NCBI GenBank assembly: GCA_021018995.1
Contig: CM037584.1
Location: 176,346,317 to 176,410,316, forward strand
DNA from: Chloranthus sessilifolius
Lineage: Eukaryota > Streptophyta > Magnoliopsida > Chloranthales > Chloranthaceae
Length of the DNA stretch: 64,000 nucleotides
Direction of reading: 5' to 3'
In this document: positions 1-64,000 of the stretch, one piece after another
Position numbering within the stretch: position 1 is the first letter of the stretch
Layout: every line of letters starts with the position of its first letter
Notes under the pieces: model-generated
Databases searched by the model: none
What the model was told of the DNA's origin: nothing
What the model saw: the letters and a program-made list of their open reading frames with translations, nothing else
Made by a program: the position numbers and the translations under genes

Positions 1-2822
1 ACACTAGGCTGGAAATGAAAGAAGATCTTGAAAGATATAAGCTTTTCAAAAGAGAAGCTAAGAAAGCCGTGAGTGAGGTTAAGAATGAAGCGTATGACAA
101 TTTGTACACAAGGGAAAGAAAGGAGAGAATGGAAAGCAAGGTTACGAAGGGATTAGATAATTTTTTAGACAAGGATTTAGCATTCTTGATAGAAAGGAAG
201 ATTTTGCTCAAAGGAGAGAACGAGTACCCATACTTTAACTAATGAAGATGAGCATTCATGCACAGATCTGAAAGAATTTGGAGACATGGTGGTGGATTAT
301 TTTAAAAGTATCTTTGTTAGGAGTATTCCTTTGAGAATAAAATTATCTTAATTGCAACTGGAGGATCTCACAACTCACAAGGGCCACCACTAATCAAGAG
401 ATAAAAGATGTTATCAATAATTCCACCAAAAATAAAGACCTAAGACTTGATGGATTCTCAGCTGAGTTCAACATGACTCAATGGGAAACAATATGACCTG
501 ACGCTCTTGAAGCTGTTGTTTCCTGCAAAGAAAAGAAAACTGCTTAGATCCTTTTTTAACTCTACTATTATTAAGCACAATTCTAAAGAACATGGTGTGG
601 ATTCTCTCTATAAGAATCGGCCAATTTCGCTTTGTAATCGGCCAATTTCGCTTTGTAATTTTATTTATAAGGTCATTGCTTTAATTCTTTGTAACCAGTT
701 ACCATTGTCCTTGCCTCATTTCCCATAACCAATCGACTTTTGTTAAGGGTAGGAGAATTTGTTATAATATTCTTCTAGCCCATGAATTGGTTCAAAATTC
801 CATAGATCTAATTCTAGTAGAGCCATTTGTTCCTAAGATTGATATGAGGAAAGACAGTATGGTGGGAATTTATGGAATGGGAATGCATCTCTTCTCCTTA
901 GTTTTCTTTTCCTATGACCGGTTCACCTGTTGGATATTTTTAGAGTACCTGCAGACTTAGACTAGGGGACCCACTACTCCCCTCTTATGAAGCCTCACCT
1001 ATTGCTTCATGAGAAGGTTATGCAAGGTAAAATTAAAATCCCCCGATATCCTAATTGCCCTGATGTTTCTCATTTCATTTTTGTTGATGATCTTATTTTT
1101 TCTAGGGAAAGTAATGAACTTTCTTTTGGAATAAGAGAGAACCTGGGTGTTTCATAGTTATTCAGGCCTAAGTGTTAATAACCAAAAGAGCAAAACCTTC
1201 TTTAGCTCGTCTTGCACCTCAAAATTCTGATTTGTAGTTATCTGGGATTTGAAGAAAGTATCCTTCCTATATTTGGGCCCCCCCTTTACTTACCACAAGA
1301 CTCGCTCTGTCTGTCAGTCTTTCATTGAAAGAATTTATCAAAAAGTCAAATCTTAGAAAGGTTTGTTTCTTTCCTATGTGAGAACATTGGAACTTATTAA
1401 ATTGGCCCTATATACCTATCAAATTTTTTGGTCGTCCACGTTTCTCATTCGTAAAAAAGTTTTGAAAAAATAAAATAAAAATTGAATTAACTCCTTTCTT
1501 TTCTTTGGAAAGGTCTTTCATTTACCCAATCTATGCACTGTGTTAGTTGGAATAGAATTTGTAAGTTAGTACATGAAGGAGGTCTCGGTCTATGGAAGCT
1601 TAAGCATTGGAATGATGATAGATTATTGAAGCTCTTGTGATCCTTAATATAAAATCCTGAGTGTTTATGAGCTCGATGGCAACTAGCTAGATATATTGGA
1701 ATAATGATCTTGTTGTATTTAAAATAAAGTTTCCTGGGCTTCACGAGGTATTATGAGAATTAGAGATGTGGCGAGAACAAAGATTTAGCTTATTGTGGGA
1801 ATGGGAAGAAGACTAGATTTTGGAAGGATCCTTGGCTCCTCAATGATCTTTGCTCTACCATTGTGGGAGGAGAACTATGCTTTATTCGACCATTGATGAA
1901 AATGGTTACGTTGAAAGTGTCATTGGAGGTGGGGAACTCGACTTTAATGAAGAAATTAAGGGTAGGAAGTTAGGGCTAGGTTAGGTGAAGAAGATAAATG
2001 AAGCAGAGAGAGAGAGAGAGAGAGAGTAGAATGGTAATCACAAATGACCTAGCTAGGGTTGGAGTCCCTACTAGCCTTTATATAAACACACAATGACAAG
2101 AATACTCTTACAACAAAAAATATATTATGACTAACACACCATAGTTCTACATATACATCAATATCCCAATAGGGGACTGGCTTTTACTCACCCAACAACT
2201 TATCGCCTCAACAAGTGAGGCAGGGAATTCATAATATGGGCCTCTGAATCCATGGTTAATGATGAGAATTTTTGGGCTCCCAATCCAATTAGATAAATTT
2301 CTTTAAAACAGCCTAAGAAACTATTAGGGTGCTGCGTAGTAAGGCGGATTAGCATAGCTTTGTTGGGCATCACAATTAGTATCCTATAGCATAGTTTCTG
2401 CTCTTGGATGACCATTGACTTTGGAGAATTTGATGAAGATGGTTTCTCATACAGTCTCCGTTTGTGTGTTGTGTTGGATTGCTTCTGAAACTAATGACCA
2501 TTTATATTTTGAATGCTCATATAGTAGATGGATAAAGAAATCGATTTTATATCGGCTTAATATAAAGGGGACTAGAATTGGAACGATTGAGGAGGAGTTT
2601 CATGATTTAAATATTAAAGCCAAGGGAAATGGGAGAGTGGGCTGCTTCATTAAGTTGACCTTCTGTGCCATTATATGGCATATTTAGGCCAAAAAAAATA
2701 AAAATACTAGAACTGAAAATTCTTCAAAACACAAGGTACTACTCTTGAAGGCAATGGTGCAAGATGTGGTCCTCACTAACAAGCAAAAATCGAAGATGGG
2801 TTAAACCAAAAAAAAAAAAAAA
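1..2822 (+). mobile_element. L1-type LINE, 3' part of ORF2, decayed
   Basis: Translated pieces in one orientation follow the order of a plant L1-type ORF2. The linker before the reverse transcriptase is at 15-240. An RT block resembling KxxGxDGFSAEF is near 436-470, and the RPISLCN block with IYKVIA follows near 615-680. The catalytic box reads FVDDLIF near 1075-1105. A zinc-finger tail (CVLC, then H and C in DHLYFEC) lies at 2455-2510 within an open frame at 2415-2687. A run of about 15 A at 2808-2822 fits the poly(A) tail of target-primed insertion. The frames change many times, so it is dead; the 5' part lies left of the window or is missing. A 20-bp stretch is duplicated in tandem at about 619-660. 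Its tail ends about 80 bp from the last golgin exon. Confidence 0.8.
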
Positions 2823-2902
2823 TTACCAAATTTGGTCCAAACATCCATCAAAAGGTAACATAGTAATTTTGAAATATATTACTAATGCCCAAATTTAAAT
2901 AC

Positions 2903-5900
2903 CTGAAGCTTGGAATTAAGCCTTTGCTTTTCTTCTTCAAATTCTCTGATCTAGATTACCCACATATAAACACACGAGAAAAAAATAAAGCATGAATGAT
3001 TAAATGCCTGCAACAAGAATGAAATTAACTTCAAATAATTGAGAAAATAGAGATATCTAATCCCATACCTGTGCCCTTAATTTTCTGATTTGAGATTCTT
3101 GAGTAGCTTGCTTCTTGGAAAGTTCTTCAACTGCATGAAAAACACATTAAAACACCAAAATATAGCAGCTAGACCTGCATATTAGAACATAACAATATAA
3201 TAGAATGGCCTGATAAAATCTGGAGAAGTCTATCTTACTTTAGAATTATCAACAGGGTCCCTATACTTCAGTGGATGAGCAAACAGCTACAATGGAAACT
3301 AAAAGTTACAGTTGAATACAGGACCAAACCACTGAGTCAATGATGGTATTAAAATTTTCACCATATCTGACAAAAAATGCTTGTTATGCAGTTCCATGAT
3401 GGTCTCCAATGGCCAAAATTATCTCCTAACTTGTAAGATGATGGAACTGCCCTTTCTCCCCAGAATCTCTGGTGCAGCTCAACCCTTGACATTCGGGCGG
3501 GCATGACTGCATTTGGGCTTCCAATTTATGAGATTCAAAAGCAAAATGGATGTCTACTCTCCGGATATAGATTTTCATTTAGAAATATATTCAAATTTCC
3601 CATCAATTAAGGAGTCTATTAAGTAAAAAATGTGATTTTATGAGTACCTAACGCATTCAATAATTTGTATTATTAGCTTCTTTGAATTGGTATTTTGATT
3701 AAATTAGGTTTCCATATTGCAGTAGGACTAGAGATTAGTATTGTAAACATCTACTTAGAGAGTCTGTAATTCAGATTTCTGTCGTTCGTATATTGTATAA
3801 TTATTACTTTGTAACCTTTCCTGTAACGATTTAGATTGTAGACTCTCCTACATCTTCTTGGCGTTTATCCATGAAGCCCTTGCAAGAGCTGGGTTTTCCT
3901 CTAAAAAAGCTTCCTGGAATCGTAGATTTTTACTGCATCAACCCATTATGTTGTGATGCCCATTTCAAGCTAGAAAGCCAAGGACTAGAGACTTACCCCA
4001 GTAAGTTTTCCAAGAAAATGACATTTATTGGGCAACGACCTCTAAAAGTTTTAGATCTGAATATTAGACATACTATTTTCCCAAATTTGCATTGCTTTAT
4101 TACTAGGTTACCTGAGAACTAACAAACTAAACAGGCTCTAGGTTGGTGGAAGGCTTGTCCTTTGACCACAAAGTGTCATTTTTTAGTTGGTAACTAGAGA
4201 ATGTACTAAATTAATGAAAGAAAGAATACAACAATCCGAATAGGGAACTCTTAAGTGAGATACTTGAGTACCTCCAAACAAGCACAAGGGCACAATACTC
4301 AAAAGAAAGCAAAGAGAATCAAGCTTCGACTGATGCTCTCAATGTCTGCAACCCAATTATTCCTAAGATCCTCCCCAGAGATTGAGGAAAAGAGAGGAGA
4401 AATGAAATCCCAACATACAATTCGATCCTTGATTTTGTATTTCAAGGTATCAACCAAGCCACCTTGACATAGGAATATTCTGTTGTTCCTTTCAGACCAA
4501 ATGCTCCACATTATGGCAGCTGGCACAAATTATCATAACACTTCACCTCTCCAGTTAAAGGGACCCAAACCTAAAAAGCTAGGAGATTAGCACGACAGTA
4601 AGGAAATAACCAATCCACACCAAATAAGCCCATAAAGAATACAAAAATCACAATCGAGGACACCTCCACCTAGCACATAATACATCTATCAGCCAAGGAC
4701 AGTCCTTAGTCGTTGGAGATGGCTCACCATAAATATTTTTGTCCCAACTCCCAAGCCGCTGTCCGCAAAAAAAGATGGCCCTTGATGGCACAGGAGACTT
4801 CTCCAGCTTAGTCTAATGATTCTCAATCAAATCCCTTCCACACAAAAATCTATAGGACTTAAGATGAGCCCTTAGCCTTCATTGACGACACCCTTTTATC
4901 TGTGGATAACAGAGCATGTACTTCTTCTAGGATACCTAATAGATTGGCGAGAATAATACATTCCTCCTCCCTTCAAACTGGTGTAAGAGGATGTTCCAAA
5001 ATACATGACACTCCATAACATCCATCACCACCACTTCCTTGGAAGTAGCAATCTGGTACAGAGGCCCCCCCAAAAGTTGGAAAACTGAATCTTACCTTAG
5101 TATAAATAATTCCACAACTTAGCTTCATTACCCAATCCAACTTTATATAGAACACTTCTCAAAGGAGTCCTTTACAAAGCAATCCCCTTTTTCCATCACC
5201 CGGATCCAAACAAAGCTTTCCCTGAGAAAATTCCGTAACTGTCCCTTAAGTAGCCATACTTGAGACCCCCATAAGTTTCTCTTTCCTCTCCTATCCTCCA
5301 TAGCCAAATTCATCTCCCTAAGCCTCCTAATTCCAAGGCCACCTCCTTTTTAGTAAACCAAACAGTCCAATTAACCAAGTGGAATTTTCAACCAAAGCCT
5401 CCAGTGCTCCAAAGTAATTGTTTTTCAATTCTTTCTAGTTTCTTCAATATGCTTACCAATCTTCGGAACGTAGGCATATATATACCACTATCCCAGTATG
5501 TTGGCGAGAGGTTGCCTTGATAAAGTTAAGCTTCCCCCACTGATAGGAGGTTACATTTCCAAATCACTAACTTCCTTTTGAGCCTTTCCACAATCGGATC
5601 CCATAAAGACTTCAGAGGCTTTCCAATACATAGAGGAATCCAAGATAAGTGTCAAGCACAAACCTAACGAAATGTCGAGACAAGAACCTAACTATATCAA
5701 GGAATATATGGAATTAATTATCAATTTTATAGAAGTTAAAAAGAAAACAATAAGAAGTTATTTCAACAATGTTTACTTTGTACCCAACCACACTAGAGAA
5801 CAAGATACTGTTGGATAATCAAGGAGCCTTGAGTGCCCAAGACTTGGAACAAGTAATCTGTAACTTTATTTTCACTTGGAGAGCACAATCAGTATTGCTT

Positions 5901-8084
5901 GAAACAAATTAGTATATTGATGATGGAATGCACAAAGTTTGCCCAAGGCATATTCATGTCCATATACTAAAACTAAGATGTTCTGTATGAGCTTTGAATT
6001 AAGCCTTCAAGATTCTAAGATTTAATATGATAACACCAAATGTACACGAGATTCTTCACAGCTCTACCTTCGGCCATGACTTGATTGATTATCTCATCTT
6101 TTTCTTTCAAAAGAGCAGCTGCATCACTCTTTCTACTTTGTTCTCTCCTTAATGCATCTATTTCCTTGGTAAGAGCATACACCTGAAACCAAAATGTCAA
6201 CATGAAACTATATACATGATGTTACCAGCAAAAGAAGAAAATTCAATACTATATCCCAATACATCTTATTTGTTCTAGGGAGATAAAACAATGTACCGCT
6301 ACTGTAATCATTCGTATAACAGATTAATGATATTCAGACGCATCTGCTATTGGAGAAGGCCCCCCATACATCACAACAAATATTGTATGGCAAACCAGCA
6401 CTTTAATTTCAATTCATAAAACAAGATTCAGATTTTTTTCTGAGTTAACTACAATAGGAAGACTGTAATGGCTAAATACTATCACTTTTGACTGCTAGGT
6501 TGTTGTCACATATGACTGCTATCACTTTTGACTGCTAGATTGTTGTCACATGTGAGTTATGATCTGCAATCATTGACGTTAAGTGTTGGGTGTCCAAATG
6601 TATGGTATAGAAATGGAAACCCCTAAAAATCCAGAAATGGCAACATGTCCATACATTTTATATAAACACGTTCTGTGTATCGGTGTGGTGGTTGGGCGTG
6701 TGTGCGCACTGGGGGAGGGGTGGAGCTCACGGGTACAGTACCGAGTTGGTGGAAAGGTGTTTGCAGTGCTCCTTAGTCTTTTTCTTTGTGTACTAGATTT
6801 TGGTTGGACTGTATGTGTGGTCCTGCTTTGTCACTAGAGCTCCTGAGTTTGTTTAATCTTGCTTCATCTCAAGGGACTGCAGTAAGCTAGGTATTGGTCA
6901 AGGATGGTTTGAGTGTCTTTTGAGATGTGCAGGTACGCAGAGATTTGAATGAGAGTGAGATTATGGGTCAGTTAGGTGTTGATGTGCAGGTATGCAGAGA
7001 TTTGAATGAATGTGAGATTGTGATTCTTGATTTCGATCGATCAATCTAAACTTTTGCATTTCTCTTATGGGTCATTTAGGTGTTTACCCCCCCACCCCCC
7101 CCAAAAAAAAAAGTGCAAATTATCAATCTAGGAATGTGATGTGATCCCAATGGTCTATTTTCAATTCAGTCTTTCTACTATTTTTTGTGTTAGCAATCCC
7201 TTGTAAATGCCCCTTGGTCTAAGTTATGGCGCTCATCTGCACCACCTTGGGTTCTTGCTTTTATTGGACTGCAGCTGGAGGCAAAAAGATCACCCTTGAT
7301 CACCTTCAGAGCAGAAATTTCTAGTTTAATCAGTGTAGTATGCGTAGGTTGTGAAGAGATGTAGACGAGCTTTTTTTGCATTCCACAGTCACCTACAGAA
7401 TTTTTTTTTTTCCTTATTTTCTATCCATACAATTTGCCAGCCATGGTGGCTGAATTTTTTGCCTGATGGATATCAGGGCCTTTCTGTGTTGTGGATAGCT
7501 ACTTTGGAACCTTGTGGATGTGCTATTTTGTGGAAAGTCTAGCTAGAATGCAATATCAAAACTTTCAAAACTGTTAACAGTAAGGATATGTCGATAAAGA
7601 GGCTTATTATGGAAATTAAGGAAAAAACTATTGGCTGGGCATTAATACACAAGGTGGGTAGAGAAATTCACGGCGCAACCATATGTTGGAGAGGATTTGA
7701 ATGTTTGTAGTTTGCAAATTGGTTTAAAATAGAAAATTTGGATTTTGCAACAAGGTTTTGAGTTTTGGCAAATGGGTAAACTCTAGTCTCTTCCATTCTT
7801 GTGTCAATACAGTTGAGAGAACTAGATGCTGCATAGAAAGTACAAACAGAGCATGCCTCAAATCACAAAAAATGCAAGCTAAAAAACAATGGAGCTGTAC
7901 ATAATTATTGTCTAGTCCATAAATATACTTGCAATTTCAAACTACAAAATTTAAACAAGCCCTTTTAATTGATATGTTACAAGTAGAAAACTGCAAGAAG
8001 GAAAAGCACCTTTCTTTCAAGAGACCCCACCCTTTGCTGGTATTCGTCCTGCAGCGATTCAGATTCCACTTCTATTGATTTTCT
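2903..8084 (-). CDS. GC5: Golgin candidate 5 (TMF-like) gene, four internal exons
   Basis: Read on the minus strand, four GT-AG exons join in frame: 8084-8010 (ends DEYQQRVGSLERK), 6182-6068 (starts VYALTKE, includes KSDAAALLKEKDEIINQV), 3130-3069 (VEELSKKQATQESQIRKLRA) and 2950-2903 (IREFEEEKQRLNSKLQ). They encode about 100 residues of charged heptad-rich coiled coil that closely match Arabidopsis golgin candidate 5, the plant TMF/ARA160 homologue. That family is a Golgi tether that binds Rab GTPases. Exon phases agree (0, 0, 1, 0) and no stop is seen, unlike the other host pieces in this window. A minus-strand LINE sits in the 2.9 kb intron between the second and third exons here. The N-terminal exons (expected above 8100) and the C-terminal exons (expected left of the LINE at 1-2822) were not found. 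It may be a real gene with inflated introns or a well-kept fragment. Confidence 0.8.
3140..4254. other. Golgin intron sequence, no gene recognised
   Basis: This part of the intron holds an 83-codon open frame at 3871-4122 on the plus strand with no recognisable motif. Nothing else is seen in it. Confidence 0.4.
4255..5650 (-). mobile_element. L1-type LINE fragment, minus strand, inside the golgin intron
   Basis: The minus strand carries the C-terminal part of a plant L1-type ORF2. An open piece at 4526-4299 contains WSIWSERNNRIF, the usual tail after the RVT zinc finger. A second piece covers 5155-4973. Near 5370-5220 the reverse strand reads GGLGIRRLREMN, the common GGLGIRxL block after the reverse transcriptase. 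Frames are interrupted several times, so this is a dead 5'-truncated copy. It lies in the same orientation as the golgin exons around it. No clear poly(A) tail or target duplication was found. Confidence 0.65.
6474..6556. repeat. Short tandem duplication (about 44 bp x 2)
   Basis: Two adjacent copies of a unit that begins CTATCACTTTTGACTGCTAG and continues with a TTGTTGTCACAT motif. Confidence 0.6.
6932..7015. repeat. Short tandem duplication (about 45 bp x 2)
   Basis: Two imperfect copies of a unit starting GATGTGCAGGTAYGCAGAG. A C-rich then A-rich tract follows at 7087-7111. Confidence 0.6.
7440..7720 (+). mobile_element. Possible LINE tail (weak)
   Basis: The plus-strand translation AILWKV, then LECNIKTF and MEIKEKTIGWAL, resembles in shape the helical tail behind the zinc finger of plant LINE ORF2. 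No RT motif is present, so this is a weak call. Confidence 0.2.
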
Positions 8085-10089
8085 CTGTAGGAGAATGGTT
8101 AACAATTGTCAAATGACTTAAACCATACAAACAGAAAAGCCTTTTTTTGAAATTACTGAGTGACCACCAAATCTGGAGAGTGATTTAAAAGTACAATTAT
8201 TTGGACACTTATAATCAAGTTTCAGAAAGAAAGAAAGAATGAAAATGTCACTCCTCTTAGTTAGTTTAAAGCTCAAACTATTTACTAACTGTATGATAAT
8301 TCAGTTAACAGTAATCACAACCAAATAACAAGACCAGAGATGGAATTATGAATTTTTATAAAATGACGGTCTGCCGTTTATTAAGCGGATGAATGCAAAG
8401 CCCAAGCCTCGGACCTATGAATTCTCAAAGAGCTGCAGAACCAGACCCATGGTAGAAATCTTTCTAACTTCACAGTTTAAAGATATATCCTACTAAATTT
8501 CAGTGTAAAAGAAATTCTAGAAGACTATTTTGTGTCTTTATTCACATCTAAGGGTCTAAATTTCACATCAGGTTGGTCATTTGATCAAGATTCAATAGTT
8601 TATCAACAGTGTAGCTATACAAAAATGCTCTTAAATAGAATGAGGATTGTTGCATCTCAGATAGGTACTGATGATTGATGTATTTTTTTAATGTTTATGG
8701 CCTCAAATCTGATTATTGATTGTATTTTTTCTCCCGCAGGTGTTTGATATTGATCTGCAGGACATACTTATCAGAGAAGGTCAAATTTTCTGGGGAATCA
8801 ATTCCCTTTAATAATAAAAGTTGCTAGGAAGGCTGTAAATACTTCTATTCCTAACAACTTCCATTCCTAACAGGGCTTTTGTTCGTATTTGGGTGGTTAG
8901 ATGGAACAAACCAAGGTAATCATCAATGTCTAAGTCTGTAACTCTGTTTGCATTTTTTCCATTATTATTTTTTAGATCTTCAATTTTTCCTTATTAGTAG
9001 TGATGGACTCTTGAAGGCATTACTCTATATGGTTGATTATTGCATGGAAGCTACCAAGCTGGGATTATTAACATGAGTGATCTAAGTTTTGGTTGTTGGA
9101 TTTGTCATCTCAATACTGTCAATTTCTATTTTTTGCATATGTTGCATTGACTTATATTGCACCAGCCTTAATGTGGTGAAATATTATCTTGTTATGGTTG
9201 TGCTTTGGGCCAGCAAATATTTTCAGCCTTCTTCCCTTTCATAGCCCATCACCCTCTTCGTTATTACCACCAACACATCCTCTGTCCAAATATTCCGTAG
9301 CCTCTATTTTGGTTAACTTCCATGTAGCTATTCTTCATCTTCACGTTTGCAGAGAGGGCTTCAATAGACGAAGGCTTCCACTTGTTATCACAGTGAAGGT
9401 TTCTGTAAGTCTGAGGATAAAATGGTTTCTTTCTTTTCCTAAGGTTTTGGTATTTTGATGGTCTATTTCTCTTTATTTCCAAGTTTGGTTTTTCTCCACT
9501 ATTGTCATCTACATAAAAGCTACATAAGACCCACAAAGTAGATACTTTGGAAGAACTGTAGGAATTGCTGGGCAAAAGGGTTATATTATAGTTTTAAAAT
9601 TTGTATACTATTCCTCGAGGCTAATTGGGATAATTAGGGTTTTCGGACTATTTGATTTTCATGTATGCTTATGGAAATATCTATCCATCTATACTTCTTA
9701 CTGTTGAGTATGTTGTCGATCCTTCAACTTCTTTATTGATGTGTTTTCTTTTCTATACGAACGAATTGACCCAATTTTGATTAGACATATATAAAAGTAA
9801 TTAGATTAAAAGCTTTTGACAAAGTTCTCCTGTGGTACATATGTAACCTTTGAAGGAAAACTAAGGTGTTTTAAATTTTTTTTCACAATAAATTGATAGA
9901 TTCTAAGTTCTTGAGTTTTCACTTTTCTGGTTCAGAGGGGTATTTTCCTTTAGCTTGTAACCTCAGAATCTGAGCATTTCTGACTGTTTTTCTCTGAAAT
10001 TATTATATCGTTAGGACTCGGAAAAGCTCAGAAAACATAAGATTTGAGAAAAACTCTCAAACATAAGAAAAGCTCGGATTTTTGGTTTA
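8085..10089. other. No gene recognised
   Basis: AT-rich DNA upstream of the golgin exons. N-terminal golgin exons would be expected here or further right on the minus strand, but none was identified. An 89-codon frame (9189-9458, plus) and a 103-codon frame (9575-9264, minus) overlap and look non-coding. Confidence 0.5.
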
Positions 10090-11534
10090 AAATGGCTGCG
10101 ATTGCGGGCCGATTTGGTGTTTGGGTGGTGACTTGAATGCGATTAGATTTCCTCATGAGACTTCGGGGAGCTGTCCTGACCGGGCAGGCATGGTTGATCT
10201 CAACTCTTTTATCCAGGATTGGGCCCTAGTTGATCTACCATTGGTGGGGGCCCATTACACTTGGTCCAGCTGTTTGGATCGTGTTCTCGTCTCTACTGAG
10301 TGGCTTAATATTTTCCCTCATGCATCATTGACAGGGATGGCTAGGGCGGTTTTTGATGACAGACCTCTCCTCGACTGTGGGCCAATAGGAAGAGGTCCTC
10401 CTTTCCGATTTGAAAACCAGTGGCTTTTAAATGAGGACTTCAGATCCCGAATCTCGATTTGATGGCAAGAAATCAATCCTAGAGGCTCGACTTTATTTCA
10501 GTTATTATCCAAATTGAGTCATTTAAAGGTTGCATAAAAATCTGGAATAAGGACGTATTCGGTCTAACACACGTGTGGAAGTCCTTAATATTCTAAAGAC
10601 TCGAGTAACTTGATGGATTGGAAGAAGAAACCCTTTCTGACTCGGAGAAAGACGAAAGACTAGACCTCAAGATCAAGCTAAGCGAGAAGAGTCTCCAGGA
10701 AGAGATCAGTTGGAAACAAAAATCGAAAGTTCATTGGTCGAAGGTCGGGGACAACAACACCAAGTTCTTTCACGCGGTGGCCATGCTAGATCCAAGAAAA
10801 ATCTCTTGACGAGAATAGTGGTGGATGGGATGGAAGTGTCTGATCCAGACGTGATCAAAATTCGAACTGTTGAGTTTTATCGATCTTTGTATCAAGATGA
10901 TAGCTGGTCTAGACCGCAGTTGGATGGTCTGCCTTTACCTTCTATCAGGACGCAAGATCGTTCCAACCTGGAGGAACCCTTTTCCTAAGCTGAGGTTTGG
11001 AAAGCTATTAAGTCTGGGGGTAAAAATAATCGTCGGGGCTTGATGGTTCAAACTTGGAATTCTACACCTCCTTTTGGCCAATCCTTAAGCTTGACATCCT
11101 TGAATTCTTCAAGGAGTTTCACTCATGGGTGGTGGTTTGCAAAAAACTTAACTCGACCTTCCTATCTCTCATTCCCAAGAAAGATGGCACTACAGATTTG
11201 TGCGATTTCCGGCCCATTAGCCTTATCAATTGCCTATTCAAAATTGTCTAAGGTGCTGGCGAACCATCTGAAACTGATTATGGGGTCCATCATATCTGAA
11301 AATCAAGGGGCTTTTATCCAAAGCCGACAACTCATGGACACTGCGATTATCGCTCATGAGGTAGTGCACTCCGCTTATTCCAGCCATATGCCGGCTTTTG
11401 TTTGGAAGGTTGACATGGAGAAGGCTTATGATCAGATGAGCTGGGAGTGTCTAGATTGTATGCTATATCGGTTCGGATTCTGTGAGATGTGGAGAAAATG
11501 GATGAAAACGTGTGTAACCTCCCCTTGGTTCTCG
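10090..11534 (+). mobile_element. L1-type LINE fragment (endonuclease end plus RT start)
   Basis: The frame at 10121-10462 begins MGGDLNAIRFPHE and continues with WALVDLPLVGAHYTWS, then LDRVLVSTEW. This is the C-terminal half of the L1 apurinic-type endonuclease. The following pieces (10618-10988, 11040-11534) include the pre-RT block KSKVHWSKVGDNNTKFFHA. The RT part reads ISENQGAFIQSRQLMDTA and WKVDMEKAYDQMSWECL. Domain order is correct on the plus strand, but several frameshifts separate the pieces and the catalytic box is missing. It stops abruptly at about 11534, where a repeat shared with 21843 begins. Confidence 0.8.
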
Positions 11535-12596
11535 TTTAGTATTGTTGTACTCGAATTTTAGATTTTCAAAAATTACCTTCTTTTAATTGGACCTTACACA
11601 TGATTTGATTTATAGTTCATCAAATGAATGTGCGTGATGGAGATCCTCCTTCCAATACTTTTAATGATACTAGAAATACCTTTTGTGTATTATGCGTTTG
11701 GCAACTGTTGGAACTCTATTTCCTACCGTATATATATATTTTCAAATTTCTACAACACAGCTAACAATTTCCATATTGATGTCTATGAGGGTTGCTTAGT
11801 CAAAACCCTAAAACCTAAAGAAAACCCTATAAAGATGAAGAGTAGAATGGCTTGCTAATGGAGCCCTTAAAAACAAGAAAAAAATTGCATTTCCTACTGG
11901 AGGAAGACACTGAGCGAAGATAAGATCTGATTGCCGAATGATGAAGATGATCAAAATGCTTGTGGTCGGCGATGAACGCGGATTGAGTGGGTTGTCAATG
12001 ATGAGCACGAGTTTAATGGCTTTTTTATGATGAAGATGAGCTGAGTGACACCAGTGAAAGACATGAGTGCAGTGGATTGCCGTTGAAGATGAGAGAGAGA
12101 GAGAGATGCTCTTCCATTGTCCAGCTTGATAAGAGACTGGATATTAGGCTACCGAGCAGGGTTCGGTCTCTAGCAAATATTTGAAAGCATGAGTGAGGGA
12201 ATATACGTTTAAATGTTTATGTTCAAAGATTTAAAATGTGGGGAACTTTCTTCTAACTGATGTGGGTGAAACAAAAAAGCGTGTGGCACTAACACTTCTC
12301 AAGAAGAAACAAGTTAACACTCCTTAACAAATGGTATCATAAAGGAACTGCTTCTTCTTGCATAGGTACACAAATTAATGTATCTAACCACACACCTAAT
12401 TTTAAGTGCCATTTATTTGGAAGATTCATATACATCCGCATTTGGAAGATTATGTATCTATTGACCAACAAATACCAAAATACTTAAATGGGCTAGGCTT
12501 GGATTTTTGTCATTTTCGAATAAGGCTAGGCCCAAGCCCGACCCATTTATATTATATTTTGAGGCCCAAGCCCGGCCAATTGTCACCCCTACTTAT
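11535..12596. repeat. Repeat module copy 1 (left part)
   Basis: Starting at TAGTATTGTTGTACTCG, this matches 21843 onward in blocks. Shared pieces include CCTTACACATGATT, GCAACTGTTGGAACT and TCTAACCACACACCTAAT. About 650 bp (11725-12375) is private to this copy and includes a short (GA)n at 12091-12106. No gene is seen. Confidence 0.7.
12482..12590. mobile_element. hAT MITE, left end lost
   Basis: This matches the 116-bp hAT MITE at 22251-22366 from GGGCTAGGCTTGGATTTTTG through the TTGTCACCCCTA end. The first dozen bases of the left terminal repeat are missing. Confidence 0.55.
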
Positions 12597-12835
12597 ATGG
12601 GTTACCTCTATTAGCGCCCATGCAATTTCTGAAAGCGCCTTTGTTGGAAACCCCTTCAAAACAATCGATTGCTTTTGATCAGATGATGGAGAACGTGTTC
12701 TACTCTGATCTTCCACACAATGGGTCTTGAGATCATGTCGCACGTATCAGATGGTTAGTTTTTCATTCCAAATGTCACATATCCCCAAAAAAATGGCCCT
12801 AAAATCACGTTTGAGTGTGATGTGTGCCATAGGAT

Positions 12836-12975
12836 CAGGGCCGGCCCTGGACCAAGGCCAGCCAGGCGGGCTGCCTTGGGGCCCCCGATTTTCAGGGACC
12901 CCCAAATCCAAACTTTCTTTTACAAACTAGGTTTAAAAAAGAATATATATATATATATATATATAAAGGGCCCCA

Positions 12976-13012
<37 letters not shown>

Positions 13013-14179
13013 CTCTCAAAACCCTCTCCTCTCTCCATCATTTCTCTCCAAACCCAAACCCTCTCCTCTCGCAAGTCTACATAGACGAAGACGATTTCGA
13101 GGCCAATTTTCAAGATTTCAAGGATGAATCTGAGGAGGAGGAAGAAGTAGATGTTAGTTAAGCCCTTCTCACTTCCCAAATCTGCTATCTCTCGAGGTAT
13201 CTATCACATCCATGATCTTTTATTATTTCCTTTCTGCTTAGTGTTGTGATCTGTCACTCTATTAATTCTTTAATCTTGGAATTTTTTCATTTTTTTTTCT
13301 TTTGTTATATGGGTTTTGTTTTTTATGGATTATGGAGTTTTTTTTTTTAAATAATCTTGGGAGTTATTCGATGAAATGGGTTTTGTTTTTTTGATGGATT
13401 TAGCCATTTAGGAGATGGGTTTTTGTTTTTAAATTTATTATTATTATTTCTTTTGGTTGAGAAGATTTCTATAAATCTTTATTTGTTTTTATTTATTTTT
13501 TAAAATCTTTTGAGATGAGTTCCTTATGTTTAATGTTCATTTTATGTTTTCGGTGGATTTTTCGAAGTGGTTTATTTATCTATTTATTTTTCATTGGGAG
13601 ATCTTGAATGAAATGATTTCCATGATTTAATTTTATTATGGGGTTGTGTTTTCTTTTTAAATCAATATTTAATTTTACTTTTTTACTTTTTCTTGAGAGT
13701 TTGTTTTAGCAGATCAAAGGGGGAAAAAGTTCATTTTTATTGTCACGTTGGGGAGTTGGAATGATACATTATTTGATCTTTGAATCTGTTTTTTCTTTTT
13801 ATATTTTGTTTCATAAATCTACTGTTTTTGTAGTTGCCAATTGCTTGTTTTATTTAGGTAATTAATTATTATTTTTATGGGCTTTTATAAAAAGTCTCAT
13901 TTCTTCTTTATGTTCGATATCTCCAAAATGATAGCTATAAATTAAGAAACTTTAACTATATCTATATATTTCAGATCCATCCATTTCCTAGGATTTTAAG
14001 CGTGCTAGATCACCAAAATTGAGCCGGATTCAAAATTTTCTTCTTCTCTCGTGAGGTAACTTGAATTTAACTAAAATTCAGATTTTTTGTCTATATATTT
14101 CAGATCCGTTAATTTTAGAACAGAACATAGGGGGGGGATTTTTGGCTATATATTTCTTATTTGAATTTTTCTTGTGGCA

Positions 14180-14248
<69 letters not shown>

Positions 14249-14317
14249 AGTAATATGAAATATGGGCCCCATTTTAGGAACTCGCCTTGGGACCTCAAAA
14301 TGTCAGGCCCGGCCCTA
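12836..14317. mobile_element. Non-autonomous hAT element, 1.48 kb, with 8-bp target duplication
   Basis: The element starts CAGGGCCGGCCCTG and ends TCAGGCCCGGCCCTA, so the termini are inverted with about 12 of 13 bases matching. The flanks carry CATAGGAT on both sides (12828-12835 and 14318-14325), the 8-bp duplication expected of hAT. The uninterrupted sister site near 22600 confirms the insertion. There is no transposase frame. Inside are a (TA)n at 12945-12965, a (CT)n at 12979-13009, a piece of an ERF-VII gene at 13081-13197 and a long (TA)n at 14183-14243. It must have been moved by a transposase made elsewhere. Confidence 0.85.
13081..13197 (+). pseudogene. ERF subgroup VII transcription factor fragment captured by the hAT
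   Basis: The plus strand reads IDEDDFEANFQDFKDESEEE, then VDV, then after a one-base shift VKPFSLPKSAISRG. The pattern of an acidic FEADFQxFKD block followed by DVKPF is a hallmark of the N-terminal half of group VII ERFs (RAP2.2/RAP2.12 type), low-oxygen regulators with a Cys-initiated N-degron. The MCGGAI start and the AP2 DNA-binding domain are absent. The CT-rich leader at 12979-13079 resembles a 5' untranslated region, although the MCGGAI exon is missing. The ERF-VII assignment is from memory of the family motif. Confidence 0.65.
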
Positions 14318-14564
14318 CATAGGATTCAAGAGGCATTTTTGGGGTATCTGTGATATGTGGAATAAAAAATGAGCCGTCTAATAGGTACGACATGATCTCA
14401 AGTCAATTGTATGAAAGATCGGCGTGAAATACGATCTCCTTCATCTGAAACGAAGCAATCTATGGTTTTGAAGGGGTGACCGATGTGGACGCTTTCAAAG
14501 ATTGTGTGGGCGCTAACAGAAGTACCCATACTTAATTGGCCATTGAAAATTCTTTTAAGGTGCT

Positions 14565-14905
14565 GTTATTCACACCGTGGAACCGTGAGCTCACCCCATT
14601 TCTTTCAGCCAGCATGCATTGACCACTTCTGAATGGAGATCATTTTTCATTCCAATCTTCCACGTAATGGATCTTTAGATCATTGGCGGACCATCAAACG
14701 GCTAGTGTTTGATTACGTGTGGGACACATCTCAAAAAGTGACCCTAAAATCATGCTTGAGCATGGTCTGTCAAATGATTTTAGGGCCACTTTTTGGGATG
14801 TGTGGCCGGAATAGAAAATGGCCTTATGACTGGAAGATTGATATGAAAAATGATTTCCATCATGTAATTCAAAGGCACATGCCCGTTAGAGAAGATGGGT
14901 AACGG
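14565..14905. repeat. Palindromic foldback copy (B type)
   Basis: The arms meet near 14765. Both contain GACACATCTCAAAAAGTG and TGACCCTAAAATCAT or their complements. The sister copy is at 22850-23275. The right end is shortened and runs into a GGGCTGGATTGAAGTCGGGT stretch also found at 23325. Confidence 0.65.
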
Positions 14906-15039
14906 GCTGGATTGAAGTCGGGTCGGGGTCCAGGGCCTTGAGGCATAGAGCTCTACCGGATGGGGTTTCTTTTCCTCATCAAGGTTTTTAGAGAGAGAGA
15001 GGAAGAAACTGATCAAAGCAGGTGCCCCGAAGAACAAGA

Positions 15040-15880
15040 ATGGGGTTTCTTTTTTTCATCAAGGTATATTATATAGCATTCATTAAAGTATATAGGATTA
15101 ATGAGATATTACTTTCATCATAAGATTATCAAAAACTTATCAAAGTGAGCTTTTAACGGGATGCATTAATTGGCTAAAAGGCTGTCATAGCTTCAATATT
15201 ACGTGTTTCTCTAGGTTAGCTATGCGATTCGCTAATAATAGGATGAGTTTTAAGTAAAAATTAAAATATATTCTAATAACTTTTAAACATAAACTATAAT
15301 TTTATATTTTATACAATATATAGCAAAATGTACATTCACTTTATACCAAAAGCATGGAAATAGCGTAACAGGATTTTTTCTTGGTGGGGGCTATAAATGA
15401 TAAATATAATATTAGTAATTATTTTACCATTAATTTGGGGCTTTTACATCGTAGATTTGAGAGATTATATACAAACAAAGGTTATAAGCTGCTTTTGTAT
15501 GGCTATTGAGTGAACGGCGGATCGCCCACTAGTGGCGAACAGAACTCAGTGAATCGGTTTGTATTTTCTAAGTTATCTAGCGAATTAGGTAACCCTGCAT
15601 GAGCTTGATAATCTTATGATGTTAGTGAGGAGAATCAATCACACGTCTGTCGCCATTAACCTTCCCTACATGCAATGATATAATTTATTATGCATGAAAA
15701 AGTGAATTGTATTTTTGTTTCTGTAGCTAAAATCTGTGTCACACAGACACGGGTGGGGAGGCCATAGAGCTTTTTTGTGCCATACATTCTACACCATATA
15801 ATATGGCTTTTTTGTGGTCATGCATTCTTCACCATATAATATGGCAGGTCAAACCACCTCAAACCACCGACTTATTCAAA
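15040..15880. other. Intergenic AT-rich DNA
   Basis: No gene, terminal repeat or domain is recognised here. The phrase ACCATATAATATGGC occurs twice at about 15790-15845. Confidence 0.4.
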
Positions 15881-16215
15881 CGTTCCCTCAATGTAAGCAC
15901 TTGGATAGGTACTCAAACATCATGTTGAGCTCTATGTGGCCCCCCAAAACAATGTTTTGATGCCACATGGAGCTCAATATCGCTGTATAGATCAATTTCC
16001 AATAATATAAACAAAAAAAAATCAGAATCAAATTTTAAAATTGAAAGTCAAATTTTGACTATGATTCAATTTTAAGACTCAAGAAGTGCATGGTGGATGT
16101 TCTTTGGAAATTTTTCTTTAGAAATGATCTAAACAATGTCATCTTGCTCTACATGGCACCTACAACATGTTTTGGGGGTCTCGACGTTAGATTACAGTGA
16201 GGGTACTCCACAGGA
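15881..16215. repeat. Foldback element, second family, degraded copy
   Basis: The arms share TTGAGCTCTATGTGGCCCCC and CAAAACAATGTTTTGATGCC with inverted partners near 16140-16180 (CTCTACATGGCACC). The layout matches the copies at 32937-33297 and 44205-44545. Confidence 0.45.
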
Positions 16216-16859
16216 GTAACTTCCCGGGATCTTTTTTTTTTTTTGAGAGAATCTTCTCGGGATCCTATGTATATGTATATAAGAACTCTCTCTCTCTCTC
16301 AATATATATATCTTTACTATTATATAAAAGTAAAAATAGTTTCTGTCACATTTTATAATACCAAAATTACCCTCAACCTTTTTAAACTTTTAATTCAAAT
16401 CATTTTATTATTTTATTGTATTCTTATCCAAAATTTCTAAAAATACCCTTAACCATTTTAAACTTTCAATCCATATCTTTATCCTATTTTATTGTACTCT
16501 TATCCAACCAAAACTAGTTTCGGTCAAATTTTGTTTTCACATGTATTAGAACCAAATTGCCTTTAACTCCTCCCTAAAACATAGAATCCCTTTTTCAAAA
16601 AGAATACGTAAATAATAGTATCCAAATAAATTCTCTTTCCTTCCTTATTTTTAGCTCCTTCAAAGAAACCCACAAATTTAAGAGAATTAATAATTTTGTC
16701 ATAAAAGTTCTATTTCTTAACACCTTTAAAGAAATCTACAAAGGTAAGAGAATTAATAATTTTGTCATAAAAGTTATCTTTTCTAACACCTTCAAAGAAA
16801 CCCACAAAATTAAGAGAATTAACAATTTTGCCATATAATATTGACTTGCTTTGATATCA

Positions 16860-16985
16860 AATTCCCTTACGTGGAAGATTGGGCAGAAAAATGATCTCCA
16901 TCAACTAATACAAAGAGTCGATGATTTTTTGCGTATGAGCCCTCTAAGATTTTGCGGGTGTTAAGTTACCCAAATAATAATTTAC
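16860..16985. repeat. Foldback family, single arm
   Basis: One arm only: GTGGAAGATTGGGCAGAAAA, then GATCTCCATCA and a degenerate terminal block. Confidence 0.45.
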
Positions 16986-17734
16986 TGGCATGTTGAAACC
17001 CTTTCAGCCACGATTAATGTACCCCTAATCAAATTTTCTCATCTTACCTAATCGATTTTCGGCTTTTCCCACCTAAAATTGAAATCATACTCGGTATGAA
17101 CCGATTTTCAGATCGATTGGGGTTTGTTCAATTAGTCAAGTTTTTTGGGTGGGTTTGAATTTCGGTTCAAAACTTACACCCATGCGTATGGTTGGTCATA
17201 AGACTTAAGCGAGCACTTAACTATATTTTACTTGGACAAGCATATGATACTTCTACGTAGTGATCTCAACAAATCGGATACTTGATACTCGACCTGCTCA
17301 GAACGATTTTTTTATTGGGCTAGGCACTAAACTTGACCTATTGGGCTAAGCTAGGCATGAAGTGTTAGACACAATCTATAGGTATGGCTCGTTCTGGTTA
17401 AGAAAAATTTGGGCTAAGTTACCCCCCAAAAATATAAAGAATCAACAACAAACCCTACCTTCAAATGTCCCTTAAGAACAATCTGAATCCGACGGCGGGC
17501 AAGGCAATCCGATCAACTCATCTCTATCAAGAGTTTTCGGAGATTTCGGGGGCTCAGGACTGTCCGATGGGTTATGATCGAGATTTGCAGTAGGTTTAAG
17601 GTTTCAAAGATGGTTTAGCCAAGCTTTGGAAGAGGAAGAGATGGAAGGGATCAGAGAGGGGAATCCTAACGTGCACCAAGTAATCAGTTGACCTTATCAA
17701 ACCATAGCAACTCGCATGCTAGTTAAGACCCCAC

Positions 17735-18370
17735 CTTCAAACGTATCTTTAAATTCCCCAACTGAATCTTTGAGAGCGCCCATGTAAGACCCCACCTTCA
17801 AACCTACCTTTAAATATCCAATTGAATCTTTGAGAGCGCCCATGTTAAAACCCATTGGCTACTTTGAATTAGACGATAAGAGTGTTTTTCGTTCCAATCT
17901 TTTACACATTTGATCTTGAGATTATGGGTGTACTATCAAACGGTCAGATATTGATTTGACGTGCACATATTCCAAAGTGACCTTAAAATCAAATTTAAAC
18001 AAGATGAATGGCACACGATTTTACCAAAAATGATTTTACCTTTAAATATGCCTATCAAATATATAAGGGTTCCCATGTTAAAACCAATTGATAGTTTTGA
18101 ACCAAATGATGGAGAATGCTTTTCATTCAAACATTTCACACACTTGACCATGTAATTTTAAGGCTATTTTTATGGATTTGTGCCACATGGAATCAAAACT
18201 TGATTGTATGATGGAATGTTTATGGTCTCAAGATCCGCTTTCTAAAATATTGGGGGACAAACGATTTGCATCATATGATTTCAAGAAATCAATGGGTTTC
18301 AAGGAATTTCTTATAGGCGTTTTAAGTAAAGATACATAGGTACCCGCATAGGTTCCATAAATATCAAAAT
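17735..18370. repeat. Foldback family, two adjacent copies
   Basis: There are repeated blocks of CTTTGAGAGCGCCCATGT (17769 and 17830). A hairpin about 18030-18370 has a TTTCATTCAAACATTTCACA arm and a GGTCTCAAGATCCGC partner arm. A block nearly identical to 17850-18010 recurs at 19510-19680. Confidence 0.55.
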
Positions 18371-18429
18371 TTCTTTTAAATTAGGTGCAATAGCATAATT
18401 TTTCTGTGCAAGTAATCACTCCCCGTATT

Positions 18430-18830
18430 TTTTATAGGTACCTCCGTCAGCACCTACGTTAAAAGACAATTCAAACCCATTGACTAATTGGAGTCAGAAG
18501 ATGAAGATCGTTTTTCACCCCAATCTTCTACCAATGGATCTTGCGACCATGAGTGTACCATCAACCAAGCATTTGTTTATTTCATGTGGCATAAATTGCA
18601 AAAATATAACCTGAAGTCACATGACACACATCATGCTCAAACGTGATTGTAAGACTTCTTTTTGGGATATGTGTCATGCAGAATAAGAAACTAGCCATCC
18701 GAGGGTAAGATCGTAGTCTCAAAAACTATTCTACGAAAGATTAGGGTGAAAACGATCTCCATTACCTAATTCCAAGTAATTATGGATTTTAATGGGGTGC
18801 AATCACCATTTTATTATTTTAAGTTACTTT
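18430..18830. repeat. Foldback family copy
   Basis: A full hairpin. The left arm has GATGAAGATCGTTTTTCACC and the right arm ends GAAAACGATCTCCATTACC. The centre near 18630 holds ACACATCATGCTCAAACGTG. Confidence 0.6.
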
Positions 18831-19429
18831 CGCAGTTTTCTCATCCTACTTAATAAATTTTTAATTTTTTCCCCCAAAAATCGAAACTAGTCCAGAATAG
18901 GTTCATGATTGATTTTCGGGTCTTTTTGGACCAGCTCGATTCGCCGATTTTCGGGTCAGATTCGGGTTTTGAGTCAAAACTTGGACCCCTATGTATGGGT
19001 GGACATTACTATTCATATTTTTTAATAATAATTAATAAATACGTAGAGTATGAAAATTTGAAGCCTTAGTTACATCAGTTATTATAAAATTAAAGTAGAA
19101 ATTAACAATTAAGAAAATTTTATTAAATATATATAATTAGTATATAATCAAATTAATCGAGCGCGATAGGATAGAAACATGTATCTATAGTAAGTTCTAC
19201 AAAATACTCGAATCAATATAATATTTAACAATAATTGTTATTAGTTTTTCAGTGATTGACTGATAGTATACGATTATAATTTTATACGATCAGTCAATTT
19301 TAACTCATAATTAAAATTATCTTTGATCAAAATATTTCATTTTACGGTGTGCACGTGAGTTGCACGTGCACTTCTCAAATATGTTTGAACCGCATTTAGA
19401 GTTCAAACAGTTAGACCTGATCAAACCAT

Positions 19430-19890
19430 AGCAACTCTGCATGCCAATTAAGATCTCACCTCCAAGCATACCTTTAAATACCCCAACTGAATCTTTGAGA
19501 GCGCCCGTGTTAAAACCAATTGACTACTTTGAAATGGATGATAACAGTGTTTTTCATTCCAATCTTTCACACACTTAATCATGAGATTATGGGTGTACTA
19601 TCAAATGGTCAGATATTGATTTGACGTGCACAGATTTCAAAGTGACCTTAAAATCAAATTTAAACAAGATGAATGACAGGTATTTTAGCTTTAATTAACT
19701 ACGCCCACCGAATCTATTAGGACACCCATGTTAAAACCAATTGACAATTTTGAACCAAATGATGGAGAATTTTTTTGCTCCAACTTTTCACACACTTGAT
19801 CTCGAGATAATGAGCGTACCATCAAATAGTCAGACATTGATTTGACGTGACACAGATCCCAAAAAAGTGACCTTAAAATCAAATTTGGTA
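19430..19890. repeat. Foldback family, partial copies
   Basis: Left arms repeated in the same direction (TTTGAGAGCGCCCGTGTTAA and later TAGGACACCCATGTTAAAAC), without full right arms. Confidence 0.5.
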
Positions 19891-20402
19891 TCAATATCTC
19901 GAAAATGAATATTTCTTTCAAGTCAAAGTGCAACATACAATTTATCAAAATTATCTTACAATGTCGTAGATGTCCCAAAGCATTAAATACGAGACTACGG
20001 ATAATGAAGACGATAAAATCCTCAAGAAAGTTAAAGTCGAGAAGGAATAAATACTCATTTTCGGTTTAATTGAAATTTCTAGATTATATTTATTTGTTAG
20101 TTTTAATATTTTTTCTTTATGTTTTATAGTTGACAATATAAGTTATATTTTTTTATTTTTTATTAAATTTTTTATAATTTTAAATTATACATAATAAAGA
20201 CATAAGAAGCACAGTAATAAGTTTTTTTTTTTTGTCTTTACTAAATCATAAAACATAGTAACGAACGCTTGAAATACTTTATTTTTTTTATGTTCAAATC
20301 ACCCGATAGATGTCTAAAAATAAAATTTGATCATTTAAAGTTCATAATATCCCTGTGCATTTGCACGTGCCTTTTTACTAGTATATGTATATATATTAGA
20401 AT

Positions 20403-21631
20403 TGTGGCAGCCCGGATTTTCTTAATTGTTGGCACGTGACACCGGCTTCTTAAGGGGAAGTTGCGCGCACCTTTTTACTATTTTATTACCACTATTTTCT
20501 CATGTGTATTATATACACACTAAGTTAAACCTTGCGTATGTAATACACACGTGAAGGCACAGATTTTGAGGTACAAACTTATGTACATTTTTCATATTGG
20601 CTCACCCTTTTGACCTCGGGATTGGTGCTAGGTGATCCCAATCTTCCACAAACTTCCCCCTTCACCATTTTTAATACTGTGTACCCCTAGTGGACCCCAT
20701 CCCATCCAATTCTCATTCAAAACTTAGAATCTTTGAATTTCTATTATCTCAATTAAAATGCCTTCCAAACTTCAATTAAGTCTATCTTACCTTAGCTAAA
20801 CTTGCCTAATTAGTAAAACATAATCTTTTAAGAACCCTAGAAACCCTAGAACATGTAATTATCAAATTACTATTCCATTCTCTCTATTCATTTCTAGAAT
20901 AATTTATGGATGACAGACGCTTATCTCATCCAAGGGGGTTGTCCTTGAGGAGAAGAAACACCATCCATGTGCTCTTATGAGTGCCAATTGGGGATAGACA
21001 TTTATCCTGACACTTGTCAAACACAAATTGACTTTTCTTTTTCTTTCTAGAATAACTCATGGATGGTGGGCATTTGTCACATCCAAGGGTTATTCTTGAG
21101 AGAAAGTAGCACAAATCATTGTGCTCTTAAGAGGCTCAATTGGAGCTTGACAATTGTCTAATACTTGTCAAACCTTAATTGACTCTTCTTCCTAACACAA
21201 CTCTTAGATTGACAACATTTGTCACATTCAAGGGTTATTCTTGAAGAAATTAAAGAAGCATAAAATTTTTGTGCTCCTAAATGAGCCAATAGGGGCTTGG
21301 CACTTGGCTAACAATTATCAAGCTTTTATTATCCAATTTTTCTATAAATTGTGGTCTTCTACTCTTCTCAAAGGGCTAGAATTTTAAACCCTCAAGCCTC
21401 GTCCGAGGGCCAGGAAAGGCTCAGATTTTGAACAATTTCTTCAAAAAGTGCAAAATGAGGCTATTTTCATGTAAGATTCGCGTGCAACAAAGATGATATC
21501 TACCTTTCAAGCCAAACATTTCTTATAGAAATCACAAAACTATAAGTAGGAACATAGAATAAAAATTAATACTTGAATTCGAAGTTAAAAATTGGATTCT
21601 TAAGAGACCATGTTACCAAGTTCACTCCCCA
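20403..21631. mobile_element. Candidate solo LTR, 1.23 kb
   Basis: It begins TGTGGCAGCCCGG and ends CCCCA, with AGAAT on both sides (20398-20402 and 21632-21636). The start resembles the solo LTR edge at 46162. Three tandem copies of a unit near 150 bp lie inside at about 20907-21330. Part of the inside is related to 33430-33877 and 44700-45168. A 5-bp match can arise by chance, so this is tentative. Confidence 0.4.
20907..21330. repeat. Three tandem units of about 150 bp
   Basis: Each unit contains a CATTTGTCACATCCAAGGG-like phrase, a TTATTCTTGAGAGAAA-like phrase, then TGTGCTCTTAA and CTTGTCAAACC. Single, more degraded units occur in both copies of the 31672-45168 tandem duplication. Confidence 0.6.
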
Positions 21632-21842
21632 AGAATCCCGCGTGAAGAAAGTTTAAGAGGAAGCGATCAAAAATTTTGGGACTCAGGATTTGATGGCTGC
21701 TAGCTCATTGACATCTACCTCATATATTATAGTTGCTCTTAACCTGGCCAAAGTAGTCAAAATCTTTTTCGCTCTTGCAAATTTTGAAAGGGCATCAAAA
21801 TATAAAATTGTACTCAGGATTTGATATGTATCTCAGGTAACG

Positions 21843-22250
21843 ATTAGTATTGTTGTACTCGAATTTTAATTTTAAAAAATTACCTTCTTTTAAGACCTTA
21901 CACATGATTCGATTTATAGTTCACCATGTGGGTAATGGATCCTCTTTCCAATACTTTCAATAATAGCAGAAATATTTTTTTGTGTAATACGCGTTTGGCA
22001 ACTGTTGGAACTTCATTTCCTCTATCAAACGAATGTGTTTAAAGAATAAAGAAGGTAGCATTTCTTAACAATTGGGATTATAGATGTTGCATTAGGGTAC
22101 AAAAATCCATTCTTCGTGGAACACTTCCGAGTGTTTTTTCTCTAACCACACACCTAATCTTTAAATGCCATTTATTTGGAAGATTCATATACATCATCAG
22201 TTGGACAATTCATCTATCTATTGACCATCAAATACCAAAATACTTAAATG
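21843..22250. repeat. Repeat module copy 2 (left part)
   Basis: Block-wise match to 11535-12480. It serves as the comparison copy that dates the insertions in copy 1. No gene. Confidence 0.65.
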
Positions 22251-22366
22251 TAGGGGTGGCAATGGGCTAGGCTTGGATTTTTGTTATTTTTTTAATTAGG
22301 CTACGCCCAAGCCCGACTCGTTTATAGTATATTTTGAGGCCCGAGGCCGGCCAATTGTCACCCCTA
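22251..22366. mobile_element. hAT MITE, 116 bp, with 8-bp target duplication
   Basis: Termini are TAGGGGTGGCAAT and TTGTCACCCCTA. The target duplication CTTAAATG is perfect on both sides (22243-22250 and 22367-22374). The inside is rich in GGCCC-type words. No coding capacity. Confidence 0.85.
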
Positions 22367-22371
22367 CTTAA

Positions 22372-22810
22372 ATGGATACCTCTATTAGCGCCCACGCAAT
22401 CTCTGAAAGTACCTTCATTGGAAACCCCTTCAAAACAATTGATTGCTTCGGATCAGATGATGGAGATCGTGTTTTTCTCCGATCTTTCACACAATGGATC
22501 ATGAGATCACGTCGCACCTATCAGATGATTAGGTTTTCATGCCACATGTCACAGATCCCCAAAAAATGGCTCTAAAATCACGTTTGAACTTGATGTGTGC
22601 CATAGGATTCAAGCGACATTTTTTGGGATCTGTGATATGTTGAATAAACAAACAACCGTCTAATAGGTGAGACATGATCTCAACATCCGTTGTATGAAAG
22701 ATCGCTGTGAAACACGATCTCTATCATCTGATCCTAAGCAATTAATGGTTTTGAAGAGGTTTCCGATGTGGATGCTTTCAGAGATTGTGTGAGCGGTAAT
22801 AGAAGTACCC
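22372..22810. repeat. Long palindromic foldback element, best intact A-type copy
   Basis: The left end GGATACCTCTATTAGCGC and the complement of the right end (GGGTACTTCTATTACCGC) pair, and pairing goes on through most of both arms to a centre near 22590. The arms of about 210 bp flank a short spacer. No transposase. The length of the arms suggests a Mutator-like element rather than a short MITE. Confidence 0.75.
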
Positions 22811-22849
22811 ATACTTAATTGGCCAATGAAAATTCTTTAAGGGTACCAT

Positions 22850-23275
22850 TAGTCACACCCGTGGAACTGTGATCTCACCCTATCTCTTCCAGCCAGCATG
22901 CATTGACCACCTCTGAGTTGGACAATGGAGATCATTTTTCATTTCAATCTTCCACATAATGGATCTTTAGATCATGGGCGGACCATCAAACTGCTAGTGT
23001 TTGATTACGTGTGGGACACATCTCAAAAAGTGACCCTAAAATCATGCTTGAGCATGATGTTTGTCAAATGATTTTCAGGCCACTTTTTTGGTATGTGTGC
23101 CACGTGGAATAGCAAATGGCCTTATGATAGAACGCCCATGATTATATGATCTGTTGTGTGAAAGATTGATATGAAAAACAATCTCCATCATCTGATTCTA
23201 AGGCGATCAATGCATGCCGGTTGGAAAAGATTGGTGAGATCACAAATTCACAGGGTAAAAATAATGGTTCCCATT
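22850..23275. repeat. Long palindromic foldback element, B-type copy
   Basis: The arms contain CCAGCATGCATTGACC and its inverted partner near 23210-23230, and GACACATCTCAAAAAGTGAC with its partner near 23085. The centre is near 23060. Confidence 0.7.
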
Positions 23276-23480
23276 CTTTAATCACAAATTGACGGTCCAC
23301 GATATACTTACTTTAGGCTATCAACGGGCCAGATTGAAGTTGGGTCAGGGTCGAAAATGGCTCGGCCCTACCCGGGCCTTGAGGCATAGAGTCGTAGCCT
23401 GAGCCAAAATGCATTCAACCCAATCCTGCCCTTGTATGGGGCCGGGCCAGACCCATCACGGGCCAAGTTTTTTCAAACCA

Positions 23481-23484
<4 letters not shown>

Positions 23485-23539
<55 letters not shown>
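23485..23539. repeat. (TA)n microsatellite, about 55 bp
   Basis: A pure TA run within copy 2 of the repeat module. Confidence 0.9.
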
Positions 23540-23542
<3 letters not shown>

Positions 23543-24619
23543 TTGTTTTGATGCCTATTTAAAAAGTGATAATTAATATGCATGTTCAACAAAATAATTT
23601 AAAATTGTCCCTGAGTATTTTATCACATTTGTATTGTATAGTTTATATTATATGGAGGCTTGAAAATTTACCTTCTTTCATATATATTTCATATATATTA
23701 TATGGAAGCTTTTAGGAATGAGTTTTTGTAAATATAGAGGGGAGAGGATTTAATAGGGATACTTGGTCATTTGACTCGCTCCAAGTATCAAACCGAGTCT
23801 ATGGTTTAATCTTAGGGCATTTGAGTACAATGGTCCTAAAGGCTAATTATATATAATTATCTTTCATAATACTAGTAAAATTGCACGTGCGTTGTAAATA
23901 TTTCGTCTTATAGTTATTAAAAAAATTATGTTATATATAAAATTTATCTGTATCCTTTGTATGATTATCAATACGTAATTTACAACCATCTAATCTATCA
24001 AAAATTTTATATTCTAATAGTTATTAGTATGTTTTACATAGGGTTGTTACCGACTTGAGTTGATTTTACACCTGACCTACCTGATGGCAACCAAAGTTTT
24101 GGCCCAACCCATTGACAAGCTGCCTTAATTTCACATACAGATATAAATTTAAAAGGAGAAATGGGAAGATGCATCTGAATGATGGCGTGGAGTGCTGCAT
24201 CCGAATGCCAAATCACATGCCACGTAGCATAATCAATCCAAAATAACACCCGTTTTGAGTTCATCAGTCTAGACATGACTTTAAAAAATCAACTTTTTTG
24301 GCCTCCGATTGATGGATCAAAGATAAGGTGAACTAACTTAGTCCATTGATTTTGAGTACCTTTGACTAAATTTTCAATGTTGATTTTGCATCCGATCATA
24401 TGCCCAATTTTTTTGTGTAGTACTTGATCGATCATTAGATTATAACCTTTAAATAAGACAACTCAGATTGTATTTTCACATGATATAGTTTCCCAAAATA
24501 TCAAGCCTTTCTTTTAAACTATGTACAAGAGCTAACTACTATGGTGCAAGTAATGGCTCCCTCGGATTCTATGTTAGACCACAACTCTCTCTCTCATACG
24601 GTTCTTAGAGACGTTTCTT

Positions 24620-25045
24620 TCTGTGAAAGGTACCTTTATTTCCAACTCTAAGATTTTTCTTTTTAAACCATTGTTAAAGCCATTGAACACTTTCAATCGG
24701 TTCAATGGAGATTTTTTTCATCCCAATTTTCGATATAATAGATCTCGAAATCTTGGTCCTAGCATGAGACTGTCAAATTTTGATTGTATGCTCATGATAT
24801 CAAGATCCCTTATGTTTGAGTGTGATATAGGTCATGTGATTTTAGAGTCATATTTTAAATTAGTGTGCCATGAGGAATAAAATTATGACCGTCTGCCGAT
24901 ATGCCCATGATTTCCAGATCAACTTTTTGAAAGATTGGGATAAAAAATTATCTCCATCCTATGATTCAAAGCGATCAATGCATGGAGGTGAGATAAGCCC
25001 ATATTCAGTAGAAATCTTGGTTATTTTATGGTACTGTTAAACTAC
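24620..25045. repeat. Foldback family copy
   Basis: Hairpin arms: TTTTCATCCCAATTTTCGA at 24715 and GGGATAAAAAATTATCTCCA at 24925, with terminal words near AGGTACCTTTATTTCC. Confidence 0.55.
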
Positions 25046-25049
25046 CCCA

Positions 25050-25580
25050 AAATCTGCAAATAGTCCTCAACCATCCAATTTGTAAGGTCGTATTGGAGTC
25101 GAATCAAATGAGTGAAATTAGTTTTCATCGTAATCTTTCACACGATTAATCTTGAGATAATGGGTATACCATAAAACGGTCAATTTTGATTTCCATATGA
25201 TGCAAATCCCGAAAAATTGACTCAAAAATTATATGACACAAAATCACTCTCAAACAGGATTTGTAATTAATTTTTAGGATCTGTGAAATATGAAAACATA
25301 ATCTAAGTTGTCTGATTCGAAGGTTGAATCTAAAGATCTTTGGTGAAAAAGATTGGCATAAAACACGATCTCTATCATATGATTCAACCCAGTCAACTGT
25401 TGAATCAAATAATAGACTTTGATTGCACTGGATCATATGATAAAGATCAAGTTTCTTGCCACTTTTTTCAATATAGGATCTTCTGATCATGAGTTTCAAA
25501 TCTAATGGCTTAGATGGTCTTGAGATCGTGACTTTCAAATCTGATGGCTTAATCTTTTCCACATAATCTTTTGAGCGTCA
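25050..25580. repeat. Foldback family copy, larger and rearranged
   Basis: Contains ATCGTAATCTTTCACACGAT at 25127 and an inverted partner GATTGGCATAAAACACGATC near 25350. A 138-codon minus-strand frame (25562-25146) is a by-product of the arms and not a gene. Confidence 0.5.
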
Positions 25581-25960
25581 ACACTTGATTAATATTTTAC
25601 TGGCACGATGAAGATCTTGTTCACCCCACTTTTTCACACAACGGATCTTGAGTCGATGGTCATACCATTCAGACGATCATTTTTTTATTCCAAGTGGCAT
25701 AAATCCAAAAGAATTTACCAACTTAGAGTTAGGTGACACACATCACACAAAGATATGAAGTTAGGACCACTTTTTGGGAAGTGTGCCATGTAAAATAAGA
25801 AAATTACCATCTGATGGGAAGTCCATGGTCTCAAGATCTGTTGGGGAAAAAATTGGAGTGAAAAACAATCTCTATCGTCAAATAAAAAATTATCAAAGCA
25901 ATTTAACACGTAAAACCAGACTTTAGATAAAGAATATGGAGTTTTAAGGGTTGCAAATAT
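25581..25960. repeat. Foldback family copy
   Basis: The left arm reads TTTTTCACACAACGGATCTT. The right arm holds AAAAACAATCTCTATCGTC and the mirrored block CACTTTTTGGGAAGTGTGCC. Confidence 0.55.
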
Positions 25961-26019
25961 ACAAATCCTTTTAAGATTTTAGCCGGCAACCTGCATCTTG
26001 AGCTGAAAAAGTTGACGGG

Positions 26020-26345
26020 TACCTTTGTTCAAGCCTACATGTTCATTTATAGTGCTTACATCTGAAACCCATTGACTGGGTGGTCACACGATGGATCGTA
26101 ATCCCGTGATCATACCATCAAATGACCAATTTCTTATTCCATGTGTTAGGTGACCCTAAACTCACATGGCAAGCATCACGCTCAAATGTGATTTTAGGGC
26201 CATTGTTTTGGGATCTGTGAGAAATGGAATAAAAAATGGATCGTTTACTGGTATGCTTATGGTCTCAGGATCCATTGTGTGAAAGAATGGAAAGAAAAAC
26301 AATCTACATCATTTGATTCCAAGCAGTCAAGGTGGGTTCAAGGGT
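26020..26345. repeat. Foldback family copy
   Basis: The right arm GAATGGAAAGAAAAACAATC and the centre GGCAAGCATCACGCTCAAATG are clear. The left arm is shortened. Confidence 0.55.
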
Positions 26346-27133
26346 GTTTCAGTCATGCGTGCCTTCGATAAATCTGTAGGGACGAAGAGAAAATTCGGTA
26401 AATCTGTAGGCGCTGAGAGAAAATGGTTTTATAATTAGTTGGTCTTGTAATCAGTTTCATGTTTAGATTAGTGACTCCAACAAAAAGACCGATTAGTGTG
26501 AGATTTGTGACTCCTGTAGAAAATATGGTACAAATTTTATACATCTAATACTATCTCATTTTCTTGACGTGTGAAAGGAGAGAAATGGTAGGATTCTTAG
26601 GCTAAATCTATTTTTTTTTCTCACTTAAAGTCTAATTTTAAGCAAGAGAGGTCTAGCTTTAAGCAAGAGAGATCATAGGAGATATTAAATAAAACACTGG
26701 AGTGATTTTAGGAGGTATTTATGAAATAAAGGAAAAAGTCTTGCAATAGAATTGAGATTCTATTTTCTCTAAATAAAACGGTGGGAGTGGTTTTTTGAAA
26801 TATTTATGAAATAAAAGAAAAATTTTAAAAGCATGCAATAAAATCGAAAAAGGATATGGATTGAAAGTTTAAAAGAGTTTAAGGGTATTTTTGGTATTAC
26901 AAAATGTGACAAAAACTATTTTTATTTTTATATAGTAGTAAGATATATCCTTACTACTTTCTAAAAGTAAAAATAATTTCTATCAATTTTTCATGCCTTA
27001 AATGCCCCTAACTCATGTCTCATTGCCTCAATTCCCGAAAACAGAGTTATACTTCTAATTAAAGTAGGACTATGTTTCTCATTGCCGCATGCGACCCTCC
27101 TTCTCTCTCCCCATTCCTGCGAAACCCTCTTTC

Positions 27134-27179
<46 letters not shown>

Positions 27180-27514
27180 AAGAAGAAGGAAATCTTTAAT
27201 GGCTGCCGAGGCGTTTTCGCACATCTCCTTCCTCATTTCTAGCCACTAGGTATGATCTTTTGACTCCATCTTTTCTTCTTCATTCAACTTCATAAGAATG
27301 GTCATTTCTTTATGAATCTGGGTTTTAATGAGCTTTTGCATATGCCGACTAATATGCTTCTTAAATTTTTTTATCTTAGTGGGTTGTTACTAATTTCTCT
27401 ATAAACTCACAAATAAATTATATTTCTCCAAATCCTCAATTAATAAAAAAAAAATTGCATTAAATTCAGGGTCCCCATTCATTCTTACCCACAAAAGTTA
27501 AATAAAAAAAGGGA

Positions 27515-27735
27515 GCTGCTACTAACTCCCCACCAATACTAATATCTGACCGTCTGATGACTTTTCCATGATCTCAAGATCAGTTTTGTGGAATGAATTC
27601 AAAAAAAAAAAAAAAGATCAGTGATGTGGAAGATTGGAACAAAAAATGATCTCCAATGTCCAATTCAAAACAGCCAATGGTTTTCAGCTATACTTAAATT
27701 TAGTATTTGGTGGGGGGTTAGCAGCAGCCCCTTCA
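27515..27735. repeat. Foldback family, partial copy
   Basis: One arm (GATTGGAACAAAAAATGATC, then TCCAATGTCCAATTC), interrupted by an A-run at 27600-27615. Confidence 0.45.
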
Positions 27736-27899
27736 AAATACATTAGAAAGAATACTTAATGGGTAATATTTTGACCATATTCTTGTTATACGTTTGTTTT
27801 GTAATCATCAAACAAAATATTTTTGTACAAATTTAAAGGTTCTGGACATATGTGAAATTTGAAGGATCTTGATATATGGGGGATTTTTATTATTTATTA

Positions 27900-28320
27900 T
27901 TAGGGTACCTTTAATTTCAGCCCAAGATTCTTCATTCTCGATCCGAGCTTCACGTGCTTAAACTGTTGACTTTTTGAATCCGAAGATCGAGATCGTTTCT
28001 TTGTCAATTTTCCACACAATAGAACTTTAGATCACGGTCCTATCATCGGACAGTCATATTTTTTTTCAGCGTGGCACACCTCATGAAAAGTGGTCAGAGA
28101 ATCACTTTTGGTGTATGCTCATGATCTTGCTCATTTTTGGGATGTGTGCCACGCGGAATCAAAATGTGGAGGTCTGATGATAGGCCCATGATCTCAATAT
28201 TTAGTATGTAGAAGATTGGGATGAAAAATGGTCTCCATCATCTGATTCAAATCAGTCAACGGTTTAAGCAGCGTGAAACCCAGGTTAAAAAGGAAGAATC
28301 TTAGGTTGAAAACAAAGGTG
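27900..28320. repeat. Foldback family copy
   Basis: The left arm has GAAGATCGAGATCGTTTC and the right arm GGGATGAAAAATGGTCTCCA. The outer ends pair as AAGGTGCCC-type words. The centre is near 28115. Confidence 0.6.
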
Positions 28321-28807
28321 CCCTTTTTATTGTTATTGTTATTATTTTGGTTCGGTAAATAGTTTTTTATTTTTGCTCACATGTTTATTTTTCTTCGAAT
28401 AGTCAAGCTAATTTTTATCACACTCTTTCAAAAGCCCTTATCAAAAGAATTGTTAGATTTCATTTGCTTAGTGTTCGCACGCTTTGTCTCTTTGCAAATT
28501 AAATAAAATTCTTCTACGGACATATCTATTTCATTAACCATATAAGTAATTGCAGAACTCTTTAGCTTCCAGAACTCTTTAGCTTCCAAAGTGGAATTCT
28601 CAAGCACAATAAAACTCTTGAGCACCTATATTTTCTCCTCCCTAAAACTTTATCGGGGATTACCTCATTATCCCAATAAAAATTCTTAATTGAAGTCTAA
28701 TTACAGTATATAATTAATCTATATAACTCTTTTGTAATCAAAGTGTGTTTCTTGTGTCACACGATCGATAATGGGAAGAGAAAGAGGTTCATGGGAACGC
28801 GATTAAA

Positions 28808-29254
28808 GTGGGTTTGGTTTGGGATTTTTATATGCAAAATACCCTTATAGATATGTACTTTAAATGTGGTGATTTGGCGTATGGACGCAAGGTATTCGAT
28901 AAAATGCGTGTGAGAAACTTTGTATCGTGGATGACCCTGGTATCTGGGCTTGTTACGTGCGGAGACTTAGTGGGTGCACGTGAGGGAGAGTATGTCCGTG
29001 AGAAATGTAGTGGCTTGGACGGCTATGATTAATGGGTATGCTAAATATGAGCGGCCTTATGAGGCTTTTGAATTTTTTCAGCGTATGCAGGTGGAACAAG
29101 TGAAACCGAACAAGTTCACTTTGGTTAGTTTGTTGGTGGCATGTACTGAGTTGGGGAGTTTGAGTTTGGATACTTGGATTCACGATTTTCCTCTCAAGAA
29201 TGGGTTCAAAATTAGCGTTCAGCCGGGGACTGCTCTAATAGACATGTACTTTTA
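28808..29254 (+). pseudogene. PLS-type pentatricopeptide repeat gene fragment
   Basis: The first frame (28808 to about 28975) reads QNTLIDMYFKCGDLAYGRKV and FDKMRVRNFVSWMTLVSGLV. After a frame change near 28975 the second frame reads VRNVVAWTAMINGYAK, AFEFFQRMQVEQVKPNKFTL and ending TALIDMYF. These are successive P, L and S type PPR motifs of the plant organelle RNA-binding family. About four motifs remain out of the ten or more normal for the family. There is no N-terminal targeting region and no C-terminal E or DYW domain. The coding similarity stops at 29254 where a foldback copy begins. It lies in Helitron C, which probably picked it up. PLS PPR genes usually lack introns, as here. Confidence 0.8.
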
Positions 29255-29259
29255 AATGG

Positions 29260-29650
29260 TACTCATTTCACTTCTAAGCTACACATGACATATAGGATAA
29301 GGGAGCCATTACTTGCACTCGGAAATGTGGCCCTTGCATCGAAGTTAAAGACTTTGTATTTTAGGGACATGTGACATGTGAAAACGCAATTTGGGCCGTC
29401 TAATTTAAAGTTCATGTTCTATAGATCATCAGGGGATAAGATTGGAGCAAAACATGATATTTATCATATGATCCATTGTTGTCAACCGTTGAATCAAATA
29501 ATAGCTTTTGACTATATTTAATCATATGATGAAGATTATATTTTGTGCTAATCTTTTGCACTTAATATCTTTAAATGATGGGCTCCAAATCAAACGGTTT
29601 AGATGGAGTTTTCATATAGCAGAATGCATAGGTTCATCCATACATTAGAA
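29260..29650. repeat. Foldback-like repeat, third type
   Basis: It shares long blocks with 45920-46161 plus 48563-48745: GTATTTTAGGGACATGTGA, AGATTATATTTTGTGCTAATC and CTTTTGCACTTAATATCTT. It is the empty-site reference for the solo LTR at 46162. Confidence 0.65.
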
Positions 29651-31451
29651 CCATAGACCTTTTCCATTTTATAAATTTATTATCATTTTTATGATTTTAT
29701 AGTATATATATCCGGGCTGGATTGGATTAATACGGGTAAGAGCATGTTTGACCCGGCCCGGTCCTGAGCTGGATTTATACCTAAAAACCCGGTCCCTATT
29801 TTCCAAGCCGGGTTCGAGCTAAAATCCGGCCCAGCCCGGCCCATTAAGAACCCCAGGGGCGATCACTTAACTTATCTCATCTTTAATTTTTGCCGCTCTG
29901 ACAAATTACAATGATGGAAAGCAAATTAGAACACATTTTTCATGACACTTTCATTCCTAATTATGCAAATTCTAACTTTTTCTAAGGGTATACAAAGATG
30001 GGACTGCAAAGAAAAATCTCCCTACCCGGCTTGAAAGGCAGCGCAAAACACATTGGATCTCCAATTTTGTCACCTCTAACGCGTGCTTTGTTCAATGGTC
30101 GGACGTTCAAAATGATGAAGCAATTGGAGATACGATCACAAACGGGGAATGCACTAACTGTATTTTGAAATGGAGTCTCAGGATCCCTCTTTGAGGGAAA
30201 GCGACAAGAGAAAGATCCGAGAAAAGTGAGGGCTAAATTTCTTTAAATTTAAATTAAAATTTTTTTGCTATTTATATTGAATAACAAAGGTTATTATTGC
30301 AGTAATTTTAATTTGACAAATTGAGCAATCTAACTAAATGAACAAGAATAACTATGGAACAAATATGGAACAAATAACTATGGAAAATATACGGTTGCAA
30401 ATATATATGCCAATTGATAATCTAGCAATTTGGTTCATTTTTTTTCATAATAACAAAAATAGTTATGTTTATTTAGACATAGTACAATGCTTTTATACAA
30501 ATACTTGAAAGAAAAGAAAAAGATGGGAAAAAGATGGGGCGGACAATTTTAGGAAAAGTCTACTTAATTTATAGGTTTCGAGCACTGACCCTACAAGGAA
30601 TAGTGATAGATGAAATGCACCATTTCTCATATACAACTTCAAACAGTGTAAAGTATAACTTCCCATCTTTGTACAATTTCAAATAGTGTAAAGTATCACT
30701 TTCTATTCCATCTTTGTGACAATATGTTTCCTTTAATTAATGCAAAAGCTAACCTATGAGTACTTATTAATGTTCATTTGATAATATTTATTCCTCTTCA
30801 TAGATGTTGAAATGTTTATGGCCCATAGAGTGTACCAAAACAGTTACAGATTTCTTTTGGAGCAAGTTAAGGTGATAGGTGATAGCTCTTCTTTAAATGA
30901 TAATACTATTTAAGCTAGATTGACCCTGCCCGCTCTCCCTATGAAATTTCCTTTCTCTTCCTTGTGTAGTATATTTTTTAAAATTTCTGACGGGTAAAGA
31001 ATAAAGATGCCAAAGTCAATTAAATTTCTATGCAATCGTTGTTTGAGGTTGCTTGTTGGTGTATGAGTATGAGTGACGTCCGGAATTGAATGGGCATTGT
31101 GGTGGTACGTTCTGCGATCTTAGTGTCTGATTTTTGGAGATGAGGCCATAGACTGAGCCTTTGAGTCTGACAAAAGAGGTACTCAATGATCTTATGTACG
31201 TGATAAGCAAATATCGTTTACAAAGACTGCTTTGAACCCGTTGCCGAAAAACTAGGAAGAATCAGTCGAACTTGGACAGCTTCACAACGTAAGTTTTTGT
31301 GTCAATTTTTTGTAAGAGTTTTATGAATCTTCAATCTTCTCTAAGAATTAGTTTCCTTCTAAATTTTGTAGACAATCTATTTATTGATAGCAACCACACG
31401 AGTCAAGGCTTAGCCAATATATAAATTAAGAAGAAAGTCGTTAGGGCTTTG

Positions 31452-31454
<3 letters not shown>
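29651..31454. other. No gene recognised
   Basis: AT-rich interior of Helitron C. A GC-rich stretch (29720-29860) of CCCGGCCC words resembles hAT MITE remnants. Confidence 0.4.
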
Positions 31455-31493
<39 letters not shown>

Positions 31494-31556
31494 GATTACG
31501 GTGGCAACAAGAAACGACAAAGTTTTTTCTCTAGAAGCCAGTAAATGAAAAGGTTA

Positions 31557-31595
<39 letters not shown>

Positions 31596-31602
31596 TTGAA
31601 TA

Positions 31603-31671
31603 ATGGCTGACCATGGGGTGCCATTGTTGCAGCATGATGCCAATCCTTATGGCTACTGCTTGGTATATTTC
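31603..31671 (+). other. Possible captured first exon (unidentified)
   Basis: After the (CT)n at 31560-31593, an ATG opens MADHGVPLLQHDANPYGYCL followed by a GT. The layout of CT-rich leader, ATG, short exon and GT resembles a captured 5' exon. I do not recognise the protein. Confidence 0.3.
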
Positions 31672-32639
31672 TTTTTGTTATAATGAGATTTGGATGCTTC
31701 TTAATACTAATGATTCTTATTTCTGTAGGTTTATTTGAATAATTCGAATTTGATTATTATATTTTTATCTTTCGATTCGGATTTGTATGAGTACAGGTTT
31801 TTTTTTTCTTTTCATTCCTTCTTCATAATTTCTATACATGCAATTCTGAAGAAGCAAAAAGGAAATGCATGTATTCGTGGGGCGCACTGAGAAGTTTTTA
31901 AGGGGTCTGATGTAAATGGCAGTAAGTATTGTGCAAGTAGTAGGTCCTTGTTAATTATTGGAATTAAATGAAATCTTTCAATTGTATCCCTGACTTCAAT
32001 ACTTGGGGGTGGATATAGAAATTTAGTCTTTAGAATTAACAAAAGTATCTACCTTCTATTTTAATTTTTAATTTTGAGTATTTCAATTATATATTTTCCC
32101 TTACAGTCATGGGATTTGAACTGAGCAGAGCTACATGAAAGGTGGCAATTTTTAATATCAACTACATTAGTGGCAACCAAATTTTTCAAAAGGTTTTCAT
32201 AATGTGTAGAAACGTAGTCAAGGGGACACCTCTTAAATAGGCCTTGTCCCATGAAACCTTTGATTGAGTTCTTTGTCAATATAGTATACAATTATGTAAA
32301 GCAAATGAGTACACTAGATAATAAGGTGGGATTTTCGATTTTCAATTTGTAAGCACGCAATTTATATGAGGAGATCAATTTCATATTTTAAAAAAGAAAG
32401 CTATTTATATGATTTATAATTTTCACGTTTCATGTGGAGTTCACAAAAAATAATGAAATGATAAGCACCACGTGGCTTTTTGGAGTTATCAGAAAACCTA
32501 TAGGTACCATAAAATATGAGATCAGTTGCATAATAATCTTAAGAATTAAAATGTTGAATCAATTTGTCACTACTTGGAGTTTCAATTTTGTTTAGGATTT
32601 CATTGAATGCGTTTATGAGAAGTTTTAAATTCTACAAGG

Positions 32640-32815
32640 CATACATCCCAAAAAGTGATTCTTATTGTGGGTCATTTGATTTAAGGGTCACTTTTTGATA
32701 TTATCTGCCATGTGATTTAAGGGTTACTTTTTGGTACACTCGTGACCTCAAGATCCATATTGTGGGAGATTGGAATAAAAAATGATCTCCATGGTTTAAT
32801 TTAAAGTGGTGAATA
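32640..32815. repeat. Foldback family, shortened copy
   Basis: CATCCCAAAAAGTGATTCTT and GATTGGAATAAAAAATGATC blocks in opposite senses. It matches 43950-44125 in unit 2. Confidence 0.5.
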
Positions 32816-32889
32816 ACAAATTCGTTAGACTTTTCCATGTTCTTCTCTCACGTGCAACGCACGTGCATTCAACTAGTATATATAAATTA

Positions 32890-32892
<3 letters not shown>

Positions 32893-32937
<45 letters not shown>
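32893..32937. repeat. (TA)n next to a Helitron 3' end
   Basis: A TA run that begins 16 bp after CTAG of Helitron C. Confidence 0.85.
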
Positions 32938-32939
<2 letters not shown>

Positions 32940-33297
32940 GAGTCGGTACCGTCCTCTATGCGAGAATGGTCACCGTCCTCCAAAGTCTACGTAGAGGTGC
33001 ACATGACACCCAAAATACTCTTTGTTGCCACGTGGTGTACGGGTGGATGGTTTAAATTAATTTAAAAAAAAGAAATTTCGAAAAAAGCTTTTTAAAAGCA
33101 TAAGTGAATGTTTGATTAGGTTTAATGGTCTACATTTCACAGCTCAAAAATACATGGTGGAGATGAATTTTCAAATTATATATTTTTTTTAAATGATCTA
33201 AGCAATGCACACGAGGTCCATGCGCCATTGAAACAATGTTTTGGATGCCACGTGGACCTCCACCTGGAACCTTAGAGGACGGTGACCAGGTCAACTC
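32937..33297. repeat. Foldback element, second family
   Basis: The ends GGTCACCGTCCTCCAAAGTC and the complement of GACCTCCACCTGGAACC plus CTTAGAGGACGGTGACC pair with each other. Centre near 33110. It matches 44205-44545. Confidence 0.65.
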
Positions 33298-34503
33298 AAA
33301 TTGCGCTCTATAGTTTTTCTTAGGATATTTGACCCTAATGACTCTACACCCATCTTTTTCACTCATTTCATTGAATTTTTTACTTTCCATGATCTCCACC
33401 TAATTTTATCCACAATTCTATTTAAACCCCAGTTAGCTCTTCTTAGCCTACCCAATTAGTGCATCCTCATCCCTTAGCAATCTTTGATTAGAGACATGTG
33501 TCTCAATCCAAAGGTTATTCTTAGTGGAAATTAATTAGCATAATTCTTGTGTTCTATTTGTTGCCAATCATGGTTTGACATTTATCTTCCCATATGGTTT
33601 GACATTTGTCTTCCCACATGACAAACCTTAATTGACTTATTTTTTTTACTAGCACAACTCTTTTTTTTTTTTTTTTTAATAACTCTACTAGCACAACTTT
33701 AGGATAAAAACCCTTTTTCTAATTGAAAGTTGTCATTAGAGGAGACAAACACAAGCCTTTGTGCTTTTGAATGAGCCAATAGGAGCTGGACATGTAGCCT
33801 TAGCTACCCAATTGGCTACAAACAGAAGCTTTCTCCTCCAAGGGCAACAAATTGTTAAATTTCTAAATCCTAGTTCTTTCTATTATATTGAGATTTGGAT
33901 GCGTTTTTATTTCTGTAAGTTTATTTGAATAATTTGAATTTATTCGGGATTTGTATGAGTACAGTTTTTTTTTTTTCTTTCTTCTTCATAATTTCTATAC
34001 ATTCAATTGTGAAGAAGAAACAAAAAAGGAAATGCATGTATTCATGGGGCACAAAGTTTTTAAGGGTTGTGATGGAAATGGCCGTAAGTATTGTGCAAGT
34101 AGTGGCTCCTTGTTAATTATTGGAATTAAATGAAATTATATATTTACCTTCTATTTTAATTTTTAATTTTGATTATTTCAGTTATATGTTTTCCTATGGG
34201 ACACTTCTTAGATAGGCGTTTACCCAAAAAATATCGATTGAGATTCATCAATATCATGTAGTCAACAATGGGCAACAGAGTGTAGTTTCTGTTGAAAAAG
34301 TAAACCCTCTTTTTTTGGTTGTGGTTTCTAAGAGTGCTTTTCTATGAGCTGCTGCTACATGTGAGTATACAACTTATGAGCTGTTGTTGCTACGTGAAAT
34401 GATTAATTTACTTGCTCTCAAAATATATGTTGTCACTCTTAGATTCAAATGCTCAATTCTTATATTTTTTGGTTCTTTTGAGATGCTCAACATTTTATTG
34501 TTA

Positions 34504-34505
<2 letters not shown>

Positions 34506-34565
<60 letters not shown>
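34506..34565. repeat. (TA)n microsatellite, about 60 bp
   Basis: A pure TA run about 75 bp before the first recognised exon of the En/Spm-type gene. Confidence 0.9.
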
Positions 34566-34568
<3 letters not shown>

Positions 34569-34640
34569 AATGCCCAGGGTACATGTATTTTGAACATGTT
34601 GAGATTTAATGAGATTATTTGATATTTTTATTTGTGTCAG

Positions 34641-36019
34641 ATGGCCGTAGATCCACCTACCCCACCCCACCCGCTAACGTTAAGAAAGGGCGAGGGAAAG
34701 CAGTACTTGGTTTTAAAAATAAAATGAAAGGAGGAGAGAAAATTCTTGTGCTATTGTATAAGGGGCATGTCGTAGGGGATGATCAAAGTAAGATGTCCTC
34801 GATGATTGGGCAAATAGCGAAGGATTGCATTAGATTTCCTGTAAATGTTCCAAACTTTACAGATATTCCTAAGGAGAGTTTCAAAAGTGCTTATGAGGAG
34901 TTGATGGTAACAAATGACATAGTTATATTAAATAATTAAATTCTTTATTTTCTATTTCATATTCACATTGATTGATAATCAATTTTGTTGATTAAATGTA
35001 GGAAGTTTTTGACATGCCTTCCTATGATGACATTTATCGATGGCTGCACTATACCTTGCTTCAGAGATGGAAGGCTAATCGATATCATATAAAAAAAAGG
35101 CACTTCGACCCCTACACAACTACGGGAGAACGATTTGCCCATTGCCCCGATAATGTGGATAACGACCAGTGGAAGTCGATTGTCCGTTACTGGGAGTGTG
35201 AGGAGTTTAAGGTAAATTTCTAACTCATTGTTTATTTAAAAAATTTTTTTTTTATTAATATAACATATTATAATTTTGTATGATATAGGTAATTAGTGAG
35301 CGTAATAAAAGAAATCGCGCAAAGCTAGCCGTACCGAGTACAACCGGAAACATTACTCACATAAATAAATTTTACAAGGTATTAACATGCAAATATAAAT
35401 TATAATTTGTCAATAAACTTCTACTTTTTATAGTTTACACATTAAACTCGTTATTTTTTATAGTTAAAGCAGGTAGAGGGGAAATCACCCTCAAGGATGC
35501 AGAACTGGAAGTTGAATCACACAAAAAAAGATGGTAAACCGGTGAACGACGCAACAGAGATAATGGTAAGATGATTTGTTAATTTATAAGATATTTTTAA
35601 AATAATAATTAAATATTTAATTTATATGAAAAAATTTCAGCAAAAGATAGATGAACGACTTGCGGAGGACTCACAAGAGTCCACTGGACGAGATAATGTA
35701 TTATCTCAGGTATTGGGATCAGACACACGTGGTCGCGTCCGGGGCTTTGGGGGGGCAGTGACCCCAGCAAGCATTTTCGGACCGTCGTCGTCTAGGGGAG
35801 GGGGGCAGGAGGTCCGCCAATTGAAAGAAGAAGTGAGCACCTTGAGAGAAGAGCTTGAAGCAATGAAGTGGTTGATCACTCGATTGATCGGAACAATGGT
35901 AAACATTACTTTAAAACTTCTATACAAATTTTTCTCTTGTAGTTTTCTATAATTTGTCATGCTAACAAACATTCATTTTCTTTCTGTAGCCCCCTCCACC
36001 GCCGCCGCCTCAACAATAG
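34641..36019 (+). CDS. En/Spm-type transposon protein (plant Transposase_24 family)
   Basis: Six exons join cleanly, with all internal junctions in phase 0: about 34641-34906, 35002-35211, 35289-35378, 35464-35565, 35641-35898 and 35990-36019 (stop TAG). The protein opens with a basic GRRSTYPTP stretch and has the fold-like block GEKILVLLYKGHVVGDD. The family core follows: YRWLHYTLLQRWKANRYHIK, then DNDQWKSIVRYWECEEFK, then VISERNKRNRAKL. It continues with WKLNHTKKDGKPVNDATEIM, a coiled coil (QLKEEVSTLREELEAMK) and a short PPPPPPPQQ tail. This is the companion gene of plant CACTA elements (Ptta/En/Spm), thought to bind element ends. No stop or shift is seen, so it may still be expressed. Exon 1 enters in phase 1 after AG, so the start codon must lie in an unseen upstream exon. 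Confidence 0.8.
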
Positions 36020-37960
36020 GCTCTCCTCCACAACACTTTGAATGGGTATACATTTTGGATGGGTATGTTATTTATTGATGAAGTTATTGATTTTTTAATC
36101 TTTAAAAGACTAATTTTTGGGGAGCTTCAGAAGATAATTTTTGTTCATAACCTCTGAAATTATCTTGCTTCATATGTTTAGATTGTTCCTGCTGTTATCT
36201 TCTCCATATTCTAAGTTAATAATGTTGTGCTTTTTTTGCATATTGTTCACTGATTTGTTATTCTATTGGGTGATGGGGTGAACGACTATTGATTTGAGTA
36301 ATTCATTTAGCTGTTTTAGGTTCTAAAAATGACCAAGTTGAAGAGGAGATTGGAGTAGGTGAAGCTGAAGAGACTGAAGCAGGCGAGGATGATCGTGCTG
36401 ATGTTCATGAAATGGTGATAACGTGGAAGAGTGAGGATGGTAATGGCAGTGTTGGTGATTGTGGTGATCGTTGGTGGATTGTTGGTGATTGTGGTGGTTT
36501 GTTATTCTAATACATTGGTTTGACAATCTTATTTTTTATTTTTTAGCGCATTAGAGCTGTCATCAGATTTTAGCAAACTAAATACCTTGCATTAGAGCTG
36601 CCATCAGGTTTTAGCGAACTAAATACCTCGTTTAGGGCGCTTTGAACCAAAAAAATAACTAGATTTGACTAATGGTGCTGCCCCTAAGTGACAATAATCA
36701 TAGGCAAGGCTATCTATTCCTTCAGACTAATGGGAAACCTAGTAAGGAATGCTTAGCAGGTTTGATCCAAACTGTTGGGCTTTTTTTTTTTTTTTCCTTT
36801 TGTATTTTGAGTTGGGTTGGGTCAGCTCAACCTTACCTGATTAGGCTCAAGGCCTCAACTATAACCGAACCCAATGAGCAACTCCTCTGGTTGGGTTTCT
36901 TTTCTGCTTGTTAAATTTGTCATTCTTTGCGTTTCTTTTCTGCTTGTGGATTGGTTCCATATTTTGTCCATTTGAGGATTGGTCAACACTTTTGTAGCAT
37001 TTGGTGCACTTTCTGATATGACAAAATTAAATATATTGCTTTGTTTCATATTTGTTTTCTAAGCAGCCAATCAATGGGTATTTAGCTTTGCAAGTCCCTA
37101 TTTTCTGTTATCAGCTTTTAAGGTCTGTATTTATTAATTAATAAATAGTCTAAAAAAAGAAAGTTTATACAAGGCAGTTGAAGATTCTCATTTTAAAAAA
37201 AGGAGGGACACAGATTGTTTGGTTTTTCTGTAATAGCATTTGAATAATAAAAAAAGGAGGGACACAAAAAGCCTTCACCACAACATGTTTAGTTTTTCCT
37301 TCAGTTTTATACAAACTAAAACTGATGCTACTTAATCTATGGAAGCTGGTGGGTTGATTGACAGGTGGTGAGGAGAATGCATGACATGTGGAAGGGAACA
37401 AGCACGTGTCGGAATAATGGGAGATCGGCCGACAACACTTTGATGGAGATCCATTTTTTATTATTTAATATTATTTAATTTGAGTTGCTCAAAGTTTCTA
37501 GGTTTAACGACTTTGGAGGATCTTTAAAGTCTTAGCCGCAGGCATATTAGCCAATCTGGCCGTGAAGGTACCATTCTGTTTCTTTCAATTGAATGGAATG
37601 TTCTGAAGGTACCATTACATTTCTTTCTTCTACCATTAAAACTGATCCTACACTCTATATTGCTTTGTCGGATAGCCAATTTAAAGGTATTTTTTATGGC
37701 GAGATAAGAGGATTTGAGACCGGATGGAGAAATGGATGGCATGTGATTGCATTATAACAAAGGTATTTTAATTGCTCCCTTCTAAGGCATTATAACAAAG
37801 GATGCTGAAGCTAGTTCAAAGTTAATTTCCCATGTTAATTTCTAAATTTTAATGCTGTATGCTTTTATGAAAATTATAATTTTATAAACGGAGTTTTCCT
37901 TTTTACTAGATCTTTTTACTTGTTTAGATGATATATACTGATGCATCTTTTATATTTCAG
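36020..37960. other. CACTA interior, no gene identified
   Basis: A tandem duplication of about 47 bp lies at 36545-36630 (GCATTAGAGCTGCCATCAGG units). An acidic frame at about 36325-36500 reads EEEIGVGEAEETEAGEDDRA and could be a captured exon of unknown origin. Two copies of AAAGGAGGGACACA are near 37195 and 37255. Confidence 0.4.
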
Positions 37961-38055
37961 ACTCCTACACACGTGTGTTTGATAACAGACTTTTGCGCTG
38001 GTGGTGAGCTATTTGCATTGCTTGATATATTTTGTTCCCTGATGACTTTCACAGA

Positions 38056-38135
38056 TTCCTTGTAGCAACCCAATCGGTGTTGGTACACAGTAGCATTGGC
38101 AATTCCTTGTAGCAACCCAATCGGTGTTGTGGTGT
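38056..38135. repeat. Short direct duplication
   Basis: Two copies of ATTCCTTGTAGCAACCCAAT followed by CGGTGTTG, 45 bp apart. Another local duplication (TTTTAGGTAATTTC with CAGTCACGAGCATCTAT) lies at about 39192-39293. Confidence 0.6.
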
Positions 38136-40972
38136 TGTTCGCCTGATTCGATAAGGAAAAGTAATTTCCAAAAGGATGGAAAATATTTGTTAACATGAAA
38201 GGTTTTTAACCATGACTAAAGAATCAGTTTTAAAGTGTTTTAAAAGACTAAAATGAGCCAGATTTTGTTATTCAGTTTATCGTATAATCCATTGGCATAT
38301 TTGCAGATGCCTACTTACATTAATTGTATAGCTAGTTGGGCATCTATCTCCATTATGTCTCCTTGGGACTACCGCTCCGAAGAGGTAGGGCTTGCTGAGT
38401 GGTGGTTCTTTACTCACTCCTGCTTTTATCTGAGAGAGGAATCGAGGACAGAAAGGTAGAGCATTGCAGAAGATAGCAGAGTGAAGAAGAAGGTAAGTCC
38501 ATGAGAGTATATATTGTAAAAATGTGAGAAGTAGTCAGCGAGTTGTGTATAGTAGGAGACTCCAGTTATTAACAAGTCAGTTGTACTTATACACATTTTG
38601 GCCTAATATGGAAATGGAACAAAATTTCTGTTGGTTGTGCATATTAATTGTTGCATTTGAATTATTGTTCTGTTATATGCTTCTATTCTAGTCCCTTTGT
38701 TGCCAGGTCCTATATGTTTGTGTGAATGACACATCCAATCTGGATAGGTGGATTTGGGGTGTTAGTTTGGTATTAGAGCCTAGGTTTTGGCAACCGCTAT
38801 GCACAATGCATGGTGTTGGGACTTGTGGAGTATTGGCGTCTCAACGGTCTCTAAGCATTGTATGTGGGGACACTGACCTATAATATTGATTGTGTCAGGA
38901 AGACAAGATGCCTAAACTTTTTTGATTTTTGATTTTTCATCAGGGAACAAAATCTGACTTCTACAGACATCCTGCCAGAAATCTGTGAAAGTCATCTTTT
39001 GACAGATATATTTGGTAGTTATAAAAATATATTTTGTTCCCTGAACACACGTGTGTTCAGTTTTGAGGCCCCAACTCAAATATATTTTGTAGGCTTATAT
39101 TTTATTAAATAGTTATTCAGTTACCTTTGAATTATATATTTATTAGATATTTATGCAGTTATTTGTGCGTTTTTCTCCTTGAGGTTTATTCAGTCACGAG
39201 CATCTATTGGATCCTTTTAGGTAATTTCAGTCACGAGCATCTATAAACTGATCCATGGCTTTCATACTATTGGATCCTTTTAGGTAATTTCATTTCATTT
39301 TACATTTCACTATTCAAATAAGATGTTAAGTTTATGTAACCAATTAGTAGTCAATTAAATTGTAATCTCCTTTGATGAGGTTTCATGATCACATGTATTA
39401 AGAGAGTTGCAGAGTCTCTGCCCATTTATTATAAAAATTAAAAATTATATTCGAGTATATTTATAATTAAAATCTTTAAATGCCACTATGTAGCAAGTGC
39501 CTTTTCAAACATGGAAGAGGTCATATAGGGTCTTTTTGGTTTATCATTTAATTTTGTCTAAAGGTCTCAAATTTTGTGAAAATATTGAAAAATGAGAAAA
39601 AGGAGTGTGTGTGTGTGTGTCCTAAGAAGCTTTGGCTCTGCTTTTGGCACCACTCACCAGTCACCACCATGAATGCTGAAAGTATTGGATTGCATGTTCA
39701 TTGAGTTCGTGATTGGAACTTATCTCTTGAACGTGGTTATGGGTAGTGTAGATTCATTTTTCTTATTTGTAGTTTTTTGAGATTGACTGGTCAATGGTGT
39801 TAGATTCATTTATACCAGCTTAAATATAAGTTCTAAAAGCATGTAACAATTTCCACAAGAGGCCTTTTGCAAAGTAAATGACAGGAGCTTAAAGCCAGAA
39901 GAAAAGCTTTGCTAATAATAGCACACACAGAAAAAGACAAGCCTCTTTAAAAAGAAGTTCTTGGCTATTGGGTTCTTAGCTAACTGTTGTAATTTCGGAA
40001 GCTCGTTATATGGAATTTGATTATTTTTATTTCTGAGGATATGAATCAGGACCTTGTAATGGACTACTTTGTTGGCAAACCACCAAACATTATAAAGGAA
40101 AGGTAAACCACCAAACATTATTGTATCTCTTAGTATTTCAGGTAATTTATTTATTTATATTTTTTGTCAGTAAACCTTTAATTTTAGCATACAAGGGACA
40201 TGAGTCTTTTTTGTTTATATATTAAACTAGGTTAAGCAAGGAACTCGTGTTCCTTCACATAAGCCTGGAAGCTTTTCATTGTTTGGACGCTGTTTGAAGT
40301 CAAGGACACTGAAGAACAGGTGAAGATGGAGTGGCAAATATCAAAGATTTGGGATTTCAATTTCAGTTTTCTTTATTCTATTTTTACATGGGAAATGGTT
40401 TCACCATTTGCACTGAGATTTTCATATTTCGGTGGCGTGATTTTTCCAAAGAAGCGGGATCTCACCAACCATGTTGCACAAATTATGTCATTTTTGGGGT
40501 GGGTCACGCTTGCACCCAATCATGTGGTGCCTTACGAGGTTTTTAACTCAGGTGCCCTTTTACAAATGAGCCATTTTTGGGGGGGATATAAGAGAAAAAA
40601 ATACTGTGGTGGGTCCTGTCATTAGCTTTTGCTTTTGCTATTTTTATTTAATTTTCATAAATGTAAACCACTATTGTTTTCCCAATAGTTTATAGTTATG
40701 AGTTCATGGCTGTGTAATGGCCACTTTTTGATGGTTTTATTCATCTGATAATTGGAACAAAATCTGTGTGATTCAGTTCTTATTGGTTACATGTTCCAGT
40801 TCTTGGCATGTATACATATTAAAAGAGTTGGTATTAGGTAACCCGAACCAAATGCCGGCGGATATTGTTGAGCACCAAATCAGTTGAAGGTCAGAAGTGT
40901 ACTGTCACTGTTTTGGTTTGTTACTTTTTACGTGGTATGAACTTCAGTCTTAATCCAAATTTCCTTGTCCAG
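38136..40972. other. CACTA interior between the two phototropin pieces
   Basis: No protein family recognised. Overlapping frames at 40320-40625 look non-coding. A palindromic ACACACGTGTGT is at about 39045. Confidence 0.4.
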
Positions 40973-41411
40973 GTTTTATGTTGCAGAGGTTGCAATTGGC
41001 TTGGAATATCTTCATTTTCTAGGTAATTTTTTCAACTGATATCAACATAATCAGTTATACTTGGAAAAAAAGTTGGGAGTTAAAAACCAAAATGGGTTAT
41101 CCATGCAAGTAATTTTTTTATCAGAAACACATAACCACTCATTTTGACAGTTAAATAACTGCATATTACAAACCCCCCACCAATATAATGTAATCTTAAA
41201 TCATTTCCAGATTATTAGATTTGTTTTGTAGCTAATGGTTTTTAGTCATATGTACCTTTGTTTTAGTCTTTTTAATTCTTTATATCTCATCGACAAGAAT
41301 TATCCAGATTTACTTTTTTCTTCTCAACATGAACAGGGACGACTGTTTTGTGAGAATCTCTCTTTTAGCATTCTGTTGCTAAAATAAGTAATTGTGGAAT
41401 GAACTTAACTG

Positions 41412-41573
41412 ATGTGGAATTTTATTTATTTTTAAATTTGGAGGGTAAAATAAGTAATTGTGGTAGATACCAATGAAATCTGGTTTTTGCAAATAAGAGC
41501 AGAATTCCCTGCATCATTAAGTCTTTTTGTGCTCTTATATCATTGATATCTTAATCCTTACTATCGTTGATAT
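41412..41573. repeat. Direct repeat left of the NLA piece
   Basis: About 160 bp starting GTGGAATTTTATTTATTTTT, near-identical to 42622-42775. Confidence 0.75.
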
Positions 41574-41589
41574 CTTTTGCTCTGTTCAG

Positions 41590-42408
41590 ATTCATTACTC
41601 GAAGCAAGGGCAACCTTTCAAGTCCCAAGCCCTAAGTATGCATATTGAAGTATTGCAATCTCCGTGGCTCTGTGAATTGATGGCTTTTCACATTAACTTG
41701 AGAAAGCAAGCCCGATACGAGGGCAGTTACGGGGTTGTTTGAGGACTGCTTGCTCTTATTTGATGGCGGAAAGCTGACGCTTTCGTGTGCTTTGTTTGAT
41801 TCTATGAAGGTTGAGATTGATCTGATTTGTTCGATCTGTTTGGTAAGTTGTTCGATATGTATCGGAAAACCGATATTTTGATCCATGCTTGCAATCTCTC
41901 AAGTAAATCTGAGCCGATCGTTATGATGCCGAAATTGATGGCTGATATATGTTTTATATTGTACGATTTCTATTTAAAACTTTTGTTCATTGATTTAGAG
42001 TAATTGATAGAAGAACATAAACCAACGTTATAAAATGACCAAATAATCATCTTGGTATATGGAAGCACACAAATATACTTATATTTAGCATAAATATATT
42101 CATATCTGCAACATGAATCTAACATTTACTTTGATTTTGTTGGGTTTTATGGTGATAAAAAAAAAAAATTAATGTTTATGGGTGGTCTGATTATAACAAA
42201 AAACCATTGGTAATTTCGTATGTGTGATTAATACGTTTTATTTTTATTGTAATTTTCATCTTTATTTCAGGATACGGTGTTCGATCCAGTGTCTCTTACA
42301 TGTGGTCACATATTTTGCTACATGTGTGCTTGTTCTGCTGCATCAGTGACCATCGTTGATGGACTAAAGGCCGCAGAGCCTAAAGCAAAATGCCCTCTAT
42401 GTCGACAG
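41590..42408 (+). pseudogene. NLA: NLA/BAH1-like RING ubiquitin ligase fragment
   Basis: Exon piece 41590-41842 reads [20 protein letters not shown] and [19 protein letters not shown], then after a frame change near 41735 [20 protein letters not shown] and ends [11 protein letters not shown]. The next exon, 42271-42408, is open and reads [36 protein letters not shown] and KCPLCRQ. Together they hold the C-terminal part of NLA (BAH1), an SPX-RING E3 ligase that controls nitrate and phosphate transporters. All RING cysteines and the histidine ([17 protein letters not shown]) remain. The N-terminal SPX domain and the last exon are missing, and the frameshift in the first piece makes it a pseudogene. 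Splice signals around both pieces are conserved, so the copy came from DNA with introns rather than from mRNA. Confidence 0.85.
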
Positions 42409-42621
42409 GTAAATATCACCTATCTATTCTTCTTTTCTTGTTTTTTCTTCTAAAATTTGTTATGACCCCAAATTAATAAGAGCTAAACTTTCGACTCCAT
42501 TAATGCCTAGGCATTACTGATAGATTGGTTAGGTCCTTAAAAAATGGGATCGTAATTACGTGTCTCAAGTTGAAGTCCCGGAAGGGGCAACCTGGGGAGA
42601 GGGCTATGTAGGGGCCCACAA

Positions 42622-42775
42622 AAAGTGGAATTTTATTTATTTTTAAATTTGGAGGGTAAAATAAGTAATTGTGGTAGATACCAATGAAATCTGGTTTTTG
42701 CAAATAAGAGCAGAATTCCCTGCATCATAAGTCTTTTTGTGCTCTTATATCGTTGATATCTTAATCCTTACTATG
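42622..42775. repeat. Direct repeat right of the NLA piece
   Basis: Second copy of the 41412-41573 sequence, in the same orientation. Confidence 0.75.
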
Positions 42776-42841
42776 TTGTGTACACTCTATGACTCGATTC
42801 TTGGAGAAATTATTAACTTTTTTTTTTTTTGAATTTGATAG

Positions 42842-42990
42842 GAATGGCAGTTGCTAGAGATCTAGTAGGGAAGAACAACCATATAATCTCTATGATTGGA
42901 GATGGAGCCATGACTACTGGACAAGCTTACGAAGCCATGACTACTGGATACCTCTAAAAATGAGAGTCATTATTTGTATAAATAAATTTG
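42842..42990 (+). pseudogene. DXS: DXS (1-deoxy-D-xylulose-5-phosphate synthase) exon fragment
   Basis: After a T-rich tract and AG, the plus strand reads [20 protein letters not shown] then [12 protein letters not shown]. This is the thiamine-diphosphate binding segment (GDGAMT) of DXS, the first enzyme of the plastid MEP isoprenoid pathway. After GYL a stop follows, but the next frame resumes KMRVII, as in the GYLDxxMxVIL of the family, so one indel broke it. Only about 45 residues out of roughly 700 remain. Confidence 0.8.
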
Positions 42991-43197
42991 TTGTTAATGA
43001 AATTGCGGTGTCGTGAATTAAAATTTACTTTTCTGAATGAGCTTTGACCATGTTAATGTTTATGCTAATGTGAGTATATAAATGCATGTTATGGATTTTC
43101 ATAAAAAAAATAAAATAAAATGGAGGTTATAGATGTGTACTGCTAGACAATATTGTCCTGGAGCAAAAAAATTAAATAGCATTAAAAATAAAAAAAA

Positions 43198-43495
43198 TAT
43201 TGGAGACGACTTTTGGTCGTCTCCAATAACAGGCAATCACTTATCGGAGACGGCCAAAAGCCGTCTCTAATAATAAGAGATGACTTATTAGAGACGGCTT
43301 TAAGCTGTCTCCAACATATCTTTGGAGACGGTCATATGCCGTCTCCAATAACTTTGACTATGAGGGACAGCTTCCATTTAGTCTCCAAAAATAATGGAGA
43401 CGGGACTATTTGAGACTACATGGAAGCCGTCTCCAATACTATTGGAGACGACTTAGACACCTTTGGAGACTGCCAAAAGCCGTCTCCAATAAACA
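43198..43495. repeat. CACTA subterminal repeat array
   Basis: About ten GGAGACGGC / GCCGTCTCC units alternate in direct and inverted order, many as small hairpins around TTTTGG (for example ATTGGAGACGACTTTTGG followed by its complement). Such arrays are the binding sites for TnpA-type proteins just inside CACTA ends. The array ends 5 bp before the ACATTTTTTGTAGTA terminus. The left side resembles the right in mirror image (AAAAAAAATATTGGAGACG), so this might also be a small CACTA MITE. Confidence 0.7.
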
Positions 43496-43949
43496 CATTT
43501 TTTGTAGTATTTTTAGAAGTATACAAGCATAACTCTCATTAATTGTGGCTCACATTTAAAGAATTTGACTTTTGTCCATTTATCATTTTTAAATTATGAT
43601 TATAGATTTGGTCTAAGATTACACATGAGCTCTTTTTCAATCTCATATATAAGAAGGTTAAAGTCGTTAACAAAGGTGAGATTTTCGATTTTCAGTTTGT
43701 AAACACGCAATTTATACGAGGAGATTGAATTTTATATTAAAAAAAGCAAGCTATTTATATGATTTATAATTTTCAGTGGAGTTCACAAAAAATAATGAAA
43801 TGACTGTTGGTGTGAATAGAGGTACCATAAAATATGAAATCAGTTGCATAATAATCTTAAGATTTGAAATGTTGAATCAATTTGTCAGAGTTTCAATTTT
43901 GTTTTGGATTTCATTGAACGCGAGAAGTTTTAAATTCTACAAGGCATAC

Positions 43950-44125
43950 ATCCCAAAAAGTGATTATTAAATCAAGTTTGAGTATTGTGTCTCATTTTAT
44001 TTAAGGGTCACTTTTTGGTATTGTGTGCCATGTGATTTAACGGTTACTTTTTTGTACGTGTTAGGTTGAATAAAAATTGTATGTTGGTACACTCATGACC
44101 TCAAGATCGATAGGAGATTGGAACA
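43950..44125. repeat. Foldback family, shortened copy in unit 2
   Basis: Counterpart of 32640-32815. Confidence 0.5.
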
Positions 44126-44164
44126 AAAAAAGAAAAACAAATTCGTTAGACTTTTTCTTCTTCT

Positions 44165-44194
44165 CTCACGTGTAACGCACGTGCATTCCACTAG
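44165..44194 (+). mobile_element. Helitron 3' terminus, second copy
   Basis: ACGTGTAACGCACGTGCATT, then CCA and CTAG (44191-44194) followed by T and a TA tract. It differs little from the Helitron C end at 32847-32876. It arose by the tandem duplication, not by a separate insertion. Confidence 0.7.
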
Positions 44195-44204
44195 TGTATA
44201 TATA

Positions 44205-44545
44205 TATATATGGGAGCTAGTCCCATCCTCCAAGGTCCACGTGGAGGTACACATGGCACCCAAAACACTCTTTGGTTGTCACGTGGTGCACGGGTGGATG
44301 ATTTAGATTAATTTAAAAAAAGAAATTTCAAAAAAAACTTTTTAAAAGCATAAGTGAATGTTTAACTAGTTTTAATGATCTACATTTCACGGCTCAAAAA
44401 TACATGGGGAAGATGAGTTTTCAAAACTATTTTTTTTTAAATATGATCTAAGCAATGCACATGAGGTCCATGCGGCATTAAAACAATATTTTGGATGCCA
44501 CGTGGACCTCCGCCTGGAACCTTAGACGACGGTGATCGGGTCAAC
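44205..44545. repeat. Foldback element, second family, copy in unit 2
   Basis: The ends CCATCCTCCAAGGTCCACG and GACCTCCGCCTGGAACCTTAG pair as inverted repeats. Counterpart of 32937-33297. Confidence 0.65.
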
Positions 44546-45168
44546 TCAAATTTCCTTTTATAGTTTTTCTTAGGATATTTGACCCTAATGGACTCCACAC
44601 CCCATCTTTTTCACTCATTTCATTGAATTTTTTACATGTCATGATCTCCACCTAATTTTATCCAAAATTTTATTTAAACTCCAATTAGCTCTTCTAAGCC
44701 TACCCAATTAGTGCATCCTTATCCCTTAGCAATCTTAGATGAGGGACATGTGTCTCAATCCAAGGGTTAATCTTAGAGGAAATTAGCACAATTCTTGTGC
44801 TTGTTATCAATCATAGTTTGACATTTGTCTTCCCACATGACAATATTTAATTGACTCATTTTTTCTACTAGCACAACTCTTGGATGAAAATCATTTGTCT
44901 AATTCAAGGGTTGTCATTGACTGTCATTAGAGGAGAGAAACATCCCTCACGCTGCTCCGCAACTGTCATATGTGCATGCGTGTCTGCTCCTCGATTCTCG
45001 AGGCTGTCTCTGCCGAATGGCCGTATAAAAAAAAATACAAGCCATTGTGCTTTTGAATGAGCCAATAGGAGCTTGACATGTAGCCTTAGCTACCCAATTT
45101 CCTATAAATAGAAACTTTCTCCTCCAAAGGCATGAAATTATTAAATTTCTAAATCCTAGTTCTTTCTT
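44546..45168. repeat. LTR-like stretch in unit 2 (no gene)
   Basis: Matches 33298-33877, with a private GC-rich block at 44942-45030. Related in part to the tandem units at 20907-21330. Confidence 0.5.
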
Positions 45169-45846
45169 AGATATCTCACACTCTTAGCTTAGATCTAGAT
45201 CTAAAATCCAAATCAGAGCTCATAGGTCTCTAATCCTCTCATCTACACCATCCATTGCCTCTCAAGTTTAGCCTCTCAAATCAAGCCACCGGTCAAGATC
45301 AAGTCTCCCAAATCCCTATTTATTCTTCCCCTATCTATTATATTGCTTGTATTTTTCTATTTTCACTTCTCCTTGCTCCATTGTTAAGGTCTTACTCCGT
45401 CGAAATTATAGCGGCTTAAGGCTTAACCTTGCGGTCCAATTGCCTTTGGGCAAGGGTACGTTCCACCAAATTTACCGTTTAAATTTGTCCCATTTTGCCC
45501 ATCTTAGCCATTTATAGTTGGAGAGCCATATTAACTGGGTCAAGCCTCATTTTTAAGGCGAATTTGGATTTATAAATCTAATAAATTCACATAATTTTTG
45601 AGCTTGTAGGAATCAACATAATTCTTTTATTTTTTATAATTTCGATAGCCTAATCATGTGTCAGAGAGAGAGAAATGTCTTAGGATATAATTTAAGAAGA
45701 GAAGTTTTAGGAGGGCGGTTGAACTATTGCTGCTAAAAAATAGGAGAGACTGAAGTAGGGTATTTGGTTGAGACGCCTAAAAGATAAGAGAGAGAAAGAG
45801 ATAGAGAGAGAGAGAGAGCTCATCTGTGCATTTATTTAGATGTGGC
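45169..45846. other. No gene recognised
   Basis: Moderately GC-richer DNA (45380-45560) of unknown origin, ending in GA-rich tracts at 45785-45820. Confidence 0.4.
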
Positions 45847-46161
45847 CAGGGCCGGCCCTGAGGTTTTGGGGCCTAAGGCGAGTTCTTAAATTGGAGCTCC
45901 TCTTTCATATTAACCTTAAAAAAAGAAAGGGAGCCCATACTTGCACACGGTTTTCAAGTGTTTGCACCGAATTTAAAGAGAGACTTGGTATTTTAGGGAC
46001 ATGTGATATATAAAAATGCAATATAGGCCGTCTGATTTGAAGTTCATGATCAATAGATCTTTGGTACATAAAATTGGAGCAAAATACGATACTTGTCATA
46101 CGATCTATTGTAGTCAACTATGGAATTATATAATAGCCTTTGACATCACTTAATCAAATGA

Positions 46162-48562
46162 TGTGACAGCCCGAATTTCGACACTCCGAAACTCGTGCCA
46201 TCGGCACAGCCCTCGAGACCGTGCCCCATAAAGTATGTAAAACACTTAGTACATCCCATTCGATATTAGAACGCACAAAGGAATTAATGTAAAATAAATC
46301 TCCAGTTCTACTATACGCCAAACCAAAATATCAATCCAAAAGATAGTTCTAATTCCATGCCTCCGCATGAACAAAAGAACCAACCCGAACCATCAGTGCC
46401 GTAACTACGGTCACCCTAAATGGTTCGGCAAAAGAATATTACATATATCTTTACTCTCACAAAATGTGGCTGGGCGTACTAAGCCATAATCTTTCTTTTT
46501 CAAAATACTCTCAAAGTATGCAGCGAGTCTTCTAAAAGAATCTCTCTGGAGGAGGCTTAGATTCCTCCCTTGAAATATACTCTGAATCCTCGGGATCAAC
46601 CTCTTCCGTGGCAACTCCTAACTCATCAGTGGCAACTCCTAAATCGTCATCAGTGACATATAGTCAAAGGGTGAGCTACATCCTAGCTCAATAGGGGCAA
46701 TATCGCAACAATTATATCTTTCTTACTAACATATATTTCATGACAGGAATAAAACATCAAGTCATCAATATATCTTTGCTTGAAAAATAATTGAAGATGC
46801 GATAAAACAATCATACTGCATTTATTACTCTACTCATGAATTTAGAATAACTACTAGTCTCCTGTAGTTGCAAACAGGCTGATACCATGACTTAAAGCAT
46901 TAACTTAAATAATCCCCGAGCAATATAGCATCGAACCCCGATAGAATACCCTCCATCGTCGTCCAATCAGACTATTTTTCATGGAATTGTCCACGTCCCT
47001 ATCTCCTAGGCGACGGGCATACTACTACTACACATCCCTGGGATGTCTGCTGGTGTACTGATTAGCCACCGTATCGGTCACGGATATCCTGCCGAGTCAG
47101 TCACGGTTATACCGCCGCGTCGGTTGGATATTCTTTGAACCTTAAATCAATTTGTGCAAATACATATAATTCTTCACCGTGTACTTGTGCTAATACATAA
47201 TAATTCATAGCCTGTGCAATAACATTCATGGTATATCTCATAACGTGGATCTTTACATCCACATACATCCCTGGGATGTCGCATTATCTGATGTATCTCT
47301 GCGATGCTCATGTACTTGTCCATCCCTAGGATGACTTAACTCTTTTATTGTTTATCTTTCCTCGTTCGTTTGTATACATATGCATTCGTTATCATCTTAA
47401 CTATTCTTTGCATTCATAACTATTTAATTCAGTTTTAAAAAAAAGAGACATGTATCACTACACTATCACTATGTACATGATTTCGTAATTAAGTATAGCA
47501 GTTTAGATATTTGCCCTACCTCACATGCATCTCAAATCCTTGGATTCTCTAATCCGATCAAACTACGAGCAATCCAATGGTCCGACTTAACCTGGGTATG
47601 GCCAACACATGAAGAACATTACTATAATGTTTAAACATTGGGTCTAGAAGCTTAGGTTCAACTATAAATAATTTACAAGCTAAAATAGACTCAAAAGCCT
47701 AAATTTACCCAAATCAATCGAACGATTCTAAATCGTTCGAACGGTTTCTAAATCGTCCGAACGAATTCCAATATCGTTTGAACGATTTTATTTCGTTTGA
47801 ACGAATCCTTCATAACACTATTGTTCTCTATAGCAAAACCGTTTGAACGATTCGAAATCCGTTCGAACGATTTTCTCATAAACCTTCTTCTTTCAATTTA
47901 TCTTCTCTGGCCAAATTCGTTCAATCGGATTTCCATTTCAATTGAACGAATAATTTGTCTTTCCTCAGCTATGGATCGAGTTCATCACTCCTTGAACTCA
48001 TCCCACCCATCCATGTCTTTATCATTGATTTCTCATATATTAGCTATTTAATCTACACTAACATAAAGGAATTAATTATGCAAGATTCAGCTCACCTTCA
48101 ATCAGTTGGATCCCTTGATCCCAAGCCTTAACTCACTAAGGTTTCTCAAACCCCCAAATCTCTAGACTCTCGATCCCGAGCTCAATCCGCTAACTTTTCG
48201 AGCCCAGGTCACTTATTTGCATTCAATGCACCCTTCTCAATTTCACACACACAAATCATACCCTCATTAACTCTCTCTCCTATTATTCTCAACTACTCTT
48301 TCATAGAGAAATAACTCCTCTTCCCCTTTTGTTTTTATAACCAAGATCTTATATATTTTGTGTTAAACACATATAACTAACTAATGTGTGTGTGTGAATA
48401 TACCTTTATCTATTTGTAACATCTCTCCTCTCACATGAGTTATTCAACACAAATTAACTAAACCTAAGTCAATCGAGTCAAAGCTGACCCAGTCAAACAC
48501 GTGACCAGTTGGTCCGCTTCCCGAGGTGTACTATTTAAGTATGAATTTTTTGGGACGTTACA
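46162..48562 (-). mobile_element. Solo LTR, Ty3 (gypsy), 2.4 kb
   Basis: The edges are TGTGACAG and ACGTTACA, flanked by AATGA on both sides (46157-46161 and 48563-48567). The interrupted host repeat continues on both sides and matches the uninterrupted copy at 29500-29560, which fixes both borders. Internal words indicate the minus strand. No internal region or second LTR is present, as expected after recombination between two LTRs. The perfect duplication suggests a modest age. Confidence 0.85.
47713..47968. repeat. Array of short palindromic TTCGAACGA units in the solo LTR
   Basis: About ten close variants of AATCGTTCGAACGATT separated by short AT linkers. Each is nearly self-complementary. 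Confidence 0.8.
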
Positions 48563-48770
48563 AATGATGAAAATTATATTTTGTTCTAATCTTTTGCAAT
48601 TGATATCTTTAAATCATGACCTTCAAATCAAACGGCATAGATGGTGTTTTTATATAGTAAAGGGCGCAAATTTGCAAGTCTTTCTTTTAAATTTGGCGCA
48701 ATCCGGTGCAATCCGGTGCAATCACTTGAAAATCGTGTGCAAGTAATGGCTCCCAAAAAGAAAATTGTCA
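48563..48770. repeat. Right half of the repeat split by the solo LTR
   Basis: Continues 45920-46161 and matches 29530-29650. Two copies of GCAATCCGGT lie at about 48699-48720. Confidence 0.6.
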
Positions 48771-49295
48771 CAATTTATTTTTTTTACAAATAAAACAATA
48801 CTCATTGCTTTTAGATTACAAAAATCTCCATATTCCATTTTATTGTTTATAATTTGAAAATGCAACTTACAAATTAAATAAAGTACATATTAAAGAAAAA
48901 TACAACTAAAATAAAAAGAAAAGATAAATAGGAGAACGTATCCGACGGATCAAGTAACCCAACCGATAATATTTTAACATTTTTTATTACTTTAATTGTC
49001 ATTGAATCTTTCACTGTCATTTTTAGCACTTTAATAGTCTCAAAAAGTTCTAAAAATAGGTTCATTGAATAAGTCTCGTCGAGTACATCAAAATTGACAA
49101 GGCATTTGCAAAAAAACGGAATTGTAACGAACCTGAAATCGCTATTTTAAGTTAGGGTCATTTAATATAAAAAATTTGTAGACTATTAATTTGATAACCA
49201 ACACCTAAACAATGGCATGAAAAATTTGATAACTTATTAATTTCTAATGGATATAATGTAAATAAAGGTAACAAATACATATTTTAAATATAACA
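48771..49295. other. No gene recognised
   Basis: AT-rich DNA with no terminal repeat or domain seen. Confidence 0.4.
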
Positions 49296-49515
49296 AAGCA
49301 TCTAGTGTGATTATTTGCTTGTATGTGGATGACTTACTCATCTTGGGGACTAATTTAAAAATTATAAATTCTATCAAACTGTTTTTTGTCTTCTTATTTT
49401 GATACGAAAGATTTAGGAGAAGCTTATATAGTACTTGAAATTAAAATAATTAGGAGAGCTCTTAAGGTCAATCTCACTCAGTCTCATTATATAAAAAGTT
49501 ATTGAGAATATATAA
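49296..49515 (+). mobile_element. Ty1 (copia) reverse transcriptase fossil
   Basis: A short degraded piece in which the YVDD box of copia reverse transcriptase and the region behind it can be recognised. It is broken and only a small part of an element. No LTR was found next to it. Confidence 0.65.
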
Positions 49516-49571
49516 TTACTTTGACTGTTAACATATGTGTACCCCTTTTTATCTAAGTGTTCATTTAAATC

Positions 49572-49578
<7 letters not shown>

Positions 49579-49616
<38 letters not shown>
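49579..49616. repeat. (TA)n microsatellite
   Basis: TA run just left of a foldback copy. Confidence 0.85.
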
Positions 49617-49617
<1 letters not shown>

Positions 49618-49619
49618 GT

Positions 49620-49935
49620 ACATCTAAATGCGTCCACATCTTAGACCCCTTGAAAATCATTGAATTCTTTGAATCATATGACGAAAAAAAATTTCATCCA
49701 TATCTATAACTCAATAGATCTTAAGATTATGGTGCACCTATCAAACAGTCGGTTTGTAATTCAACGTGTCGTAGTTCCCAAGAAAATGGTCATAAAATCA
49801 CATTTGAACGTGATGTGTGTCATATGATTCAAGGGCATTTTTTGAGAATTTGTTACACATGGAATAAAAAATTAACCGTCTGATAGGTGGGCTATGATCT
49901 GAAGATCTATTTTGACCGTCATAGAATCTACTGGG
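49620..49935. repeat. Foldback family copy
   Basis: TCTAAATGCGTCCACATCTT, then CTTAGACCCCTTGAAAATC, resembles the end of the copy at 50745. The centre is near 49800 (CATTTGAACGTGATGTGTG). The right arm is shortened. Confidence 0.55.
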
Positions 49936-50262
49936 TTAATACATAGGCCGGTTTGGCCTAGTGATCCGACCAATGATCTGCACCGACCCGGCCAAGACCT
50001 GATCTATGACTCATTAAAAAAAATATGCAAATATGAGACCTGAAAAGAGTTGAACTCACAACCAATTGACTAAAAAGTAATGCAACACTAGTCACTTAAC
50101 TAACTAAACAATTAGATTGATTTAACATTTTTATAAATTAAAACTTATATTAAACAATTAAATGGTAAAGACTTTCAAAATATGGGGCCCTCAAAATTTT
50201 GGGGGCTCAAGGCGGGCCACCTCTTAAGCCTTGGCCAAAGGCGACCTGGACGGGACCAATCA

Positions 50263-50724
50263 TTTTGACGCCTAAAAAATAGATAAGATAAATTAAAGAA
50301 AAAGGGAAAAATCTAAATAAGGGGTAGTAGGGAGGGTAGCAAACTACATAAGGGATAGTAAGGTGGTAGCCCCACACCCCACTCGCCCTGCCGCCCGCTT
50401 TTTTTAACAAAGGTATTGTTGCAGATTTCGAGTGTGTTTATAAATAGTATTTAATAATAGCTGACAAGTATTTAGGCGATATCTCACAAGGCACGATGAT
50501 AATTTTAAAAGATAGATTTTGATAGACAACTTATGAGTGCTTGGCCCCACTATTGTACATTCAGTCACGTCACGCCACATAAGTTGTTTTGAAAATTGTC
50601 CACTGTCCTATAATGATATCTCTTTTACATAATGGGATTTTGAAGGCCACGTGGTTAAAATGAAAGAGTTGCACACCATATCGATATGGTTGCACATTAG
50701 CAAAGAAATAGTGGGTACCTCTTT
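50263..50724. other. No gene recognised
   Basis: Low-complexity A/G-rich DNA (50275-50350) and AT-rich DNA. Confidence 0.4.
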
Positions 50725-51120
50725 TGTACCGCATATTCTCTAAAAGTGCCCACGTCTTAGACCACTTGAAAATCATTGATTGTGTTGGATTAGATGATGG
50801 AGGTCGTGTTTCACCTTGATATTCCAAAAATAGATCTTGAGATCATGGGGCACCTATCAGACGATCCATTTTTTCTTTCATGTCTCACGGATCCTCAAAC
50901 AATAGCCCTTGAATCATATGGCATACATCACGCTCAACCGTGAATTTGGGGCTTATTTTTTGTATATGTGGCAGATAGAATGAAAACCTAACCATCATAT
51001 AGGTGCGCCTAATCTCAAGATCTATTGTGTCGAAGCTCGGAGTGAAATACGATCTCCATCATCGGATCTAAAGTAATCAAGGTTCTAGCATGTGGGCGCA
51101 TTCTAAGAATGTATCCGCAC
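50725..51120. repeat. Foldback family copy
   Basis: The left arm GATGATGGAGGTCGTGTTTC and the right arm GAAATACGATCTCCATCATC pair. The outer ends GTGCCCACGTCTTAGACC and GCATGTGGGCGCATTC match weakly. Confidence 0.65.
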
Positions 51121-51179
51121 GTACAGTAAGGTAAAAGGGTAGCTTTATTAATACCCCTGGATTCATGGAAGAGGCCTAT

Positions 51180-51600
51180 GTTAAAAATCATTGATTGCTA
51201 CGCCCAAGGCATATGTACAATGAGAAGGCACACAAGTTGCTGATGGTATGGCAATAAATGCTGATGGTATGCCCGTGGTCTGAAGATCCTTTGGGTTGCT
51301 GATTGTGGCAAAAAATGACATCTACCCTCTTAATCAAAGCAATCAATGATTTTTAGGGTATGTACCCTCCAAGATTACCATTATTCTCGCTCACAAGTGA
51401 ACTGTGATCTCACCATCTCCTCCAGTCAGCATGCATTGACCGCCTATAAATCAAACGATAGAAATTGTTGGTCATCTCAATCTTTCAGGCAAAGTATCTT
51501 GAGAGCATGGGCATTCCATCAGACGATCAATACTCTATTACAGGTGGCACGCATATACAAAAAGTGTGGCATAATGGTCCACGAATGTGAATAGTTGTAC
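51180..51600. repeat. Foldback family, two rearranged pieces
   Basis: Contains CCAGTCAGCATGCATTGACC, as in the B-type copies at 14600 and 22905, joined to a reversed arm. Confidence 0.5.
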
Positions 51601-51629
51601 CCATATTTTAAAGGGCCCAACTCTCAGGA

Positions 51630-52015
51630 CCGTCATTTTAAAACTAACATGATGTCTAAATGATCTTACACCATCCATGGTCTAAGATGTCGTCGATCCG
51701 TACTTTCAAAGTGATAGATCATAGACTAACATGCAAATATGCACAAAAATGGTTTTTTATGGAGATTTAAACCATCCGATTTATGAACTTCTATATTAAC
51801 CATTGTTTTCAGTTTTATCGGCTAATATTAAAGCTCATCAATTCGAATGGTTCACATCTATTATAGGTTTCTTTGGGCTAAGACATCTTTCAATGATTTA
51901 CCATTTAGATTGATAAAAATGTTCACCACATGCATAATTATAATCATACTTTAATGGTGTGAGATTAAAAGTCTTAACTTTAGTGGTATAAGATCATTTA
52001 AATACCATCCTGTGC
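51630..52015. repeat. Foldback element, fourth family
   Basis: The left end GATGTCTAAATGATCTTACA pairs with the right end TATAAGATCATTTAAATACC. The inner arms TTTAAACCATCCGATTT and GAATGGTTCACATC pair loosely. Confidence 0.5.
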
Positions 52016-52341
52016 TTAAATGTTGGTCAACAACCATTATCCCTGTTTTAAATGTGTAAAATTATCTAAATAATATTTAGGAAATCTCTATTCGCGACTA
52101 CGCAATCTCTAAAGACGCTCACTTTCGAAAGCCTTAGAAACCCACACTACGTCAAAATGAGGAAAAAACTACTACAGTAGTATTACAATAAGCCACTGCT
52201 TAAAACAGTAGTGCAATATACCATTGCCTAAAATAATTGTTTTTTAAAATTAAATAAGTGGTTTAAATAAAATCCTCCTCCAATCACGTGCTATCATAGC
52301 ATGCTCACGTGCCATATCGTCGGGTCCAACACCCCACAAAC

Positions 52342-52424
52342 CCCCCCCCCCCCCCCCCTCTCATTTCACTCTTTATCACTAAGAAGCCCTCTCTCAACCC
52401 GTCTTCTTCTCATAGAAACCCTAG

Positions 52425-52475
<51 letters not shown>

Positions 52476-52480
52476 CGATC
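52342..52480. promoter_or_regulatory. C-run and (CT)n leader upstream of the ARF2 piece
   Basis: A run of about 18 C near 52342 and a (CT)n of about 45 bp at 52426-52471. CT-rich tracts of this kind are common in plant core promoters and 5' leaders. They suggest the ARF2 piece was copied with its upstream region. Confidence 0.5.
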
Positions 52481-53087
52481 TCGGCAAACCTCGCTCGCCA
52501 TATATCGGGCACTAACTTGTGAGAAATCTAGCCAATGTAGTCTGAAGACTGCACAAAATGAAAATGATCGATTTGAGATGATTGATGAGTTTTGAGAGGA
52601 TGGAAAGCTAGGGTTTGAGACAATCGAAATCGATTTGAGCTGAATCGATTGGGTTTGAGGAAATTGAAATCGGTTTGAGCTACTCTTTTCAACATTGTGA
52701 TTTCAAAGACCTAATATTACCAAATCTCCCTAAATTTTCACCCAATTTTTACGTCCATCACCTGGTTAATGGCGGAATCGACTGACGCGAAAGGAGATTT
52801 GGACATTTTCAGAGTTAATCGCGCATTAAAAAGGTAGATCTTTGAAATTTTTGATTTGTCGGTAGTTAAATTGAGTGCAATTGATGTAGGCAGCATGGTG
52901 GTTTTTCCAAGCTAGGGTTTTCGGAACGGTGGAGATTTACGAAATTAGGGTTTTATCGTCATTTTCATCCTCCGATAGATGCATCCAAAGCTCTGACGGT
53001 TTCGAATTACCTATTTTCGTCAATTTTTTGAGTGAAATTTTTTAGAAGAGGCTGCAGATGTGAGTTCTATGGTGAGGTTTTTCTGAT

Positions 53088-53465
53088 ATGGCTTCTTCTG
53101 AGGTATCTGTGAAGGGAAATTGCAGTAATGGCCATGGAGAGAGCTTCTCTTTTGGTCGTAGTGAGCCTAACGATGGCGGCTCAGGGAGGAAGAGCGGTTC
53201 CAAGATTTCGAAAGGGTTTTCTGGTTCTCAGGCCGCCGAAAAAGGTAAATCCGATGATTTTTGCCAGATCTTTTGGCTGGAAAACTTATTTTCAGATTTC
53301 TACGAGCAGATCTGGTACTGACTCTAGGTTTTCTTCTTCTTTGCATGTTATAAGACTCAGACGATGCTCTTTATACTGAACTATGGCACGCTTGGGCAGG
53401 TCCTCTCGTCACCGTTCCAGGCAAAGGAGAGAGTTTTCTATTTTCCTCAGGGACACATAGAACAG
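53088..53465 (+). pseudogene. ARF2: Auxin response factor 2 (ARF2) 5' fragment, exons 1 and 2
   Basis: Exon 1 (53088-53244) begins MASSEVSVKGNCSNGHGESF and ends SGSQAAEK. The 116-bp intron has GT and AG ends. Exon 2 (53361-53465) continues DDALYTELWHA, PLVTVP and, after a two-base loss, RVFYFPQGHIEQ before GT. This is the N-terminus of ARF2, a repressor-type auxin response factor, up to the start of the B3 DNA-binding domain. Two defects are visible: the frameshift before RVFYF, and tryptophan in place of the conserved cysteine of WHACAG. The B3 core, the middle region and the PB1 domain are absent. The second intron is interrupted by a solo LTR and no third exon was found beyond it. Confidence 0.85.
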
Positions 53466-53543
53466 GTAATCGAATTTGCCTTTAGTTTTGTTTGATCTTA
53501 AGGGGCTATGTGATTTTGTTTCTTCTATTCTGTTGTCGAGAGG

Positions 53544-56015
53544 TGTCACGCCCCAAAATTCTATACACCGCGAACTTCGGAACGTGAGCAAATTCAATAA
53601 TCAAAACCGAACTAAAGGTTAACCAAAACACATCATCCAAGATTCCATTCATGATCACAAAAATATAAGGGTACATCATTGTTACAATTCATTGTTTATC
53701 GTGAATAAAATTACAATTCCAAAAACCCTTACAACCAACGCAAGACCTGACTAATTCCTTGGCTCTAATTCAGGAGGTCCTCTAACGTCTCCTCTTGAGA
53801 AGTCTGGTTATCAACTTGCTTCGCCGCTGCAATGTTAACAACGGGAGTGAGATAAACTCAACAAGTGACCCCCTAATAATATCTAGTAAACTACGTCTTA
53901 ATACATGATGAAAGACAATTCATAGATGAACATTCTATCGATTTCAGCAGGAGTTGTATATATACATATATAAACAGTTTCACCAATTGTTCTCAATACA
54001 TTGCATGTGCCCTATCACCAAGTATGAATGGGATGTATGTGTCAAAAACATGACGTTTTTCTTTGAAAGGAAAACAAAGGAAAATAACTTAACATCAGCA
54101 GCTACACGTTTATAAGTGTAGGTTCTACTACTATAGTACCGGATCCATGGTACAGCCACATGTGACCCCTTTGGACCTCACCTCCGTCCAGGTAGTCCTT
54201 ACCACAACACATTACATGTCTAACTTTCACGCCTTACCATGGCAGGTAGGTAGGCAATACGTGCTTCGTACTCGGAAGCAATAACACGGACATTCGTCCT
54301 AAACCCATGCCTGCCCGATGGGAGGATCCACACAAGAAATATCATATATTTATATCAATACACAATGTATGCAATGGGAAATCATGCGTTCAATGATTGA
54401 TGCTTTCCATAATCAAGATGGTATTTCAGAATATTTTTTGAAATATAGTATAAGCTATGATCAGTCTGTTCAATCATTTTCTCTTTCGGTCAGCTTATGA
54501 TGATTCATACAATATCTATGCTTACTCATGGGCTCAATTAGAAGACATGCTATCAAGAATTTACTACGATTTACTCCATGTCGAAATTTGAATTAACAAT
54601 CACAATCATGTAGAGATAAATGAACCAGTCCTTACATGGTCATTCTAACATACATATAATATCATCACCAGAAATGTTTCACAGATGCATCACACAACCT
54701 AAGGGTTTCAGTTCATAATTATAGGGTTGCGCGTAATCGCGTATATACATATACTATTCACGTAGTACTAATTTACTTAATCAAAATTGGGTGATAAGGG
54801 TAGGTCACTTGCCTTGATGCGCGCCTCCTTGGTGATTGAGGTGGGGGCGGTTGAAGCTCGTGTCGCTCGACGCGTTGCCTGCACGATAACGATGGTGTGT
54901 TAGCACTACGCGATGACTAGATGAAAACGTTGGATGACTACATGGGGATTATGAGTTAGGGGTTGAGTCGGTTCACGGAAGGGTTAGCCGATAGGGTATC
55001 GATCGGGATGGGTCGAATAAAAATGCATTTTATAATGCCATGGCTAATACGACACCTAACGTATACATATTTTTCTAACCTATTTTATAATTGGTTAAGG
55101 CTCCAAAAGTTCTTAATGGTATGTGGCTATACACCCCTATATCATTGATAGAAAAATAAATAAATAAATAAAAGGGTAGGTCTGTAAAAATATAGAGGAT
55201 GTAATATATATATATAAATAAATATATACAGATTCATATTTATATAAGTGTATATATAAGAATAGAAAATATAATAAAATAAGAAGGTTTTTAAGGCTAC
55301 AGTTCTGAGTCAAAATAGAGAAGGATGAGGCGTGGCTTTTACAATTTATGTATTATTTGCAAAAATAAAGGATATTTTAATGTCACCGATCTGTGACAAG
55401 GATCGAGATCGGGGTGGTTGCCGGCTGATGGTAAAATGGGAGGAAGGAGAAGAAGTTTGGCAGGGAAAGAAGGTTGGTGGTGGTGAAAGAAAAAATAAAC
55501 GGGTGGAGGTGGGTTTCGTCGACGGTTCGGCACTGCCACTGGTAAGAGTAACGCCAATCGCCAATAATGGCGAAATCGCGAGAGCGCGTGCATAATGATG
55601 ATCGTGGCGTCGAATGAGCAGTCGGGATCGCCATAAAAGGGAAAAAGAAAACAGAGGATGGAGAAGAACAGAGGGAGAGATGAAGAAGAAGAAGAAGAAG
55701 AAGAAGCTTACCCGGGGATCGGATGGTGGGTTGGAGAAGAGGGGGTCGACCCTATTTATAGCCAGAAGGGGAAGGGGGTGTGACGTGAAGGGAATGGTGC
55801 TACCGTGCACAGGGCCTCTCGTCGGACGGTGCCGGACAACAGGCCATGCCGATGCAGCGAATTTCTTGCCTCCATTTCTGGGTCGACCGATGGGGTAGGT
55901 GGGAGAAGGTTTGGGTGTTAAGCAGCAATAGAGAGAAGGGGGTTTTAGGTTGGGTCTGGTCTGGGTCTAAGTTGGGCCATGGGGATGGGTCGGTCAGACG
56001 GGTTGGGTTCTCACA
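53544..56015 (-). mobile_element. Solo LTR, Ty3 (gypsy), 2.5 kb
   Basis: The edges are TGTCACGCCCC and GTTCTCACA, with AGAGG on both sides (53539-53543 and 56016-56020). Internal words place it on the minus strand. It has no partner LTR and no internal region. It landed in the second intron of the ARF2 piece. Confidence 0.85.
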
Positions 56016-56020
56016 AGAGG

Positions 56021-57822
56021 TCTTTAATCTCATTTGGCTTTTTCAGATTATAAACTATGTGTATAATCAGCCACCAATTAATTCGATACATGGTTACGTC
56101 GCCAATCAATTTTTCATTTTATAATCTTTGCTGTTTTGTTATACTATAAAATCACAAGCCTCTTTCCATCATTCCTGTACTGTCAAGCATGTTAACTGCA
56201 CTCTTAATGATACATGTGTACAACTATTCCTTACTTAATCTTGCCACTTTAAATGTCTATGAGACTTGGTATTTCCATTGGTCTTTGGTCTCAAAGTTCC
56301 TCTTTAGGGTATCCTCGAGCTCTCTAGTGACTCAATCATCTCCACCTAGTGACATAGTTTATAATCTCGGACAATAACAAGATGCAACGTCCTGTCTGTC
56401 TTGGCATTAGATCTTGATGACACAAGTTAAATGGGTTTATATAAGATGATTTGAACCACTATGGGAATTTTTCCCATATATATAATCAATGCCTAGTCCA
56501 AAAGTATAGGTATTGAAGTCGACGAGATGAGCTCGCTGAGATTTTAAAGTATGATTAGTCATGACAATGCAATGTTGTCAACATACTTGAGCTGTAATTA
56601 GATCCCTATTAGTACACAATTTGAAAAATATGTTTATGACATTAAACTTTTAAGTAGTAGTCATGACAATGCAATATTGTCAACATAGTTGAGCTGGAAT
56701 TAGATCCCTATTGGTACACATTTTGACAAATATGTTTCTTATATGAGAAAACATATTTTATGTTGGAAATATTCTTTAGATATAAACATGAAGAGATACA
56801 GATCGAGAAACAGATTTGATTTATGGGAGCACATATGTTATTTACTTATTTGTGTCTTTGATCAACAACTAGAGTTTAGAAGATTTGCTTTATGTGTGTA
56901 TTTGAAATTTAAAGAAGTCTTGCAACTCCTCTGTCTCGTGCTGCCAATATGTTTATGCTCAAAGAAAAACAGAAATTTCAGTCGAAATTCAAAATTTCGG
57001 TTTTAGTCCCCACGGAAACCAAAGCGAAATCTGGAATTTTTATCCTTGCTCCTATATAGGAGTACGCAAACTCAGCCATGGTTCAAAAATTCGCCCCAAA
57101 TGTCCAAATTTCAGTCCAAAATTTCGGCCGCAATTTCGGTTTCAGTCCCCACCAAAACCAAAATGAAATCCGGAATTTTGATCCTTGACTCAACTGTTGC
57201 AATAATGCATTGAATTGGTGTTCGGATATTTGTAAAAATAAAAGCGATTTGTAGAGTGACGATTGAAAGAAGCTTATTATTCAGCACGGATTTTCTTATA
57301 TACGCATACACATCAGTGTGGGCCGGTACTTGATCCCATGATTTATATTACCAGTAACATAATATTAGAGCATTCTAGGCATCAGCTATGAGTTGAGTGG
57401 TTTAAACCGAGTTATTATAGTGGAGTGTCTAGATTAGTAGTGCCTATGTAAGCTGTTTGGACGATGCAGGGTTTTTGTCCTCTTGATTTTTTCTTTCTAC
57501 AAATAAATTTCTACATAAACTTTATCCGTCGGGTCGGGGATATGACCAACCCAACCTGCCCCATTGACAGCCCTATCTTCAATGCTGTATGATTAAAGTG
57601 TATATGGACATGGAGCATATTAAATAAACAAATTTGTTTTGGGTGGATGGTTTAAATCCTCTATCGAGCATGACGATTGAGCTGAGTCCCTTTCTGATGA
57701 TGACCTAGCACTTTCTCCAGCACCGGACCGTCTACATTAAACTTTTGCAGCATTTCCTATTTTTATTATCCATAGTCGTAGCTTTTGTTAATGATATATT
57801 AACATCCATCAGTTTGCTACAG
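56021..57822. other. No gene recognised; repeated TTTCGG-rich stretch
   Basis: Two related blocks at about 56975-57047 and 57108-57182 share AAATTTCAGTC, AAAATTTCGG, AGTCCCCAC and GAAATC(T/C)GGAATTTT. A further local duplication (TAGTCATGACAATGCAAT) is at 56557 and 56657. Confidence 0.5.
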
Positions 57823-58761
57823 AAATCCCAAATTACATCATTATTTGGAGCCGAGGTTCTTTGGGATAAAGGATATACTGGTGCAAAGGTGAAAATGGCA
57901 ATATTTGATATCGAATTGAGTGATCACCCACATTTCCGAAATATAAAGGTACATACCTTTTGCACAAAAAATAGAAGGCATTAAATTTTTTACGGTCCCA
58001 GCCTTTCACTACTTGATTAGCTGTGATTTGTGATTTACGATTTGCAAGAACTTTAAGTGAACAACATGATATTGATGGCATTTATATATTTAATTCGATA
58101 TTGTCAGGTTGTTCTATGGTTTGCAGTAATAAGTTTCCAAGGTTTAAAAATCTGGAGACTCAACTCTCACATTGCGATGATTTTAGTCCAAGGACGACTC
58201 AAGATCCGTTTCAAGAGAAATCTTACTCCATGGTCTGATCAACGAGTGTTTAAGTACTTGGTTGAAATTTTTATTATTATTTCAAACTTTCAAGTATGTG
58301 ATCATGTTTTATGACGTTTTACAAATTTTGAGTTATCCATCTATCTTGAGCAGAATCTTGATTTAGTTTAGTCAGCTTAGCGAATTTCTTGAGCACCTAA
58401 CTTACGTATGTAATGATGTTTACATAATGGAGGCTCCAAAAAGTAAACGCAATTTATAGTTCTTTACAAGGGTACCTTTTGCTTGTATACCACCACACTT
58501 GACTTGCTTTCTTGCCTTTTAGGGTTGCAATTTGTCATGCTATCTTCTCTTAGGCTATTCAATTGTTTTTTGCATATAAGCATTTGGCCAAAAGTAGCTT
58601 TCCGTGACCATCGTTCAGAGCGCACAAATTGGACCAACGAGATCTGTTGAATGACAATCTTGGACATGGGACATTTGTGGCGGAGTTATTGCTGGTGAAC
58701 ATGCAGAGTGCCTTGGTTTTGCTCCATACGAGATCTATGCTTTCCGTATTCACCGATGCAG

Positions 58762-59715
58762 GTAATGCATTATTGTGTCTTGGTAAATAACTCACAATTT
58801 TTTTGTTTCTTTTTTGTTATTTATTTTTATTTTCAGTCCTTATCTGTTTAAAATTTTAAATTAGATGAGATGTCATGCCCAGGTAATGCATTTTTATTGG
58901 GTGTGTATGTGTGTGTGTGTGTGTGTGTGTTCTCTCTCAGAATTTTTCTTGCATAGCAATACGGGGTGAAACTTTTAAGATATTAAGATATGTACGCCTT
59001 TTCATGCCAATGTTTCTGGGATGGGCATGCTTATTTAGCTATTGACTGTGTCAATGCCTAAAGGCTTGTCATAACTATTTCATTTATGATATCCTTTTTG
59101 TTTATTCCGAGACTTAAAAAAATGTGACTATGTGGTTCTTATAGTTTGATTTTTTCCAAGGACACGATGGTTACACTGAAAATTAGTGGCTTGAAGAATT
59201 ATTATGTACCATAGGTACTAATAATCATCTATGCTGACATAATATGAAGGACTCTTGGAGCTTATATGGTTGCATCCTTTGTCCGATTCAATCTTTTGGT
59301 TTATGCTTTATAATAGTTAAGTTCAAGAGTGTAAACAGACTGGGATGCCCTGCCAAGCCTTCTTGCCATGGGCCGGTCCTTATACAAGGATTTGGCCTGG
59401 CAGGCTGGGCCAGCCGGAATTTGAGGCTCAATAATTTACAAAGTGGTGGGCCGAGGATGAATTTCTATCGTTTACACTAAGGCGATCAAGCAACTATGCT
59501 TGACCCATTTATGCTATTTCTGAGCTTTGAACCTATATTAAGGATTAATAAGTGAGTTAGGCTTGGTCACGAATGCAAACCCAATTAATAGTTGGCCCAT
59601 TTAAGGCTGGTCCCAACCAGCACCAGCCCATTGATGCATTCACATCACTACATAAATTTTGCTCACAAGATATATATCTTCATCATGATCATCGCTCTGT
59701 TCCATCTATCTAGGG

Positions 59716-59773
<58 letters not shown>

Positions 59774-60053
59774 TATTGATTGGGTTCGCAAACAGAAAAT
59801 GAGACTCCATCACTACAAAAGGGGTTAATTGTAAAGACTCGAAGCTGATGACGAAAATGATCTTTTTTGTACCACAAAACTTAACTGCAAGCTTGTCTTT
59901 TTAGAAATAACAGAAATACTGTGAGCTATCATCTCTCTTTCTACATGTAGAGCTCCCTTAAATAATTGAGCTATGCAACTTGACACTTCATCTTTAGAAT
60001 GTTGGCATGTTGAGAGAACATAAGCATACCATCACAGCATCTAGGTCAAAAAT
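58762..60053. other. S1P intron, no gene recognised
   Basis: Contains a (TG)n at 58908-58930, a hAT-like GGCCC-rich stretch at 59340-59400, a (TA)n at 59719-59770 and a CACTACAAAAGGGG word at 59812. Confidence 0.5.
59719..59770. repeat. (TA)n microsatellite
   Basis: A TA run of about 52 bp. Confidence 0.9.
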
Positions 60054-62317
60054 TGTAATATCCCCGATATTTTAAACCTATTTTCGTTTACCTCGATAAG
60101 CGTGCCCAAAAATAATTATGTTATTTTATGTGTTTTTTTGTTAGTATTGGTTATGATGAGGGACATGACCAAAGGATTTAGTTATGAGGTGTGTACAGGT
60201 CAGGAAATCAAAGACGTACACAATAAGGTTTGTATTTGTGTTTAACGCCGGAGGTTTTGCAAGAATAAATGGATAAGTTGTAAAATTTAAATATCTAGAT
60301 TTTTGTAGGCTTTGTTTTAATATTATAAAGAGAGAGAGATTTGAGAGAAATTACACTTCTCTCTTTCGGTTGAAAGCTAATTGCAAACCATTTGGGGCTG
60401 CTTTTGATCTTTAGATCTTGAGATAGAGAGAGCTCCTCTTCCCATCTCAACCATTGGTTTATGTGATATTTGAAATTGGATCAATTTGAGATATTGGAAG
60501 AGAAGGTTAGAGGAGAGGACATCACTATGTTGATAGGATCTGTGCAATGGAAGAAGGGTTATAATGGGCTAACTTGAAGCTTTTAAAACCTTCAATCATA
60601 GAAGCTTGTTCCGGTGTGTGAATCGGTACAAGGAGATCAACAGATTTAGCTACAAGAGGTATGTTTTGAAACCTCCTTATACAAATTTGTTGGGTTTTTG
60701 TTAAGAAATGAAGATTTGGATTCAATAGAAAGGATGGAATGGCGTGTAGAAAATATGAAAAAGAATCCGGGCATGTTAAAATTTACAGCCACAGAGTCTG
60801 AGAAATTCGACTGTCGATTTCAAAATCGACTATCGAAATTGGAAATCGACTGTCGAATTGGAAATCGACAGTCGAAAATGAATTTTTTTGTTTGAAACAG
60901 AGTTCTGAAATTCGATGGTCGATTTTAAAATCGACCATCGAATTTCAAATTCGACCATCGAATTTGAAATCGATGGTCGAATTCTGTCCAGCTTCTGGCT
61001 TTTAAATTTTTGATTGGATTTTTGTTTTGTGAGCCCTTGGATTAATTTTTGGGTTGTATATTAACACTGAGGGTGTTAATATATGTAGGTTTTGGACAAT
61101 TGGGAGTCCTTGGAGAGGACTGCTTGTGCATGCCTTTGAATTGTCTTGGTTAAGGTAGGGGAATCCTAATTTTTATTTGCATGAATTATAAGCATAAATT
61201 GTCATAAATCATGTTATTTTTAGAAGCATGAAATATAGAAATTTCATTATACACAGTGAAATTAAAAACTTTGAACATGGGATACAATCCGAAAATTTGT
61301 AAACCTTATCTTAAATAAGAATCATTGGAAATCAGAACCTCAGCTAAATTTGAATCAGAACCTCAGTTAACTTTTGAATCAGAACTTCGAATCAGAACTT
61401 TGAAAAATCAGTATATGATATGAATAATAAGCTTGGATATGTGTTAGCATTTGCATTTGATTTTGGGTTCATAAGTACGATGCCCTAGATTCCACCAACC
61501 GTGTTGACGGTAAAACTTTGGCGCAAGTTTCCCTCATAGCGTAGGGGCTTGTTGCATTTTCGAAATGGGTTCATGAACGACGATGGTCAGTAGGGTCTTC
61601 CCATCGGTCACGTAGTCTGCTCTCATGGTATAGAAAATATGGGAGATAAAATTAAGTTATAAATTTAAGACAAGAAGCATGCTAAAACAGAATAATTTGA
61701 ACACTTTAGATTTATGATGGACTCGGATTAGAACTGGAGATTTAATTTGAAAAGCATCATTGAAAAACCATATTTAATCCGATTCCGTCTTTTGAAAACC
61801 TTTACTTATAAGAAATGCAAATAGATCTGTCTTCCCCTATTGAGCTTGGCTGTTAGCTCACCCTCGACTATACGTCACGGTCTTTAGGACCCACCTTGGG
61901 TCGGAGGATCCTGAGGACTCGATTACATTCGAGGAGGATTTGGATATACCAGCTGAGGAGTTCTTCCCGTGATCTTAGATTTTCTATTTTTGGTATTTTG
62001 TCTGGATATTATTTTGGATTGATGAGCCTTAGGCTATTATTTTTGACCTTTTGATATCACTCGAGGAACCATTATTGTGAACCTCTATTTTAGGTGATCG
62101 GATTGGCCATCACCGGTGGTTCATTTTGGTTCCTCACAGTGATATATCTAATTTTGTTATATGAAGCTTTTATTTTTTTTGGATTAACAATGTTGCCTCT
62201 GTCTTTAGACCTTTGTTATGTTGTCGGCTTCTGTTTGTTACGGCTTATTGAGAAATCAATAAGTTGATGAACCGGCCTTTCCTATACCTTAAGGATTGGA
62301 AAAGTCGGGTCGTCACA
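60054..62317 (+). mobile_element. Solo LTR, Ty3 (gypsy), 2.3 kb
   Basis: The edges are TGTAATATCCCC and GTCGTCACA, with AAAAT on both sides (60049-60053 and 62318-62322). A CCCTATTGAGCTTGGCTGTT block at about 61836 matches the reverse complement of a block near 46690, so this LTR and the one at 46162 belong to related families in opposite orientation. No partner LTR. It sits inside the last S1P intron. Confidence 0.85.
60805..60985. repeat. Array of short palindromic TCGAC-TGTCGA units in the solo LTR
   Basis: About eight variants of AAATCGACTGTCGAATT (later ATCGACCATCGAATTT) arranged in both orientations. Confidence 0.8.
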
Positions 62318-63169
62318 AAAATCCTTATTTCAGATATAATTATTACACTATTTGTATATTTATATATTTCTTTTAATACTGTTAGAAATATATAATTATT
62401 ACACTATTTATATATTTCTTTTAATACTGTTAGGTCAAAAAGTTATATTAGCCTAAATTTTCTATCTATATAGCAATACATGTGAAAGACATATTTTGTT
62501 GATAAAAATAATTTTCTTGAACATTTTAGTAGTATAATTTTATAAATAATGATATAATATCTGCAACATAAATATATTTAAACATGGTAATATAATTGTG
62601 CAGGGCTAATTGCAGGTATCTTACACATCATGGTTCCTTGATGCATTCAACTATGCTATTGCGACCAATATGGATGTCCTGAATCTGAGTATCGGTGGAC
62701 CTGATTATTTGGACCTTCCATTTGTGGAAAAGGTAAATAGTACTTGGTTTGGTTCATGCATAACTCTAGTGTGACTTGAATCATGTGATCAGTACCCTAT
62801 ATATCTATATGTACAACTTCCCTTTGAATGGCTGATCTCATAGGAGGCCATCATGTAAAGAGATTGACTCAGCTTAGAGCCTTTTCATCATGACTAAGGC
62901 TTCTTTTAGCCACTGAATCATATCCCTTGCACTTGGTAAAATCTAAATTTTAGAGTGAGATGAGCGGATGAGATCTTTCAAGCTTCATTATTAGTCCCTT
63001 GGAAAAGACTAGAGCAAGTGCGACCTTTTAAAAGTGTGATGTAGCGTCTTACGTCCTGAGCCCTACAAAAATAAAGACAATTTTTATATGACCAAATTGC
63101 CCTTATGTTTTGTTGTTTAATGACTGAGCTTAAGACCATGAATCTGATAATTATTTTAAGATGGGTGAC

Positions 63170-63480
63170 AATAAAATATCGTCGGTTATTATATCTCAAT
63201 ACTCCACAGAATATATCTTAAGAAGATGGTACACTTATTAGACGATTAGATCTTAATTACACATGGCACATATCCCTAAAAGAAACTTGAAAACCCTTTC
63301 TCATTGTACGCCCATGTTCACGACTAATTTTGGAGATGTGTGCCATGTAATCAAATCATGATAGGTACACCATGATCTTAAGTTCTATTGGGTGAAATAT
63401 TGGGATTATAAATGATCTCTATCGTATCATTTAAGATAGTCAACAATATTTTCAAGAAATATTGGGATTATAAATGGTTG
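63170..63480. repeat. Foldback family copy
   Basis: Contains ACACATGGCACATATCCCTA and its partner GGAGATGTGTGCCATGTAAT. The right arm has GATTATAAATGATCTCTATC, and a short piece of it is repeated at 63458-63475. Confidence 0.5.
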
Positions 63481-63559
63481 ACATGTGGTGATTTTTCCCT
63501 TCATGAAATTTCAGAGTCTTGATAAGAATTGCTTGTGCATTTTAATTTTTTTGCTGTAG

Positions 63560-63649
63560 ATTCTTTTGAAGTGTGGTCCTTATGGATTCTACATCCAGCT
63601 GGGAGAAGATAGGAGGGGACAATCACCAAAAAGAGCCTCTGTTTCCCAG
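63560..63649 (+). pseudogene. Bacterial-type DNA topoisomerase I exon fragment
   Basis: After GCTGTAG the exon reads ILLKCGPYGFYIQLGEDRRG, then QSPKRASVSQ, before GTTTAC. It is 30 codons, phase 0 at both ends. GPYGxYxQLGE followed by PKRAS is the C-terminal signature of type IA topoisomerase I (TopA-like, plastid or mitochondrial in plants). No other topoisomerase exon was recognised in the window. The exon itself is open. More of the gene may lie beyond 64000, so it might belong to a longer captured piece. Confidence 0.65.
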
Positions 63650-64000
63650 GTTTACTTCAACTCTTTTTTAACCTAGATGAATATCTCAATGTACGGAAGT
63701 TTTTTTAAAAAGCTTGTAACCGTTTGTCAGAGTAGGATATGGTATCCATCTCTGTGCATCCAATTTTTTAAATTCATCTTGAAAGAGAGCAACTTTGGTG
63801 ATGTTGCTTATACCGACAGATAGGGCCATGACCAGCCAGTTTATCACACGTGGTGCACATATTTAATCAATCCAAGTTGTTCAGCTAGCAGCCAACCATT
63901 GAAACATGTCTCAGCCAAAGATATACACCACTTCCCATATTAGAGTTCATAGATCGGATGGTTCAAGTCCTCCGATGAGTTGACTTTTGGGCCTACCCGA
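63650..64000. other. No gene recognised
   Basis: AT-rich end of the window with phrases such as CCAACCATTGAAACATG that recall foldback edges. Nothing certain. Confidence 0.35.

Follow-up and report, generated by a model that had tools for sequence, protein, structure and literature searches.

Gene pickup by CACTA transposons has been described repeatedly in plants. In soybean, the 5.7-kb element Tgm-Express1 of the wp allele holds five gene fragments between its inverted repeats (PMC1947982), and Pack-CACTA elements, which PMC8903248 groups as non-autonomous and devoid of a transposase, are known from Arabidopsis, rice and maize (Catoni 2019, via PMC13317346 and PMC8903248). Maize Pack-TYPE elements often hold several loci, with Pack-CACTA holding the most (PMC8903248). 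A tandem-insertion model is given for Pack-CACTA in a 2026 review (PMC13317346), and for animal Pack-TIR elements template switching (gap filling or FoSTeST) has been proposed, with microhomology at the breakpoints; in the view of the same paper, a test of gap filling or template switching would be "worth exploring" for plant Pack-MULEs (PMC8277862). There is no settled account of how TIR transposons acquire genes, and the capture mechanism is testable from sister copies that represent the states before and after capture.

The present analysis concerns a stretch of 64,000 nucleotides of Chloranthus sessilifolius (C1:176346317-176410316), referred to as the window, and the genome that was searched comprises 2.17 Gb in 32 contigs, of which C1-C15 seem to represent the chromosomes; C16 measures 6 Mb. 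As in Tgm-Express1, several unrelated host gene fragments with introns and splice sites are found in a CACTA element (PMC1947982). Unlike Tgm-Express1, the copy in the window has lost its 5' part and survives as a remnant, and c4, its full-length sister, measures 18.75 kb and has tnp2 matches. The locus resembles Pack-CACTA in the terminal inverted repeat CACTACAA, the captured coding DNA and the several loci per element (PMC8903248), and in c4 host fragments lie between CACTA termini, as they do in Pack-CACTA. It differs from those Pack-CACTA elements in that the donor, the pre-capture sisters and the post-capture copies all occur in one genome. Moreover, the junctions here carry a refill and a 150-bp element duplication, whereas PMC8903248 infers neighbour fusion from grouped elements. 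Breakpoint microhomology and proposed template switching are shared with animal Pack-TIR elements (PMC8277862), from which a plant CACTA with a multi-step capture nevertheless differs. A literature search at the level of titles and abstract beginnings returned no junction-level, before-and-after CACTA capture with its donor, and we do not claim that none is in print. A preliminary description had called three genes in one element striking, which does not stand against the five of Tgm-Express1 (PMC1947982) and the several often present in maize Pack-CACTA (PMC8903248); multi-fragment CACTA elements are already known, and the case here adds one more example.

The truncated copy and its family

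The insert, its flanks and its own sequences are as follows:
34040-34257, no strand assigned: left host flank; the match to the empty paralogue ends at CAATATCAT (34257)
34258-43509, plus strand: CACTA remnant, the 3' part of a longer element without left terminus, delimited by sister copies and the empty paralogue
34640-36019, plus strand: Transposase_24 (En/Spm accessory) gene of six exons (34640-34906, 35002-35211, 35289-35378, 35464-35565, 35641-35898 and 35990-36019); 5' exons may be missing
38076-38918, plus strand: further foreign, repeat-like segment, 95% identical to C8:83801814-83802662
43201-43490, plus strand: subterminal GGAGACGGC/GCCGTCTCC repeat array, recurring in the family
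43498-43509, plus strand: right terminus TTTTTTGTAGTA
43510-43799, no strand assigned: right host flank, joining the left flank without a break in the empty paralogue

The insertion is real, as a query made of the joined flanks (34040-34254 and 43510-43799) aligns in all its 505 bases with C1:175940396-175940925, at 95% identity. This empty paralogue is a repeat copy that lies 0.45 Mb from the window copy and is unbroken over the insertion point. In the 90 letters of it that were read, the host order is ...CAATATCAT, 22 bases and then TTTTTAGAAG..., and in the window the insert stands where these 22 host bases are. The borders, which the preliminary description had placed at 34255-43511, were corrected to 34258-43509, with a 2-bp ambiguity on the left; 43510-43667 was also considered as insert sequence and was rejected, this stretch being present in the empty paralogue. 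An alignment of the tandem copy 31672-33877 with 33878-45168 had been suggested for fixing the borders. The two are indeed related (91% over 1774 aligned positions), but the junction is gapped and ambiguous and leaves the borders unfixed. Since the tandem copy does not have the 22 host bases either, only the closer paralogue indicates that they were lost. With the joined flanks as query, all 24 candidates were scored and 54 matches obtained, mostly with partial query coverage, and the host unit at the insertion site is a dispersed repeat.

At its right end the window reads ...GTAGTA, the final base A having mutated from TTTTTTGTAGTG. Fifteen other plus-oriented copies were read, of which 12 finish in TTTTTTGTAGTG and three have one base changed. 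The CACTA-like right terminus and the subterminal array noted earlier are thus both present, and 40 of the 1064 candidate places for 43190-43508 were scored (window included), all with 95-100% identity, but TTTTTTGTAGTG itself is absent from the end of the insert. A left subterminal array, the counterpart of the one at 43201-43490, was seen in c4. For ten sister copies (c2-c11), 20 kb were fetched upstream from each right end. The family-type left end CACTACAA was found in eight of the ten, with element sizes of 7.4-18.8 kb, and the 3-bp flanks match, as expected of the target site duplication of the superfamily, in seven of these eight, c7 being the exception; in c2 and c10 no family left end was found within 20 kb. 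The inverted termini of the CACTA superfamily (CACTA...TAGTG) are likewise present in 8 of 10 sisters, whereas the window has the right end alone, with its last base changed. The window also contains CACTACAA at 59811, which was rejected as another family member; its opening bases are different, and none of c3, c4 and c6 matches there.

The most informative sister is c4 (C4:98.0 Mb), which measures 18.75 kb, has both termini and is flanked by ATG on either side. Between its own termini it matches all of 34256-43508 together with the gene pieces therein, and 2.04% of the 9177 aligned positions are substituted. In c3, c4, c8 and c11 the homology to the window begins at 34256 and each copy extends upstream to its own CACTACAA. 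The region of c4 that is absent from the window contains tnp2 (PF02992) and associated domains over several frames, the tnp2 matches being spread over three; in the window insert both strands were searched, with cut-offs of E 0.05 and 0.01, and tnp2 did not match. The window copy lacks 9.45 kb at the start of the element, as judged by c4 in place of the lost 5' part, and 22 bp of host DNA, as judged by the empty paralogue. With its left terminus missing, this copy is a remnant truncated at the 5' end and no complete CACTA element, and it is not expected to move by itself. The preliminary description had spoken of a CACTA element at this place and had made its reading depend on other copies bracketing the interval: the sequence is CACTA-derived and is bracketed in the family by c4, but the window copy is truncated and has no bracket on its own left side. 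The insert is very probably the 3' part of a Pack-CACTA-type element from a recently active multi-copy family. The gap ends close to the expected position of the left terminus, which suggests an abortive excision, in which a cut near that terminus would have been followed by inward resection; we give this origin of the left-end loss an even chance, and for the 22 bp it leans on one paralogue.

The En/Spm-type gene that was earlier said to splice cleanly does so: the reading of 34640-36019 has GT..AG introns and 318 codons with no internal stop and no ATG start, and it matches PF03004 Transposase_24 (E = 8.1e-24). When all frames of the insert were searched against Pfam with X at stops, the plus strand gave DXS alone, with Transposase_24 just under its cut-off, and nothing was found on the minus strand. 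Against six sisters, the Transposase_24 frame has 1-14 synonymous and 11-44 nonsynonymous codon differences. Two further segments of the insert are mosaics of pieces that are common to other places, including sisters (36230-37965, 40 scored of 146 candidates; 39188-40913, 40 scored of 200 candidates). The foreign segment at 38076-38918 (40 scored of 67 candidates) has more distant relatives elsewhere in the genome. The locus C10:27.13 Mb shares 38020-38539 and has no NLA match in the protein search.

Captured gene pieces and their ages

The host-derived pieces all lie on the plus strand:
37961-38028, plus strand: AGC-kinase (phototropin-like) exon piece 1, its 3' part replaced at 38028; the exon is complete in c7 and c8
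40973-41022, plus strand: AGC-kinase (phototropin-like) exon piece 2, used in the joined-exon query
41572-42625, plus strand: captured NLA piece, contiguous and including introns, with exons at about 41590-41842 and 42271-42408 (RING)
42841-42939, plus strand: captured DXS piece of 33 codons, widespread in the family

The preliminary description had named these pieces phototropin, NLA and DXS, on the plus strand and with intron ends preserved. Strand and the remaining intron ends are as it stated, and the pieces come from at least three unrelated host genes, i.e., an AGC kinase, an NLA RING ligase and DXS. The DXS piece matches plant DXS in the PDB (E = 3.8e-11) and DXP_synthase_N in Pfam. The RING domain of the second gene was found by Pfam, and this ligase is presumably NLA. 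For the kinase, the query consisted of both window pieces joined, with the exon end read from c7 and c8; its best PDB matches are RSK kinases (1.3e-8) and its Pfam match is Pkinase, by which the AGC type was confirmed. This kinase is presumably phototropin-like.

The pieces differ in their distance from the presumed sources and in their distribution. The likeliest kinase source, C2:164290930, which would be a host gene, shows 68% identity over 38 residues. The first kinase exon in the window is interrupted at 38028 by later DNA; piece 1 also occurs in about ten copies whose match stops at that position, and the kinase piece is found in copies without NLA. The protein search with DXS gave 91 genome matches (101 of 101 candidates scored), and at the DNA level 40 of the 381 candidates for the stretch 42779-43100 were scored, all with 94-100% identity. 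The presumed host DXS genes, recognised by lower identity and open frames of 103-144 codons, share only 61-79% protein identity with the piece, so the DXS capture looks old; no copy from before this capture was seen among the sequences here. The NLA piece matches C15:1862932-1863990 as one stretch of 1,054 bp at 98% (40 scored of 404 candidates). This match is contiguous and includes the introns, and thus DNA rather than spliced RNA was captured, while the 98% identity to the C15 donor indicates that the capture was recent. Among element copies, NLA exons were found in the window, c4 and c9 only (protein search, 24 of 24 candidates scored); outside these copies the search gave C15 and, at 49-62%, loci that are more distant. 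The proposed genome search for other copies with the same fragments was answered by c4, which has both termini, but for NLA the answer is confined to these three copies. NLA lies beside DXS in all three and is accompanied by the kinase pieces in the window and c4; the DXS and kinase pieces occur in sisters without NLA as well.

A single capture event for the three pieces was rejected, as NLA shows 98% identity in DNA, DXS at most 79% in protein and the kinase 68% to its likeliest source. Judged by these sequences, the pieces were captured at different times, with DXS being old, the kinase older than NLA, and NLA recent.

Junctions and the mode of capture

The NLA piece is bordered by the following:
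41414-41564, plus strand: element duplicate R1, left of the NLA piece
41565-41576, plus strand: 12-bp refill CGTTGATATCTT, copied from the element just upstream, its last five bases (ATCTT) being common with NLA
42625-42774, plus strand: element duplicate R2, right of the NLA piece

The 150-bp element stretch that occurs twice beside NLA is present once, and without NLA, in c2, c3, c5, c6, c10 and c11 (six of six aligned). In c11 there is a small change inside the single stretch. Between R1 and R2 there are one substitution and two gap positions in the window, none and one in c4, and one and six in c9. On the left side, element sequence ends at ...CCTTACTAT and is followed by the re-copied CGTTGATATCTT, whose last five bases are common with NLA; at the right junction 1 bp is common.

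A second event has the same layout. Compared with c5, c2 has a 2437-bp insertion between identical 194-bp duplicates, which starts with 16 bp copied anew from the element upstream and then runs into a piece of a high-copy retrotransposon. Most of the listed copies of that piece elsewhere match from query base 108 (40 scored of 3515 candidates), and thus about ten bases are common at this junction. Apart from c2, c5 is the sole fetched copy with this stretch and hence the single 'before' copy. In 200,000 random pairs, drawn from the element pool against the window, the chance of a refill match within 50 bp upstream was 2.4e-4 for at least 12 bp and 1.7e-4 for at least 16 bp. These two are the clean events with long duplicates among 11 copies (window and c2-c11). 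The direct repeats in c3 and c7 have complex histories with no simple before/after pair; there are further direct repeats in c8 and c10, and short ones in c2, c4 and c9.

Both events fit template switching, with a back-slip, a microhomology jump and a return 150-194 bp upstream. During repair or replication of an element copy, a new strand would have left the element, re-copied about 12 bp by slipping back, switched to NLA at the 5 bp of microhomology and later rejoined the element about 150 bp upstream of the point of departure. It is probable that NLA was acquired in this way. The number of clean events is two, and in the scan, which tolerated gaps of up to 30 bp, most other insertions have small gaps or overlaps no longer than 10 bp. 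Moreover, end joining too yields refilled bases, and at the right NLA junction 1 bp only is common.

An element overlap of this kind is also expected from two terminally deleted elements around host DNA. This is the published Pack-CACTA route, proposed in PMC13317346 and PMC8903248, according to which same-orientation insertions flanked NLA and, after aberrant excisions had left complementary terminal deletions, the hybrid transposed as one. PMC8903248 reports groups that resemble fusions of two smaller elements with DNA between them, as well as similar CACTA and hAT examples, and the window copy itself has a 5' terminal deletion. However, on elements of 7.4-18.8 kb two independent deletions must have coincided within 150 bp, and then again within 194 bp; the refill at the departure junction, seen in both events, is not predicted, and the 150 bp that were read at either parent junction show no element trace. 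We consider this route unlikely for NLA, and less likely still that NLA DNA was filler joined into a staggered break, whose overhangs of roughly 150 bp were filled in to give the flanking duplicates. Short duplicates and refilled bases would be accounted for by such a filler, but long overhangs and free NLA fragments are required, and the 5-bp microhomology with a contiguous 1-kb piece fits copying as well or better.

It is very improbable that NLA is ancestral and that the sisters without it lost it by recombination between the 150-bp duplicates. Direct repeats can recombine, and only the direction of change differs, but NLA is in three element copies only and 98% identical to its source, and therefore young, and the single-copy state without NLA was read in six sisters. 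Nothing found in the sequences suggests that the captured pieces are functional, and that they form a chimeric gene under selection seems the least credible reading. Splice sites are retained, and the window copy has an open Transposase_24 frame; however, this frame has indels in all six sisters and stops in four, the NLA exon of the window is 2 bp shorter than in c4 and c9, and the DXS piece varies as if unconstrained, with five synonymous variants, 20 nonsynonymous and one stop in up to 29 copies (22 synonymous and 77 nonsynonymous sites). The variant counts across copies led to the rejection of purifying selection for both the DXS piece and the Transposase_24 frame.

The capture of gene pieces here favours template switching over the tandem-insertion model, because NLA sits between 150-bp duplicates with a refill and the second event has the same layout. 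With many recent copies and the donor, pre-capture and post-capture states in one genome, junction counts could separate both models. We lean slightly towards the view that this family, and perhaps plant CACTA elements generally, may capture genes by microhomology-guided template switching and not by fusion of neighbouring elements, which the donor and the before and after states in one genome could prove.

Repeats around the segment replacing the kinase exon end

The 18-bp sequence ATATATTTTGTTCCCTGA occurs twice (window 38025-38042 and 39027-39044), with one copy near each end of the 1-kb segment that took the place of the end of the AGC-kinase (phototropin-like) exon. The palindrome ACACACGTGTGT was found both in this exon and at the right junction. 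Perhaps these repeats are a further scar of template switching.

Captured NLA and DXS pieces

An intron of the captured NLA piece contains a repeat of approximately 170 bp (window 42453-42626), dozens of relatives of which were found genome-wide with 69-83% identity (best 40 of 404 candidates scored); it is probably a SINE- or MITE-like element that was brought in with the NLA gene piece. The DXS piece (33 codons, window 42841-42939) had 91 protein matches in the genome (101/101 candidates scored), the majority of which are apparently CACTA copies. Its variation, compared over up to 29 copies, was as if neutral.

Sister copies and fold-back repeats

In the sister copy c2, 2.4 kb (L031 2288-4724, minus strand) comes from a high-copy LTR retrotransposon region, is flanked on both sides by 194-bp element duplicates and carries what we take to be a tRNA-Met-type primer site. 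Outside the CACTA remnant, the window holds three long, imperfect self-inverted (fold-back) repeats:

22372-22812, fold-back repeat
22841-23272, fold-back repeat
27902-28324, fold-back repeat

A stretch of c4, another sister copy, is 69-71% identical to parts of those at 22372-22812 and 22841-23272.
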